A stretch of 54,273 nt of DNA from Thermoleophilia bacterium (GTDB taxonomy: Bacteria; Actinomycetota; Thermoleophilia; Miltoncostaeales; Miltoncostaeaceae): assembly GCA_020438485.1 (NCBI GenBank), contig JAGQUM010000047.1, positions 1 to 54,273 of the forward strand, written 5' to 3'. A model generated the notes under the pieces. That model was not told the origin of the DNA. It made no database searches and saw only the letters and a program-made list of their open reading frames with translations. Position 1 is the first letter of the stretch. Every line of letters begins with the position of its first letter. The position numbers and the translations under genes are program-made. Positions 1 to 54,273 of this stretch are shown here, one piece after another.

Positions 1-627
1 CGTCAGCGCGCGCAGCCGGGCGGCCATCGTGGCCGTCCGCCACACCGCCGTGAGGCCCGCGAGGCCGGCCGTCACCGGCTAGCCGTGCGCGGCCCCCGGG
101 TTGTCCGCTCCGCGGGCGCCCCGGGGGGCGGGCACCGGACCGCGGGCCGCCGCGCCGCGAGGCGGGAGGCGGCGTGTCGGTCGAGGGCACGGCGTGTCGG
201 GCGGGGGCGTGGTGGGCCACGACGGATCCGACAACGCGATGACGGCCGTGGCTGGGCCGCCGATGCCGTCCGTGCCCGCTCAGGCCCGTGGTTCTCGTGA
301 AGTCCCCGCGGTCCGGCGCGACGGCGCGCCCCGAAGGGCCGCGGACATCGCCGGCAGGTTCTCCACCGACGTCGCGTCGGACCGCGAGCGCACGCTGCTC
401 GCAGCCGTGATGCTGCGAAGCGCGCCCGCGACACCACTCATGTGGGTGCTCGTCGCGGCCACCCGAGTGGTGGGCACGCCAACCGGCCGCTGGACGCGCT
501 GTCGGTGAGCGACGCGTCGTTCGACCCCGACGGTGGGGAGACGAGGCCGCCGGGGGGGCGTGGAACGCGCTTTCGCATCGTGCCGGACGGCGCCCCGGGG
601 TGACACTTCCCCGCCGCGCGACGCGGA
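1..627. other. Left edge without a confident gene
   Basis: No complete gene is recognised here. At the edge, minus-strand codons from a GTG at 75 run off the window, and a plus-strand frame ending at a TAG at 80-82 also has all-GC third positions, so one of them is probably the end of a real gene. Further right, a plus-strand frame ending at a TGA at 601-603 reads protein-like for its last 45 codons, with another protein-like piece in a different frame at about 340-470. That pattern would fit a decayed gene, but no family is recognised. Confidence 0.25.
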
Positions 628-661
628 CCTGGGTGGGGCGCCAGTGGCGCCCCCACCCAGG
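628..661. terminator. Strong hairpin downstream of the dodecin gene
   Basis: A 15-16 bp GC-rich inverted repeat with a 3-nt loop (left arm CCTGGGTGGGGCGCC) and one bulged base lies directly after the dodecin stop codon in the minus direction. It has no U-tract, as is common for high-GC terminators. It may act in both directions. Confidence 0.6.
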
Positions 662-670
662 AACCCCGCG

Positions 671-883
671 TCACTCCCCGTCGTACTTGAACGAGACTGA
701 GAGCTTCACGCGGTAGCTCTCGGCCGCGCCGGAGTCGCTGATCACGACGTCCTGCGAGACGACCTCGGCGATGCGCAGGTCGCGCAGCGTCTTGCCCGCG
801 GTGGAGATCGCCGTCGCCGCGGCGTCCTCCCACGACGACTCGCTCGTGCCGACGATCTCAATGACCTTGTACACGCTGCCCAT
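671..883 (-). CDS. Dodecin family flavin-binding protein
   Basis: A 70-residue protein matching the dodecin fold: a start like MGSVYKVIEIVG, a helix around SWEDAAATAISTAGKTLR, then strands ending in YRVKLSVSFKYDGE. Dodecins assemble into hollow dodecamers that bind riboflavin, FMN or FAD (in some species CoA), store or buffer flavin and protect against light damage. The conserved Trp-19 of the family, which stacks on the isoalloxazine ring, is present in SSWEDA. The ATG at 883 is chosen over an upstream in-frame start because it has a GGGAG ribosome site and gives the normal family length. The gene is monocistronic, with its own promoter and a hairpin behind it. Confidence 0.9.
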   Translation of the reverse strand: MGSVYKVIEIVGTSESSWEDAAATAISTAGKTLRDLRIAEVVSQDVVISDSGAAESYRVKLSVSFKYDGE

Positions 884-919
884 TGCGGTGCTCCCTGCTC
901 GTGTGGACGGGTTTCCCGC

Positions 920-948
920 AGTAAACCCGCCGTCCAACGACTCGGCAA
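920..948 (-). promoter_or_regulatory. Promoter of the dodecin gene
   Basis: On the minus strand TTGCCG (948-943) and TTTACT (925-920) are separated by exactly 17 nt and lie 37 nt upstream of the dodecin ATG. This is a good match to a housekeeping sigma-70 promoter and leaves room for a leader with the GGGAG site. Confidence 0.5.
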
Positions 949-1023
949 GCCTTTGCGTGCCGTGCGTCGTCGGACGGATGTGGCAGTGTTCACCCGGATG
1001 CATCGAACCGAGGCCCGCACGCG

Positions 1024-1248
1024 ATGAACACCGTCCTGCTCCTGCTCATCGCCATCATCTTTCCGTGGGCCGTCCACCTCGCGCCCCCGCGTCAGCGGCC
1101 GCTCGCACTCGTGGGCATGGTCGCCGTCGTGATGCTGTTCGGCATCTTCGTCAGCAACCCGCTCACGAGCTGGGCTTTCTGGGCGGGCATCGTGGTGGGT
1201 GTCGCCAGCATCGTCGGCGCGTCCGTGCTGCTCGCCCCGAAGCGCTGA
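1024..1248 (+). CDS. Small three-helix membrane protein, unknown function
   Basis: A 74-residue very hydrophobic protein with three likely membrane helices at about residues 2-20, 27-44 and 50-70, and a basic C-terminus (APKR). No family is recognised. It is read away from dodecin and towards the secreted PDZ protein, whose gene converges on it with a 13-bp gap. Codon use matches the neighbours and the frame is clean, so it is probably a real gene. Confidence 0.55.
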   Translation: MNTVLLLLIAIIFPWAVHLAPPRQRPLALVGMVAVVMLFGIFVSNPLTSWAFWAGIVVGVASIVGASVLLAPKR

Positions 1249-1261
1249 CCACCGCCCATCG

Positions 1262-2767
1262 CTACTTGTCGGTGGGCTCCAGGTACTGATCGATGACCTG
1301 CGTCGCGAGCTGCGCGTTGTCGGTCAGGGTGACGCCCTCGCGCAGCGCCACCACCCCGCGGGCCTGCTGCTTGTTGAGCACCAGCGCCAGGCCCAGCGCG
1401 ATCTTGGCCTCGCCCAGGTTCGGGTCGATCGCGACCGCCGAACGGGCGGGGGCGAGGGCATCGCCGGGCAGCTCGGCGCGAACCATCGAGAACGCCTCGA
1501 ACGCGGCGGCCGTCGCATCCTTCGGGTCGATCGCCGCCGCCTTCGTGAACGCCACCGTGGCGGCCTTCTGCTGACCCCGCTGGCTCAGGATGGTGCCGCG
1601 CGCCATGGCCGCCTCGCCCATCCGGGCGTCGCGGGCGAGCGCACGCGTGTACGCACCCAGGGCCGGCTTCGTCTGCTTCCGGCGCTCCAGGATGCGGCCG
1701 TTCACGAACTGCCCGGGTGCGGAGCGCTTCCAACCTCGCGGCCACGCCGCGTACAGTTTCGCGGCATCCGCCTGCTTGCCCGTACGGGCCAGGTAGAGGG
1801 CCCGCGCGACCGCGACGGCGAGGACCTTCGGCGAGCGGTTCTGTGCCGCCGCGTATGCGCGCGAGAGGTCGGCCACCGGCGTCCAGTCGGGCGACGCGGT
1901 GAGCTTCACGGTGCGCTCGGCGCGCCCGCGGCGGAACTGCACGTCCACCGGCTTACCGGCCGGCAGCCCCCGCAGGGCCGTCTGGAGCTGGCCTGTGGTG
2001 AGAGTGGGCACCGAGTTGATTGACAGGATGACGTCGCCGCGCCGGATGCCGGCCTTGACGGCCTCACCCCTGGGGGCGAGGGCGCCCACGAGCTGGCCGC
2101 CCTGGGCGGGCAGCTTGAGCGACCGGGCGAGGGGGCGCCACAGCGGTACCAGATCCATGTCGAGCCGGCCGCGGGGGCTGGTGGTCGCCAGCGAGACGGT
2201 CTTCTGCAGCGTGTTCGACACGCGGCTCTGCGCGTCGGAGGCCTGCAGCCGAATGCGGTACTTGCCGGCCGGCAGCTGGTAGCCCTGCTGGTTCGTGGCC
2301 TGCAGCAGCATGTAGACGCGGCCGGGCGCGGTGGCGGTGGCGGTCGTGGTCTGCACCAGCTTGTCGCCCTTGGTGTCGAACACCTGTGCCGTGACGGTCC
2401 CCGGGCCGCTGACGCGGACGCCCACCAGGAAGCGCGCGTGGCCCTGCGGGGCCGACACCGACGCGGGCACCTTGAGGTTACGCAGCACCGGCGGGCCGAC
2501 GGCGGCGGCGGGCGGCGTTGTGGCCGTCGGCGCCGTCGCCGCGGTGGTCGTCCTCGTGGGTGTCGTCCGCGTCGGTGTGGCCGCAGGCGTCACCTGCGTG
2601 ACCGCGCCCGACCCGGTGCCGGGCGACGTCGGGGCGGTCGCCGTGGGGGCCGGCGACACCTGCTCCACGGCGGGCTGGGCGAGCGCGGGGGCCGCGGCGC
2701 CGAGGCCGGCGGCGAGCACCGTGAGGGCACCGAAAGCGGCGTGGCGATGGGAACGAAGACGTCGCAT
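1262..2767 (-). CDS. Secreted PDZ- and TPR-containing protein
   Basis: A 501-residue exported protein. The N-terminus is a signal peptide with a predicted cut after PALA (about residue 30), followed by a Thr/Pro/Ala-rich linker to about 100. An Ig-like segment resembling FlgD or BACON-type folds covers about 105-200. A PDZ domain follows (about 205-300; core GIRRGDVILSINSVPT) and then TPR-like helices to the end. No protease domain is present, so it probably acts as an extracytoplasmic adaptor or scaffold. The ATG at 2767 places the signal peptide at the very start; a -10-like TAGGGT lies 7 nt upstream, which suggests a leaderless mRNA. An in-frame start at 2797 would run into the divergent promoter. 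Confidence 0.8.
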   Translation of the reverse strand: MRRLRSHRHAAFGALTVLAAGLGAAAPALAQPAVEQVSPAPTATAPTSPGTGSGAVTQVTPAATPTRTTPTRTTTAATAPTATTPPAAAVGPPVLRNLKVPASVSAPQGHARFLVGVRVSGPGTVTAQVFDTKGDKLVQTTTATATAPGRVYMLLQATNQQGYQLPAGKYRIRLQASDAQSRVSNTLQKTVSLATTSPRGRLDMDLVPLWRPLARSLKLPAQGGQLVGALAPRGEAVKAGIRRGDVILSINSVPTLTTGQLQTALRGLPAGKPVDVQFRRGRAERTVKLTASPDWTPVADLSRAYAAAQNRSPKVLAVAVARALYLARTGKQADAAKLYAAWPRGWKRSAPGQFVNGRILERRKQTKPALGAYTRALARDARMGEAAMARGTILSQRGQQKAATVAFTKAAAIDPKDATAAAFEAFSMVRAELPGDALAPARSAVAIDPNLGEAKIALGLALVLNKQQARGVVALREGVTLTDNAQLATQVIDQYLEPTDK

Positions 2768-2774
2768 TGGGGCG

Positions 2775-2797
2775 ACCCTACCACGGCTCTGTAGCAT
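2775..2797. promoter_or_regulatory. Back-to-back -10 boxes of the PDZ and deoA-like genes
   Basis: The minus-strand TAGGGT (2780-2775) stands 7 nt before the PDZ gene start, and the plus-strand TAGCAT (2792-2797) stands 9 nt before the deoA-like ATG. The two starts are only 39 bp apart, so the core promoters interleave and probably compete. No ribosome site of note precedes either start. Confidence 0.45.
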
Positions 2798-2806
2798 CGC
2801 CGGGCG

Positions 2807-4066
2807 ATGCCGTCACCCCTTACGCCGCTCGAATACATCGAACATTTCCTGGGCGGCGAGTCGGTGGACGAGGCGTCTGCGCGGGACTTCTTCCGCACGT
2901 GGGTGGCCGACGTGGGCGCCGATCCGCAGATGGCCGCGTGGATGGTGCACGCGGCGCGCGCGGGTGTGGACGACTCCACGCTGTTCGCCCTCGTCTCCGA
3001 GCTGGTGGCGTCGGGGCAGCGCCTCGAGCTGGCGTCGCTGGGTCCGGTCGGCTCCATCGTGTCGACTGGCGCCCTGGGGGACGCTGTCGCGCTGGTCGCG
3101 ATCCCCATCGCGGCCGCCCTGGGGGTCAGGGTCCTGTGCGATGCGGAGGAGGGGGTCGGGGTGTTCGGCGGTCTCGGTGAGCAGCTGGCCTCCATCCCGG
3201 GCTTCCTCGACGGGCTGCCGTTGCGCGACGCGATCGCCGGGCTCGCCGAAGGGGGGTGCGCCACGTCGACGGGGATGGGGGAGATCGCCCCGGCGCAGCG
3301 GCGCCTGGCCGCGCTGCGCGCCCACACGGGCCTGGGCAGGGACCCGTCCACCGTTGCGGCGTCCGTCGTCGCGCGGGTGCTCGCGCTGGGCGCGCCCGCG
3401 GCATGCATCCACGTGCCGTTCGGCGACGGGGCCATGGTCCCCGACCGGGCGGGCGCCGACCGCGTCGCCGCCGTCGCCGCGGCTTTCGGGGAAGCCTGGG
3501 GGCGACGTCTGCCCGTGGTACTCACCGAGGTGCCCGCCATCATCGGGCCCGGGCTGGGCCACGCGCCGTCCGTTCGGGCGGCGGCCCAGGTGCTCGACGG
3601 GGGCGGCGACGCCGGCCTGCGCGACGCGGCCACGCGCGTGGCCGGCGCGCTGGCGGCGGCGCTGGGCCTGGGCGACGAGGGCGACGCCGGGCGCGCCATC
3701 GCGGACGGGTCGGCACGTGAGGCCGCCGGCCGGTGGGTGGCCGCCCACCACGCCCGGCCGAACGTCTGGACCGAGGCGGGCGGCCCGCCGCTGGCTCCCC
3801 ACACGCGGGAGGTCATCGCCGCGGCCGCGGGCGAGGTGCGGGTGTCGTCGCCCGGGGCCCTCGGGGCCGCCGTGCGGCGCCTGGGGGCGGGGCGCCTGCA
3901 TCCCATCCAGAGCGTCGACCCCGGGGTGGGGGTGGTGTTCTCGATCGTGCCCGGCGAGCAGGCCGAGGCGGGCGAGACCATCGCGACGGTCCACGGGCGC
4001 GACGCGTACATGGCCGACGCGGTGCGCGACGAGATCGCGGCCCTTGTCGGAGGACGCCGTGCCTGA
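2807..4066 (+). CDS. Thymidine/pyrimidine phosphorylase-like protein with a degenerate active site
   Basis: A 419-residue protein with the full three-part layout of DeoA/Pdp: a helical N-terminal domain, a central Rossmann-like domain and the C-terminal PYNP_C domain (near PGEQAEAGETIATVHGRD). It aligns without gaps to E. coli DeoA around the active site, yet VDKHSTGGVGD has become GSIVSTGALGD (K84 to I, H85 to V), the GRGLGHTGGT loop reads EEGVGVFGGL (T123 to L), and K190 is R. Arg171 and Ser186 are kept. Phosphate and base contacts are therefore largely lost. It may be a pseudoenzyme or act on another ligand. It overlaps mutM by 8 bp, so the two are co-translated; the gene probably starts leaderless. 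Confidence 0.8.
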   Translation: MPSPLTPLEYIEHFLGGESVDEASARDFFRTWVADVGADPQMAAWMVHAARAGVDDSTLFALVSELVASGQRLELASLGPVGSIVSTGALGDAVALVAIPIAAALGVRVLCDAEEGVGVFGGLGEQLASIPGFLDGLPLRDAIAGLAEGGCATSTGMGEIAPAQRRLAALRAHTGLGRDPSTVAASVVARVLALGAPAACIHVPFGDGAMVPDRAGADRVAAVAAAFGEAWGRRLPVVLTEVPAIIGPGLGHAPSVRAAAQVLDGGGDAGLRDAATRVAGALAAALGLGDEGDAGRAIADGSAREAAGRWVAAHHARPNVWTEAGGPPLAPHTREVIAAAAGEVRVSSPGALGAAVRRLGAGRLHPIQSVDPGVGVVFSIVPGEQAEAGETIATVHGRDAYMADAVRDEIAALVGGRRA

Positions 4067-4895
4067 GCTGCCCGAGGTCGAGACGGTCCGCCGCCAGCTC
4101 TCGCGCCGCATCCCGGGCCGGATGATCCTCCGCGTGGAAGTGCACGACCCGCTGTGCGTGGCCCCCGCCGACCCCGAGGAGCTGCGCGTCCTGGAGGGGC
4201 GGGAGGTGCGCCGCGTCGCGCGCCGCGGAAAGCACCTCCTGATCCATCTGGACGACGGGGCGGCGCTGGTGGTGCATCTGCGCATGACCGGCCGCCTGCT
4301 GTGGCACGCGCCGGGCCGGGCGGACGACGCCGACCGGTTCCTGCGCGCGGTCGTCGCGCTGGACGACGGGTCGCGGCTGGCGTTCGCCGATCAGCGCCGC
4401 TTCGGCCGCCTGCGCGTCCTGCCGGCCGGGGGCGACCCCGAGGCGTTCTGGCGGGGCCGCGTGGGCGCCGAGCCGCTGGGGGCCGGGTTCGACAACGCCG
4501 CGCTGGCCCGGGCGCTGCGGGGGCGCAGCACCCCCGTGAAGGCCGCGCTGCTCAACCAGGCGCTGGTCGCGGGCGTGGGCAACATCTATGCCGACGAGGC
4601 CCTTTTCCGGGCCCGCATCCACCCTCTCACGGACGCCGGGGCGCTGGGACCCCGCCGGGTCGCCGCGCTGCGCGAGGCCATCGTTGACGTGCTGGAGCAG
4701 GGGGTGGCGACCGGCGGGGCCTCCATCCGTGACTACGCCGACGCGGAGGGTGCCCGGGGCGGGATGCAGGACGTGCTCCGTGTCCACCTGCGCGAGGGCG
4801 AGCCCTGCGTGCGCTGCGGCGCCGTCATCCGAAAGCTGCGCGTGGCCCAGCGCGGCACGTACGTGTGCCCGGCGTGCCAGCGGCGGGGGCGCTGA
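4059..4895 (+). CDS. mutM: Formamidopyrimidine-DNA glycosylase / AP lyase
   Basis: A 278-residue bifunctional base-excision glycosylase removing 8-oxoguanine and formamidopyrimidines and nicking the abasic site. Pro2 and Glu3, the Schiff-base and acid residues, follow the initiator directly (PELPEVETV), which fixes the GTG at 4059. Lys58 sits in the RRGKHLL hairpin, the H2TH motif carries GVGNIYADE, and a C-terminal zinc finger uses C250, C253, C270 and C273 with Arg265 on the DNA-contact loop. Length is normal for the family. The start lies inside the end of the deoA-like gene, and the P1 peptidase starts one base after the stop, so the three form one transcript. Confidence 0.97.
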   Translation: MPELPEVETVRRQLSRRIPGRMILRVEVHDPLCVAPADPEELRVLEGREVRRVARRGKHLLIHLDDGAALVVHLRMTGRLLWHAPGRADDADRFLRAVVALDDGSRLAFADQRRFGRLRVLPAGGDPEAFWRGRVGAEPLGAGFDNAALARALRGRSTPVKAALLNQALVAGVGNIYADEALFRARIHPLTDAGALGPRRVAALREAIVDVLEQGVATGGASIRDYADAEGARGGMQDVLRVHLREGEPCVRCGAVIRKLRVAQRGTYVCPACQRRGR

Positions 4896-4896
4896 C

Positions 4897-5850
4897 GTGC
4901 CGATCGGCGGCGTCGCCATCGGCCACTGGACCGACGCGGACGCGGGCACGGGCTGCACCGTGGTCATCCCGCCGCCCGGCACCGTGGGCGCGATCGACGT
5001 GCGCGGGGGAGGGGCCAGCACCCGCGAGGCGGCGCTGCTCGACCCCGTCAGCAACGTGCCCGGGCCCACCGCGCTGCTCCTGACGGGTGGCAGCGCCGTC
5101 GGCCTCGACGCGGCCGCGGGCGTCACCCGGTGGTGCCGCGAGCGTGGCGTCGGCCACGACGTATCGGTGGCGACGGTTCCCATCGTCGTGTCGGCCGTCA
5201 TCTTCGATCTGGGCATCACGGGCGGCGCGCGTGTCCCGGGGCCCGACGACGCCTACGCGGCGTGCGCGGCGGCGCGGGATGCACCCCCGGCGCAGGGCTG
5301 CGTGGGGGCGGGGACGGGCGCGACCGTCGGCAAGTTCTTCGGTCGGGAGGGGTGGTGCAAGGGTGGCCTGGGGTGGGCCGAGGCCACCACGTACGACGGG
5401 GCCCGCGTCGGGGCCCTGGTCGTGGTCAACGCGTTCGGCGACGTGCTGGACGAGCGCGGTGACGTGCTGGCGGGCGCGTGGCGTGACGGCATCGGCTTCG
5501 TGCGGACGTCCGAGTGGAGTCTGCGGCGCCCGCCGTCGCATCCCCGCATCGCCCCGACCCACACCACGCTGGCGTGCGTCGTCACCGACGCGGCGCTCAC
5601 GCCGGTGGAGGCAACCCACGTGGCCCGGGCGGCGTCCGCGGGCGTCTGCCGATGCGTTGCGCCCGTCAACACGGCGCTCGACGGCGACGTGAGCTTCGCC
5701 CTGGCCACCGGGGCCCGCCCGGCGGCGGCCATCGGGTGCGCCCTGGCCGCCGCGACGGCCACGGAGCGGGCGGTGCGCAACGCCGTGCGGCACGCCGTCA
5801 CGCTGCGGGGGGTCCCGACGGCGACGATGCGCCGCGCGGGAGCCGACTAG
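4897..5850 (+). CDS. P1 family (S58) self-processing aminopeptidase
   Basis: A 317-residue member of the DmpA/BapA/NylC Ntn-hydrolase family. The N-terminal part is typical (GGVAIGHWTDADAGTGCTVV, then TALLLTGGSAVGLDA and the GTGATVGK stretch). Family members cut themselves to free a Ser or Thr nucleophile at the start of the beta chain; here the site should be before Thr in PTHTTLACVVTDA, so the residue before the cut is His rather than the usual Asn or Gly. Substrates in the family are N-terminal D- or beta-amino acids or amide oligomers, and cannot be told from sequence. The GTG start is one base after mutM; the end overlaps the convergent glutaredoxin gene by 4 bp. Confidence 0.85.
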   Translation: MPIGGVAIGHWTDADAGTGCTVVIPPPGTVGAIDVRGGGASTREAALLDPVSNVPGPTALLLTGGSAVGLDAAAGVTRWCRERGVGHDVSVATVPIVVSAVIFDLGITGGARVPGPDDAYAACAAARDAPPAQGCVGAGTGATVGKFFGREGWCKGGLGWAEATTYDGARVGALVVVNAFGDVLDERGDVLAGAWRDGIGFVRTSEWSLRRPPSHPRIAPTHTTLACVVTDAALTPVEATHVARAASAGVCRCVAPVNTALDGDVSFALATGARPAAAIGCALAAATATERAVRNAVRHAVTLRGVPTATMRRAGAD

Positions 5851-6104
5851 GAGATCCCGAGCATCGCGTCGAGCTCGCCGGAGCGGTCCAGCGCGGACAA
5901 CTCGTCGAAGCCCCCGATCGGCGTCCCGCCGATGAGGATCTGTGGCACCGTGCGCCGCCCGGTGAGCTCCACCAGCCTCTCGCGGCCGTTGGGGTCCAGG
6001 TCCACCATCTCCTCGGTGAACTCCACGCCCTTCTTGCTGAGCAGGGCCTTCGCGCGCGTGCAGTAGGGGCACACGCGGCCCGTGTACATCACGACATCGA
6101 CCAT
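5847..6104 (-). CDS. Glutaredoxin-type thiol-disulfide oxidoreductase
   Basis: An 85-residue protein with the glutaredoxin fold: MVDVVMYTGRVCPYCTRAK holds the redox motif CPYC, RRTVPQILIGGTPIGGFDEL holds the cis-Pro (TVP) and the GG-[FY]-D ligand site. This is the class that normally uses glutathione, or in actinobacteria mycothiol or another low-molecular thiol. The ATG at 6104 has a TACCCT -10-like box 7 nt upstream, so it is probably leaderless. It converges on the P1 peptidase gene. Confidence 0.92.
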   Translation of the reverse strand: MVDVVMYTGRVCPYCTRAKALLSKKGVEFTEEMVDLDPNGRERLVELTGRRTVPQILIGGTPIGGFDELSALDRSGELDAMLGIS

Positions 6105-6281
6105 ACCCCGCAGGGTATCACGGTGGTCCGCGGCCGTCGGTGTGCGCGGTCCGTTCCCGTCGGTCCGGGATCCGATGCCGCGCGGCGGCACGCGTCCCGA
6201 CAACGTGGCGGGCCTGCATGCGGCACGCTCCGAAGGCCCGGACGGGCAACGCCGGCGGGCGGCCATGCCACCATTCGCGTG

Positions 6282-7019
6282 ATGGCCGACCCCCTCGAGA
6301 CCGACGCCGTGGTGCTGCGCGCCATCCGCTACGGCGAGGCCGATGCCGTGCTCAGCATCTACACCCGCGACAGGGGGCGCGTGTCGGCCATGGCCAAGGG
6401 CGTGCGTAAGGCCACGTCGCGGCTGGGCGGGCGGGTCCAGCCGGGCGTGTGGTCGCGCCTGTCGCTCCATCGGGGCCGGGGCGACATGTACCAGCTGCGC
6501 GGGGCACACGTGGTGCGCACCAACGCCGGGTTGTGGACCGAGGCGCGGCGGCTGGCGGCGGCGTCCTGCGTGCTCGAGGCCGCCATGAGGGTGCTGCCCG
6601 AGGAGGAGGCCAACGAGGAGGCGTTCGCGCTGCTGGTGCGCGCGCTCGGGGCCCTCGCGGATGGGCCCACGCTGCCCGGACCTCCGCACCTGCACCCCGT
6701 GGTGCTGGGATTCGGCGCGAAGCTGCTGGTGGTCAGCGGCCTGCTTCCCCACCTGCAGGCGTGCGTGACCTGCGGGGCGCCCCCCCCGGTGCGCTGGTTC
6801 TCGGCCCGCGCGGGCGGGGTCCTGTGCGACGGGTGCGGCCATGGAGTCCGAGTGGGCGACGGCGGCCGCACCGCGATGATCGCGCTGCTCGCGAGCCCAC
6901 TTCGTGGCGCGGCGGACCGGCCGCTTGAGCCCGCCGACGCGGTCGACGTGGAGCGGATCATCGGCGCGGTCCTGGGCGAGCACCTCGGGCTGGGGCTTCG
7001 CTCCGCCACGCCGGGCTGA
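6282..7019 (+). CDS. recO: DNA repair protein RecO
   Basis: A 245-residue RecO. The N-terminal OB fold is clear (ETDAVVLRAIRYGEADAVLS, then KGVRKATSRLGG), followed by the helical domain and a zinc site, CVTCG at about 161-165 and CDGCG at about 182-186. RecO anneals ssDNA coated with SSB and loads RecA with RecR at gaps. A GTG directly before the ATG is an equal alternative start. The gene stands alone: a 177-bp gap precedes it and a decayed gene follows it. Confidence 0.95.
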   Translation: MADPLETDAVVLRAIRYGEADAVLSIYTRDRGRVSAMAKGVRKATSRLGGRVQPGVWSRLSLHRGRGDMYQLRGAHVVRTNAGLWTEARRLAAASCVLEAAMRVLPEEEANEEAFALLVRALGALADGPTLPGPPHLHPVVLGFGAKLLVVSGLLPHLQACVTCGAPPPVRWFSARAGGVLCDGCGHGVRVGDGGRTAMIALLASPLRGAADRPLEPADAVDVERIIGAVLGEHLGLGLRSATPG

Positions 7020-7069
7020 GCGGCGCCGCGCGTCGTCGCCGTGGCGCCGACGGAGGGGGCGGGGGCAGG

Positions 7070-7359
7070 GTCCCCCGGCGCGCGGGCGACGGTCGCGGCG
7101 TCGTGGGGGCCGCTGTGGCGGCGGCCGCCCACGAAGAACGTCGACGTGCCACGGGGGCCGCCGGCCTCGGCGCCGGCGACGACTCCCGCACCCGTGCGGC
7201 CGAGTCCTCGTCGTCGAGGTCCCGCAGGAACGCCTCGAGGTTCGGTCCCCGGCCGGCGTCGCCGGCGATGTCCCGGTGCGTTCGCTCCCGGTGACCGGGC
7301 AGCGCGTCGTGCGTCTCCCGAAATCGGCCCTGGCGACCGGCGTCCCGGTCGGTCCGAAC
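7070..7359 (-). pseudogene. Decayed DsbA/thioredoxin-fold gene
   Basis: The gap between recO and glyQ carries the C-terminal half of a DsbA-family protein in two minus-strand frames. Upstream, one frame reads [20 protein letters not shown] and then [20 protein letters not shown]. At about 7181-7185 a base is missing, and the next frame continues with [18 protein letters not shown] and [15 protein letters not shown]. Intact homologues read GTPTFF, so the cis-proline is now Ser. The N-terminal part with CxxC is not found upstream. It no longer encodes a working protein. Nothing else is seen between 7020 and 7478. Confidence 0.7.
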
Positions 7360-7478
7360 GGACCCGCCGGGGAGGGCCGTTTACCGGGCGCCCGCGGTCC
7401 CGCGCATATCGGCCCGGGTATGCTCGGTGGACCATTTCGCGCGAAGCCGCGCACCAGCAACCGGGAGACCTGCCAGTC

Positions 7479-8348
7479 GTGGCACCGACGTTTCAGGACG
7501 TGATCCTCCGCCTCCACGCGTACTGGGGCGAGAAGGGCTGCCTGATCATGAACCCGTACCACACCGAGGTCGGGGCGGGTACGTTCAACCCGGCGACGCT
7601 GCTGCGCAGCCTGGGGCCGCGGGAGTGGCGGTGCGCATACGTCGAGCCGTCCATCCGGCCCACCGACGGCCGCTACGGCGAGAACCCGTTCCGCCTGCAG
7701 CACTACTTCCAGTACCAGGTGCTGCTGAAGCCGTCGCCCGCCGACGTGCAGGACCTGTACCTGGGCTCGCTCACGGTGTTGGGCATCAAGCCCGCCGAGC
7801 ACGACATCCGCTTCGTCGAGGACGACTGGGAGGGGCCCACGCTGGGCGCCTGGGGCCTCGGCTGGGAGGTCTGGATGGACGGCATGGAGATCACGCAGTT
7901 CACGTATTTCCAGCAGGCCGGCGGCATCGACCTCACCCCCATCTCGGTCGAGCTCACGTACGGCTTGGAGCGCATCGCGATGTACCTCCAAGGCGTCGGG
8001 TCCGTGTACGACCTCGAATGGGCGCACGGCGTCTCGTACGGCGACGTGTACCGCGAGAACGAGCGTCAGTGGAGCGCCTACAACTTCGAGAGGGCCGACA
8101 CGGACGCGCTGTTCCAGCGGTTCGCCCAGCACGAGAAGGAGTGCGGCGACTGCCTCGAGGCCGGCCTCGTGCTGCCGGCGTACGACCACGTGCTCAAGTG
8201 CAGCCACTCGTTCAACCTGCTCGACGCGCGGGGCGTGATCAGCGTCACCGAGCGGGGCAGCTACATCTGGCGCGTGCGGGCCCTGGCCGCCAAGGTCGCC
8301 GAGGCGTACCTGGCCCAGGAGAACGCCGCGGCGGGGGTGGTGGCGTGA
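7479..8348 (+). CDS. glyQ: Glycine--tRNA ligase alpha subunit
   Basis: A 289-residue class II synthetase catalytic subunit. It opens with [20 protein letters not shown] and carries the signature [36 protein letters not shown], ending in [15 protein letters not shown]. It charges tRNA-Gly as an alpha2beta2 enzyme with GlyS. The GTG at 7479 is preceded by GGGAGA with 10-nt spacing; in-frame sequence upstream is not conserved. glyS begins inside its stop codon (GTGA). No T-box motif was seen upstream. Confidence 0.97.
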
Positions 8349-10447
8349 GCGACCTGCTTATCGAGATCGGCTGCGAGGAGCTTCCGGCCAGCGCCTGCCG
8401 CGAGGCCATCGCGCAGGTCCCCGACCTTGCCCGCAAGGCGCTTGCCGCCGCGCGCCTGCCCGAGGGTGACCCCCGGGTGTGGGTCGCGCCGCGCCGCATC
8501 GCGGTGATGGTCGAGGGGCTTCCCGACACGCGCGAGGGGCGCTCCGTGGAGGCCCGCGGGCCGGCCGAGAAGGCCGCGTTCGACTCCGACGGCAACCCCA
8601 CGAAAGCGGCGCAGGGCTTCGCCCGCAGCCACGGGCTGACGGCGGACGGGCTGACGGTGGAGGAGGTCGACGGGCGCCGGTTCGTGTTCGCCCGCCGCGA
8701 GGAGCCGGCGGCCGATACGGCGTCGCTTGTGCCCGGCATCGCCGCGGCCATCGTCAACGGCCTGCGCTTCGGCAAGAACATGCGCTGGGGTGACGGCACC
8801 GGCCTGCGGTTCTCCCGCCCGGTGCGGTGGATCGTCGCCACGTTCGGCGGGCGCCCGGTGGAGTTCGAGATCCACGGCCTGGCCGCGGGCGCCACCAGCC
8901 AGGGCCACCGTTTCCTGGGGCACCCCGTGGAGATCGGCGAGGCCTCCGGATATCGCGACGCGCTGCGCGGGGCGTCGGTCATCGCCGACCACGACGAGCG
9001 CCGCCGGGTCATCACCGAGGGCCTCGACGCCGCCGCCGCCGCCGACGGCGCCGCCTGGGAGGACCCCCTGCGCAAGCTCGAGGAGGTCGTCCACCTGGTG
9101 GAGGCGCCCAGCGTGATCGTGGGCGACATCCTGCCCGAGCACCTGCGCCTTCCCGAGGACGTGCTGGTGACGGCCATGCAGAGCCACCAGCGCTACTTCC
9201 CGCTGCGGCGGTCCGACGGCTCGCTGGCGCCGCGGTTCCTGGCCGTCTCCAACGGCGACCCGGCCCACAACGACACCATCGCGCGCGGCAACGCCGGCGT
9301 GCTCGACGCCCGACTGCAGGACGCGTCGTTCAGCTGGGACCGCGACCGCGAGGCGGGGCTCGCGGCCCTCGACGACCGCCTGGACGCGATCGTGTTCCAC
9401 GCCAAGCTGGGCAGCATGGCCGACAAACGCGACCGCCTCGCCGCGGGCGCGGAGGCCATCGCGCGCGCGGCGGGACTCACCGACGCGCAGGTCGCCCAGG
9501 CGCGCCGCGCGGGCGAGCTGGCCAAAGTCGACCAGGGCGCCGTGCTGGTGGCCGAGTTCAGCGATCTGCAGGGCTACGTGGGCGCGCGGTACGCGGAGGC
9601 CGAGGGGGAGGACCCCGTCGTCGCAGGCGCCGTGCAGGACCACTACCTGCCGGAGGGGCCCGACTCGCCTCTTCCCGGCAGCGACGTCGGCGTGGCCGTC
9701 GCCCTGGCGGAGAGGATCGACAACCTCACCGGGCTGTTCCTGGCGGGCGACGTGCCCACCAGCTCCAAGGACCCGTACGCCCTGCGCCGCGCGGCGGCCG
9801 GCGTCGTCCGCATGCTCACCGACCGCGGCTGGCGCGTGCCGTTGCACGACCGGTTCGAGGCGACGGCCGACGCGCTCGCGGCGCAGGGGGCTGACATCGC
9901 GGCCGACCGCGCCGCCGTGTTCGCCCAGCTCGACGCGTTCGTCGCCGACCGTGTCGCGTACCAGCTGCGGGGCGAGGGCGTCGGCGCCGAGCCGGTCGCC
10001 GCCGCCGTCGGCGCGGGCTTCGATGATGTCACCCGCACCGCGGCCTGGGCGCGCGCGCTGGCCGAGGCGGTCCCCTCGGAACCCTTCCAGAAGGCATGGA
10101 CGGCGTCCATTCGGCTGGAGCGCATCGGGGCCAAGGCGGCGGCGGAGGCCGCGGAGGCCGACGCGTCGAACCCGGAGGGCGACGGCGAGCGGCGACTGGC
10201 CGAGGCCACGCGCGCCGCGCTCGACCCGGTGGACGAGGCCCGGCACGAGGGAGACGTCGCGGCCGCCATGGCGGCGCTGGGTCCGCTGGCCGACGCCGTC
10301 GACGGGTTCTTCGACGACGTACTTGTCAACGACGAGGACCCGCACGTGCGGGCCCGTCGGTATGCCCTGATCCGCGAGGCAGCGGAGGTGTTCGGGCGCG
10401 TCGCGCGGTTCAGCGCGGTCACCGCCCAGGCGGAGGCGGGGAAGTAG
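8345..10447 (+). CDS. glyS: Glycine--tRNA ligase beta subunit
   Basis: A 700-residue partner of GlyQ that binds tRNA-Gly. It opens with the family hallmark [12 protein letters not shown] and includes [29 protein letters not shown], an HD-like helical region and a C-terminal anticodon-binding domain (around [18 protein letters not shown]). Length is normal. Its GTG overlaps the glyQ stop by 4 bp; ppdK follows 47 bp later with its own strong ribosome site. Confidence 0.97.
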
Positions 10448-10494
10448 GCGGGCGGCTCCACGCGGGGTCGCGCGACACCAACAAGGAGGAAGCG

Positions 10495-13144
<2,650 letters not shown>

Positions 13145-13161
<17 letters not shown>

Positions 13162-13801
13162 CCGGACTCCCGACCCCGTGCCGCGCCGCATCGTCGTCCT
13201 GCGGCACGGGGAGTCGGTCCACAACGCCGCGCGCCTGTGGCAGGGGCAGGCCGACTCGGACCTGTCCGAGACCGGCGTCGCCCAGGCCCGGGCGTCGGCG
13301 CGGGCCCTGGCGCTGGTCGGCGTCACCCGGGTGGTGGCGTCCGATCTGCGCCGGGCGGCCGAGACGGGCCGCGCCGTGGCCGACGCCGCCGGCGTCACGC
13401 TGGAGCTCGACGCGGCGTTCCGCGAGATCAGCGTGGGCCTCTGGGAGGGGCGCGCGCACGACGAGGTGCAGCGGGAGGACGCCGGGCTCTGGGCCCGGCT
13501 GCAGGCGTACGAGGATGTCCGGTGGGGCCACACCGGCGAGCGCCCATCCGACGTGCTCGCCCGCGTGGGAGTGGCCGGCGCGCAGCTCGCCGAAGAGCTG
13601 GACGACGGTCAATGCGCCGTGGTGGCCACCCACGGCCTCGCGGGTCCGCAGCTGGCCGCGAGCCTGCTCGGCGAGGACCCGATCGCCCTGATCCGCGAGC
13701 GCGGGGGCCTCGGCAACGCCCGGTGGATCACACTGGAGGACGCCGGAGACGGCTGGCGCTTGGTGGAGTGGAACGCCGGCCCCGACCCGGAGGAGGCGTA
13801 G
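13145..13801 (+). CDS. Histidine phosphatase (phosphoglycerate-mutase-like) family protein
   Basis: A 218-residue branch-1 histidine phosphatase: RRIVVLRHGESVHN holds the phosphorylated His in the RHGE motif, SDLRRAAETGRAVA supplies the second Arg, EISVGLWEGR the acid, and VVATHGLAG the late His. Substrate cannot be read from sequence. The first GTG (13145, after GGAAC) overlaps ppdK by 17 bp; a GTG at 13178 would trim 11 unconserved residues and is also reasonable. It is the last gene of the glyQ operon. Confidence 0.88.
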
Positions 13802-13869
13802 GCGCCTCGCGCCGCCCGGGCGGTCTGCGACGATCGCGCGGTCCACGCGACCCCGGGGAGGTCCGGGCG

Positions 13870-14667
13870 ATGTCCCGCAGCGCTGCACCGTGGCCCGCCG
13901 GCGCGCCGTGCTGGGTCGACTGTCAGGTGGACGATCCCGCCCGCGCAGCGGCGTTCTACGCGGGTCTGCTGGGATGGGGGTTCGGCGAGCACGACGCCGC
14001 GACGGACGGCTACCTGACAGCGTCGCTCGACGGCGCCAAGGCGGCGGGCATCGGGCCGAAGGCGTCGGGCGCGGGCATGCCGTCGGTGTGGCACACGTAC
14101 TTCGCCGTCGACGATGTCGACGCGGCCGCGGCCAGCGTGGCGGCGACCGGCGGCACCGTCCTCATGATGCCGTTCAACGTGGGTACGTCCGGCCGCATGG
14201 CGATGGCCGCCGACCCGCGGGGCGCGACGTTCGGGCTGTGGCGCGGCACCGGCCTCCCCGGCGCCGACGTCACCCACCGCTGCGGGGCGTACGGCTGGAG
14301 CGAGCTGCGCACGCCCGACACCGGCCGCGCCGCCCGCTTCTACGAGTGGCTGTTCGGGTGGGCGTTCGCCGACGCGTCGCCTCCCGCGGACGACGCCTGG
14401 CTGTTCATCCCCGGCGGCACGGGCGCGCCCGGGGGCGTGGTCCGGTTCGACCCGGCGGCCGGGGCCGGCGCGGGCGGGGCCTCGTGGGCCGTCGGATTCC
14501 TCGTGGCCGACCTCGGCACCGCGCTCGGCCGCGTGGATGAGCTGGGGGGCGTGGCCCCGCCGGAGGGAAGGGACGGGCCGCGCGGCCGCGAGGCGCTGGT
14601 CGCGGGCGCATGCGGGGAGACGTTTCTGCTGGTGGAGCCCGGCGGGCCGCCGGGTGCTCGCCCGTAA
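13870..14667 (+). CDS. VOC family protein with two glyoxalase-like domains (CFP32 type)
   Basis: A 265-residue protein made of two tandem VOC (betaalphabetabetabeta) modules. The first runs from PCWVDCQVDDPARAAAFYAG to about 125, the second from AYGWSELRTPDTGRAARFYE to the end. Layout and length match CFP32 (Rv0577) of mycobacteria, often labelled a glyoxalase or bleomycin-resistance-like protein; enzyme activity is mostly unproven. ATG 13870 follows GGGGAGG. The next gene is a close paralogue in the same direction. Confidence 0.85.
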   Translation: MSRSAAPWPAGAPCWVDCQVDDPARAAAFYAGLLGWGFGEHDAATDGYLTASLDGAKAAGIGPKASGAGMPSVWHTYFAVDDVDAAAASVAATGGTVLMMPFNVGTSGRMAMAADPRGATFGLWRGTGLPGADVTHRCGAYGWSELRTPDTGRAARFYEWLFGWAFADASPPADDAWLFIPGGTGAPGGVVRFDPAAGAGAGGASWAVGFLVADLGTALGRVDELGGVAPPEGRDGPRGREALVAGACGETFLLVEPGGPPGARP

Positions 14668-14727
14668 GCGCGTCCCGGGCGCCGGGGTGTGGGAGGATCC
14701 CGGCGACCCGCGACGAGAGGAGCCCGC

Positions 14728-15537
14728 ATGCCGACGCGCGACGAGCCCTGGCCCGACGGAACGCCGTGCTGGGTGGGGGCCCAGGTGGACGACGTGGGGG
14801 CGGCCAGGGCGTTCTACGCGGGCCTGTTGGGCTGGGAGATCCACGACGGGCCCCCGGAGGCCGGCGGGTATCTGATGGCCGTCAGGGACGGCCGACCGGT
14901 GGCGGGGCTCGGCCCCATGCCCGAGGGGGAGCCCATGCCGCCGGCGTGGACCACGTACTTCGCCGCCGGTGACGCCGACGACGTGGCCGGCGACGCGGCC
15001 GACGCCGGCGGGACGGTGTTCGTGCCCCCGTTCGACGTGTTCGACCTGGGACGGATGGCCGTCGTGGGCGACCCGGCCGGGGCGGTGTTCGGCGTGTGGC
15101 AGGCCGGAAGCCACCACGGGACGGGCGTCTTCAACGAACCCGGCGCGCCGTGCTGGCACGAACTCCACACCCGCGACTACGCGTCCGTGCAGGAGTTCTA
15201 CGCCGTGGTGTTCGGCTGGACGTACCGGGAGATCGGCGACGGCGAAAACCTGATCTACAGCGTGTTCGCCAACGTCGAGGGCACCGTGGTGGGCGGGGTG
15301 TGCGACGACGCGGTCATCGGCGTTCCCGCCCAGGTGCCCGCCCATTGGCTGACGTGGTTCGCCGTGGCCGACGCGGACGACGCCGCCGAGGCCACGGTCC
15401 GCCTGGGGGGCACGGTGGGCGGCGAGCCGCGCGACAGCCCGTTCGGACGCATGGTGGTGGCGCAGGGGCCGTGCGGCGAGATGTTCGGCCTCATCGACCC
15501 GGCCTCCGGGCGGGAGGACGTCCCGCCGCGGGGCTGA
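14728..15537 (+). CDS. VOC family protein, paralogue of the preceding gene
   Basis: A 269-residue two-domain VOC protein with the same opening as its neighbour (PWPDGTPCWVGAQVDDVGAA) and a second module from GAPCWHELHTRDYASVQEFY. The pair clearly arose by tandem duplication, but side chains along the putative active pockets differ, so they may bind different ligands. The ATG at 14728 has a GAGAGGAG site; an upstream GTG in frame is unlikely. It converges on the MMPL gene with a 7-bp gap. Confidence 0.85.
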   Translation: MPTRDEPWPDGTPCWVGAQVDDVGAARAFYAGLLGWEIHDGPPEAGGYLMAVRDGRPVAGLGPMPEGEPMPPAWTTYFAAGDADDVAGDAADAGGTVFVPPFDVFDLGRMAVVGDPAGAVFGVWQAGSHHGTGVFNEPGAPCWHELHTRDYASVQEFYAVVFGWTYREIGDGENLIYSVFANVEGTVVGGVCDDAVIGVPAQVPAHWLTWFAVADADDAAEATVRLGGTVGGEPRDSPFGRMVVAQGPCGEMFGLIDPASGREDVPPRG

Positions 15538-15544
15538 CGGGGCC

Positions 15545-17608
15545 TCAGGGCGCGTCGCGGGGGCGGGACAGGCTCGAGGGCCACCACACCCGGCGCCCCA
15601 TGTCGGCCACGATCGCGGGTACCAGCAGCGTTCGCACCACGAGCGTGTCCAGCAGGACGCCGAACGCCACGAGGAAGCCCACCTGCACGAGGGCCCACAG
15701 GGGGAGCAGGCAGAGCATCGCGAACGTGCCCGCCAGCACCACGCCGGCCGACGTGATGACGCCACCCGTCAGCGACAGGGCGCGCAGCATGCCGCCGCGC
15801 GTGCCGTGGCGGGGCGTCTCCTCCCGCGCGCGGGCCATGAGAAAGATGCTGTAATCGACGCCGAGCGCTACGAGGAACACGAAGCCGTAGAGCGGCAACG
15901 ACGGGTCGGTTCCCGGGGCCCCGAGCACGAGGTTGAAGAACCACGCGCTGAACCCCAGGGCACCCGCGAACGACACGATCACGGTCGCGATCAGCACGAG
16001 CGGCGCGGCGAGGCAGCGCAGCAGCGCCGCGAGGACGGCGAACACCACGACGAGAATCAGGGGCGGCAGGACCAGCGCGTCGCGGACGCCCGCGTCGGCG
16101 AGGTCCTTCTCGATGGCGGTGATGCCCCCCACGCGCGTGCCGGGCACGGCGGTGCGGACGTCGCGGCGCAGTTCCGGGATGACGTCGTACGCGGCCTCGC
16201 TGAGGGGGTCGTCGCCCAGCACCACCTGCACCGACGTGCCCGCGGGACCCCTCCGCCGCGACCCCACCGCGATGACGCCCGGGACGCTCGCGGCCGCCGC
16301 CTCGGCCGAGAGCACGTCGCCGCCGGGCGGCACCAGCATGGCGGTGGGGGCGCTGACGCCGGCGGGAAACGCCCCGTCCAGCATGCGCTGCCCGCGCACG
16401 GACTCCACATCGCCCCGGAACGCGTCGGCGCTCGTCAGCCGATCGCCCAGGAACACAAGGCCCCCGGCCAACGCGAGCAGGGCGGCCAGCGTCGCCGCCC
16501 ACGTGCGGCGTGGCCGCCGCATCACGGCCCCCCCCAGCCGCGCCCAGACACCCGCGTGGGCGTCGCCCTCGTCGCCGACGCGGGGGACCATGGGCCAGAA
16601 CACCCGGCGCCCGCACACGCCCAGTAGGGCGGGCAGCAACGTCAGCATCACGACGGCGCTGATCGCCACCCCCAGCGCACCGACCGGACCGAGCCCGGCG
16701 GTGGAGTTCACCTGGGCCAGGCTCAACACCAGCAGGCCCGCGACGACGGTGCCGGCCGACGCGGCGATGGCCGGGCCCGCCCGCCTCACGGCCGCCGCGG
16801 CGGCGGCGCGCGGGGACGCGTGGCGGCGCAGCTCCTCGCGGTGGCGGGCCACCAGCAGGAGGGCGTAGTCGGTGCCGGCGCCGAACACCAGCACCAGCAG
16901 GATGCCCTCGGTCTGGCTGTTGATCGTGAGGCCGGCGTCGGCCGCGGCGGCCGCGGCCGCCCGCACGAGGTGCTCGGCGAACAGGACGCAGCCCAGTGGC
17001 AGGACCCAGAACACCGGCGAGCGGTAGATCAGCAACAGAAGCACGAGGACGAGCCCCGCGGCGGCCAGGAACAGCGTCCGGTTGACGTCGCCGAACGCGT
17101 CGACGGCGTCGGCGGAGTAGCCGGCCGGTCCGGTGACGGCCGTGGAGAGGCCTGGCGGCAGGCCGCGGGCGGTGCTCCTCCTGATCTCGCCGACCGCACG
17201 ACGCAGCAGGTCGGTGTCGCCCTGCACGTGCAGCGGCACGCTGAACCCGGCGGCGACGTCGGCCGGCGTGCCGATGACGCGCGTCGCCGTCCGCGTTCCC
17301 AGCGACGGCCGCGGCGCCGCCCACGCGTCACGTGCCGCGGCGATGGCGCGTCGGTCGGCCTGCGTGAGCCCGCCGTCGCGCCGGAACACCACGAGCGCCG
17401 GCGTCAGCTCGCCGCCGGGGAACGCCCTCAGCTCGCGGCTGACGGCCACCGACTCGCTGTCGCCGGGCAGGAACGTCACCTGGTCATTGCGGACCTTCGA
17501 CGCGAGGTCCGCCGCGCCGGGGGCGGCCACCATCGCGACGGCGGCGCACACCATCAGCACGCACCACGGGCCGATGCGCGTCGCGAAGAGCCGTGCGTAC
17601 CGCGTCAA
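15545..17608 (-). CDS. MMPL/RND-family transporter
   Basis: A 687-residue exporter of the MmpL type: two repeated halves, each with one membrane helix, a periplasmic porter loop and five more helices. Hallmarks are FGAGTDYALLLVARHREELR in the first half and ALGVDYSIFLMARAREETPR in the second, both holding the conserved Asp-Tyr pair of the proton path. Substrates in actinobacteria are lipids or small hydrophobic molecules. No accessory MmpS-like gene is adjacent. The TTG at 17608 is chosen because GGGAAGG lies just before it; in-frame ATGs further up (17680) collide with the divergent gene. A -10-like TAGAGT lies at 17639-17634. Confidence 0.87.
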   Translation of the reverse strand: MTRYARLFATRIGPWCVLMVCAAVAMVAAPGAADLASKVRNDQVTFLPGDSESVAVSRELRAFPGGELTPALVVFRRDGGLTQADRRAIAAARDAWAAPRPSLGTRTATRVIGTPADVAAGFSVPLHVQGDTDLLRRAVGEIRRSTARGLPPGLSTAVTGPAGYSADAVDAFGDVNRTLFLAAAGLVLVLLLLIYRSPVFWVLPLGCVLFAEHLVRAAAAAAADAGLTINSQTEGILLVLVFGAGTDYALLLVARHREELRRHASPRAAAAAAVRRAGPAIAASAGTVVAGLLVLSLAQVNSTAGLGPVGALGVAISAVVMLTLLPALLGVCGRRVFWPMVPRVGDEGDAHAGVWARLGGAVMRRPRRTWAATLAALLALAGGLVFLGDRLTSADAFRGDVESVRGQRMLDGAFPAGVSAPTAMLVPPGGDVLSAEAAAASVPGVIAVGSRRRGPAGTSVQVVLGDDPLSEAAYDVIPELRRDVRTAVPGTRVGGITAIEKDLADAGVRDALVLPPLILVVVFAVLAALLRCLAAPLVLIATVIVSFAGALGFSAWFFNLVLGAPGTDPSLPLYGFVFLVALGVDYSIFLMARAREETPRHGTRGGMLRALSLTGGVITSAGVVLAGTFAMLCLLPLWALVQVGFLVAFGVLLDTLVVRTLLVPAIVADMGRRVWWPSSLSRPRDAP

Positions 17609-17666
17609 CCGGGCCTTCCCACCATGCCGCGCGACTCTACCCGGCCGGTCCGCGGACGCGGGACGG

Positions 17667-17672
17667 TAGTGT
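17667..17672 (+). promoter_or_regulatory. -10 box for the gene at 17679
   Basis: TAGTGT ends exactly 6 nt before the ATG at 17679, with no ribosome site between, so transcription should begin at or next to the start codon. Confidence 0.45.
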
Positions 17673-17678
17673 TGGCCC

Positions 17679-18374
17679 ATGGCGGGAGAACTGGCGGCGG
17701 CCATGATGGCCGACATGGTCGACAACCGGCCGCGGCTGGAGCGATACATGGAGCAGGAGAGCTCCCGCGTGCTGCACGAGGAGTTCCTGGCGGCCGAGGG
17801 CGGGACGCTGCCGGACCGCCACGCGCGCCTGACGAGCGCCCGGCTGGCGGGGGCCAGGGCGTGGCTGCGCCACCTGGCCGCGTCGCTGCGGGCGTCGTGG
17901 GACGGTGGCCCGCCCGACCTCCAGGCGCAGCTCGAGCGCTGGGTGCAGGGCGCCCGCGAGCGCGTCGAGGCCATGGAGGTCGACGAGCAGGCGGCCCTCG
18001 AGCGCGAGGGCCTGTCGGGCGACGCCGACGCCGACGCCCGCCGGGTCACGCTGGGCGCGTATATGCGCGCGTTCGCCGAGGGCGTGGGTGCCATCGCGCT
18101 GCCCGAGGAGGGAGGACCCGCGTTCGGCGCCCGCGTGACTGCGCTGCTGCGCCGCGATGCCGGCCGCCGCCGCCAGATCGAGCGCGAGGCGTTCCAGGCA
18201 TGGGCCGGGAGTTCCATGGAGGGCGTCCTCGAGCAGGCGCGGGTGTCGGCTGCGCCGCCCGAGCCGGGCATCGTCCGGGCTCTGGAGGCCGCCGGGGTGT
18301 GGTCGTGGATCCACGTGACGTGCGACGCGGTGGGCGAGTCGTTGGAGGAGATCGGGGAGGGGGGGACGCGGTGA
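17679..18374 (+). CDS. Conserved-looking helical protein, unknown function
   Basis: A 231-residue, mostly alpha-helical, charged soluble protein rich in Arg, Glu and Ala, with no signal peptide or membrane segment and no motif that I recognise. The N-terminal AGELAAAMMADMVDNRPRLE and the central LEREGLSGDADADARRVT are the most distinctive parts. It overlaps the following MBL-like gene by 4 bp, so the two products are likely made together. The start is set by the -10 box 6 nt upstream. Confidence 0.6.
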   Translation: MAGELAAAMMADMVDNRPRLERYMEQESSRVLHEEFLAAEGGTLPDRHARLTSARLAGARAWLRHLAASLRASWDGGPPDLQAQLERWVQGARERVEAMEVDEQAALEREGLSGDADADARRVTLGAYMRAFAEGVGAIALPEEGGPAFGARVTALLRRDAGRRRQIEREAFQAWAGSSMEGVLEQARVSAAPPEPGIVRALEAAGVWSWIHVTCDAVGESLEEIGEGGTR

Positions 18375-19033
18375 CATCACCGGACGGGTTCGCGCGGGTC
18401 GACGAGGTGGGCGACTGGTGCCGCGGCTGGATCGCGCCGACGCCCGAGTTCATGCGGCGGGCGTCGCACGTGCTGATCGACCGCGACGACGTCGCCTGGA
18501 TCGTCGATCCGGTCGCCGGGCCGCCGCTGACCGAGGCGGTGGGCGATCGCGCCGTGGGCGGCGTCATCCAGCTGATGGACCGCCACAACCGCCACTGCGC
18601 CGCGGTCGCCGCCCACTACGACGTGCCCCACCTGCGCACGCCACCCACCGGCGACGGCACGCCGTTCGAGTCGGTTCCCGTTGTGACCCAGCCCCGCCTG
18701 GGATGGGTGGAGATCGCGCTGTGGTGGCCCGAGCGCTCCACGCTGGTGGTCGCCGACGCGCTGGGCACCAGCGACTACCACCGGGCGCCCGGCGAGGACG
18801 TCGGGGTTCATCCGCTGTTGCGTGCCGTGGCACCGCCGCGCGTCCTCGCGCGCTACCCGGCCCGCCATGTCCTGTTCGGCCACGGGGAGGGCATCCACGG
18901 GCCCGACGCCGCCGAGAGGGTGGCCCGCGCCGTCGACGGGGCACGGGCGGGCATCGCCCCCCTGGGCCTGCGCGGCGCGAGGGCCGCCGGCCGGGCCGGG
19001 GTGGGGGCGGTGCGGAGGGTGCTGGGGCGCTGA
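18371..19033 (+). CDS. Metallo-beta-lactamase-fold protein with degenerate metal site
   Basis: A 220-residue protein. The strand order and landmarks fit a reduced MBL fold: HVLIDRDDVAWIVDPVAG, GVIQLMDRHNRHCAAVAAHY, WWPERSTLVVADALG and YPARHVLFGHGEG. Genuine MBL enzymes carry HxHxDH after the fourth strand; here the place is taken by DRHNRHC, so at most part of the metal site remains, while the late GHGE loop is kept. Similar degenerate proteins are common in Thermoleophilia, usually labelled MBL-fold hydrolase. Catalysis is doubtful. The GTG start overlaps the previous stop by 4 bp. Confidence 0.65.
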   Translation: MTSPDGFARVDEVGDWCRGWIAPTPEFMRRASHVLIDRDDVAWIVDPVAGPPLTEAVGDRAVGGVIQLMDRHNRHCAAVAAHYDVPHLRTPPTGDGTPFESVPVVTQPRLGWVEIALWWPERSTLVVADALGTSDYHRAPGEDVGVHPLLRAVAPPRVLARYPARHVLFGHGEGIHGPDAAERVARAVDGARAGIAPLGLRGARAAGRAGVGAVRRVLGR

Positions 19034-19495
19034 GCCCGCGACCGGCCTCGCCCCCGGTCGATGACGTCGACGTCGACGAACCGCCTCATTCCCCGGATGA
19101 CGTCCGTCGGGAGGCCCACGTCGAAGGACGCCACCTCCTCCGCGCGACACCCCGTCGCCGGTCAGGTCGGGTGAACGCGCCGGATACCGGCCCGCGCGGC
19201 GCCCGTGCCTCAACGCCCACGGCCAGGGCCTCCGCGGGCATCGGCGCGGGTTTCCGCATCGCGCCGCACCGGGTTGTGCGGTCCCGGCAGGGCTGCCGAC
19301 GGCGACCGGCCGCGCCGTTCGGCCAGCGCGTCGGCCCGCGCCACGCCCGTTCCTTGGGGGCATCCGCCGCCGAAGTGCCGCACGAGCTCCGCGCGCCTAG
19401 CGTCGTGGGCCCGCACGGGCTTCTTCACGCGGCACGATCCGCTTGCCCCTCGCGGCCTGCGCCGAGGGACGCCGTGCCTCGAGGCGGTGCGGCCC
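19034..19495 (-). other. Gap with possible decayed coding traces
   Basis: No intact gene is seen. On the minus strand a GTG at 19428 opens a frame beginning MKKPVRAHDARRAELVRHFG that soon loses protein character. Farther on, one frame gives SPDLTGDGVS and the next gives EEVASFDVGLPTDVIRGM then RRFVDVDVIDRGRG, with a stop codon and frame change between. That order fits a single gene of roughly 130 codons, co-directional with the chelatase, that has decayed. The family is not recognised. Confidence 0.3.
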
Positions 19496-19951
19496 CTACG
19501 CGGTCTGGACGGCGCAGCGGCCCGTGCCGGCGCAGGCCTCGCATTCGCCGGCGTCGCCGGCCACGTGCGACAGGCAGTGGCCCACGCGCGCCGCGACGGC
19601 CTGCGCCATCAGGGGGTGCAGGCCCAGCGGTGCGGCCACCAGGTACGGCACGCCGGGGTGGCGTGACGCGGCTTCGGCGGCCAGATGGGGGATGTCCTCG
19701 TCCCAGTGCTTGCCGGGAAGCAGGAAGTACGGGCTGATCACGACGGTGGTGGCCCCCCGCGCCACGCACGTGTCGAACGCCGACTGGATGGACGGCTCAG
19801 CCAGCTCCATGTGCGCCGGCTCCACGATGGGGTAGGGGACCACCCCGGCCACCATGCCCGCCATCTCCTCGAGCATCGCGTTGGACTCGGCGCGGCGCGA
19901 TCCGTGGTCCACGACGATCAGGCCGATGGCCTCGGGGCGGGGGCTGGTCAT
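19496..19951 (-). CDS. Sirohydrochlorin chelatase-like protein (CbiX/SirB family)
   Basis: A 151-residue single-domain chelatase: AIGLIVVDHGSRRAESN opens with the metal-binding His of the family, and ATTVVISPYFLLPGKHWDED carries the second His loop (PGKHW). Members insert Fe2+ or Co2+ into sirohydrochlorin for siroheme or cobalamin. The C-terminus ends in HCLSHVAGDAGECEACAGTG followed by RC, a Cys-rich tail suggesting an Fe-S cluster as in plant SirB or CbiX-long. No other tetrapyrrole gene is adjacent. The ATG at 19951 sits 6 nt from a TAGCAT box, so it is probably leaderless. Confidence 0.85.
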   Translation of the reverse strand: MTSPRPEAIGLIVVDHGSRRAESNAMLEEMAGMVAGVVPYPIVEPAHMELAEPSIQSAFDTCVARGATTVVISPYFLLPGKHWDEDIPHLAAEAASRHPGVPYLVAAPLGLHPLMAQAVAARVGHCLSHVAGDAGECEACAGTGRCAVQTA

Positions 19952-19957
19952 GGCCCC

Positions 19958-19963
19958 ATGCTA
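19958..19963 (-). promoter_or_regulatory. -10 box of the chelatase gene
   Basis: On the minus strand TAGCAT is followed by GGGGCC and then the ATG. The same TAGCAT hexamer precedes the deoA-like gene and uvrB. Confidence 0.45.
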
Positions 19964-20039
19964 CGGCCCCGCCGCGCGATCCCGCCCGCCCGCCGGGTGT
20001 ACGATCGCGGGTGCTTCCGCGGACGTCCCAGGCAGGTAG

Positions 20040-20771
20040 ATGAACGATCCCTATCGACTCGCGGGCCTCGCCGACGTGCTGGGTCTGCTGCTGGACGGAT
20101 GGCAGGTGGCCGGCCTCGAATACGCCGACCGCTGCACGTTCGACGGGTCCGACGGGCCCGCCGCGCTGATCGCCATGCGCCGGGGCGAGGAACGTGCCCA
20201 TCTGTTCCTCACTGACGACGGCCGTGCGGTGTCGCACCGGGCCGTCATCGCCCGGTTCCGGGACCACCCCCACATCTGGAAGCGGGGCCACGCCGGCCTC
20301 GAGGACCTGATGTTCGCAATCCCCGAGGCGCCCCCGCGGCCCGCGGCCGAGTGGGCTGCCGTGCCCGAGCCGTTCCCGGAGGCCCTGGAGCTGTCGCCCG
20401 GCACGCTGGACGCCGTCATTCCCGTGCACCAGGTCCGCGTGGTCGACGGCGTCAGCATCGCCCTGACCGCGCTGGAGAGCTTCGCCGAGGGGGTCCGCGT
20501 GCACTACGTCTGCCACGCCCCCCAGGCGGGCGCGTGGGCCGAGATGTGCGTCAAGCACGTGCGCGCCGAGGACGACAACGGGCGCCTCTACCGCGTGGCG
20601 TCCACCGACGCCATCCAGCGCGGGACGCGGTTCACGGGGACGCTGCTGGTGGCGCCGCGAATCCCGCTGGACGCCCGCCGCTTCACGGTCACCATCGGCG
20701 CGTTCGGGCGCGTGGACGCCGACGACGGAACGGTGGCCGGACCGTGGGTCTTCCCGATCAGCGTCGAGTGA
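20040..20771 (+). CDS. Unknown protein leading the dgt-dnaG-rpoD operon
   Basis: A 243-residue soluble protein with no recognised family. The first half (LADVLGLLLDGWQVAGLEYA; later RGEERAHLFLTDDGRAVSHR) looks alpha/beta; the second half is strand-rich and ends in FTVTIGAFGRVDADDG, resembling a beta-sandwich. No signal peptide or membrane segment. The ATG at 20040 follows a GGCAGG site. Its stop overlaps the dgt start by 4 bp, so it is tightly tied to a nucleotide-pool and replication operon. Confidence 0.65.
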   Translation: MNDPYRLAGLADVLGLLLDGWQVAGLEYADRCTFDGSDGPAALIAMRRGEERAHLFLTDDGRAVSHRAVIARFRDHPHIWKRGHAGLEDLMFAIPEAPPRPAAEWAAVPEPFPEALELSPGTLDAVIPVHQVRVVDGVSIALTALESFAEGVRVHYVCHAPQAGAWAEMCVKHVRAEDDNGRLYRVASTDAIQRGTRFTGTLLVAPRIPLDARRFTVTIGAFGRVDADDGTVAGPWVFPISVE

Positions 20772-21769
20772 GCGCGGCCGGCCCGCGCGACGGCGAGCCG
20801 TGGCTGGGTCCGCGCGCGGTGCGCAGCGCCGACGCCGTGCGGGACGTGCCCGAGGACCCGTGCCCGTACCGCACGCCGTTCCAGCGCGACCGGGACCGCA
20901 TCCTCCACAGCAAGGCCTTCCGCCGCCTCAAGCACAAGACGCAGGTGTTCGTGGCGCCCGAGGGTGACCATTACCGCACGCGTCTCACGCACACGCTGGA
21001 GGTGTCGGCTTTGTCGCGCACGGTGGCCCGCGCGCTGGCGCTCAACGAGGACCTGGTCGAGGCGATCGCCATGGGCCACGACCTGGGCCACGCACCGTTC
21101 GGGCACGCGGGTGAGCACGCCCTCGACGACCTGCTGCGCGAGCGCTTCGGCCGCCGCTTCCACCACAACGAGCAGAGCGTGCGCGTGGTGGAGCACATCG
21201 AGCACGGGGGGAAGGGTCTCAACCTCACCTGTCAGGTGCGCGACGGCATCCAGCACCACACGGGTTCGGTCCTCGCGCGAAGTCTCGAGGGGCAGATCGT
21301 GCGCCTCGCGGACCGCATGGCGTACGTCAACCACGACATCGAGGACGCCGTCAGCGCCGGCGTGCTGGACGAGCGCGAGCTGCCCGCGCAGGAGATCGCC
21401 GTGCTGGGCGCCACCACCACCGAGCGGCTCACCCGCCTGGTGGGGGACATGGTGGACAACAGCCGCGACGCGGACGTCATCCGCCAGTCCGCCGAGGTGG
21501 GGGAGGCGTTCACGGGCCTGCGCGCGTTCATGTTCGACCGCGTGTACCTGACCTCGCCCGCCAACGACGAGTCGGAGCGGGCGCGCGGCGTGGTGCAGTC
21601 GCTGTTCTCGTGGTTCATCGACCACCCGGATGCGCTCCCCGCCGCGGTCGCCGACGACGCCGCCGGCGACGCGGTGCTGCGCGTCACCGACCACGTCGCC
21701 GGCATGACGGACCGCTATGCCCTGCGGGTCTACCGGTCGCTGTTCATGCCCCGCGAGGGCCCCCTGTAG
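20768..21769 (+). CDS. dgt: Deoxyguanosinetriphosphate triphosphohydrolase-like protein
   Basis: A 333-residue HD-domain dNTPase that would cut dNTPs to nucleoside and triphosphate. The HD metal ligands are visible: RTRLTHTLEVS (about 71-81), AMGHDLGHAPFGHAGE (about 101-116) and the later Asp in VRLADRMAYVNHD. FHHNEQSVRVVEHIE is also typical of the short type 2 enzymes. The same dgt-dnaG order occurs in mycobacteria, coupling dNTP level control to primase. GTG 20768 overlaps the previous stop; dnaG starts 5 nt after the stop. Confidence 0.93.
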   Translation: MSAAGPRDGEPWLGPRAVRSADAVRDVPEDPCPYRTPFQRDRDRILHSKAFRRLKHKTQVFVAPEGDHYRTRLTHTLEVSALSRTVARALALNEDLVEAIAMGHDLGHAPFGHAGEHALDDLLRERFGRRFHHNEQSVRVVEHIEHGGKGLNLTCQVRDGIQHHTGSVLARSLEGQIVRLADRMAYVNHDIEDAVSAGVLDERELPAQEIAVLGATTTERLTRLVGDMVDNSRDADVIRQSAEVGEAFTGLRAFMFDRVYLTSPANDESERARGVVQSLFSWFIDHPDALPAAVADDAAGDAVLRVTDHVAGMTDRYALRVYRSLFMPREGPL

Positions 21770-21774
21770 CCGCC

Positions 21775-23522
21775 ATGCCGAGGATCGCCGAGGAGAGCGT
21801 GCGCGAGGTGCTGGACGTCGCCGACCTGGTCGAGCTGGTGCGCAGCCGCACGGCACTCACCAAGCGCGGGGGCCGATGGGTCGGCCGTTGCCCGTTCCAC
21901 GAGGAGCGCACCCCGTCGTTCGGCCTGATCCCCCCGGAGAACCGCTACTACTACTGTCATGGGTGCGGGGCGAAGGGCACCGCCATTGATTGGATGATGT
22001 CCAAAGAGGGCGCGGGGACGTATCCGGAGGCCCTGGAGGGGCTCGCCGAGCGGTTCGGCGTCACGCTGCGCTACGAGCAGTCGACGCCGGAGGAGGACGC
22101 CCGGCGGCGCAGCGACGCCCGGCGCCTGGACCTGCTCGCGCGGGCGGCGGCGTTCTATGGTGAGTACCTGTGGCGTGCGTCCGAGGCGGAGCCGGCACGC
22201 CGATACCTCCACGAGCGGGGGTTCGACGAGGATCTCGTGCGCGACTTCGGCATCGGCTTCGCGCCGTCGGCGGGGCGCGTGATGGCGCAGAAGGCCGCGG
22301 CGCAGGGCTTCATCCCGGCCGAACTGGTCGCGGCGGGCCTGGGGCGCGAGCGCCGTGGGCGCGTGGAGGACTTCTTCGTCAACCGCGTCACGTTCCCGAT
22401 CGCCGACGGCCGGGGCCGCGTCATGGGCTTCGGCGCCCGGACGCTGGATCCCGCGCAGAGGGCCAAGTACGTCAACTCGCCCGAGGGGCCGCGCTTCCAG
22501 AAACGCCGGTTGCTGTTCGCGCTTCACCGCGCCCGCCCGCCGGCCGCGCGGGCGGGTAACGTCGTCGTGGTCGAGGGGTACACCGACGTACTGGCATTCG
22601 CCAAGGCCGGAATCGACAACGTGGTGGCCTGCATGGGGACGTCGCTCACATCCGATCAGGTGCGCGAGTTGAAGCGCTCGGCCGAGCGCATCAGCCTGTG
22701 CTTCGACGCGGACGCCGCGGGGCAGAAGGCCGCGTGGCGCAGCGCCGAGGCCGCGGGCGAGCACATCATGAGCCTCGACACGCTGACGCTGCGGCCCGGA
22801 CAGGACCCGGGCGACATGGCCCGCGCAGGCGACGGCCCCGAGGCCCTGCGCAGGATTTATGAGGATCGCATCCCTTTGGTAACGTCCCTCATCAGGACGC
22901 GCGCCCGGGCCGCGGGGGAATCGCCCTCGGCTCGGCAGGAGGCGATGGACGAGATCGCCGGCCTGCTCCGCGGGGTGCCCGACTCGGTCGAGAAGGATGA
23001 GGGGGTGCGCTTGGCCGCCGGACTGCTCCGGTTGTCTCCCCACATGGAGGAACGGCTGCAGGCCGTGTCGCGGTTCGGCCGCGAGGCCGCGTCGTCGCCC
23101 GCCCCCGACCACGACGTCCACGCGCCGCTCGACGCCGAGACCCTGCGCGAGCGCGGCTTCCTGGTGCGCGCGCTGGCGTGGGCCGACGACGCGACGGCCG
23201 TGCTGGCCGACGTCGCCGAGGCCGTGTTCGCCGACCCCGGCCACCGCGCCGCGTTCGCGCTGATCCGCGACGGGGTGCCCCCCGACCGCTGGCCCACCCA
23301 CCTCACCGACCTGGCGCTGGCGCTGCGCGTGGAGGGCGCTGCGCTGCCGGCCGACCTGGCGCCCGAGGCGCGGGTGGCCGAGTTACGTGAGGCGGCGATG
23401 CGGGCGCAGATCCCTGCCCTCGAGCGCCGCGCGGCCCGGCTGAGGGCCGAGGGCGACGAGCAGGGCCGCCTGGCCACCCTGCACCTGATGCGTCGCCTGC
23501 GCGGCGCGCTGAGGGGGGCCGA

Positions 23523-23526
<4 letters not shown>
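21775..23526 (+). CDS. dnaG: DNA primase
   Basis: A 583-residue primase making RNA primers at the replication fork. The CHC2 zinc finger is [11 protein letters not shown] to YYCHGCG (about 38-65), the RNA polymerase core follows, and the TOPRIM domain carries [18 protein letters not shown] with the acid pair in [15 protein letters not shown]. The C-terminal helical DnaB-binding region is present but poorly conserved. ATG 21775 sits 5 nt after dgt; the stop overlaps rpoD (ATGA). Confidence 0.97.
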
Positions 23527-24592
<1,066 letters not shown>

Positions 24593-24596
<4 letters not shown>

Positions 24597-25096
24597 GGGG
24601 TCTGGCGGGACGGGGGCGGCTGGATCACCGCGACGGCCCGGGCGGTGCGGCGCCTGCCGTCGTGGACGACCGTCGCCGTCGCCACGACCCTGGTGCCGGT
24701 AAGGCCGTCGGGAATGCGCGCCTCGGGTCCCATCCAGACAACCTGGGGTGCGGCGCCCGCCAGCATGGACGCCCGCTGCATCCACACGATGATGCGGGCC
24801 AGAGAGAGCGCTCCCAGGCTGAGCCCGTCCGGGGTGCCGCGCCGGCGAACGTACGCCTGGTGTGCCGCGAGCACGGCGGCCGCCTGGACGGCGTCGCCGG
24901 GGTCGACCGCGTCGCCGGCGCTCAACGACAGCCCCTCGAGGGACGGGGGCCCGGATCCGTCGGTGGTGGTGAGACCCGGTCTCAGCTCGGCGAGCTTCGC
25001 CAGCGCGCCCAGGCCCATGGCCTGGGCGGCGGCGAGCAACTCGGGCTCCAGCGCCTCGATCTGGCGGCGAAGCGCGTCGTCCAGGCGCAGCGTCAT
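24593..25096 (-). CDS. Unknown 167-residue protein
   Basis: A soluble protein starting with [20 protein letters not shown], rich in Ala and helices in the first two thirds ([20 protein letters not shown]) and strand-forming near the end ([20 protein letters not shown]). No family recognised. ATG 25096 is preceded by GAGGGG. The stop codon overlaps that of rpoD on the other strand. The next leftward gene upstream is a tiny membrane peptide. Confidence 0.6.
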
Positions 25097-25121
25097 CGGC
25101 CCCTCGTGCGCCCGGCGGTGG

Positions 25122-25274
25122 TCAGCCGGGGGTGTTGGCGGGGTCGCCGCCGGGGACCTGCGGCTCGACGGGTGCCTCAGTGAACACGAACTCATCGGGC
25201 TGACCCCCGAGGCGGTCCTTCAGAAGCCAGTAGACGAGCCCGCCGATGGACACGAGCAGGAGCAGTTTCTTCAT
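25122..25274 (-). CDS. DLW-39-like small membrane peptide
   Basis: A 50-residue peptide with one N-terminal membrane helix (KKLLLLVSIGGLVYWLLKD) and an acidic, Pro-rich tail with EFVFTEAPVE. Size, position of the helix and the [DE]-x-x-x-TEA pattern resemble the DLW-39 peptides of actinobacteria, whose role is not well known. GAGGTAA lies at proper spacing before the ATG at 25274. Confidence 0.6.
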   Translation of the reverse strand: MKKLLLLVSIGGLVYWLLKDRLGGQPDEFVFTEAPVEPQVPGGDPANTPG

Positions 25275-25359
25275 GGCGTTACCTCGAAGCGTGGTGGCCG
25301 GTCGCGCGGTCCAGGCTACCGCACCCGCGCCGCCGGGGCGCCCTGGCCCGGTGGGCCGG

Positions 25360-26358
25360 TCAGCGGTCCACCAGGCCGTCGTCGGTGACGACCAGCACGA
25401 TCTTCCCGACGGTGCGGTTGTCCTGGACCATGCGGTGTGCGTCCGCCACCCGGGACAGCGGCAGCAGGTCGTGGACACGCGGGCGCAACGTGCCGTCGGC
25501 CAGGCGGGTGGAGGCCCACGCGGCGAACGACGCCACGAGCGCCGCCTTCTGCTCGGGCGGGCGGGCCCGAAGGGTCGACGCGCGCACCGTCAGCCGGCGG
25601 CCCATCAGCGCGGCCAGGTCCAGCTCGGCGCGCGGCCCGCCGAGCAGCCCGATCAGAGCGATGCGCCCGTCGACGGCCGTGGCGGCGACGGTGTCGGCCC
25701 AGTACGCCCCGCCCACCAGATCCATCACGACGTCGGCCCCGTGGCCGCCGGTGATGGTGAGGACCGCATCCCGGAACCCCTCGGGGCCGGGCACGAGCGC
25801 ACGATCGGCCAGGTCGGCCAGCTCTCCGGCCTTGCCGGGAGACCGCGTGGTGCCGATCGTGCGGGCGCCCAGCGCGCGGGCGATGTCCAGGGCGGCCAAG
25901 CCCACGCCACTCGCGCCGGCGTGGACGAGCACCCAGGAGCCCGAGCCGGGCACGGGGTCCTGGTTCAGCGCCTGCCAGGCCGTGACGTACGCCTCGGGGA
26001 TGGAGGCGGCGATGACCCAATCCATGTCCTCGGGGACGGGCATCAGCTGGCCCTGCGGCACCGCGACCAACTCGGCGTAGCCGCCGCCCGCCAGCAGGGC
26101 CATGACACGGTCGCCCACGGTCCACCCGTCGACGCCGGGGCCGAGCGCCTCGATGCGACCCGCGGCCTCCAGGCCGAGGACGTCGCTGGCACCCGGCGGG
26201 GGAGGGTAGTGGCCCAGGCGCTGGAGGATGTCGGCGCGGTTGACGGCGGTCGCGCGCACCCGCACCAGCACCTCCCCCGGGCCGGGCACCGGATCGGGGA
26301 CCTCGACGAGCTGCAGCGCGTCGAGGCCCCCGGGGCGGGCGGCGACGACGGCTCTCAC
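25360..26358 (-). CDS. Zinc-free NADPH:quinone oxidoreductase (MDR family)
   Basis: A 332-residue medium-chain dehydrogenase/reductase: GroES-like N-domain (VRATAVNRADILQRLGHYPP, VLGLEAAGRIEALGPGVDGW) and Rossmann domain with the nucleotide loop ASGVGLAALDIARALGA. Zinc ligands are absent, as in QOR and PIG3. It reduces quinones or other enones with NADPH. The GTG at 26358 overlaps the stop of the SRPBCC gene upstream by 4 bp, so the two form an operon. Confidence 0.9.
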   Translation of the reverse strand: MRAVVAARPGGLDALQLVEVPDPVPGPGEVLVRVRATAVNRADILQRLGHYPPPPGASDVLGLEAAGRIEALGPGVDGWTVGDRVMALLAGGGYAELVAVPQGQLMPVPEDMDWVIAASIPEAYVTAWQALNQDPVPGSGSWVLVHAGASGVGLAALDIARALGARTIGTTRSPGKAGELADLADRALVPGPEGFRDAVLTITGGHGADVVMDLVGGAYWADTVAATAVDGRIALIGLLGGPRAELDLAALMGRRLTVRASTLRARPPEQKAALVASFAAWASTRLADGTLRPRVHDLLPLSRVADAHRMVQDNRTVGKIVLVVTDDGLVDR

Positions 26359-26825
26359 GCCGCCGCTCCCACCGCGCGCGCCGTCCTGCGGTGCCGGTAC
26401 GCCAGCGCGGCGCGTAGCATCCGGTCGACCACGGGCCCGGCGACGGCGTTGACCGTGCGCCCGCCCGGCAGCGCGTACGTGATGGTGTCCGTCATCGTGG
26501 TGCCGCCGTCGGTGCCGTGGAACGCGTGGGCGTGACTCCAGCGCGCGAACGGGCTGCGGACGGCCTCGTCCACCATGCGCGCGCCCGGCACGAGCTCGGC
26601 GACGCGCAACTCCCACAGCGCGGTGCCGGGCAGCGGCCGCTGGCGCATGCGCACCGTCACGTGGGCGCCCTCCACCAGCGGGAACCGGCCGTCCACCACG
26701 TCCATGCGGAAACCCGGCGGAGCCATGGACGCCGCGTTCCGGGTGTCCAGGTGGAACGCGTAGACCCGCTCGGGCGGTGCGGACAGGGCCACGGCCCGGC
26801 GGACGGTGCGGCTCTCGGCGCTCAT
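26355..26825 (-). CDS. SRPBCC (START/Bet v1-like) family protein
   Basis: A 156-residue polyketide-cyclase-like protein. It begins SRTVRRAVALSAPPERVYAF and continues through an antiparallel sheet (PLVEGAHVTVRMRQRPLPGT) to a C-terminal helix (VAGPVVDRMLRAALAYRHRR), the standard hydrophobic cavity fold. The ligand is unknown. The ATG at 26825 has TAGGCT 7 nt upstream and no separate ribosome site, so it is probably leaderless. It heads a two-gene operon with the quinone oxidoreductase. Confidence 0.82.
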   Translation of the reverse strand: MSAESRTVRRAVALSAPPERVYAFHLDTRNAASMAPPGFRMDVVDGRFPLVEGAHVTVRMRQRPLPGTALWELRVAELVPGARMVDEAVRSPFARWSHAHAFHGTDGGTTMTDTITYALPGGRTVNAVAGPVVDRMLRAALAYRHRRTARAVGAAA

Positions 26826-26926
26826 GCCGCCCAGCCTACCGGGGTGCCGCGTGCCGGCCGCGCCGACGGCCACCGGGCACTGGTACGAAATGGAGCTTCG
26901 GGACCCTCGTCTAGGCGGGACGACCC

Positions 26927-26955
26927 CCCGTGAGGCGGGGGAAATGCCTCACGGG
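26927..26955. repeat. Perfect 10-bp inverted repeat
   Basis: CCCGTGAGGC (26927-26936) and GCCTCACGGG (26946-26955) flank a 9-nt loop that reads GGGGGAAAT. It lies downstream of the tRNA in its direction of transcription but has no U-tract. It could be a terminator or RNA processing stem, or an operator. Confidence 0.45.
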
Positions 26956-27018
26956 TGCGCGTACTGTCGTTATCGCTCGGGACGATGACGTCGAGTCGCA
27001 CCGAGCTGCACGTGGGGT

Positions 27019-27048
27019 CACGACCCGTCGTAGAGGCGGCGGGTCGTG
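27019..27048. repeat. Perfect 9-bp inverted repeat
   Basis: CACGACCCG (27019-27027) and CGGGTCGTG (27040-27048) around a 12-nt loop. This is the second hairpin between tRNA-Leu and the SRPBCC gene; function unknown, possibly termination of the tRNA transcript. Confidence 0.4.
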
Positions 27049-27271
27049 GCGTGCTCAGCCGGTCGCACAGCATGTGTCGGCCGAAACCCCGCGGGCCTGA
27101 GCCGCTCCCGCATCCGACCCGCCGGTATCTGTAGAGACCGGCGAGCGGCCCCCGGGGTTACGTTCCTGGCGGCGTTCGGCGGTTCGTCGATCGTCGACAC
27201 GGGAAACCCGCGTGAGACCCCGGTGGCCCGCGGTGCTCTCGGCTACCCGGACTTGCAGGGAGTTCCGGGAG

Positions 27272-27354
27272 TAGGGACGGGGGGAATCGAACCCCCACGG
27301 GTGTTACCCCAACGGTGTTTGAGACCGTCGCGTCTACCGTTCCGCCACGTCCCC
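27272..27354 (-). tRNA. tRNA-Leu (anticodon CAA)
   Basis: An 83-nt class II tRNA on the minus strand. Acceptor GGGGACG pairs with CGTCCCT (one G-U at the end), the anticodon stem ACGGT/ACCGT encloses loop CTCAAAC, giving anticodon CAA for UUG codons. A long variable arm (TGGGGTAACACCC) marks a leucine tRNA, and the T arm is GGGGG-TTCGATT-CCCCC. CCA is not encoded. In this GC-rich genome UUG is a rare codon. Confidence 0.93.
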
Positions 27355-27417
27355 GGGCGGGCCACACCCTATCGGGCTGTGGCCGCCCAGCGGAAACGCC
27401 GCGCCGAGAACCGCCGC

Positions 27418-27449
27418 GCCGGCGCCGTTACCTCTCCGGCGGCGCCGGC
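27418..27449. terminator. Hairpin downstream of the malic enzyme gene
   Basis: GCCGGCGCCG (27418-27427) and CGGCGCCGGC (27440-27449) form a perfect 10-bp stem with a 12-nt loop, about 70 bp after the malic enzyme stop and before tRNA-Leu in the same direction. A shorter 7-bp stem lies at 27360-27384. Confidence 0.45.
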
Positions 27450-27518
27450 GTCGGGCGTCCGGGGTGTGTGAGCTTCCCGCATGGTCCCGCGCCGCCGGGG
27501 CGGAGCGGGACCACGATG

Positions 27519-28934
<1,416 letters not shown>

Positions 28935-29075
28935 GTGATCCTCCCGAAGGTGTTTCGACTGAGCAAGTGTATGCACGGAGCCATACGGCGACGCCCGGCC
29001 GCGGCGCGAAGTACGGACGTTTGGCGACCGTGCCGGTGACGACCTCCCGCCCCGCGGGGCTCGAGGGGCCCCGCG

Positions 29076-29081
29076 TACACT
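29076..29081 (+). promoter_or_regulatory. -10 box of polA
   Basis: TACACT ends 6 nt before the GTG start of polA, leaving no room for a ribosome site; the transcript should be leaderless. Confidence 0.5.
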
Positions 29082-29087
29082 GCCCGG

Positions 29088-31712
29088 GTGGACGACGACC
29101 CGACCCTCATGGACACCGCCGGGGCGGAGGGCGGCGCTGCGGACGCGCCGGCGGACGGCCCGCTGCTGCTCGTCGACGGCAACAGCCTGGCCTACCGGGC
29201 GTTCTTCGCGCTGCCGGACTCCATCGCGACCGCCGACGGCTTCCCCACCAACGCGCTGTACGGCCTTGCCGCGATGATGGTGAAGGTGCTGGCCGAGGAA
29301 CGCCCCGGCCGGGCGGTCGTGGCATGGGACCCAAAGGGGCCGACGTTCCGCCACGAGGAGTACGCCGAGTACAAGGCGGGCCGCTCCACCACCCCCGACC
29401 TGCTGCGCGAGCAGAAGCCGCGCTTTCCCGGCCTGATGGAGGCGTTCGGGTTCGTGAACGTCGAGGCCGCGGGGTTCGAGGCGGACGACGTGATCGGCAC
29501 GCTGGCCCGGCAGGCCGCGGAGCGTGGCGAGGCCGTGCTGATCCTCACTGGGGACCGCGACGCGCTGCAGCTGGTGGACGACAACGTGTCCGTGCTCGCG
29601 ACGGGGCGGGGAGTCACCGACACCACGCTGTACACGCCCGCGAAGGTGGAGGAGCGCTACGGCGTGACCCCCGCCCAGATGATCGATTTCCGCGGCATGG
29701 TGGGGGACTCCAGCGACAACCTGCCCGGCGTGCGGGGCATCGGCGAGAAGGGTGCCGCCCAGCTGATCCAGAAGTACGGATCGCTGGAGGCGGTACTCGA
29801 TGCCGCCGACGAGCAGACGCCGAAGCGCAAGGAGGCGCTGAAGGAGCACGCCGGCGACGCCCGCCGCACGCGCGACCTGGCCCGCATCGTGTGCGACGTC
29901 CCCTTGGACCTCGAGCTGGACGACATACCGCCGCTGAGGTTCACGTCCGACGATCTGGGGCGTCTGGCCGCGGTGTTCACCGAGTACGAGTTCACGTCGC
30001 TGATCCGCCGCCTGTCGGACCTGTCCGAGCACGCCGTGCCGCGGCCGCAGGCGCCACGCAGCGAGCGCACCGTCACGCCCGTCGAGACCGACGCGGCGTC
30101 GCTGGGGTTCGCGCTGGCCGGGGCCGAGCGGGTGGCGCTGGCCCTGCGCGACGGACGGTTCGCGGTGGCCACGCCGGGTGCGGACGTGCTCGTGGGCGAC
30201 GCGGGGGACGACCTGGGCCCGTCGCTGGCGGGGGCGCTGGGCGGTACGGCGGTCGCGTGCCACGACGCCAAGGCCCTGCCCGCCGGGGTGTGGGAGGCGG
30301 GCGTGCGCGTCGGGCACGACACGATGGTGGCCGGCTACGTCATCGAGCCGCGCCGCCGCGGCTACCCGCTGGAGGAGCTGGCCCTGGAGTCCGGCTGCGC
30401 CGTCAACGCCGGTGACGACGGCCTGGCGGCCGACGCGGCGCTGACGCTGGACCTCGCCGAGCGCCAGCGCGAGCGAATGGCCGACCGCTCGCTGACGCGC
30501 CTGTTCGACGACATCGAGATGCCGCTCGTGGCCGTGCTGGCCGACATGGAGCGCCAGGGGGTGACGCTCGACGTCGTGCGCCTCGGCGAGATCGCGGCGC
30601 GGGTGCGCGACCAGGTCGACGAGCTGCGCGACCGCATCTGGGAGGCGGTCGGCGAGGAGTTCGTGATCGACTCGCCCAAGCAGCTCGGGCACGTCCTGTT
30701 CGAGGTGCTGGGCCTTCCCACGTTCCGCAAGGGCAAGACCGGGTACTCCACGGACCGCCAGGTGCTGAAGCTGCTCGAGCCCAAACATCCCATCGTGGGC
30801 CTCATCGGCCAGTACCGGGAGCTGACCAAGCTCGACAACACGTACCTGGCCGCGCTGCCGCAGCTGGTGGACGACGACGGGCGCCTGCGCACCACGTTCA
30901 ACCAGACCGTGGCCGAGACCGGCCGCCTGTCGTCCACGAACCCCAACCTGCAGAACATCCCCGTCCGCACGCCGCTGGGGCGAGAGATCCGCGACGCGTT
31001 CGTCGCCGCGCCCGGGCACGTGCTGGTGGCGTGCGACTACAGCCAGGTGGAGCTGCGCATCCTGGCCCACGCGTCCGGCGAGCCCACGCTGGCCGACGCG
31101 TTCCGCCGGGGCGAGGACGTGCACCGGGCGACGGCCGCGGAGGTGTTCGGCATGGACCCGGCCGATGTCGACCGCACCACCCGCGACCGGGCCAAGGCCG
31201 TCAACTTCGGCATCGTCTACGGCATCAGCGACTTCGGCCTGTCCGAGCAGCTGGGCATCCCGCGGGCCGACGCCAAGGCGTACATCGAGACCTACCTGGC
31301 CCGGTACCCCCGTGTGCGCAGCTTCATCGACTCCACCATCGCTGCGGCGGCCCAGGACGGCTACGTCACCACGATGCTGGGGCGCACGCGCGCCATCCCC
31401 GAGCTGACGGGTCGCACCGTGCAGCAGCGCCAGCTGGGCGAGCGTCTTGCCGTGAACACCGTGATTCAGGGCACCGCCGCCGACATCATCAAGGTGGCGA
31501 TGATCCGCGCCCACGCCGCCATCCGCGACGCGGGCCTCGGGACCCGCCTGATCCTGCAGATCCACGACGAGCTGCTGTTCGAGGTGCCGGAGGGTGAGAA
31601 GGAAGCCCTCATCACGCTGGCCCGCGACGCGATGGTGGGCGCGTACCCCCTCGACCCGCCCCTGGCCGTCGACGTGGGTCTGGGAGACACGTGGCGCGAC
31701 ACGAAGGCGTAG
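29088..31712 (+). CDS. polA: DNA polymerase I
   Basis: An 874-residue family A polymerase for Okazaki fragment maturation and excision repair. The N-terminal 5'-nuclease (about 22-305; LLVDGNSLAYRAFFALPDS, acidic cluster in TGDRDALQLV and GDSSDNLPGVRGIGEKGA) is intact. The middle 3'-5' exonuclease fold lacks the DxE and other acidic ligands, so proofreading is predicted absent. The polymerase motifs are complete: A, DYSQVELRILAHASGE near 650; B, RDRAKAVNFGIVYGIS near 700; C, QIHDELLFEV near 823. GTG 29088 is fixed by the -10 box 6 nt upstream. A J-like gene overlaps its 3' end by 22 bp. Confidence 0.97.
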   Translation: MDDDPTLMDTAGAEGGAADAPADGPLLLVDGNSLAYRAFFALPDSIATADGFPTNALYGLAAMMVKVLAEERPGRAVVAWDPKGPTFRHEEYAEYKAGRSTTPDLLREQKPRFPGLMEAFGFVNVEAAGFEADDVIGTLARQAAERGEAVLILTGDRDALQLVDDNVSVLATGRGVTDTTLYTPAKVEERYGVTPAQMIDFRGMVGDSSDNLPGVRGIGEKGAAQLIQKYGSLEAVLDAADEQTPKRKEALKEHAGDARRTRDLARIVCDVPLDLELDDIPPLRFTSDDLGRLAAVFTEYEFTSLIRRLSDLSEHAVPRPQAPRSERTVTPVETDAASLGFALAGAERVALALRDGRFAVATPGADVLVGDAGDDLGPSLAGALGGTAVACHDAKALPAGVWEAGVRVGHDTMVAGYVIEPRRRGYPLEELALESGCAVNAGDDGLAADAALTLDLAERQRERMADRSLTRLFDDIEMPLVAVLADMERQGVTLDVVRLGEIAARVRDQVDELRDRIWEAVGEEFVIDSPKQLGHVLFEVLGLPTFRKGKTGYSTDRQVLKLLEPKHPIVGLIGQYRELTKLDNTYLAALPQLVDDDGRLRTTFNQTVAETGRLSSTNPNLQNIPVRTPLGREIRDAFVAAPGHVLVACDYSQVELRILAHASGEPTLADAFRRGEDVHRATAAEVFGMDPADVDRTTRDRAKAVNFGIVYGISDFGLSEQLGIPRADAKAYIETYLARYPRVRSFIDSTIAAAAQDGYVTTMLGRTRAIPELTGRTVQQRQLGERLAVNTVIQGTAADIIKVAMIRAHAAIRDAGLGTRLILQIHDELLFEVPEGEKEALITLARDAMVGAYPLDPPLAVDVGLGDTWRDTKA

Positions 31713-31918
31713 GCCCGAGTCATTACGACGTGCTGGAAGTGGCCCCGCACGCCCGCGTCGCCGTGATCGACGCGGCGTTCACCGTGTTGCGGGAGGCGGC
31801 GTGCCTGGACGACTCCGCCGAGGGGCATCGCCTGCTGATCGCCCTGAACCGCGCCCACCACACGCTGTCGGACCCCGGGCGGCGGGCCCGCTACGACGAC
31901 GAGCGGCGCGCGGGATGA
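31691..31918 (+). CDS. Degenerate J-domain-like small protein
   Basis: A 75-residue protein that follows the J-domain pattern: HYDVLEVAPHARVAVIDAAF for helices I-II and LNRAHHTLSDPGRRARYDDE for helices III-IV. The HPD tripeptide between helices II and III, needed to trigger DnaK ATPase, is missing (REAACLDDSAEG instead). It cannot act as a normal DnaJ cofactor. The GTG at 31691 overlaps polA by 22 bp and the stop overlaps the next ATG (ATGA). Confidence 0.65.
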   Translation: MARHEGVGPSHYDVLEVAPHARVAVIDAAFTVLREAACLDDSAEGHRLLIALNRAHHTLSDPGRRARYDDERRAG

Positions 31919-32374
31919 CGCGGCGCCCGCGCACGCCTCCCCGGTGGCTCATGGCCGCGGCGTGGCGCATTCACCGCGCGCTGTGGCGTGTCAGCGGAGG
32001 GCGGTTCCTCTGGACGCCGTCCAACAAACGCGGCTGGGGCGCTGAGGCTGACGGCCACCGGGCGCCGCAGCGGGCGGCAGCGAAGTGTGATCCTCGGATA
32101 TGTCGAGGAGGGACAGGACCTCGTCGTGGTGGCGATGAACGGGGGCGGGGAGGGGCACCCCGCGTGGTGGACCAACCTGCGGCACGACCCCAGGGCCACC
32201 GTCGCGCTGGCCGGCGGCGAGCGCCGGCGCGTGCGGGCCCGGCGGGCGGCGGGCGCCGAGCGCGAGCGCCTGTGGGCGCGCTGGCGCGACGTCGACGCAA
32301 GCATCGACGCGCACGCCGCAGCCCGGTCCACCCCCACTCCCGTGGTGGTGCTGGCGCCCGACCCGGACGCGTAG
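31915..32374 (+). pseudogene. F420-dependent nitroreductase-like gene, frameshifted
   Basis: The start frame (ATG 31915, overlapping the previous stop) gives PPRWLMAAAWRIHRALWRVS and SGGRFLWTPSNKRGWG. The homologous continuation lies one frame over: ALRLTATGRRSGRQRSVILG, then VVVAMNGGGEGHPAWWTNLR to the stop at 32374. Together they make about 150 residues of the deazaflavin (F420)-binding split-barrel family (Ddn-like). The step occurs at about 32033-32044 and equals two missing bases or one extra base. Both halves still show good codon use, so this is either recent damage or an assembly error. Confidence 0.75.
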
Positions 32375-32379
32375 CCGCG

Positions 32380-33933
32380 TCAGGTGTCCGCCGCGCCGGA
32401 GGCGGAGCTCGCGCGGCCCTCCGGTGCCGTGCGCGTACGACCCCGGCCCGCGCGCTTGGCCTGGCCCAGCGCGTCGTCGGCTCGCCGCACCGCGGCCATG
32501 CCGTCGCCATCGCCGTTCTCCACCAAGGCGACGCCGACGCTGGCGCCGCTGGTCACGGCGACGCCCTCCACCACGAAGGGGGCGGCGAGTGCCTCGACGA
32601 CGTGCTCGGCCACGGTTCCGGCCTCGCGGGCGTCGGCCACGTCGGGCAGCGCCACGACGAACTCGTCGCCGCCGATGCGGGCCACGGTGTCGCCCCGCCG
32701 CACGGCCTCCTGCAGACGCACCGAGACCTGCCGCAGCAGCTCGTCGCCGGCGGCGTGCCCGTGCGTGTCGTTGACGGCCTTGAAGCCGTCGAGGTCGAGG
32801 TAGAGCACGCCCAGGCGCGTGCCGCGGCGACGCGTCTGCGCGGCGGCCACCCGCAGGCGGTCCACCAGCAGGCGCCGGTTGGGTAGCCCCGTCAGGTCGT
32901 CGTGCGCCGCCTGGTGTGCCACGCGGGCCTCCGCCTCGCGGGCCGACGCCTCCGCCACCTCGAGCTCGTGCACCAGGAGCACGAGTCGCGCCGTCACGAC
33001 GAGCGCCGCGACGCCGAGCACGCCCGCCACGACCGCGGCGGGGGTGTCGACCCCCGCCCGCCAGGACAGCAGTGCCGTCAGGGGGCCGATGGCGAGCGTG
33101 CCGGCGATGATCAGCGCCCGCGCCACGGCGGCCCGCCACTGGGCCCTCGTCGCGTCCGGCGGGCCCGGGTGCACGAGCGGCTCACGCGACACCGCGGCCA
33201 GGGCCAGCAGTCCGAACGCACCGCAGAACACGGCGTCCGGGTAGCGATACTCCACGCCGTCCACGACGTCGGCGAGGGCGTACAGGACGTCTCCCGCCAT
33301 GTACGCCAGCGCGAACCCCGCGATGCACAGCGCCGGCCACGACCCGGACCGGCGGGAGAGCACGAACCACACCGCCATGGCGGCCAGGGCGGCGTCGAGC
33401 AGCGGGTACGCGGACAGCACCACGCGATCCGCGGTGGCCGTGGCCGACGACTCCGGGTAGGCCACGAACAGCTGCCACGCCGCGAACCCCACCACGATGA
33501 GGAACGCGCCGGCCTCTGGCAGCGTGGCCAGGGCCCCCCGCCGGTTCGCGGCCGTGATCATCAACCACATCCCCGCCAGCGCGCACGGATACGACGCCAG
33601 GAAGAGCGCGTCAACGGGGAGCGATACGGCGCCCTGGTCGACGCCCATGATGTCCCGCACCGACCACGTCGTCTCGGCGACGGCGTTGAGGCCGGCGACG
33701 GCCACGAACAGCGCCCACACGGTGCGGGTTCGGCCGGACGCCCGCACGGCGCGCCACCCGAGCAGGACGGCCGCGAGCGCCATCAGCGCGCCGCCGGCCA
33801 GGTTGCCGGCGGCGTCGTCGACCTCCGCCAGCTTGAGGCCGATGACCGCGACCGCGCACGCGGCGACCGCCGCGGCGGCGGCCACGTCGACGCGTGCGCG
33901 CCGGTCGGAACTGTGGGGCGAGGTCGAGGTCAT
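32380..33933 (-). CDS. Membrane-bound diguanylate cyclase
   Basis: A 517-residue protein with about eight membrane helices over residues 20-310 and a C-terminal GGDEF domain (HDDLTGLPNRRLLVDRLR; ARIGGDEFVVAL). The GGDEF signature is intact and an RRGD inhibitory I-site lies five residues before it, so it should make cyclic di-GMP with product feedback. The seven- or eight-helix sensor has no recognised name. ATG 33933 is preceded by an equally possible GTG at 33936. It converges on the F420 gene and is divergent from rpsA. Confidence 0.87.
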   Translation of the reverse strand: MTSTSPHSSDRRARVDVAAAAAVAACAVAVIGLKLAEVDDAAGNLAGGALMALAAVLLGWRAVRASGRTRTVWALFVAVAGLNAVAETTWSVRDIMGVDQGAVSLPVDALFLASYPCALAGMWLMITAANRRGALATLPEAGAFLIVVGFAAWQLFVAYPESSATATADRVVLSAYPLLDAALAAMAVWFVLSRRSGSWPALCIAGFALAYMAGDVLYALADVVDGVEYRYPDAVFCGAFGLLALAAVSREPLVHPGPPDATRAQWRAAVARALIIAGTLAIGPLTALLSWRAGVDTPAAVVAGVLGVAALVVTARLVLLVHELEVAEASAREAEARVAHQAAHDDLTGLPNRRLLVDRLRVAAAQTRRRGTRLGVLYLDLDGFKAVNDTHGHAAGDELLRQVSVRLQEAVRRGDTVARIGGDEFVVALPDVADAREAGTVAEHVVEALAAPFVVEGVAVTSGASVGVALVENGDGDGMAAVRRADDALGQAKRAGRGRTRTAPEGRASSASGAADT

Positions 33934-34003
33934 CACGCAGACGATGTGGATTGTCGCAGGACGGCGCGGCCCGGTGGGGCACGCGCCGGGGGCGATGAGG
34001 GCG

Positions 34004-34009
34004 TATACT
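34004..34009 (+). promoter_or_regulatory. -10 box of rpsA
   Basis: TATACT, the closest match to the consensus in this region, lies 76 nt before the rpsA ATG. The gene therefore has a real leader of about 70 nt, in contrast to many neighbours, leaving room for translational control. No clear -35 element is seen. Confidence 0.45.
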
Positions 34010-34085
34010 GATCGTTCGCGCGCCGTGACGTATCACGCACGGTGCGTTGCTCCGTGTCCAGACAAAGAGAAACGACGACCGCCTC

Positions 34086-35540
34086 ATGTCCACCACTGAC
34101 ATCGCCATCGACGAACCCGACATCGACGTCAACGCGAGGGTTTTCACACTCGACGGCCCCGAGTACATCGAGGTCGACGGGGAGATGATCCCCAACTACG
34201 ACCTGACCATCCCGCTCTTCGACGAGGGTGACGTCGTCTCGGGCCGCGTGGTCCGCATCGACAAGGACGAGGTCCTGGTCGACATCGGGTACAAGAGCGA
34301 GGGGGTCATTCCCAACGGCGAGCTCTCGATCCGGAAGTCCGTCAACCCGGCCGACGAGGTCCAGCTGGGCGAGTTGGTCGACGCGCTGGTGATGACCAAG
34401 GAGGACCAGGACGGCCGCCTGATCCTCAGCAAGAAGCGGGCCCGGTTCGAGAAGGCCTGGAAGCGCATCGAGGCGGCCGCCGCCGAGGGCCAGAACGTCG
34501 AGGGCACGGTCATCGAGGTGGTCAAGGGTGGCCTCATCCTCGACCTGGGCGTGCGGGGCTTCCTGCCCGCGTCGCTGGTCGACATCCGCCGCGTTCAGGA
34601 CCTCGACGAGTTCCTGGGGCGCCGGCTGGAGTGCAAGGTCATCGAGCTCAACCGCAACCGCAACAACGTGGTGCTGTCGCGGCGCGCGGTGCTGGAGGAC
34701 GAGCGGCGCGAGGTGCGCCAGAAGATCCTCGACGAGTTGCAGCCCGGCCAGGTGGTCGAGGGCGTCATCAGCAACATCGTCGACTTCGGCGCCTTCGTGG
34801 ACCTGGAGGGCATCGACGGCCTCATCCACATCAGCGAGCTGTCGTGGAGCCACGTCAACCACCCGTCCGAGGTGCTGGCCATCGGCGACAAGGTCGAGGT
34901 GAAGGTGCTCGACATCGACCGCGAGCGCCAGCGCATCAGCCTGGGCCTCAAGCAGACGCAGGCCGACCCGTGGCAGAGCGTCATCGAGGCGTACGACGTC
35001 GGCGACGTGGTCGAGGGCAAGGTCACCAAGGTGGTGACGTTCGGCGCGTTCGTCGAGATCCACCCCGGTGTCGAGGGTCTCGTGCACATCAGCGAGCTCG
35101 CCGCGCACCACGTGGAGAACCCCCGCGAGGTGGTCAGCCAGGGCGACACGCTGTCGGTGCGCATCATCGAGGTCGACGCCGACCGCCGCCGCCTGTCGCT
35201 GTCGCTGAAGCGCGTGGCGGACGACGAGCAGGTGCACGGCCAGTACGACGAGCACGGCGGGTACTACGACGAGAACGGTGAGTACCACGAGGGCGAGCAG
35301 GCCACCGGGTACTACGACGAGGAGGGCCAGTGGCACGAGGGTCCCGCGCCGGGGTACTACGACGAGCACGGCGAGTACCACGAGTACGCCGAGGGTGAGA
35401 TCGCGGCCGACGCCGTGGCTGAGGGTGAGCCGGCCACCGAGGCTGAGGCCGAGGCTGCCGTCGAGGCCGACCCGCTCCAGGCGGAGACAGCCCAGGAGGA
35501 AGCCCCCGAGGCCGAGGCCGAGGGCGACGCCCAGGCCTGA
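34086..35540 (+). CDS. rpsA: 30S ribosomal protein S1 with a repeated acidic-aromatic tail
   Basis: A 484-residue S1 with four S1/OB domains (starting near residues 45, 130, 217 and 304; for example VVEGVISNIVDFGAFVDLEG and VVEGKVTKVVTFGAFVEIHP). It binds mRNA on the small subunit. After the last domain come three imperfect units of about 15 residues, YYDENGEYHEG, YYDEEGQWHEG and YYDEHGEYHEY, then an Ala/Glu-rich end. Such a tail is not part of the standard S1 architecture. The ATG at 34086 is chosen because the upstream in-frame start adds only unconserved residues. The stop overlaps the coaE ATG (TGATG). Confidence 0.93.
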   Translation: MSTTDIAIDEPDIDVNARVFTLDGPEYIEVDGEMIPNYDLTIPLFDEGDVVSGRVVRIDKDEVLVDIGYKSEGVIPNGELSIRKSVNPADEVQLGELVDALVMTKEDQDGRLILSKKRARFEKAWKRIEAAAAEGQNVEGTVIEVVKGGLILDLGVRGFLPASLVDIRRVQDLDEFLGRRLECKVIELNRNRNNVVLSRRAVLEDERREVRQKILDELQPGQVVEGVISNIVDFGAFVDLEGIDGLIHISELSWSHVNHPSEVLAIGDKVEVKVLDIDRERQRISLGLKQTQADPWQSVIEAYDVGDVVEGKVTKVVTFGAFVEIHPGVEGLVHISELAAHHVENPREVVSQGDTLSVRIIEVDADRRRLSLSLKRVADDEQVHGQYDEHGGYYDENGEYHEGEQATGYYDEEGQWHEGPAPGYYDEHGEYHEYAEGEIAADAVAEGEPATEAEAEAAVEADPLQAETAQEEAPEAEAEGDAQA

Positions 35541-36189
35541 TGCCCGCCCGGGCCCGTCCTCCGCGGACGGGCCCGGGGATCCCCCCTGCCTGGGGCTGAC
35601 CGGCGGGATCGGGGCCGGCAAGTCCGCGGCCCTCGACGCGTTCGCGCGGGCGGGCGCGGATGTGCTGTCCAGCGACGAGGTGGTCCACCGCCTGTATGCC
35701 CGCGATGACGTACGCGCGGCGGTGGCCGAGCGGTTCGGCTCCGACGTGCTGGACGCTGGCGGTGAGGTGGACCGGGCGACGCTGGGGCCGCGCGCGTTCG
35801 CACAGGACGGGGGCATCGCGTTCCTGGAGGGGCTGCTGCACCCGCGGGTCGCGGGCGAGCGCCGCCGGTGGATGGCCGAGCGCCGCTCCCGGCACGCGGG
35901 CGCGCCCGTGCTGGTGTGCGAGGTCCCGCTGCTGTTCGAGGCGGGCCTGGCGGGGGAGTTCGACGCCGTGCTGGTCGTGACCGCCGCCGAGGATGTGCGC
36001 CGCGCCCGCGTGGCCGAACGCGGCGGCGGGCAGGACTTCGACGCCCGGGCAGCCCGTCAGTGGCCGGAGGAGCGCAAGGTGGCCGCGGCCGACGAGGTGT
36101 ACGTCAACGACGGCGACCTGGACGCCCTGCGCGCGTGGGCGGACGGCGTGGTGAGGCGCTACGGCGGCGCGGGCGCGTCGCCGGGCTGA
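35540..36189 (+). CDS. coaE: Dephospho-CoA kinase (start region frameshifted)
   Basis: The last step of CoA synthesis. From LGLTGGIGAGKSAALDAFAR the protein is a normal CoaE: P-loop GGIGAGKS, LSSDEVVHRLYA, LVCEVPLLFEAGLAGEFD and the late DEVYVNDGDL. The open frame has no ATG, GTG or TTG between the rpsA stop and the P-loop. An ATG at 35540, overlapping the rpsA stop, opens another frame that would join CoaE exactly if the C-run at 35581-35586 had one more C. So either one base is missing from the assembly, or translation starts at CTG 35590. The end overlaps MarR by 31 bp. Confidence 0.85.
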
Positions 36190-36620
36190 TCCACCACCCG
36201 TCGTAGCAGCGACTCCAGGGTGGCACGCTCGTCCGGCGTGAGCACGGAGAACAGGGCATCCGCGCGCGCGTGGCGATCGCGCCGCAGGGCGGCGAATGCC
36301 ACGCGTCCCCGCGGCGTGGGCCGCACGAGGCACGCGCGCCGGTCGGATGGGTCGGCCTCGCGCGCCACCAGGCCGCGGGCCTCGAGCGCGTCGACCACGT
36401 CCGTGGCCGAGCGCGGCGAGATGCGCAGGCGGTGGGCCAGCGCCCCGGGACGCACCCCGTCGCGGTGCATCACGATGGTCAGCGCGCGGGCCTCGGCCGG
36501 GGGCGGCCCGCCGTCGGCGCCCCCGGCGGCGCGCCATTCGCGTCGCATGCGGCGTGCGAGAGACGTCACCAGCTCGGCCAGTGTCTCGTCCGCGTCGCGT
36601 GCGTCGCCCTCCGCCTCCAT
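36159..36620 (-). CDS. MarR family transcriptional regulator
   Basis: A 153-residue winged-helix repressor: ALTIVMHRDGVRPGALAHRL and ISPRSATDVVDALEARGLVA form the helix-turn-helix, AREADPSDRRACLVRPTPRG the wing. It is divergent from an ABC exporter, the usual layout of a MarR that controls a drug efflux gene. ATG 36620 has CATACT 6 nt upstream; a longer start at 36638 is possible. The palindrome at 36641-36653 is the likely operator. Confidence 0.88.
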   Translation of the reverse strand: MEAEGDARDADETLAELVTSLARRMRREWRAAGGADGGPPPAEARALTIVMHRDGVRPGALAHRLRISPRSATDVVDALEARGLVAREADPSDRRACLVRPTPRGRVAFAALRRDRHARADALFSVLTPDERATLESLLRRVVDQPGDAPAPP

Positions 36621-36640
36621 GTTTGGAGTATGACACATAG

Positions 36641-36653
36641 TGAGGTAACCTCA
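36641..36653. promoter_or_regulatory. Likely MarR operator overlapping the exporter promoter
   Basis: TGAGGTAACCTCA is a 13-bp palindrome apart from its centre. It overlaps the TAACCT -10 box (36646-36651) that stands 7 nt before the exporter ATG, so a bound repressor would block polymerase. Confidence 0.5.
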
Positions 36654-36658
36654 ACAGC

Positions 36659-38488
36659 ATGATGCACATCGGAGCCACGCCGACGGGCCGCCCGGGCCGG
36701 GTTAGCGAGCAGGACCGCGAGCAGCTCGCCGGTCACCCCGTGCGGGTGGGGCGCGTGCTGGCGCTGTTCCGGCCTCACCGGGGGGCGGTGGGCGCGGTGA
36801 TGGGCATCATCGCCCTGGTGGCGCTGCTGGGAATGGCCCAGCCCTTCCTGTTGCGCGAGGTGGTCGATCGCGCCATCCCGCGCCAGGACGTCCCGCTGCT
36901 TGTCGGCACCGTCGGGGCCATGGTGGGCATCACCGTGGTGGTGCAGCTGCTGGGCGTGGTCCAGACATGGATGGCCGCGGCCGTGGGGCAGCGCGTCATG
37001 CATGGGCTGCGCACGTCGCTGTTCGACCACCTGCAGCGCCAGTCCCTCGGCTTTTTCACCCGCACCCGCGGAGGCGAGGTGCAGTCGCGCCTCGTGAACG
37101 ACATCGCGTCCATGCAGGGCGTGCTGACCGGCACCGCCACATCCATCGCGTCCAACGTCACGACGGTGGCGGCGACCGTCGTCGCGATGGTGGCGCTCAG
37201 CCCGCGCCTGAGCCTCCTGACCCTGATCGTCCTGCCGCCCGCCGTGATCATGACCCGGCGCGTGGCTCTGCTGCGGCGCGAGATCACGGCCGAGCGCCAG
37301 CGCACCATGGCACGGCTTCACGGGCAGGTGGAGGACCACCTATCGGTGAGCGGCGTCCGGCTGGCCAAGACGCTCGGCACGGCGGGGCGGGCCTCCGCGC
37401 GGTTCGCCGACACGTCCCGCGACCTCATCGGGCTGGAGCTGCGCTCGCAGCTCGCCGGGCGGTGGCGGATGGCCACCATGCAGACGCTGTTCGCCGTGAT
37501 CCCCGCGGCGATCTATCTGGTGGCCGGCCTGCCCGCGACGTCCGGCGGCATGACCATCGGCACGCTGATCGCGTTCACGACCCTGCAGGCCGGCGTGTTC
37601 ATGCCGCTGATGGGCCTCCTGAACGTCAGCAGCCAGTGGGTGTCGTCAATGGCGCTGTTCTCGCGGATCTTCGAGTACCTGGACCTCGAGCCGGACGTGC
37701 CCGAGCCCGCCGACCCCGCGCGCGTCGACGCCCACGCGGCCCGCGGGCTGCTGGAGATCGAGGGCGTGAGCGTGCGCTACCCCGGTGCCGACCGCAACGC
37801 CGTCCACGACGTGTCGGTGACGGTGGAGCCGGGTCGCACCGTGGCCCTCGTGGGTCACACCGGCTCGGGTAAGAGCACGCTGGCGCACCTCGCGAGCCGG
37901 CTGATCGACCCGACGTCGGGCGCCGTCCGCGTGGACGGCGCGGACGTGCGCGACCTGCGCCGCGAAGACCTGAGCGCGCTCGTGGGCGTCGTCTCGCAGG
38001 AGTCGTACCTCGCGCACGCGTCCATCCGCGAGAACCTGCTGGCCGCCCGCCCGGACGCGTCGGACGACGACCTGTGGCGGGCGCTGGGCGTGGCCCAGGC
38101 CGCCGATCTCGTCGCGGGGCTCCCCGAGGGACTCGACACGGTGGTCGGCGCCCGCGGCCTGCGCTTCTCGGGCGGCGAGGTGCAGCGGCTGGCCATCGCG
38201 CGGACGCTGCTGCGCGACCCGCCGATTCTCGTCCTCGACGAGGCCACGAGCGCGCTCGACACCCGCACCGAGCGGGCCGTTCAGGCGGCGCTGGGGCGTC
38301 TCGCCGCCGGCCGCACGACGCTGGTGATCGCCCACCGCCTGTCCACTATCCGCGACGCCGACGAGATCGTGGTGATGGACGGCGGGCGTGTCGTGGAGCG
38401 CGGCGATCACGCCGCGCTGATGGCTCTGGACGGGCGGTACGCGGCCCTGGCCGCGCGCGATCGTGACCCGGACCCCATGCCCGTGTGA
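36659..38488 (+). CDS. ABC exporter half-transporter
   Basis: A 609-residue protein with an N-terminal six-helix type IV exporter domain (about 40-330) and a C-terminal ATPase: Walker A GHTGSGKST near 400, Q-loop SQESYLAHASIRENLLAA, signature FSGGEVQRLAIAR near 505, Walker B PPILVLDEATSALD near 522, H-loop IAHRLSTIRD. It would work as a homodimer, exporting drugs, lipids or peptides. Divergent from MarR, which probably represses it. A second ATG follows directly; the -10 box 7 nt upstream supports the first. Confidence 0.92.
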   Translation: MMHIGATPTGRPGRVSEQDREQLAGHPVRVGRVLALFRPHRGAVGAVMGIIALVALLGMAQPFLLREVVDRAIPRQDVPLLVGTVGAMVGITVVVQLLGVVQTWMAAAVGQRVMHGLRTSLFDHLQRQSLGFFTRTRGGEVQSRLVNDIASMQGVLTGTATSIASNVTTVAATVVAMVALSPRLSLLTLIVLPPAVIMTRRVALLRREITAERQRTMARLHGQVEDHLSVSGVRLAKTLGTAGRASARFADTSRDLIGLELRSQLAGRWRMATMQTLFAVIPAAIYLVAGLPATSGGMTIGTLIAFTTLQAGVFMPLMGLLNVSSQWVSSMALFSRIFEYLDLEPDVPEPADPARVDAHAARGLLEIEGVSVRYPGADRNAVHDVSVTVEPGRTVALVGHTGSGKSTLAHLASRLIDPTSGAVRVDGADVRDLRREDLSALVGVVSQESYLAHASIRENLLAARPDASDDDLWRALGVAQAADLVAGLPEGLDTVVGARGLRFSGGEVQRLAIARTLLRDPPILVLDEATSALDTRTERAVQAALGRLAAGRTTLVIAHRLSTIRDADEIVVMDGGRVVERGDHAALMALDGRYAALAARDRDPDPMPV

Positions 38489-38502
38489 CACCCGTGTGTC
38501 AC
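38485..38502 (+). terminator. Hairpin at the end of the ABC exporter gene
   Basis: GTGACAC-CCGT-GTGTCAC is a perfect 7-bp stem with a 4-nt loop that includes the stop codon and is followed by a run of G. Probably a transcription end point. Confidence 0.45.
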
Positions 38503-38568
38503 GGGGGGGCCGTGCGGGGGCGTTGAATCCCGGTGACGACGTTCCCCACACGGGAGAGGTGACGGCGG

Positions 38569-39282
38569 ATGGCCCGTCCGGTGCGCTGCGTGTTGTTCGA
38601 CTTCGGCGGGACGCTCTTCGGCCACGACAGCCTGGCGACGGCGGTGATGACGTGCGCCCGCGCGCTCGGGCGCGGCCTCGACGACGCCGAGTCACGGGCC
38701 ATCGCGTCCGACATCGACACGGCCGCACATGAGCCGGACGAGGTCGCCCGCGGGCGCGACCTGGACGCGGCCGTGTGGTGGGAGCGCTGGGGAGCGCTGT
38801 ACGGCCGCGCCGACCGCCGGGTGCCGGGCTTGGGGGGAGCGCTGCGGGACCATATGCACGACCCCCTCGCGTGGCGGCCGTACCGCGGGGCGCTGGCCAC
38901 CATGCGGGCCCTGCGCGACGCGGGAACCCGCGTGGGCGTGGTCTCGAACACGGGGTGGGACATCCGCGAGGCCCTGCGGGCACACGGCGCGTTGCGCGAG
39001 GCCGATGCCGTGGTGCTGTCGTGTGAGGTGGGCGTCGCGAAGCCCGATCCCCGCATCTTCGCCGCGGCGCTGACGGCACTCGACGCCGATCCGCGTGAGA
39101 CGCTGATGGTGGGGGACGACGCGCATGCCGACGGCGGCGCGGCCGCCGCCGGCATGCGCGTGCTGCTGTTGCCGGCCACCACGGCCGGCGGCGATAACGG
39201 CATCGGGAGCGTCCGCGCGCTGGTGGAGCGGGGACCCGCCGTCCCTCCGTGGCGCGTGGGCGGTGCGGTCGGGGTGGCGTAG
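38569..39282 (+). CDS. HAD family hydrolase
   Basis: A 237-residue HAD phosphatase-like protein. Motif I is LFDFGGTL, with the nucleophile Asp but Gly where the acid Asp usually stands, a variant seen in many small HADs. Motif II is VVSNTGWD, the Lys is in GVAKPDPRIF and motif IV in LMVGDDAHADG. The cap is helical (C1). Substrate unknown. ATG 38569 is preceded by GAGAGG. Confidence 0.88.
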   Translation: MARPVRCVLFDFGGTLFGHDSLATAVMTCARALGRGLDDAESRAIASDIDTAAHEPDEVARGRDLDAAVWWERWGALYGRADRRVPGLGGALRDHMHDPLAWRPYRGALATMRALRDAGTRVGVVSNTGWDIREALRAHGALREADAVVLSCEVGVAKPDPRIFAAALTALDADPRETLMVGDDAHADGGAAAAGMRVLLLPATTAGGDNGIGSVRALVERGPAVPPWRVGGAVGVA

Positions 39283-39349
39283 AGGCCGACGGCCCCGGGA
39301 GGGACCCGGCGGGCGGGACGGCGTCAGGGCGGGGGCCGGTCCCGGCGAC

Positions 39350-39536
39350 GACGCGTGCGGCGGGCCGCCGCGGACGGGCCACGGGCACGCACCACGCCCC
39401 CGCGTCGCGCAACCACACGCGGGTGTAGGCACCTCGCCGTCGGCAATGTCGATCTCCGCGGCAACGCGTGCGCGGGCCGCCACGTCCTCGGGCGCAGGGC
39501 GTCCTTGCGCCGGCCGACGACGTCGAAGCGCGTCAG
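39350..39536 (-). pseudogene. Decayed DUF4440/SnoaL-like gene fragment
   Basis: Three minus-strand frames in turn give pieces of an NTF2-fold protein: LTRFDVVG, then [19 protein letters not shown], then YTRVWLRDAGAWCV. Order and spacing match the C-terminal half of DUF4440 proteins, where a strand ending in YTRVWVRRDGRW is typical. At least two frame changes separate them and no start is found, so it is a dead gene. The rest of 39283-39551 shows nothing. Confidence 0.5.
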
Positions 39537-39551
39537 GTGTACCTGCGGGCG

Positions 39552-39950
39552 TCAGCCCGCGCGGCCTCCCGCCTCGATCATCTCGATGCGGTAGCCGTCG
39601 GGGTCCTGGATGAAGCAGATGCGCGAGCCGCCGGGGCGGGACGCGTACGGGGGCTTTTCGGGGTGGATGTCGTAGCCGGCGAGGCGGGCAAGCTCCTGGT
39701 CGAGGGCGGGGACCGCCAGCGCGATGTGACCGTAACCGGTGCCCACGTCGTACGGCTCGGTGCGCCCGTCGTTGAGCGTCAGCTCCAGTCGGTCGCCGTC
39801 GCCGGGCAGGCCGAGGAAGATCACGGTCGCGGTGTCGCCCCCCACGCGCTTGCGGCCGCGCTCCTCGAACCCGAGGGCCCGGTAGAACGCCAGGCTGCGC
39901 TCTTCGTCGAGGATCCTGACCATCGTGTGGAGCAGCTCGGTGGAGGGCAT
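39552..39950 (-). CDS. Lactoylglutathione lyase-like (glyoxalase I) protein
   Basis: A 132-residue VOC protein closer to GloA than the other VOC genes here: [47 protein letters not shown] and [13 protein letters not shown] provide His-Glu-His-Glu as the four metal ligands. It would convert the methylglyoxal-thiol adduct to an S-lactoyl thiol; the thiol in an actinobacterium need not be glutathione. ATG 39950 follows AAAGG. Confidence 0.87.
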
Positions 39951-40084
39951 GGCGGCCTTTCGTCGGCCCCGGACGGGGTCCGGGCGGATGCGGTGAGGCC
40001 TGTATACACCGCACCCGCCGCGGGGGCGGGGCATCGCCGGACGCGATGCCCGAACCGGGGCGGCCGCCTAGCGCAGGGCGCCGC

Positions 40085-40850
40085 TCAGGACGGCGGCGAG
40101 GTGCCGTGGGCGAGCAGGCGCACCGTGCACGTGCGCAGGGGCATCCGGGCGCGCGTGAGCGCGGTCACCCCGGCCACGCGCAGGCGGCCCGTGGCGGCGC
40201 GAGGGACACGCACGGACAGGCGCCCGTTGGGCACGCCGCTCGGCTGGCCACCGACCCGAAGGCGTAGAGCGGCCACGCGGGCCTGGCCCCGGTCGGCCGT
40301 GAGCGTGCGCCCGCGCCTCGTGCAGCCCATGCGCAGGCGTCCGCACAGCGCCGTGATCGCGGGAGGCGGCGTGGCCGTGGTGGGGGTGGCGACCAGCGCG
40401 CCCACCGGCGCGGGAGCGCTGACCGCGCGTCCACCGGACCGGCTCGCCGCGACGACGACGCACGTGCCGGCCGCGCTCCAGCCCCGGTCGGTGTATGTGC
40501 CGCCCGCGGTCGCCGGGCTCATCAGGTCGATGTCCACGCCGTTGCCGCCGGACCTCGCCCGACGCGACGGCGCCGTCGGCCCGGGTCTCGATCCGCACCC
40601 GCCCGCCGGCGGCCGCGACCAGGTCGTCCTCCGCCTCGGCGCCCGCGGGCCGCGGCGAGACGCGGCGGCCACCGGTGACGAGCGTGGCCTCGGTGCCCGA
40701 GTGGGCGGGCGACAACCCGGTGGCGGGGTACTCGGCTACCCGTACGTCCACCCGCCCGGTCGGTGCAGCGGCGGACCCGGCAGGGGCGGCGATGCCGGCG
40801 GCGAGTGCGGCGGCGGCGAGGCCGAGGGGGACGCGGCGCGTGCGAGGCAT
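40085..40850 (-). pseudogene. Secreted protein of unknown function, frameshifted
   Basis: The frame from ATG 40850 (GAAGGG upstream) starts with a signal peptide ([20 protein letters not shown]) and runs to [15 protein letters not shown]. The protein-like reading then continues one frame over from [20 protein letters not shown] through TAITALCG-like strands to a stop at 40085. One extra base near 40565 explains the change. Joined, it would be about 250 residues, exported, rich in beta strands and Ala/Thr, with no known domain. May be a recent break or an assembly error. Confidence 0.6.
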
Positions 40851-40963
40851 CCCTTCAGGTATCGGCGGATCGTGCGCGAAGCGCGAGGGGGGCCCGGCGC
40901 GCGGAGCGGGCCGCCCGGAGAGGCACTCGAGACGCTTTCGGCACACCCCGGCCCTGGCGGGCG

Positions 40964-40977
40964 CGAACGGGCGTTCG
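40964..40977. promoter_or_regulatory. LexA (SOS) box of uvrB
   Basis: CGAACGGGCGTTCG is a perfect palindrome in its arms and fits the actinobacterial LexA pattern CGAAC-RNRY-GTTYG. It lies just upstream of the TAGCAT -10 box (40979-40984), where bound LexA would exclude polymerase. Confidence 0.75.
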
Positions 40978-40991
40978 GTAGCATGCCCCGC

Positions 40992-42998
40992 ATGTCGTCC
41001 GCCACGTACGCGCTCCACGAGGGGTTCACGCCCACGGGGGACCAGCCCCAGGCCATCGACGAGCTCGTCGACGGCCTCGATCGGGGCGAGAGGTTCCAGA
41101 CGCTGCTGGGCGTCACCGGCTCGGGCAAGACGTTCACGATGGCCAACGTCATCGCCCGCACGGGGCGTCCGGCGCTGATCATCGCCCACAACAAGACGCT
41201 CGCCGCGCAGCTGTGCAACGAGATGCGCGAGTTCCTTCCGGGCGCCGCGGTCGAGTACTTCGTCAGCTACTACGACTACTACCAGCCCGAGGCGTACATC
41301 GCGGCCAGCGACACGTACATCGAGAAGGACTCGTCCATCAACGACGAGATCGACCGGCTGCGGCACGCCGCCACCGCGTCTCTGCTGGCCCGCCGCGACG
41401 TGGTGATCGTCGCGTCGGTCAGCTGCATCTACGGCATCGGCTCGCCCGAGGTGTACCGCGACCGCATCGTGCTGCTCAACGAGGGCGACGAGTATCCCCG
41501 TGAGCACCTGTTCCGCGACCTGGTCGACGTCCAGTATCAGCGCAACGACACGGTGCTCGACCGCGGTCGCTTCCGCGTGCGGGGCGACGTCATCGAGGTG
41601 CAGCAGCCGTCGTCGAACCTGGCCACCCGCATCAGCATGTTCGGCGACGAGGTGGAGAGCATCACCGACTTCGACCCGCTGACGGGCGAGGTCATGGGCA
41701 CGCCGAAGCACGTCGGCATCTATCCGGCCACGCACTACGTGACGCCCACCGACACACTCGAGCGGGCGCTGCTCGAGATCCGCGCCGAGCTCGAGCAGCA
41801 GGTGGCCATGTTCGAGGCGCAGGGCAGGGTCGTCGAGGCGCACCGCCTGCGCCAGCGCACCGAGTACGACATGGAGATGATGCGCGAGCTGGGGTTCTGC
41901 TCGGGCATCGAGAACTACTCCCGTATCCTCGACGGACGCGAGCCGGGATCGGCGCCGCACACGCTGGTCGACTTCTTCCCCGACGACTTCGTGTGCTTCA
42001 TCGACGAATCCCACAACACGATGGGGCAGCTGCGCGGCATGTACGAGGGCGACCGCTCGCGCAAGAACGCGCTGGTCGACCACGGGTTCCGCCTGCCGTC
42101 GGCCCGCGACAACCGTCCCCTCATGTTCGATGAGTTCCTCGAGCGGGTGGGGCAGACGGTGTTCGTGTCGGCCACGCCAGGGGAGTTCGAGCGGGCGGCA
42201 TCGGGGCACGTCGTGGAGCAGATCATCCGGCCCACGGGCCTGGTCGACCCCGCCGTCGAGGTGCGCCCCACCAAGGACCAGATCGACGACCTCATGGGCG
42301 AGATCCGCGACAGGGTGGAGCGCGACGAGCGGGTCCTGGTCACGACGCTCACCAAGCGCATGGCCGAGGACCTCACCGACTACCTGTCGGATGCCGGCAT
42401 CAACGCGCGGTACCTTCACTCCGAGATCGACACGGTGGAGCGCATCAAGATCGTCCGCGAGTTGCGCCTGGGCAAGTTCGACGTGCTCGTGGGCGTCAAC
42501 CTGCTGCGCGAGGGCCTGGACCTCCCCGAGGTCACGCTGGTGGCCATCCTCGACGCCGACAAGGAGGGGTTCCTCCGGGGCACGACGTCGCTCATTCAGA
42601 CCATCGGCCGCGCGGCGCGAAACGTCGACGGCAGGGTCATCATGTACGCCGACAACCGCACCAACGCCATGGACACGGCGATCGAGGAGACCGAGCGCCG
42701 CAGGGGCATCCAACTGGCGTACAACGCGGAGCACGGCATCGAGCCGCGGACCATCGTCAAGGGCGTCACCGACATCGTGCAGTTGCTGGGGCTCACCGAG
42801 ACGGTCCCCGGCAGAGGGCGCCGCTCGAAGAAGCCCGCCGCCGAGGTGACGGGGGCGTCCGTCGAGGCGCTTGAGGCGATGGTGATCGACCTTGAGACTC
42901 AGATGTTCGAGGCCGCCGACGCGCTGCGGTTCGAGGAGGCCGCTCACCTGCGCGACCAGATCGCCGAGCTGCGCGGTGAGATCGGCCGCCGGGGGTAG
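40992..42998 (+). CDS. uvrB: UvrABC system protein B
   Basis: A 668-residue nucleotide excision repair helicase that verifies damage handed over by UvrA and recruits UvrC. Walker A GVTGSGKT near 40, the beta-hairpin [24 protein letters not shown]-like DESHNTMGQ, motif [11 protein letters not shown] and the C-terminal UVR domain ([19 protein letters not shown]) are all present. An ATG at 40983 lies inside the -10 box TAGCAT; the second ATG, 7 nt after the box, fits leaderless initiation and is preferred. Likely SOS-induced through the palindrome upstream. Confidence 0.97.
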
Positions 42999-43143
42999 CG
43001 CGCCGCGAAGGGGACGCCGCGCCGGGCCGGCGTGCCGCGACGCCGAGGTTCCACGAATCGCGGGCTCGGGTAAGGACGCGGCCGATGGAGCCGACACATC
43101 CAGGGTCCGGCCCCCGGCGCCGTCGCGAGGGGCGGCGCGTCCG

Positions 43144-44820
43144 GTGAGCAGCCGCGCCGACGCCTTCGAACTGACCCAGCACGTTCTCGACCACATCCCC
43201 GCGCAGGTCGCGCTGATCGGCCCGCACGGCGAGATCCGCCTGACCAACGCGGCGTGGGACACGTTCGCCCGCGAGAACGGGGCGGACCCCGCCGGGGTCG
43301 GCGTGGGGTCCAACTACCTCGCGGTGTGCGGTTCCGACGGTGAGGCCGCGGTCGCGGCGCGGGGCATCCGCCAGGTGCTCGCGGGCCGGCTGGAGCGGTA
43401 CACGTTCGAGTACCCGTGCCACTCGCCCACGCAGGAGCGGTGGTTCCTGATGGAGTGCAAGCCCGCCCCGCGCGGCACGGCCGTGGTGACCCACTTCGAC
43501 GTGACGCAGCGCAAGCGGGCGGAGATGCGCCTGCAGGGCCTCGCCGTGACGGACCCCCTCACGAGTGTCCTCAACCGCCGCGGCCTGGACGAGTCTCTCG
43601 CCGCCGAGATGGAGCGCGTCAACCGCGTCGGCGCGAGCCTGTGCGTCCTCATGGTGGACTGCGACGACTTCAAGGCCGTCAACGACCGGCTGGGGCACGC
43701 CGCCGGCGATGTGGTGCTGCGGGCGATCGTGGAGCGGATGCGAGCCGAACTCCGCCCAGGCGACACGCTCGCGAGGGTGGGTGGAGACGAGTTCATCGTG
43801 TTGCTTCCCGAGACCGACGTGACGGGTGCCGCCGCCATCGCGGAGCGCCTGCGCCTTGCGGTCTCGGCGCAGCCCGTCGCGGTGTCGCACGACGACGTGG
43901 CGGTGACGGTCAGCATGGCCATCACGGCCGCCGATCCGGGCGTCAGCATGGCCGAGGACCTGCTCGAGCGATCGAGGGTGGCCCTGAAGGCGAGCAAGGC
44001 GCGCGGCAAGAACCGGGCCACGCACGCCGCCGAGCTGGGCGCTGCGGCGCGGGACGTGTCCGGAATCAGGCGGGCCATCCAGCGGATGGTCGGCACCGAG
44101 GACGCCGTCGCGGTGGTCGGCCAGCCGATCGTAGACCTGGCCACCGGCGCGACGGCCGCGGTCGAGTTGCTGAGCCGCTGTGTCGACCAGCCGTCGCTGG
44201 CGCCGCAGACGTTCCTGCGGGCCGCGGCAGAGGAGCACCTGCTGCACCTGCTCGACGAGCGATGCTTCGGCGCGTGCCTGCGGGCGTGCGCGGTGCTCGC
44301 CCCCGCCACGCCGGTCCACCTCAACCTGTACCCGTCGACGCTCCTGTCCCTGTCGGCCGACGAACTGGCCGAGGTGCTGCGGGCCGCGGGCGGTCGCGCC
44401 GTGTGTCTGGAGCTCAGCGAGCAGCAGGTCATCGGAGACCCCGCGGCGATGCTGACCAGGGCCGCGGCGGTCAGGGCCGCGGGCGCCACCCTGGCCCTTG
44501 ACGACGTGGGCTTCGGCAGGACGTCGCTCGAGACCCTTGTCGTGCTCGAACCCGAGGTCGTCAAGATCGACCGGTCGTGCGTGCGCGGCGTCGACCGGGA
44601 CCCCACCCGGCTCCGGTGGCTCGAGCGCCTGGTGCGGGTATCGGGTGCCCTGGGCGCAGACGTGGTGGGGGAGGGCGTCGAGACCGCTGCGGAGGCCGGG
44701 TGCCTGCGCGAGATCGGTATCGCCATGGCCCAGGGGTTCCACTACGCGTCGCCGCTGCCGCTGTCCGAGCTGGCCGCGCGGCAGCCGGAGGGCGACGTGC
44801 GGGGCCGGCGGGCCGTGTGA
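43144..44820 (+). CDS. PAS-GGDEF-EAL cyclic di-GMP protein
   Basis: A 558-residue cytoplasmic sensor: PAS domain (about 5-125; QVALIGPHGEIRLTNAAWDT), GGDEF domain (about 130-295; RVGGDEFIVLLPE, with an RPGD I-site five residues before) and EAL domain (about 310-550). The EAL signature reads VELLSR instead of EALLR, but the glutamate, HLNLYP Asn, LELSEQ Glu, LDDVGFG Asp pair, VKIDRS Lys and VVGEGVET Glu are kept. Both synthesis and breakdown look possible. GTG 43144 follows GAGGGG. A 145-bp gap separates it from uvrB. Confidence 0.9.
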   Translation: MSSRADAFELTQHVLDHIPAQVALIGPHGEIRLTNAAWDTFARENGADPAGVGVGSNYLAVCGSDGEAAVAARGIRQVLAGRLERYTFEYPCHSPTQERWFLMECKPAPRGTAVVTHFDVTQRKRAEMRLQGLAVTDPLTSVLNRRGLDESLAAEMERVNRVGASLCVLMVDCDDFKAVNDRLGHAAGDVVLRAIVERMRAELRPGDTLARVGGDEFIVLLPETDVTGAAAIAERLRLAVSAQPVAVSHDDVAVTVSMAITAADPGVSMAEDLLERSRVALKASKARGKNRATHAAELGAAARDVSGIRRAIQRMVGTEDAVAVVGQPIVDLATGATAAVELLSRCVDQPSLAPQTFLRAAAEEHLLHLLDERCFGACLRACAVLAPATPVHLNLYPSTLLSLSADELAEVLRAAGGRAVCLELSEQQVIGDPAAMLTRAAAVRAAGATLALDDVGFGRTSLETLVVLEPEVVKIDRSCVRGVDRDPTRLRWLERLVRVSGALGADVVGEGVETAAEAGCLREIGIAMAQGFHYASPLPLSELAARQPEGDVRGRRAV

Positions 44821-45004
44821 CGCCGCCGGGCCCACGGCGGCGTCACGGCAGAGGCTCTCCACGGCGTTGCCGCCCGGCGTACGGGGCGCCCATGACGGCC
44901 CCGTCGAGCCAGGACGCCAGGCGATCGGCTTCGTCGCGCAGGGCCGCCCTGGCCTCCGCGCCGACGTCGCGGCGCAGGATGACCTCCACGGCCCCGTCGG
45001 GATC

Positions 45005-46024
45005 CTACACCCAGGATCCGGCGATGCGTCCGTCCACCCACGCCGTCGGCCCGCCGTTGCCCGCCGTGTCGAACACGTACGCCGCGTCGCCCGGATCCAG
45101 GTGATGCCCGCGGTGCCGCCAGCCCATGGTGGACGGATCGAGCGCCGGAAGGAGCGCGACCCACGGGGCCGCCGGGCCGACGGGGTCCTCGTCCCCCGGC
45201 GCGACGTACCCGACGGCGCCCGCGTCGAGCGTCACCGCCACCGCGCCCGCGTCGCGCAGCGCCGCCCGCGCGTCCCGCTTGGTGGACCCCAGCCACCACA
45301 CCAGGTCGTCCTCGGTGCCGGGGCCGAAGCGCTCCAGCCAGGCGCGGCAGATGCGGGCGTAGCCGGTCGCGGTGGTTGTGGCCTCCACACCCGGCAGCAC
45401 GCGCGCGGACGGCGCCCACGCCGGGCGCCACGCCCGCCACGTGCCGCCGTTCGACGCGCGCACCAGCCGCCCGCGGGCACCCATCAACGTCAGGACCTGA
45501 GGCAGCACCGGCGTCTCGCGGCCCCAGGCGCCGGGCCGCGCCGGCAGAGCGAGGTCGCGCGTGGGCAGCGCGGCGCGGACCCCTGCGGCGCCCAGTCCCC
45601 CCGGGGCGCCCGCGCACGCGGCCTCCACGTCCTCCTGGGCTGCCGCCAGCCAGGCCGCTCCGCTGGCCGCCAGGCCCGCCTCCTCCAGCCTCCGGGCCAG
45701 GCGGCGTTCCTCGGCGTCCGCCACCCGCGCGCCGGCTGACCCCCACGCGGCGCCCACGAGCGCCCGAGGGAACACGAACAGCGTGCGGCGCATGGCGAGC
45801 ACGGGGACGATGTCGCGGGCGGCGAACAGGGCCGCGTCCACGTCGGCGCGGGATACGCCGTGCGCGCGGGCCCGGACGGACAGGTACACGCTGGGGAGGT
45901 CGGTGCCGTGGAGCGCGACGACGGCTGTCGCGGCGCCCGCGGGGTCGCGGGCCCCGCATCCGGGCGCGAGGCCGTGGCGCACGCCCAGGCGGGCGCGTCG
46001 CTCGTCGTCGTCGATGTGGCGCAT
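45005..46024 (-). CDS. Winged-helix DNA-binding protein (AlkZ-like), cut short by an amber codon
   Basis: A 339-residue protein of the HTH_42/YcaQ type, related to AlkZ glycosylases: VALHGTDLPSVYLSVRARAH, RRTLFVFPRAL, then TGYARICRAWLERFGPGTED and LPALDPSTMGWRHRGHHL. Family members have about 50 more residues after GRIAGSWV. Here a TAG (45007-45005) ends the frame, while the same frame continues with DPDGAVEVILRRDVGAEARA and ends at a TGA at 44843, a good match to the missing C-terminus. CAG to TAG would explain it. Divergent from the ArsR cassette. Confidence 0.8.
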   Translation of the reverse strand: MRHIDDDERRARLGVRHGLAPGCGARDPAGAATAVVALHGTDLPSVYLSVRARAHGVSRADVDAALFAARDIVPVLAMRRTLFVFPRALVGAAWGSAGARVADAEERRLARRLEEAGLAASGAAWLAAAQEDVEAACAGAPGGLGAAGVRAALPTRDLALPARPGAWGRETPVLPQVLTLMGARGRLVRASNGGTWRAWRPAWAPSARVLPGVEATTTATGYARICRAWLERFGPGTEDDLVWWLGSTKRDARAALRDAGAVAVTLDAGAVGYVAPGDEDPVGPAAPWVALLPALDPSTMGWRHRGHHLDPGDAAYVFDTAGNGGPTAWVDGRIAGSWV

Positions 46025-46051
46025 GGGGTAAGCCTCGCACGCCCTCGTACA

Positions 46052-46084
46052 TTGACTATCGGCTATATAACCGTATAGTGATAT
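46052..46084 (+). promoter_or_regulatory. Promoter and operator of the ArsR cassette
   Basis: An AT-rich island in a GC-rich window. TTGACT (46052-46057) and TATAGT (46074-46079), 16 nt apart, make the best promoter seen; TATAGT is 7 nt before the GTG of arsR. ATATAACC-GTAT-AGTGATAT (46065-46084) is an imperfect 20-bp dyad covering the -10 box, a probable autoregulatory ArsR site. Confidence 0.6.
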
Positions 46085-46086
46085 AG

Positions 46087-46440
46087 GTGACCGAGGACAC
46101 CCTCACCCGGACGTTCCGCGCGCTGGCCGACCCGACGCGCCGCGGCATCCTCAGCCGCCTGCGGGCCGGGGACGCCACGGTGGGGGAACTCGTCTCCGCG
46201 TTCGACCTCAGCCAGCCCGCCATCTCGAAGCACCTGAAGGTGCTGGAGGCGGCCCACCTCATCCGCCGTACCCGCCACGCCCAGTGGCGCTCCAGCGCGA
46301 TCGACCCCGAGCCGCTGCGCGACGCCTGGGCGTGGCTGACCCCGTACCGCGCGCTGTGGGACGCCCGGCTCGGCCGGCTCGACGCCCACCTTGCCGACGC
46401 CCAGAAGGACGAGCCGTGTCCGACGACGACTTCGACCTGA
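46087..46440 (+). CDS. ArsR-type HTH regulator
   Basis: A 117-residue winged helix: FRALADPTRRGILSRLRAGD and VGELVSAFDLSQPAISKHLK, then LEAAHLIRRTRHAQWRSSAI. It lacks a clear metal-binding CxC in the recognition helix and belongs to the class that is paired with SRPBCC (AHSA1) proteins. It overlaps that gene by 25 bp. The GTG follows a TATAGT box by 7 nt, so leaderless. Confidence 0.9.
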   Translation: MTEDTLTRTFRALADPTRRGILSRLRAGDATVGELVSAFDLSQPAISKHLKVLEAAHLIRRTRHAQWRSSAIDPEPLRDAWAWLTPYRALWDARLGRLDAHLADAQKDEPCPTTTST

Positions 46441-46871
46441 TCCTCGAGCGGGAGTTCGACGCCCCCCGCGCGGCCGTGTACCGCGCGTTTCTCGACCCCG
46501 ACCAGCTGGCCGCCTGGTTCGGCCCCGAGACGGTCCATGTGCCGCTCGAGAGCGTGGACATCGAAGCCAGTGTCGGCGGCCACCAGCGGTTCGACATGGT
46601 GCTCAACGACGACCCCCGGCGCCGCTTCGCCACCGACGCCGTCTTCACCGAGCTCGTCGAGAACGAGGTGATCGCGTCGGAGGAGACCTTCGACATGGGC
46701 GACGGACCCGTGGCGATGCGTGCGCGGATCGAGTTCCGCGACGCCGGCCCCGGCCGCACGCGTCTCACGATCCGGCAGGGCCCGCACGGCGGCATGCTTT
46801 CCGGCGCACGCGCGGGCTGGGGCTCCAGCTTCACCAAGCTCGACGCCCTGCTCGCCGGCCGCGACGCCTGA
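46416..46871 (+). CDS. SRPBCC/AHSA1 domain protein
   Basis: A 151-residue AHSA1-type ligand-binding protein: LILEREFDAPRAAVYRAFLD, AAWFGPETVHVPLESVDIEA, FDMVLNDDPRRRFATDAVF. The constant pairing with an ArsR-type gene suggests it helps to sense or bind the same small molecule. The GTG at 46416 lies within the end of the regulator gene. Confidence 0.88.
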   Translation: MSDDDFDLILEREFDAPRAAVYRAFLDPDQLAAWFGPETVHVPLESVDIEASVGGHQRFDMVLNDDPRRRFATDAVFTELVENEVIASEETFDMGDGPVAMRARIEFRDAGPGRTRLTIRQGPHGGMLSGARAGWGSSFTKLDALLAGRDA

Positions 46872-46896
46872 CCCGACCCACCACGAAGGGACCCAC

Positions 46897-47448
46897 ATGC
46901 CCACGTTCATCCTGCAGGTTCAGACCACGCTCGACGGCTACATGGCCGGCCCCGACGGGCAGATGGACTGGATGACCATGCCCTGGAGCGACGACGTCGG
47001 CGAATACATCGGGGGCGTGATGGGGCCGGTCGACCGCCTGGTGCTGGGCCGGCGCCTGGCGGAGGGATTCATCCCGCACTGGGCGGCGGGGCCCGAGGGA
47101 GAGCCGCAGGAGTCCATCGACTTCATGAACCGCACCCCGAAGACCGTCATCACGCGCACGCTCACCGCGTCGCCGTGGCCCAACGCCACGGTGGCGAACG
47201 AACCCGCGGCGGCGGTGGACGCCATGAAGGGCGCGGGCGGGGGTGACATCCTGGCCTACGGTGGGGCCACGCTGGTGGCCAGCCTCATCGAGCAGCGTCT
47301 GCTTGACGAACTGCACCTGTTCGTGAACCCCGTGGCGATCGGGGCGGGCAAGCCCGTGTTCCCCACGACGGCGCGCACGGACTTCGAGCGCGTCGCGGTG
47401 ACGCCGTTCGCATGCGGCATCACGGCGGTGCACCTGGCCCGCGCCTGA
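46897..47448 (+). CDS. Dihydrofolate reductase / RibD C-terminal family protein
   Basis: A 183-residue nucleotide-dependent reductase fold: FILQVQTTLDGYMAGPDGQM, LVLGRRLAEGFIPHW, and GGDILAYGGATLVASLIEQR LL near the end. YwjB/YyaP-type proteins of this family are not true DHFRs and have unknown substrates. ATG 46897 follows GAAGGGA, 25 nt after the SRPBCC gene, so the three genes form one cassette. Confidence 0.85.
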   Translation: MPTFILQVQTTLDGYMAGPDGQMDWMTMPWSDDVGEYIGGVMGPVDRLVLGRRLAEGFIPHWAAGPEGEPQESIDFMNRTPKTVITRTLTASPWPNATVANEPAAAVDAMKGAGGGDILAYGGATLVASLIEQRLLDELHLFVNPVAIGAGKPVFPTTARTDFERVAVTPFACGITAVHLARA

Positions 47449-47480
47449 CCGGGGGGCGGCCGTTGAGGCGCCCCCCCCGG
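47449..47480. terminator. Shared terminator between the DHFR-like gene and ftsH
   Basis: CCGGGGGGCG (47449-47458) pairs with CGCCCCCC...GG (47469-47480) around a 10-nt loop, directly between two convergent stop codons. Likely bidirectional. Confidence 0.6.
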
Positions 47481-47484
47481 GGCG

Positions 47485-49680
47485 CTAGCCGGACGCCGCG
47501 TCGGTGCCGCCGGACCCGCGTAGGCGCGACACCACAGGGGGGGCGGGTCTCGCCGGGGCGGGCGGGCCGAGGAGACCTCGCGCCGCCGCGCCGCCGGCCC
47601 GGCCGATGGCCTTGGCCACGGGCACCAGACGTCCAGGGGCGTGCGTCAGCGCGCGCCTGCGGCGGCCTGGGCCTGCGATGCGCATCGGCTCGCGCTCGCC
47701 GCCCGTCCGCGGAGTGGCTTCCGCCAGCCGTGGGCGATCGTCGTGCGCGAACGCAGGAACCTGCCGCGTTCCCGGCACCTCGGTGCGGGCGATGCCGCCC
47801 GTGATGCGCTCGATCTCGGGCCGGTCGATCTGCTCGTTCAGCAGCAGGCTCTGGGCCAGCGCGTCCAGGGAGTCGCGGTGCTCCTGCAGTAACTGCACGG
47901 CGTCGCGGTAGGCCCCGTCGACCATCGACGTGATCTCGTACTCGATATCGCTGCGGGTCGCGTCGGACACCGGGGCGGGGGAGGACGCCGATCCGCCGAC
48001 GGCGATCTGGCCGATGCGCGATGAGAAGCCCAGGCGCTCGATGGCCTGGCGGGCCATGCCGGACGCCTGCTCCAGGTCGTTGGCGGCGCCCGACGAGATC
48101 TGGCCGAACCGGATCTGCTCGGCGGCGCGGCCCGCCATGGCCACGATCATCCGCTCGTGCAGTCGCTGCGGTGAGGTCAGCGCGCGGTCCTCGGTGCCGT
48201 ACAACGCCAGGCCGCCGGCGTCGCCGCGCGGGGCGATGGTGACCCGCTGGGTCTTGGTGTGCGTCGGGCACAACTCCGCGGCCAGGCAGTGACCCGCTTC
48301 GTGCCACGCGATCTGCTCCAGCTCGCCCGGCGCCAGCTTCCGGTCGCGCTTCTGGGGTCCGGCGATGGCACGCAGCATGCCCTCGTCCAGGTCGGCGCGC
48401 GTGATCGACGGGCGGGCGTCGCGGGCCGCCATGATGGCCGCCTCGTTGAGCAGGTTCGAGAGATCGGCGCCCGAGAACCCGGCCGTCACCGCCGCGATGT
48501 GGTCCAGCGACGTCTCGTCCTCGATGGGCTTGTTCTTGGAGTAGAGGCCCAGGATCTCGCGGCGGCCGTTCTCGGCGGGCAGGCCCACCTGCACGCGGCG
48601 GTCGAAGCGGCCGGGGCGGGTCAGTGCCTGGTCGAGCATGTCCACGCGGTTCGTGGCGGCCATCACCACGACGCGGTCGCGCGGGCCGAAGCCGTCGAGC
48701 TCCACCAGCAGCTGGTTCAGCGTCGCCTCCCGCTCGGAGTCCGACCCCGAGCCGCCGCCGCGCTGGCGGCCGATGGCGTCGATCTCGTCGAAGAAGATGA
48801 TGGCGCCGTCCTCCTCCTTGCGGGCCTGCTCGAACAGGTCGCGCACGCGGGCCGCGCCGACGCCGACGAACGTGTCCACGAAGTCCGAGCCCGAGACGGC
48901 GAAGAACGCGGTGCCGGCCTCTCCGGCGACGGCCTTGGCCAGAAGGGTCTTTCCGGTGCCGGGCGGTCCGTACAGGATGACGCCGCGGGGCATCCGGGCC
49001 CCGACGCGGCGGAAGCGGCCCGGGTCGGACAGGAAGTGCACGACCTCCTGCAACTCGTCCACGGCCTCGTCGCATCCTGCGACGTCGCTGAAGCGGGTGC
49101 GGGGGGCCTCGACCTTCGCGGTCTTGCGCATCCGTCCGTGCCCGGTGGCGCCGCCCCGGCCGCGCGAGGGCTGGCGGCGCTGAAAGATGATGAAGGCCAT
49201 CAGGAGTGCCATCAGCGCGGCGAAGCCCAGTGGCACGACCCAGCCGGGCATCCCGCCGCCGGCGGCTTCCGTGGTGGCCGCCGCGGCCGGCGCGGCCAGG
49301 ACGGTGACGTGGTGGGCGCGCAGCCAGCCGGCCAGGGTGAACACGGTGGGGGTGGACCCCGCAGGGTTCGGCGGCGCGTCCGAGCCGAAGTCGGCGCCGG
49401 CCCTGGGGGCGGGGATCGGCGCGGCCACCAGGTTGCCCTGGTCGTCCATTGCCGTCACCCAGCGGGACTGGGCGTCGACGCGGGCGGCGTTGATGTGCCC
49501 CCCGCGGGCCGCCTTGAGCACCTGCCCGTACGTGGTCACCATGGGGGCGCCCGCCGCGCCGAACGGCTCCGTGAGGGCCTGCGGAGGCGTCGCGCCGGTG
49601 GCGCCGGTGGCGCCGCTCACGCTCATCGCCGCCACGGCGAGGTAGGCGAGGGCGCGGCGCAGGGGTGCGGAGGCGGTCAT
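47485..49680 (-). CDS. ftsH: ATP-dependent zinc metalloprotease FtsH
   Basis: A 731-residue membrane AAA+ protease removing damaged or unassembled membrane proteins. An N-terminal helix (residues 8-24), an extracytoplasmic domain, a second helix ([19 protein letters not shown]), AAA domain with GPPGTGKT near 238 and [15 protein letters not shown] region [10 protein letters not shown], and protease site HEAGH near 459 with the third ligand in GAANDLEQA. About 100 Pro/Arg/Ala-rich residues form a C-terminal extension. Another FtsH may exist elsewhere, since Thermoleophilia often have more than one. Confidence 0.95.
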
Positions 49681-50073
49681 TGGGGCACCGATCGGGGTGA
49701 GGTCTTACGGCGTCTATCGGCGGGGGGCAACCGATAGTGAGCGCCGGCACCCCCGCCGCCCAACTCCCGGGGAGACCCAGGCCGCGAATGCGGGAGCCGG
49801 CGGGTCTTCGCCGCGTTCAACACGTGGGTCAGCCGGCGCGACGGGAGGTTCGGCACTCGGGGCCCCCGGGGACGCCGCGCCGGCAGGCGCAGGGGCTCGG
49901 GATCGGGATCGGGGGGCACGTGCACCATGGGCGTGCCACCGTTGCCGCGACCGTCGCGAAGTCCGGCGTGATGCGCCGCCGGGTCGTCGCCCGCTGCTCG
50001 GACGGTGCGCAGGCGGGCACCTGTGCCGCCGTCGCGCCCCGGCGGGGTAGGCTGGCCGCGGACGACGACCACC
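49681..50073. other. Intergenic gap between ftsH and marC
   Basis: No gene recognised. Neither strand shows a frame with convincing protein sequence. It holds the ftsH upstream region on the left and the GGAGGAG ribosome site of marC (50074-50080) just to the right. Confidence 0.5.
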
Positions 50074-50086
50074 GGAGGAGCACGAC

Positions 50087-50692
50087 ATCGACCTGATCGG
50101 CGCGACTTTCCTCGCCCTGCTGCCGATCACGAATCCCATTGGGGCGGTCGCGGCGTTTGCGGGCCTGGCGGGCGACGCCGACCGGCGGGCCGCCCGACGC
50201 ATGGCGCTGCGCACCGCGCTCTACGTCGCGATCATCCTGGCGGTGTTCGCCCTCCTGGGCTCGCTGGTGCTCGAGGCGTTCGGCATCACGCTACCCGCGC
50301 TGCAGTTGGCGGGAGGCGTGGTGGTGGCCCACTCGGGGTTCGGGATGATCACGGCCAGCCCGCGCCTGACCGACGGGGAGCGTGACCACGCGGTCTCCAA
50401 GGACGACGTGTCGTTCTCGCCGATGGCCGTCCCCTTGATCGCCGGTCCGGGCGCGATGGGTGTCGTCATCGCCCTGGCGTCGCGCCACCCGGCCCTTGCG
50501 GACCGCGCGTGGATCGCCGTCGGGGGCGTCCTGATCGGTGGGCTGTTCGCTGCGTGCCTGGCCTTGGGGGCGCCCCTGGTGCGGCGCCTCGGCCCCACAG
50601 GGGTCGGTGCCATCACCCGCATCATGGGGTTCCTCATCCTCGCCATCGGGGCGGAACTCGTCCTGCACGGCGTCCGCAGCGGGCTCGCCTGA
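50087..50692 (+). CDS. MarC family integral membrane protein, apparent ATC start
   Basis: A 201-residue six-helix membrane protein. The family's first helix is DLIGATFLALLPITNPIGAV, and the rest is normal (LGSLVLEAFGITLPALQLAG, FSPMAVPLIAGPGAMGVVIA). No ATG, GTG or TTG precedes this helix in frame. GGAGGAG at 50074-50080 points to a start at 50087, where the codon is ATC; the first ATG (50201) would delete helix 1. So either AUC is the start, or an ATG was mutated or misread. MarC was once linked to antibiotic resistance; its real transport role is unknown. Confidence 0.82.
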   Translation: MDLIGATFLALLPITNPIGAVAAFAGLAGDADRRAARRMALRTALYVAIILAVFALLGSLVLEAFGITLPALQLAGGVVVAHSGFGMITASPRLTDGERDHAVSKDDVSFSPMAVPLIAGPGAMGVVIALASRHPALADRAWIAVGGVLIGGLFAACLALGAPLVRRLGPTGVGAITRIMGFLILAIGAELVLHGVRSGLA

Positions 50693-50700
50693 CCCACCGC

Positions 50701-51276
50701 CTACCCCGGGGCTCCCTCCACGTCGACCCCGGCGTCGCGCATGGCGTCCAGGGCCGCCGCGGTGGACTGCCGGTTCACGCCCGCGGTGAGTCCGGCCAGG
50801 ACGCGTGTGCGGAACCCCTGGCGAACGGCGTCGAGCGCGGTGGCGCGCACGCAGTGGTCGGTGGCGATGCCCACCACGTCGACGTCGGTCACCCCGCGGT
50901 GGCGCAGCCACGCGCCCAGGCCCTCACCGTCGCCGAGCGTGCCCTCGAACCCCGAGTAGGCGGCCGAGTGGCGCCCCTTGCGGAACCACGCCTCCACACG
51001 GCCGGCGGAGTCGCCCAGGCCGGGGTGGGGCAGGGCTCCCTCCGTGCCCGCGCGGCAATGCACGGGCCACGAGTCCACGTAGTCCGGCGCGTCCGAGAAG
51101 TGGCCGCCCGGGTCGACGTGCCAGTCCTGGGTGCCCACGATCGCGGCGTAGCCGTCGCCGTGCGCCGCCACGTGGCGGTCGATCGCCCCGGCCACGGCGG
51201 CGCCTCCGGCGACGGCCAGCGACCCGCCCTCGCAGAAGTCGTTCTGGACGTCCACGATCACGAGAGCCCGGGTCAC
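50701..51276 (-). CDS. pncA: Nicotinamidase
   Basis: A 191-residue cysteine hydrolase turning nicotinamide to nicotinate in NAD salvage. The catalytic Asp is in IVDVQNDFCEGGSLAV, Lys in WFRKGRHSAAYSGFEG and Cys in GIATDHCVRATALDA; the metal site is TQDWHVDPGGHF. The GTG at 51276 overlaps by 4 bp the stop of a SnoaL-like remnant upstream, as though they once formed an operon. Confidence 0.93.
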   Translation of the reverse strand: MTRALVIVDVQNDFCEGGSLAVAGGAAVAGAIDRHVAAHGDGYAAIVGTQDWHVDPGGHFSDAPDYVDSWPVHCRAGTEGALPHPGLGDSAGRVEAWFRKGRHSAAYSGFEGTLGDGEGLGAWLRHRGVTDVDVVGIATDHCVRATALDAVRQGFRTRVLAGLTAGVNRQSTAAALDAMRDAGVDVEGAPG

Positions 51277-51474
51277 GACACGCCCCCGGGGAGTAGGACG
51301 ACGCCCCGCTGGATCGGCATCCGCAGGTCGTCGCGGGTGGCCCACTGCTCGCCGGCCTTGCCGTCGCGGATGCCCGGCACGTGCGCTCGCCGCGCCGCGC
51401 ACGACGTACCGGTGGGCGGAAGCCCGATGAGCGGGCCGCCGTGCGTTCTGGAGAGATCCGCAGCGGTACGCCAC
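51273..51474 (-). pseudogene. Truncated copy of the neighbouring SnoaL-like gene
   Basis: The frame ending at TGA 51273 reads GGPLIGLPPTG, IRDGKAGEQWATRDDLRM and QRGVVLLPGG. The intact gene at 51693-52121 reads HSGELLGIPPTG, VRDGRASEHWATRDDLGM and LQLGVVSPPG. Further up, VAYR appears in another frame where the intact protein has VAYRAELSG. The N-terminal half is missing. This is a broken paralogue. The rest of 51475-51692 shows no gene. Confidence 0.7.
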
Positions 51475-51692
51475 GGGGCGAAGAACGCGCGGCGCCCGCC
51501 GCTCACCGGGAGTCCTCGACGTCGCGTGCCACGGCCGCTCGGTGGGCGCGCGGGGCGGGCCAGCGCTTGTGGGGGTGGCACACGCCACAGCGCGGGCGGC
51601 CGCAGCGCGCTGCCGGGTGGCGCTGCGAGAGAAGCGCCTGAAGGCGCGGATCGCGGACGTTCTTCATCGAGGCCATCTTCCCGAGGTACCGC

Positions 51693-52121
51693 CTATTCCG
51701 TTCCCGGAGGGCTTACCACGCCGAGTTGAAGCAGCATTCCCAGGTCGTCGCGGGTCGCCCAGTGCTCGCTGGCCCTGCCGTCACGGACGCGCAACATGTG
51801 CATCTGCTGGGCGTGGAACGGCCTGCCGGTGGGCGGGATGCCCAGCAACTCGCCGGAGTGCACGCCCGACAGCTCGGCGCGGTAGGCCACCAGGTCGCCC
51901 TCGGCGATCATCTCGTGAACGTCCATGTGCAGGCCGCTGAACGCGTCGTGCAGCCGCCGCATGCGGATGCGGAAGCCCTCCACTCCCGGGTCCTCGCCCT
52001 CCCACGCCTCGTGGTTTACGAAGTCGTCCGTGACGAACTCGGGGATACGGTCCAGCTCCCCGCGGTTGAACAGGGCCTCCACCCGCTCGCGGGCGAACGC
52101 CCTCATCTGGTCAGGGGTCAT
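51693..52121 (-). CDS. SnoaL-like ester cyclase family protein
   Basis: A 142-residue NTF2-fold protein: PDQMRAFARERVEALFNRGE, PGVEGFRIRMRRLHDAFSGL, MIAEGDLVAYRAELSGVHSG, LLGIPPTGRPFHAQQMHMLR. The pattern matches the SnoaL polyketide-cyclase-like family common in actinobacteria; function of such stand-alone members is mostly unknown. ATG 52121 lies 6 nt after a TATGGT box, so it is probably leaderless. A damaged copy follows downstream. Confidence 0.85.
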   Translation of the reverse strand: MTPDQMRAFARERVEALFNRGELDRIPEFVTDDFVNHEAWEGEDPGVEGFRIRMRRLHDAFSGLHMDVHEMIAEGDLVAYRAELSGVHSGELLGIPPTGRPFHAQQMHMLRVRDGRASEHWATRDDLGMLLQLGVVSPPGTE

Positions 52122-52164
52122 GCCGCGACCATACCCCCGGACCGTCGCGCGGTCGACACAACCA

Positions 52165-52176
52165 GTACACTTGTTC
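52165..52176. promoter_or_regulatory. uvrA -10 box with a LexA-like half-site
   Basis: TACACT (52166-52171) ends 6 nt before the uvrA GTG. The 12 bases GTACACTTGTTC fit the LexA core GAAC-N4-GTTC with one mismatch, so the gene may share SOS control with uvrB, though less securely. Confidence 0.4.
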
Positions 52177-52177
52177 G

Positions 52178-54273
52178 GTGCCCGCGAACGGTTCCGCCCC
52201 CCACGCCTCCGACCACATCCGCGTCGCCGGGGCCCGGGAGCACAACCTCAAGGACGTCACGGTCGACATCCCGCGCGACGCGCTCGTGGTCATCACGGGC
52301 CTGTCGGGCAGCGGCAAGTCGAGCCTGGCGTTCGACACGCTGTACGCCGAGGGGCAGCGCCGTTACGTCGAGAGCCTGTCCGCGTACGCGCGGCAGTTCC
52401 TGGGGCAGATGGACAAGCCCGACGTCGATCACATCGACGGCCTGTCGCCGGCCATCTCCATCGACCAGAAGACCACCAGCCGCAACCCGCGCTCCACGGT
52501 GGCGACGGTCACCGAGATCTACGACTATCTGCGCCTGCTGTACGCCCGCATCGGCGAGCCGCACTGCCACGTCTGCGGCCGTCCCATCCAGGGGCAGAGC
52601 GTCGAGCAGATCGCCGACCGTGTTCTGGAGCTGTCCGAGGGGACGCGCTTCATGGTGATGGCGCCGCTGGTGCGCGGGCGCAAGGGCGAGCACCGGGACG
52701 TCATCGACCACATCCGCGCCGAGGGATTCACCCGTGTGGCCGTGGATGGCGTTGTGTATACGCTGGACGACGTTCCGGCGTTGGACCGCAAGCGCCAGCA
52801 CACGATCGAGGTGGTGGTCGACCGCCTGGTGATGCGCGACGACCTGCGCCGCCGCCTCACCGAGAGCCTCGAGACCGCCACGCAGCTGGCCGACGGCCTG
52901 GTGCGCATCCAGGAGGCGGGCGGCGAGGAGCGCTCGTGGACGTACTCCGAGCACTTCGCGTGCCCCGAGCACGGCGCGTCGCTCACCGAGATGGCGCCGC
53001 GGGTGTTCAGCTTCAACGCGCCCCACGGCGCGTGCCCCACGTGCACGGGCCTGGGGTTCATGCCCGAGGTCGACCCCGAACTGCTGGTCGACCCGCGCCG
53101 CACGCTGGGCGAGGGCTGCATCATCCCGTGGGCCGACCGCACCACCGACTATTACGACCTGCTGCTCGAGGCCATCTGCGAGGAGTACGGCATCGACCGC
53201 GATGTGCCGTGGGCCAAGCTGCCGTCCGAGCACCGTGCGCTGCTGCTGAACGGCCCCAAGAGCGGCCGCCGCCAGCGCATGTATCTGGGCGCCCGCAAGG
53301 GCAAGAACCGCAACCCGGTGGGGTGGTTCGAGGGCGTCGTTCCGCAGCTGCGCCGTCAGCACACCACGTCGATGTCGATGGCCGTGCGGGAGTCCGTCGA
53401 GCAGTACATGTCGCTGCGGCCGTGCCCCGACTGTGGTGGCGCCCGGCTGAAGCCCGAGGTGCTTGCCGTCACGGTGGGCGGCAAGTCCATCGCCGATCTG
53501 GCCGCCCTGTCGGTGGACGACGCCATGGAGTTCTTCCGCGATCTGGAGCTGGGCACCACCCAAGCGCTCATCGGCGACCGCGTCATCCGGGAGGTCAACG
53601 AGCGGCTGCGGTTCCTGGTGGACGTCGGCGTCGGGTACCTCGACCTGGCCCGCGCGGCGGGCACGCTGTCGGGCGGCGAGGCCCAGCGCATCCGTCTGGC
53701 CACGCAGATCGGGTCGGGCCTCATGGGCGTGCTCTACATCCTGGACGAGCCGTCCATCGGCCTGCACCAGCGCGACAACCGCAAGCTCATCACCACGCTC
53801 GAGCGCCTGCGGGACCAGGGCAACACCGTGCTGGTGGTCGAGCACGACGAGGACATGATGCGGGCTGCCGACCACCTCATCGACATGGGTCCCGGGGCGG
53901 GCGAGCACGGCGGGCGGGTGGTGTCGCACGGCACGCCGCAGCACGTGGCGGACGACCCCGGCTCGGTCACCGGGGCGTTTCTGTCCGGGCGGCGCACCAT
54001 CGCCGTGCCGGCCGAGCGGCGCCCGGCGCAGGGCGAGCTGGTCGTGACGGGGGCGCGGGAGAACAACCTGCGCGGCATCGACGTGACCATCCCGGTGGGC
54101 ACGCTCACGTGCGTCACCGGCGTGTCGGGTTCGGGCAAGAGCACGCTGGTCAACGAGATCATCCTGAAGGCCGTCGCCGGGCGCCTGTCGCGCCGCCCGC
54201 GCCGCGCCGGGGCGCACGACGACATCGAGGGCCTCGAGCACTTCGACAAGGTCATCGACATCGACCAGTCACC
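52178..54273 (+). CDS. uvrA: UvrABC system protein A (cut by window end)
   Basis: The first 698 residues, about three quarters of a normal UvrA. It is the damage-sensing ABC ATPase that loads UvrB. Visible: first Walker A TGLSGSGKSSLAFDTLYAEG, SAYARQFLGQMDKPDVD, a zinc site CHVCG, and a second pair around CPTCTGLGF, then DCGGARLKPEVLAV, LSGGEAQRIRLATQIGSGL, YILDEPSIGLHQRDNRKL, and the second Walker A VTGVSGSGKSTLVNEI near residue 650. The GTG at 52178 is set by the -10 box 6 nt upstream. Confidence 0.97.
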   Translation, partial: MPANGSAPHASDHIRVAGAREHNLKDVTVDIPRDALVVITGLSGSGKSSLAFDTLYAEGQRRYVESLSAYARQFLGQMDKPDVDHIDGLSPAISIDQKTTSRNPRSTVATVTEIYDYLRLLYARIGEPHCHVCGRPIQGQSVEQIADRVLELSEGTRFMVMAPLVRGRKGEHRDVIDHIRAEGFTRVAVDGVVYTLDDVPALDRKRQHTIEVVVDRLVMRDDLRRRLTESLETATQLADGLVRIQEAGGEERSWTYSEHFACPEHGASLTEMAPRVFSFNAPHGACPTCTGLGFMPEVDPELLVDPRRTLGEGCIIPWADRTTDYYDLLLEAICEEYGIDRDVPWAKLPSEHRALLLNGPKSGRRQRMYLGARKGKNRNPVGWFEGVVPQLRRQHTTSMSMAVRESVEQYMSLRPCPDCGGARLKPEVLAVTVGGKSIADLAALSVDDAMEFFRDLELGTTQALIGDRVIREVNERLRFLVDVGVGYLDLARAAGTLSGGEAQRIRLATQIGSGLMGVLYILDEPSIGLHQRDNRKLITTLERLRDQGNTVLVVEHDEDMMRAADHLIDMGPGAGEHGGRVVSHGTPQHVADDPGSVTGAFLSGRRTIAVPAERRPAQGELVVTGARENNLRGIDVTIPVGTLTCVTGVSGSGKSTLVNEIILKAVAGRLSRRPRRAGAHDDIEGLEHFDKVIDIDQS

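Follow-up and report, generated by a model that had tools for sequence, protein, structure and literature searches.

The closest described relatives of the gene analysed here are the thymidine phosphorylase DeoA and the pyrimidine-nucleoside phosphorylases, with which its product shares a two-domain fold, overall length and the C-terminal PYNP_C domain. The structural superfamily also has a known member without catalytic activity, TrpD2/YbiB, which is not derived from deoA. YbiB binds DNA and ObgE by means of basic grooves, and the ybiB operon is regulated by DNA damage (PMC10123104); it is the nearest known precedent for the case described below. The literature searched described no thymidine phosphorylase (TP) family that is catalytically dead, and no paper on a TP-mutM operon was found.

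The stretch of DNA analysed (the window; G000:C22) has a length of 54,273 nucleotides and comes from a genome of the family Miltoncostaeaceae, class Thermoleophilia (G000, a 2.58-Mb assembly in 91 contigs). The open reading frame at 2807-4066 on the forward strand has 419 codons, as a first-pass annotation had described. On the basis of protein families, fold, site residues and selection, it is here annotated as a homologue of the class II nucleoside phosphorylases (thymidine phosphorylase) whose active site is degenerate. Matches to thymidine and pyrimidine-nucleoside phosphorylases extend along the length of the product (E = 1.2e-35 for PDB 1brw). Its NCBIfam scores are all below the cut-offs (PRK05820, 171 bits against 269; TIGR02644, 166 against 409; TIGR02643, 107 against 571), and in Pfam only the C-terminal PYNP_C domain is over the cut-off (44.6 bits; cut-off 27). 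AlphaFold2, run with 28 family sequences, generated a confident prediction (mean pLDDT 91.5, pTM 0.92), for which the best solved match is again 1brw (Z 46.9, rmsd 2.1 Å, 414 residues), followed by human TP (Z 46.3) and then by TrpD enzymes at Z of about 27. The predicted structure retains the complete two-domain fold of the class II nucleoside phosphorylases, with all-α and α/β domains and PYNP_C, and this bears out the initial suggestion that the fold is kept. The alignment to DeoA had also been described as free of gaps. With DeoA of E. coli K-12 (from NC_000913, residue numbering checked) as the reference, this holds for the segments that make up the pocket, but not overall, where there are 27 gap columns and 105 of 416 positions are identical.

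In the active site the protein departs from DeoA, with K84, H85, S95, S113, T123, Y168, K190 and K191 all replaced. The residues found at the DeoA positions are I84 (3056-3058), V85 (3059-3061), S86, A95, A113 (3143-3145), L123 (3173-3175), A168 (3308-3310), R171 (3317-3319), S186 (3362-3364), R190 (3374-3376) and V191, the coordinates being those of the codons on the forward strand. The changes of K84 to Ile, H85 to Val, T123 to Leu and K190 to Arg were already listed in the first-pass annotation and are all confirmed; D83S, S95A, S113A, Y168A and K191V are further losses. Among the residues for catalysis and phosphate, K84, H85, S86, S95, S113, T123, Y168, R171, S186 and K190, only S86, R171 and S186 are kept. 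The reported retention of Arg171 and Ser186 is correct for the window strain, whereas a sister species of the same genus has Ala at position 171.

Mutants of human TP (PMC2719695 Table 4) provide clues as to the effect of these changes. K115A, equivalent to K84, has a kcat of 6.8 per s against 8.2 per s, while K115E is inactive, so that an enzyme without K84 may still be active. Activity is abolished in H116F and H116K (equivalent to H85) and in Y199A (Y168), and is nil in R202S and R202E (R171) and in S217G (S186). Because H85V and Y168A fall at two positions where a single change abolishes the human enzyme, the window copy is very probably no phosphorylase, and an ordinary active enzyme was rejected for it. 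The published mutants thus argue strongly that it carries out no phosphorolysis of thymidine or uridine, in agreement with the early description of the site as catalytically crippled. Judged from its sequence, the protein belongs to the phosphorylase family by fold and descent, yet fails the catalytic definition of that family.

It had been argued that the gene must be under selection because its frame is clean over 419 codons. The frame is indeed clean, but an antisense frame of 490 aa and a frame of 854 aa in another register occupy the same stretch, and at this G+C the argument is invalid. Open-frame length was therefore rejected as a sign of selection, the evidence for which comes instead from dN/dS (Nei-Gojobori, between close relatives, with mutM of the same pairs as comparison). 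Degenerate copies give 0.162 (G019/G022), 0.106 (G017/G008) and, for pairs within genus g9, 0.141, 0.082, 0.110, 0.114 and 0.131; the mutM values, in the same order, are 0.101, 0.111, 0.012, 0.080, 0.158, 0.071 and 0.109. A range of 0.08-0.16 in seven close pairs, resembling that of mutM, indicates that the degenerate copies are held at the protein level. Intact second copies of the phosphorylase, discussed below, give 0.080 (G019/G022) and 0.096 (G017/G008). In the window's own genus (G000/G001) dN/dS is 0.48 in the dead copy, compared with 0.31 in the intact one and 0.33 in mutM. All three values are raised, probably because codon bias is strong. Constraint is present there but weaker, and of all the cases the gene in the window is the one whose constraint is least secure. 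Loss of the catalytic motif combined with purifying selection marks these proteins as pseudoenzymes, though only moderately so in the window's own genus, where dN/dS is 0.48.

The pattern of retention was also analysed, at positions that are invariant in active enzymes. Across 15 degenerate lineages, the share of these that is kept is 33% for the pocket but 62% for the rest of the protein (Mann-Whitney p = 0.006), a contrast that is not significant without Gly and Pro (p = 0.15). The retained positions are mostly glycines, core positions and the C-terminal LGAGR region. In addition, W32, W231, R357 and Q368 are clade-specific and hardly vary.

The gene is followed on the forward strand by mutM (4059-4895; 278 aa), which encodes a formamidopyrimidine-DNA glycosylase with intact PELPE N-terminus, H2TH and zinc finger (Pfam Fapy_DNA_glyco, H2TH and zf-FPG_IleRS, all over cut-off). 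mutM starts with GTG at 4059 and the phosphorylase homologue stops with TGA at 4064-4066, giving an overlap of 8 nt (4059-4066). The two were originally described as fused by overlap; the reading frames do overlap, but the proteins are not fused. The same overlap of 8 nt is found in relatives from 8 genera; in other genomes the spacing is -1 nt (TGATG; genera g2 and g9) or at most +36 nt. Overlapping frames make translational coupling probable. A peptidase of family S58 (DmpA-like; 4897-5850, forward strand; PF03576, 131.6 bits) comes next, and recO (6282-7019, forward strand; Pfam RecO_N and RecO_C) lies at the distal end of the block. Upstream there is a divergent gene (1262-2767, reverse strand, start inferred at 2767) for a PDZ/TPR protein with a signal-peptide-like N-terminus (Pfam PDZ_6, FlgD_ig and TPR_2). 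The order PDZ/TPR protein, TP homologue, mutM, peptidase S58, recO is identical in all 12 family genomes compared. The S58 gene is also found 3' of mutM in one genome of family f8.

A phosphorylase homologue is found in 39 of 42 Miltoncostaeaceae genomes and the mutM-linked gene in 38 of them, G015 having the second copy only. mutM follows directly in 37 of the 38; the linked gene of G014 is a fragment that stops at the contig edge. In the genomes where no linked gene was found (G007, G027, G064 and G015), no close mutM orthologue was found either, and the absence is thus most likely an assembly gap; true absence of the gene was rejected. Every adequately assembled genome of the family has the gene directly before mutM. 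Two metagenome-assembled genomes titled Bifidobacterium breve (L086, CAMAVU010000027.1; L087, CAMCDF010000019.1) carry a Miltoncostaeaceae-type locus, and these record names therefore look wrong.

Outside the family, mutM lies downstream of an intact phosphorylase in 18 of 20 further loci from the class (nearly all of them from family f3), and within 70 nt of it in 15 of those 18. An f8 genome likewise has an intact phosphorylase before mutM. A deoB-like gene is found just upstream of the locus in one f3 and one f8 genome, and near the locus in G010. Since intact orthologues precede mutM in other families of the class, and the gene block is identical for intact and dead members, the linkage is ancestral and older than the loss of the active site, and hence says little about any new role. 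The place of the window gene before mutM and recO, and its descent inside the class clade, identify it as the orthologue of the deoA of other Thermoleophilia, which is intact beside mutM. The first-pass annotation was correct that the gene is conserved alongside mutM: a search for homologues found the linkage across the family and the site loss in most of its members. Homologues showing that a normal active site is ancestral, and was lost only in this strain, would have spoken against its reading. Half of this turned out to apply: the ancestral state was indeed a normal site, but the loss spans the family, and strain-specific loss was rejected.

The order of loss can be followed using seven core residues (K84, H85, S86, T123, R171, S186 and K190). 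All seven are present in each of 42 other Thermoleophilia phosphorylases compared, including ten second copies from Miltoncostaeaceae. Of 35 mutM-linked copies in the family, 2 score seven (G016 and G010), 4 score six with K84 alone changed (G013, G023, G004 and G012), 1 scores five and 28 score four or fewer. Because the human K115A mutant is nearly fully active, the four K84-only copies may still be enzymes. The mutM-linked copies form a single clade (100/100) and the second copies another. In a quick tree, rooted on E. coli and built after three very long branches had been omitted, the clade of the class includes the mutM-linked copies (SH-aLRT 97) but not the second copies. Among the mutM-linked copies, the two intact ones diverge at the base, and two of the K84-only copies separate next from all others (SH-aLRT 91 and 80). 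The pseudoenzyme lineage is thus real and extends over the family, and what it has lost and what it has kept are recorded with unusual completeness. The TP gene of G012, a complete genome (L049, G012:C1:1724000-1731000, minus strand), has six of the seven core residues and is frameshifted near codon 290. After the frameshift the frame continues into mutM as one open reading frame; this could be a sequencing error, decay or a programmed shift. The TP homologues of L018 (G002), L020 (G005) and L017 (G011) evolve extremely fast, with branches of 1.3 to 2.0 changes per site. All three are still full length and before mutM, and that of L020 has none of the core residues.

The window's genome contains a second phosphorylase from the same superfamily on another contig (G000:C21:49686-50948), 31% identical to the window protein. 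Unlike the window copy, it has all seven core residues and lies in a salvage cluster, together with genes for a Bmp-type ABC transporter, a HAD hydrolase, adenosine deaminase, a PfkB kinase, a PsuG-like protein (Pfam Indigoidine_A) and cytidine deaminase. From its gene content, this is plausibly a locus for nucleoside uptake and salvage. In all nine genomes with both copies the mutM-linked copy is degenerate, and all seven copies with at least five core residues are from genomes with no second copy. Genus g12 follows this pattern, in that G012, with no second copy, keeps six of seven core residues while three relatives with a second copy keep two. Gain of a second copy was nevertheless accepted only in part as an explanation of the site loss, since genus g9 and genomes G002, G003 and G005 are degenerate without one. 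Elsewhere in the pathway, deoB is over cut-off only in G010 and G012, and deoC is nearly universal. In g9 there is no second phosphorylase, no deoB at the cut-off and no cytidine deaminase match, and the dead copy is kept nonetheless; in that genus, ordinary salvage of pyrimidine nucleosides is therefore an unlikely role for the protein.

On balance we consider it probable that the gene is a vertically inherited deoA of the family that has become a pseudoenzyme, its scaffold being repurposed for binding. The source would be an ancestral cluster deoB-deoA-mutM-recO. An intact deoA at the mutM locus has lost its catalytic residues, the predicted structure keeps the fold, and purifying selection acts on the degenerate copies. 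Going by the structure of the family, the retained scaffold is probably a homodimer, and we would guess that its present job is to bind something, most likely another protein; in some genera, such as g9, a rebuilt pocket might perhaps bind a small ligand too. Co-translation with mutM would be inherited and would tie expression to that of mutM. It is possible, although we would not rely on it, that across the family the pseudo-phosphorylases either bind a new ligand in a rebuilt pocket or use the scaffold to regulate MutM, the S58 peptidase or RecO. If so, what was once a metabolic enzyme would now be a regulatory subunit, co-translated within a repair operon.

A rebuilt pocket could alternatively mean that the protein is still an enzyme, acting on another substrate or by another reaction, for example as a nucleosidase or transferase that no longer uses phosphate. 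In g9 the altered pocket residues (I84, R85, L95, G113, V123, A168, R190 and others) are themselves conserved: their mean entropy of 0.31 is lower than that of other changed positions nearby (0.78; p = 0.013) and that of the remaining invariant positions that have changed (0.69; p = 0.02), which hints at a pocket that may have been rebuilt there; against all local positions, however, the test gives only p = 0.05. Across the 15 degenerate lineages K190 has become Arg in 13 and R171 is retained in 11, which also speaks for this reading, but R171 differs between the two species of the window's own genus. Moreover, the replacements vary by lineage (I, L, V, T, P or A at 84; V, Q, L, G, R or F at 85), so there is no common new site, and in lineages other than g9 the pocket varies at least as much as the remainder of the protein (P = 0.97). 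A surviving enzyme of this kind is thus unlikely. Another reading is that the gene is decaying, and that its frame stays open for no other reason than to deliver ribosomes to the mutM start that it overlaps. This would account for the overlaps of 8 nt or 1 nt in most genomes, the fast evolution of the degenerate branches, the high dN/dS in the window's genus and the frameshift in G012. It does not fit the mutM-like dN/dS of the seven degenerate pairs, the lengths of 417-442 aa with a confidently predicted full fold, the presence of the gene wherever the mutM locus is assembled, or the invariant residues that persist across the clade, and we regard it as very unlikely.

The ancestral phosphorylase binds pyrimidines, whereas 8-oxoguanine is a purine. 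This weighs against the first-pass proposal that the protein senses or scavenges oxidised nucleosides in concert with MutM, which had in its favour the overlap and probable co-translation with an 8-oxoguanine glycosylase, and the part of the base site (R171, S186 and R190) left in the window strain. R171 is lost in the sister species, and since the linkage is ancestral and intact orthologues also precede mutM, the idea has no specific support and is most improbable. A nucleic-acid-binding role like that of TrpD2/YbiB would draw on the common superfamily fold and on the location of ybiB, too, within a DNA-damage-regulated operon (PMC10123104). The grooves of YbiB are strongly positive, however, while the sequence of the window protein is acidic overall (pI 5.1, net charge -15) and contains no lysine, so the YbiB mode of binding is not favoured, and we give such a role hardly any credence.

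The lineage offers, in one family and at one fixed genomic position, a graded series that begins with the intact enzyme, passes through mutants changed at K84 alone and ends with pockets that are fully stripped, and in which selection can be measured. It is thus possible to ask directly at what point such a protein is no longer an enzyme, and what maintains it from then on. It is also a warning for annotation, as the best match would name these genes thymidine phosphorylase.

It is worth adding that a second glycosylase gene of the Fpg/Nei family is located about 0.1 kb from deoC, in the opposite orientation, in at least four genomes (G000:C4:82647-84207, G014:C50, G015:C123 and G007:C87). Here too, a gene of deoxynucleoside catabolism is paired with one for a base-excision glycosylase.
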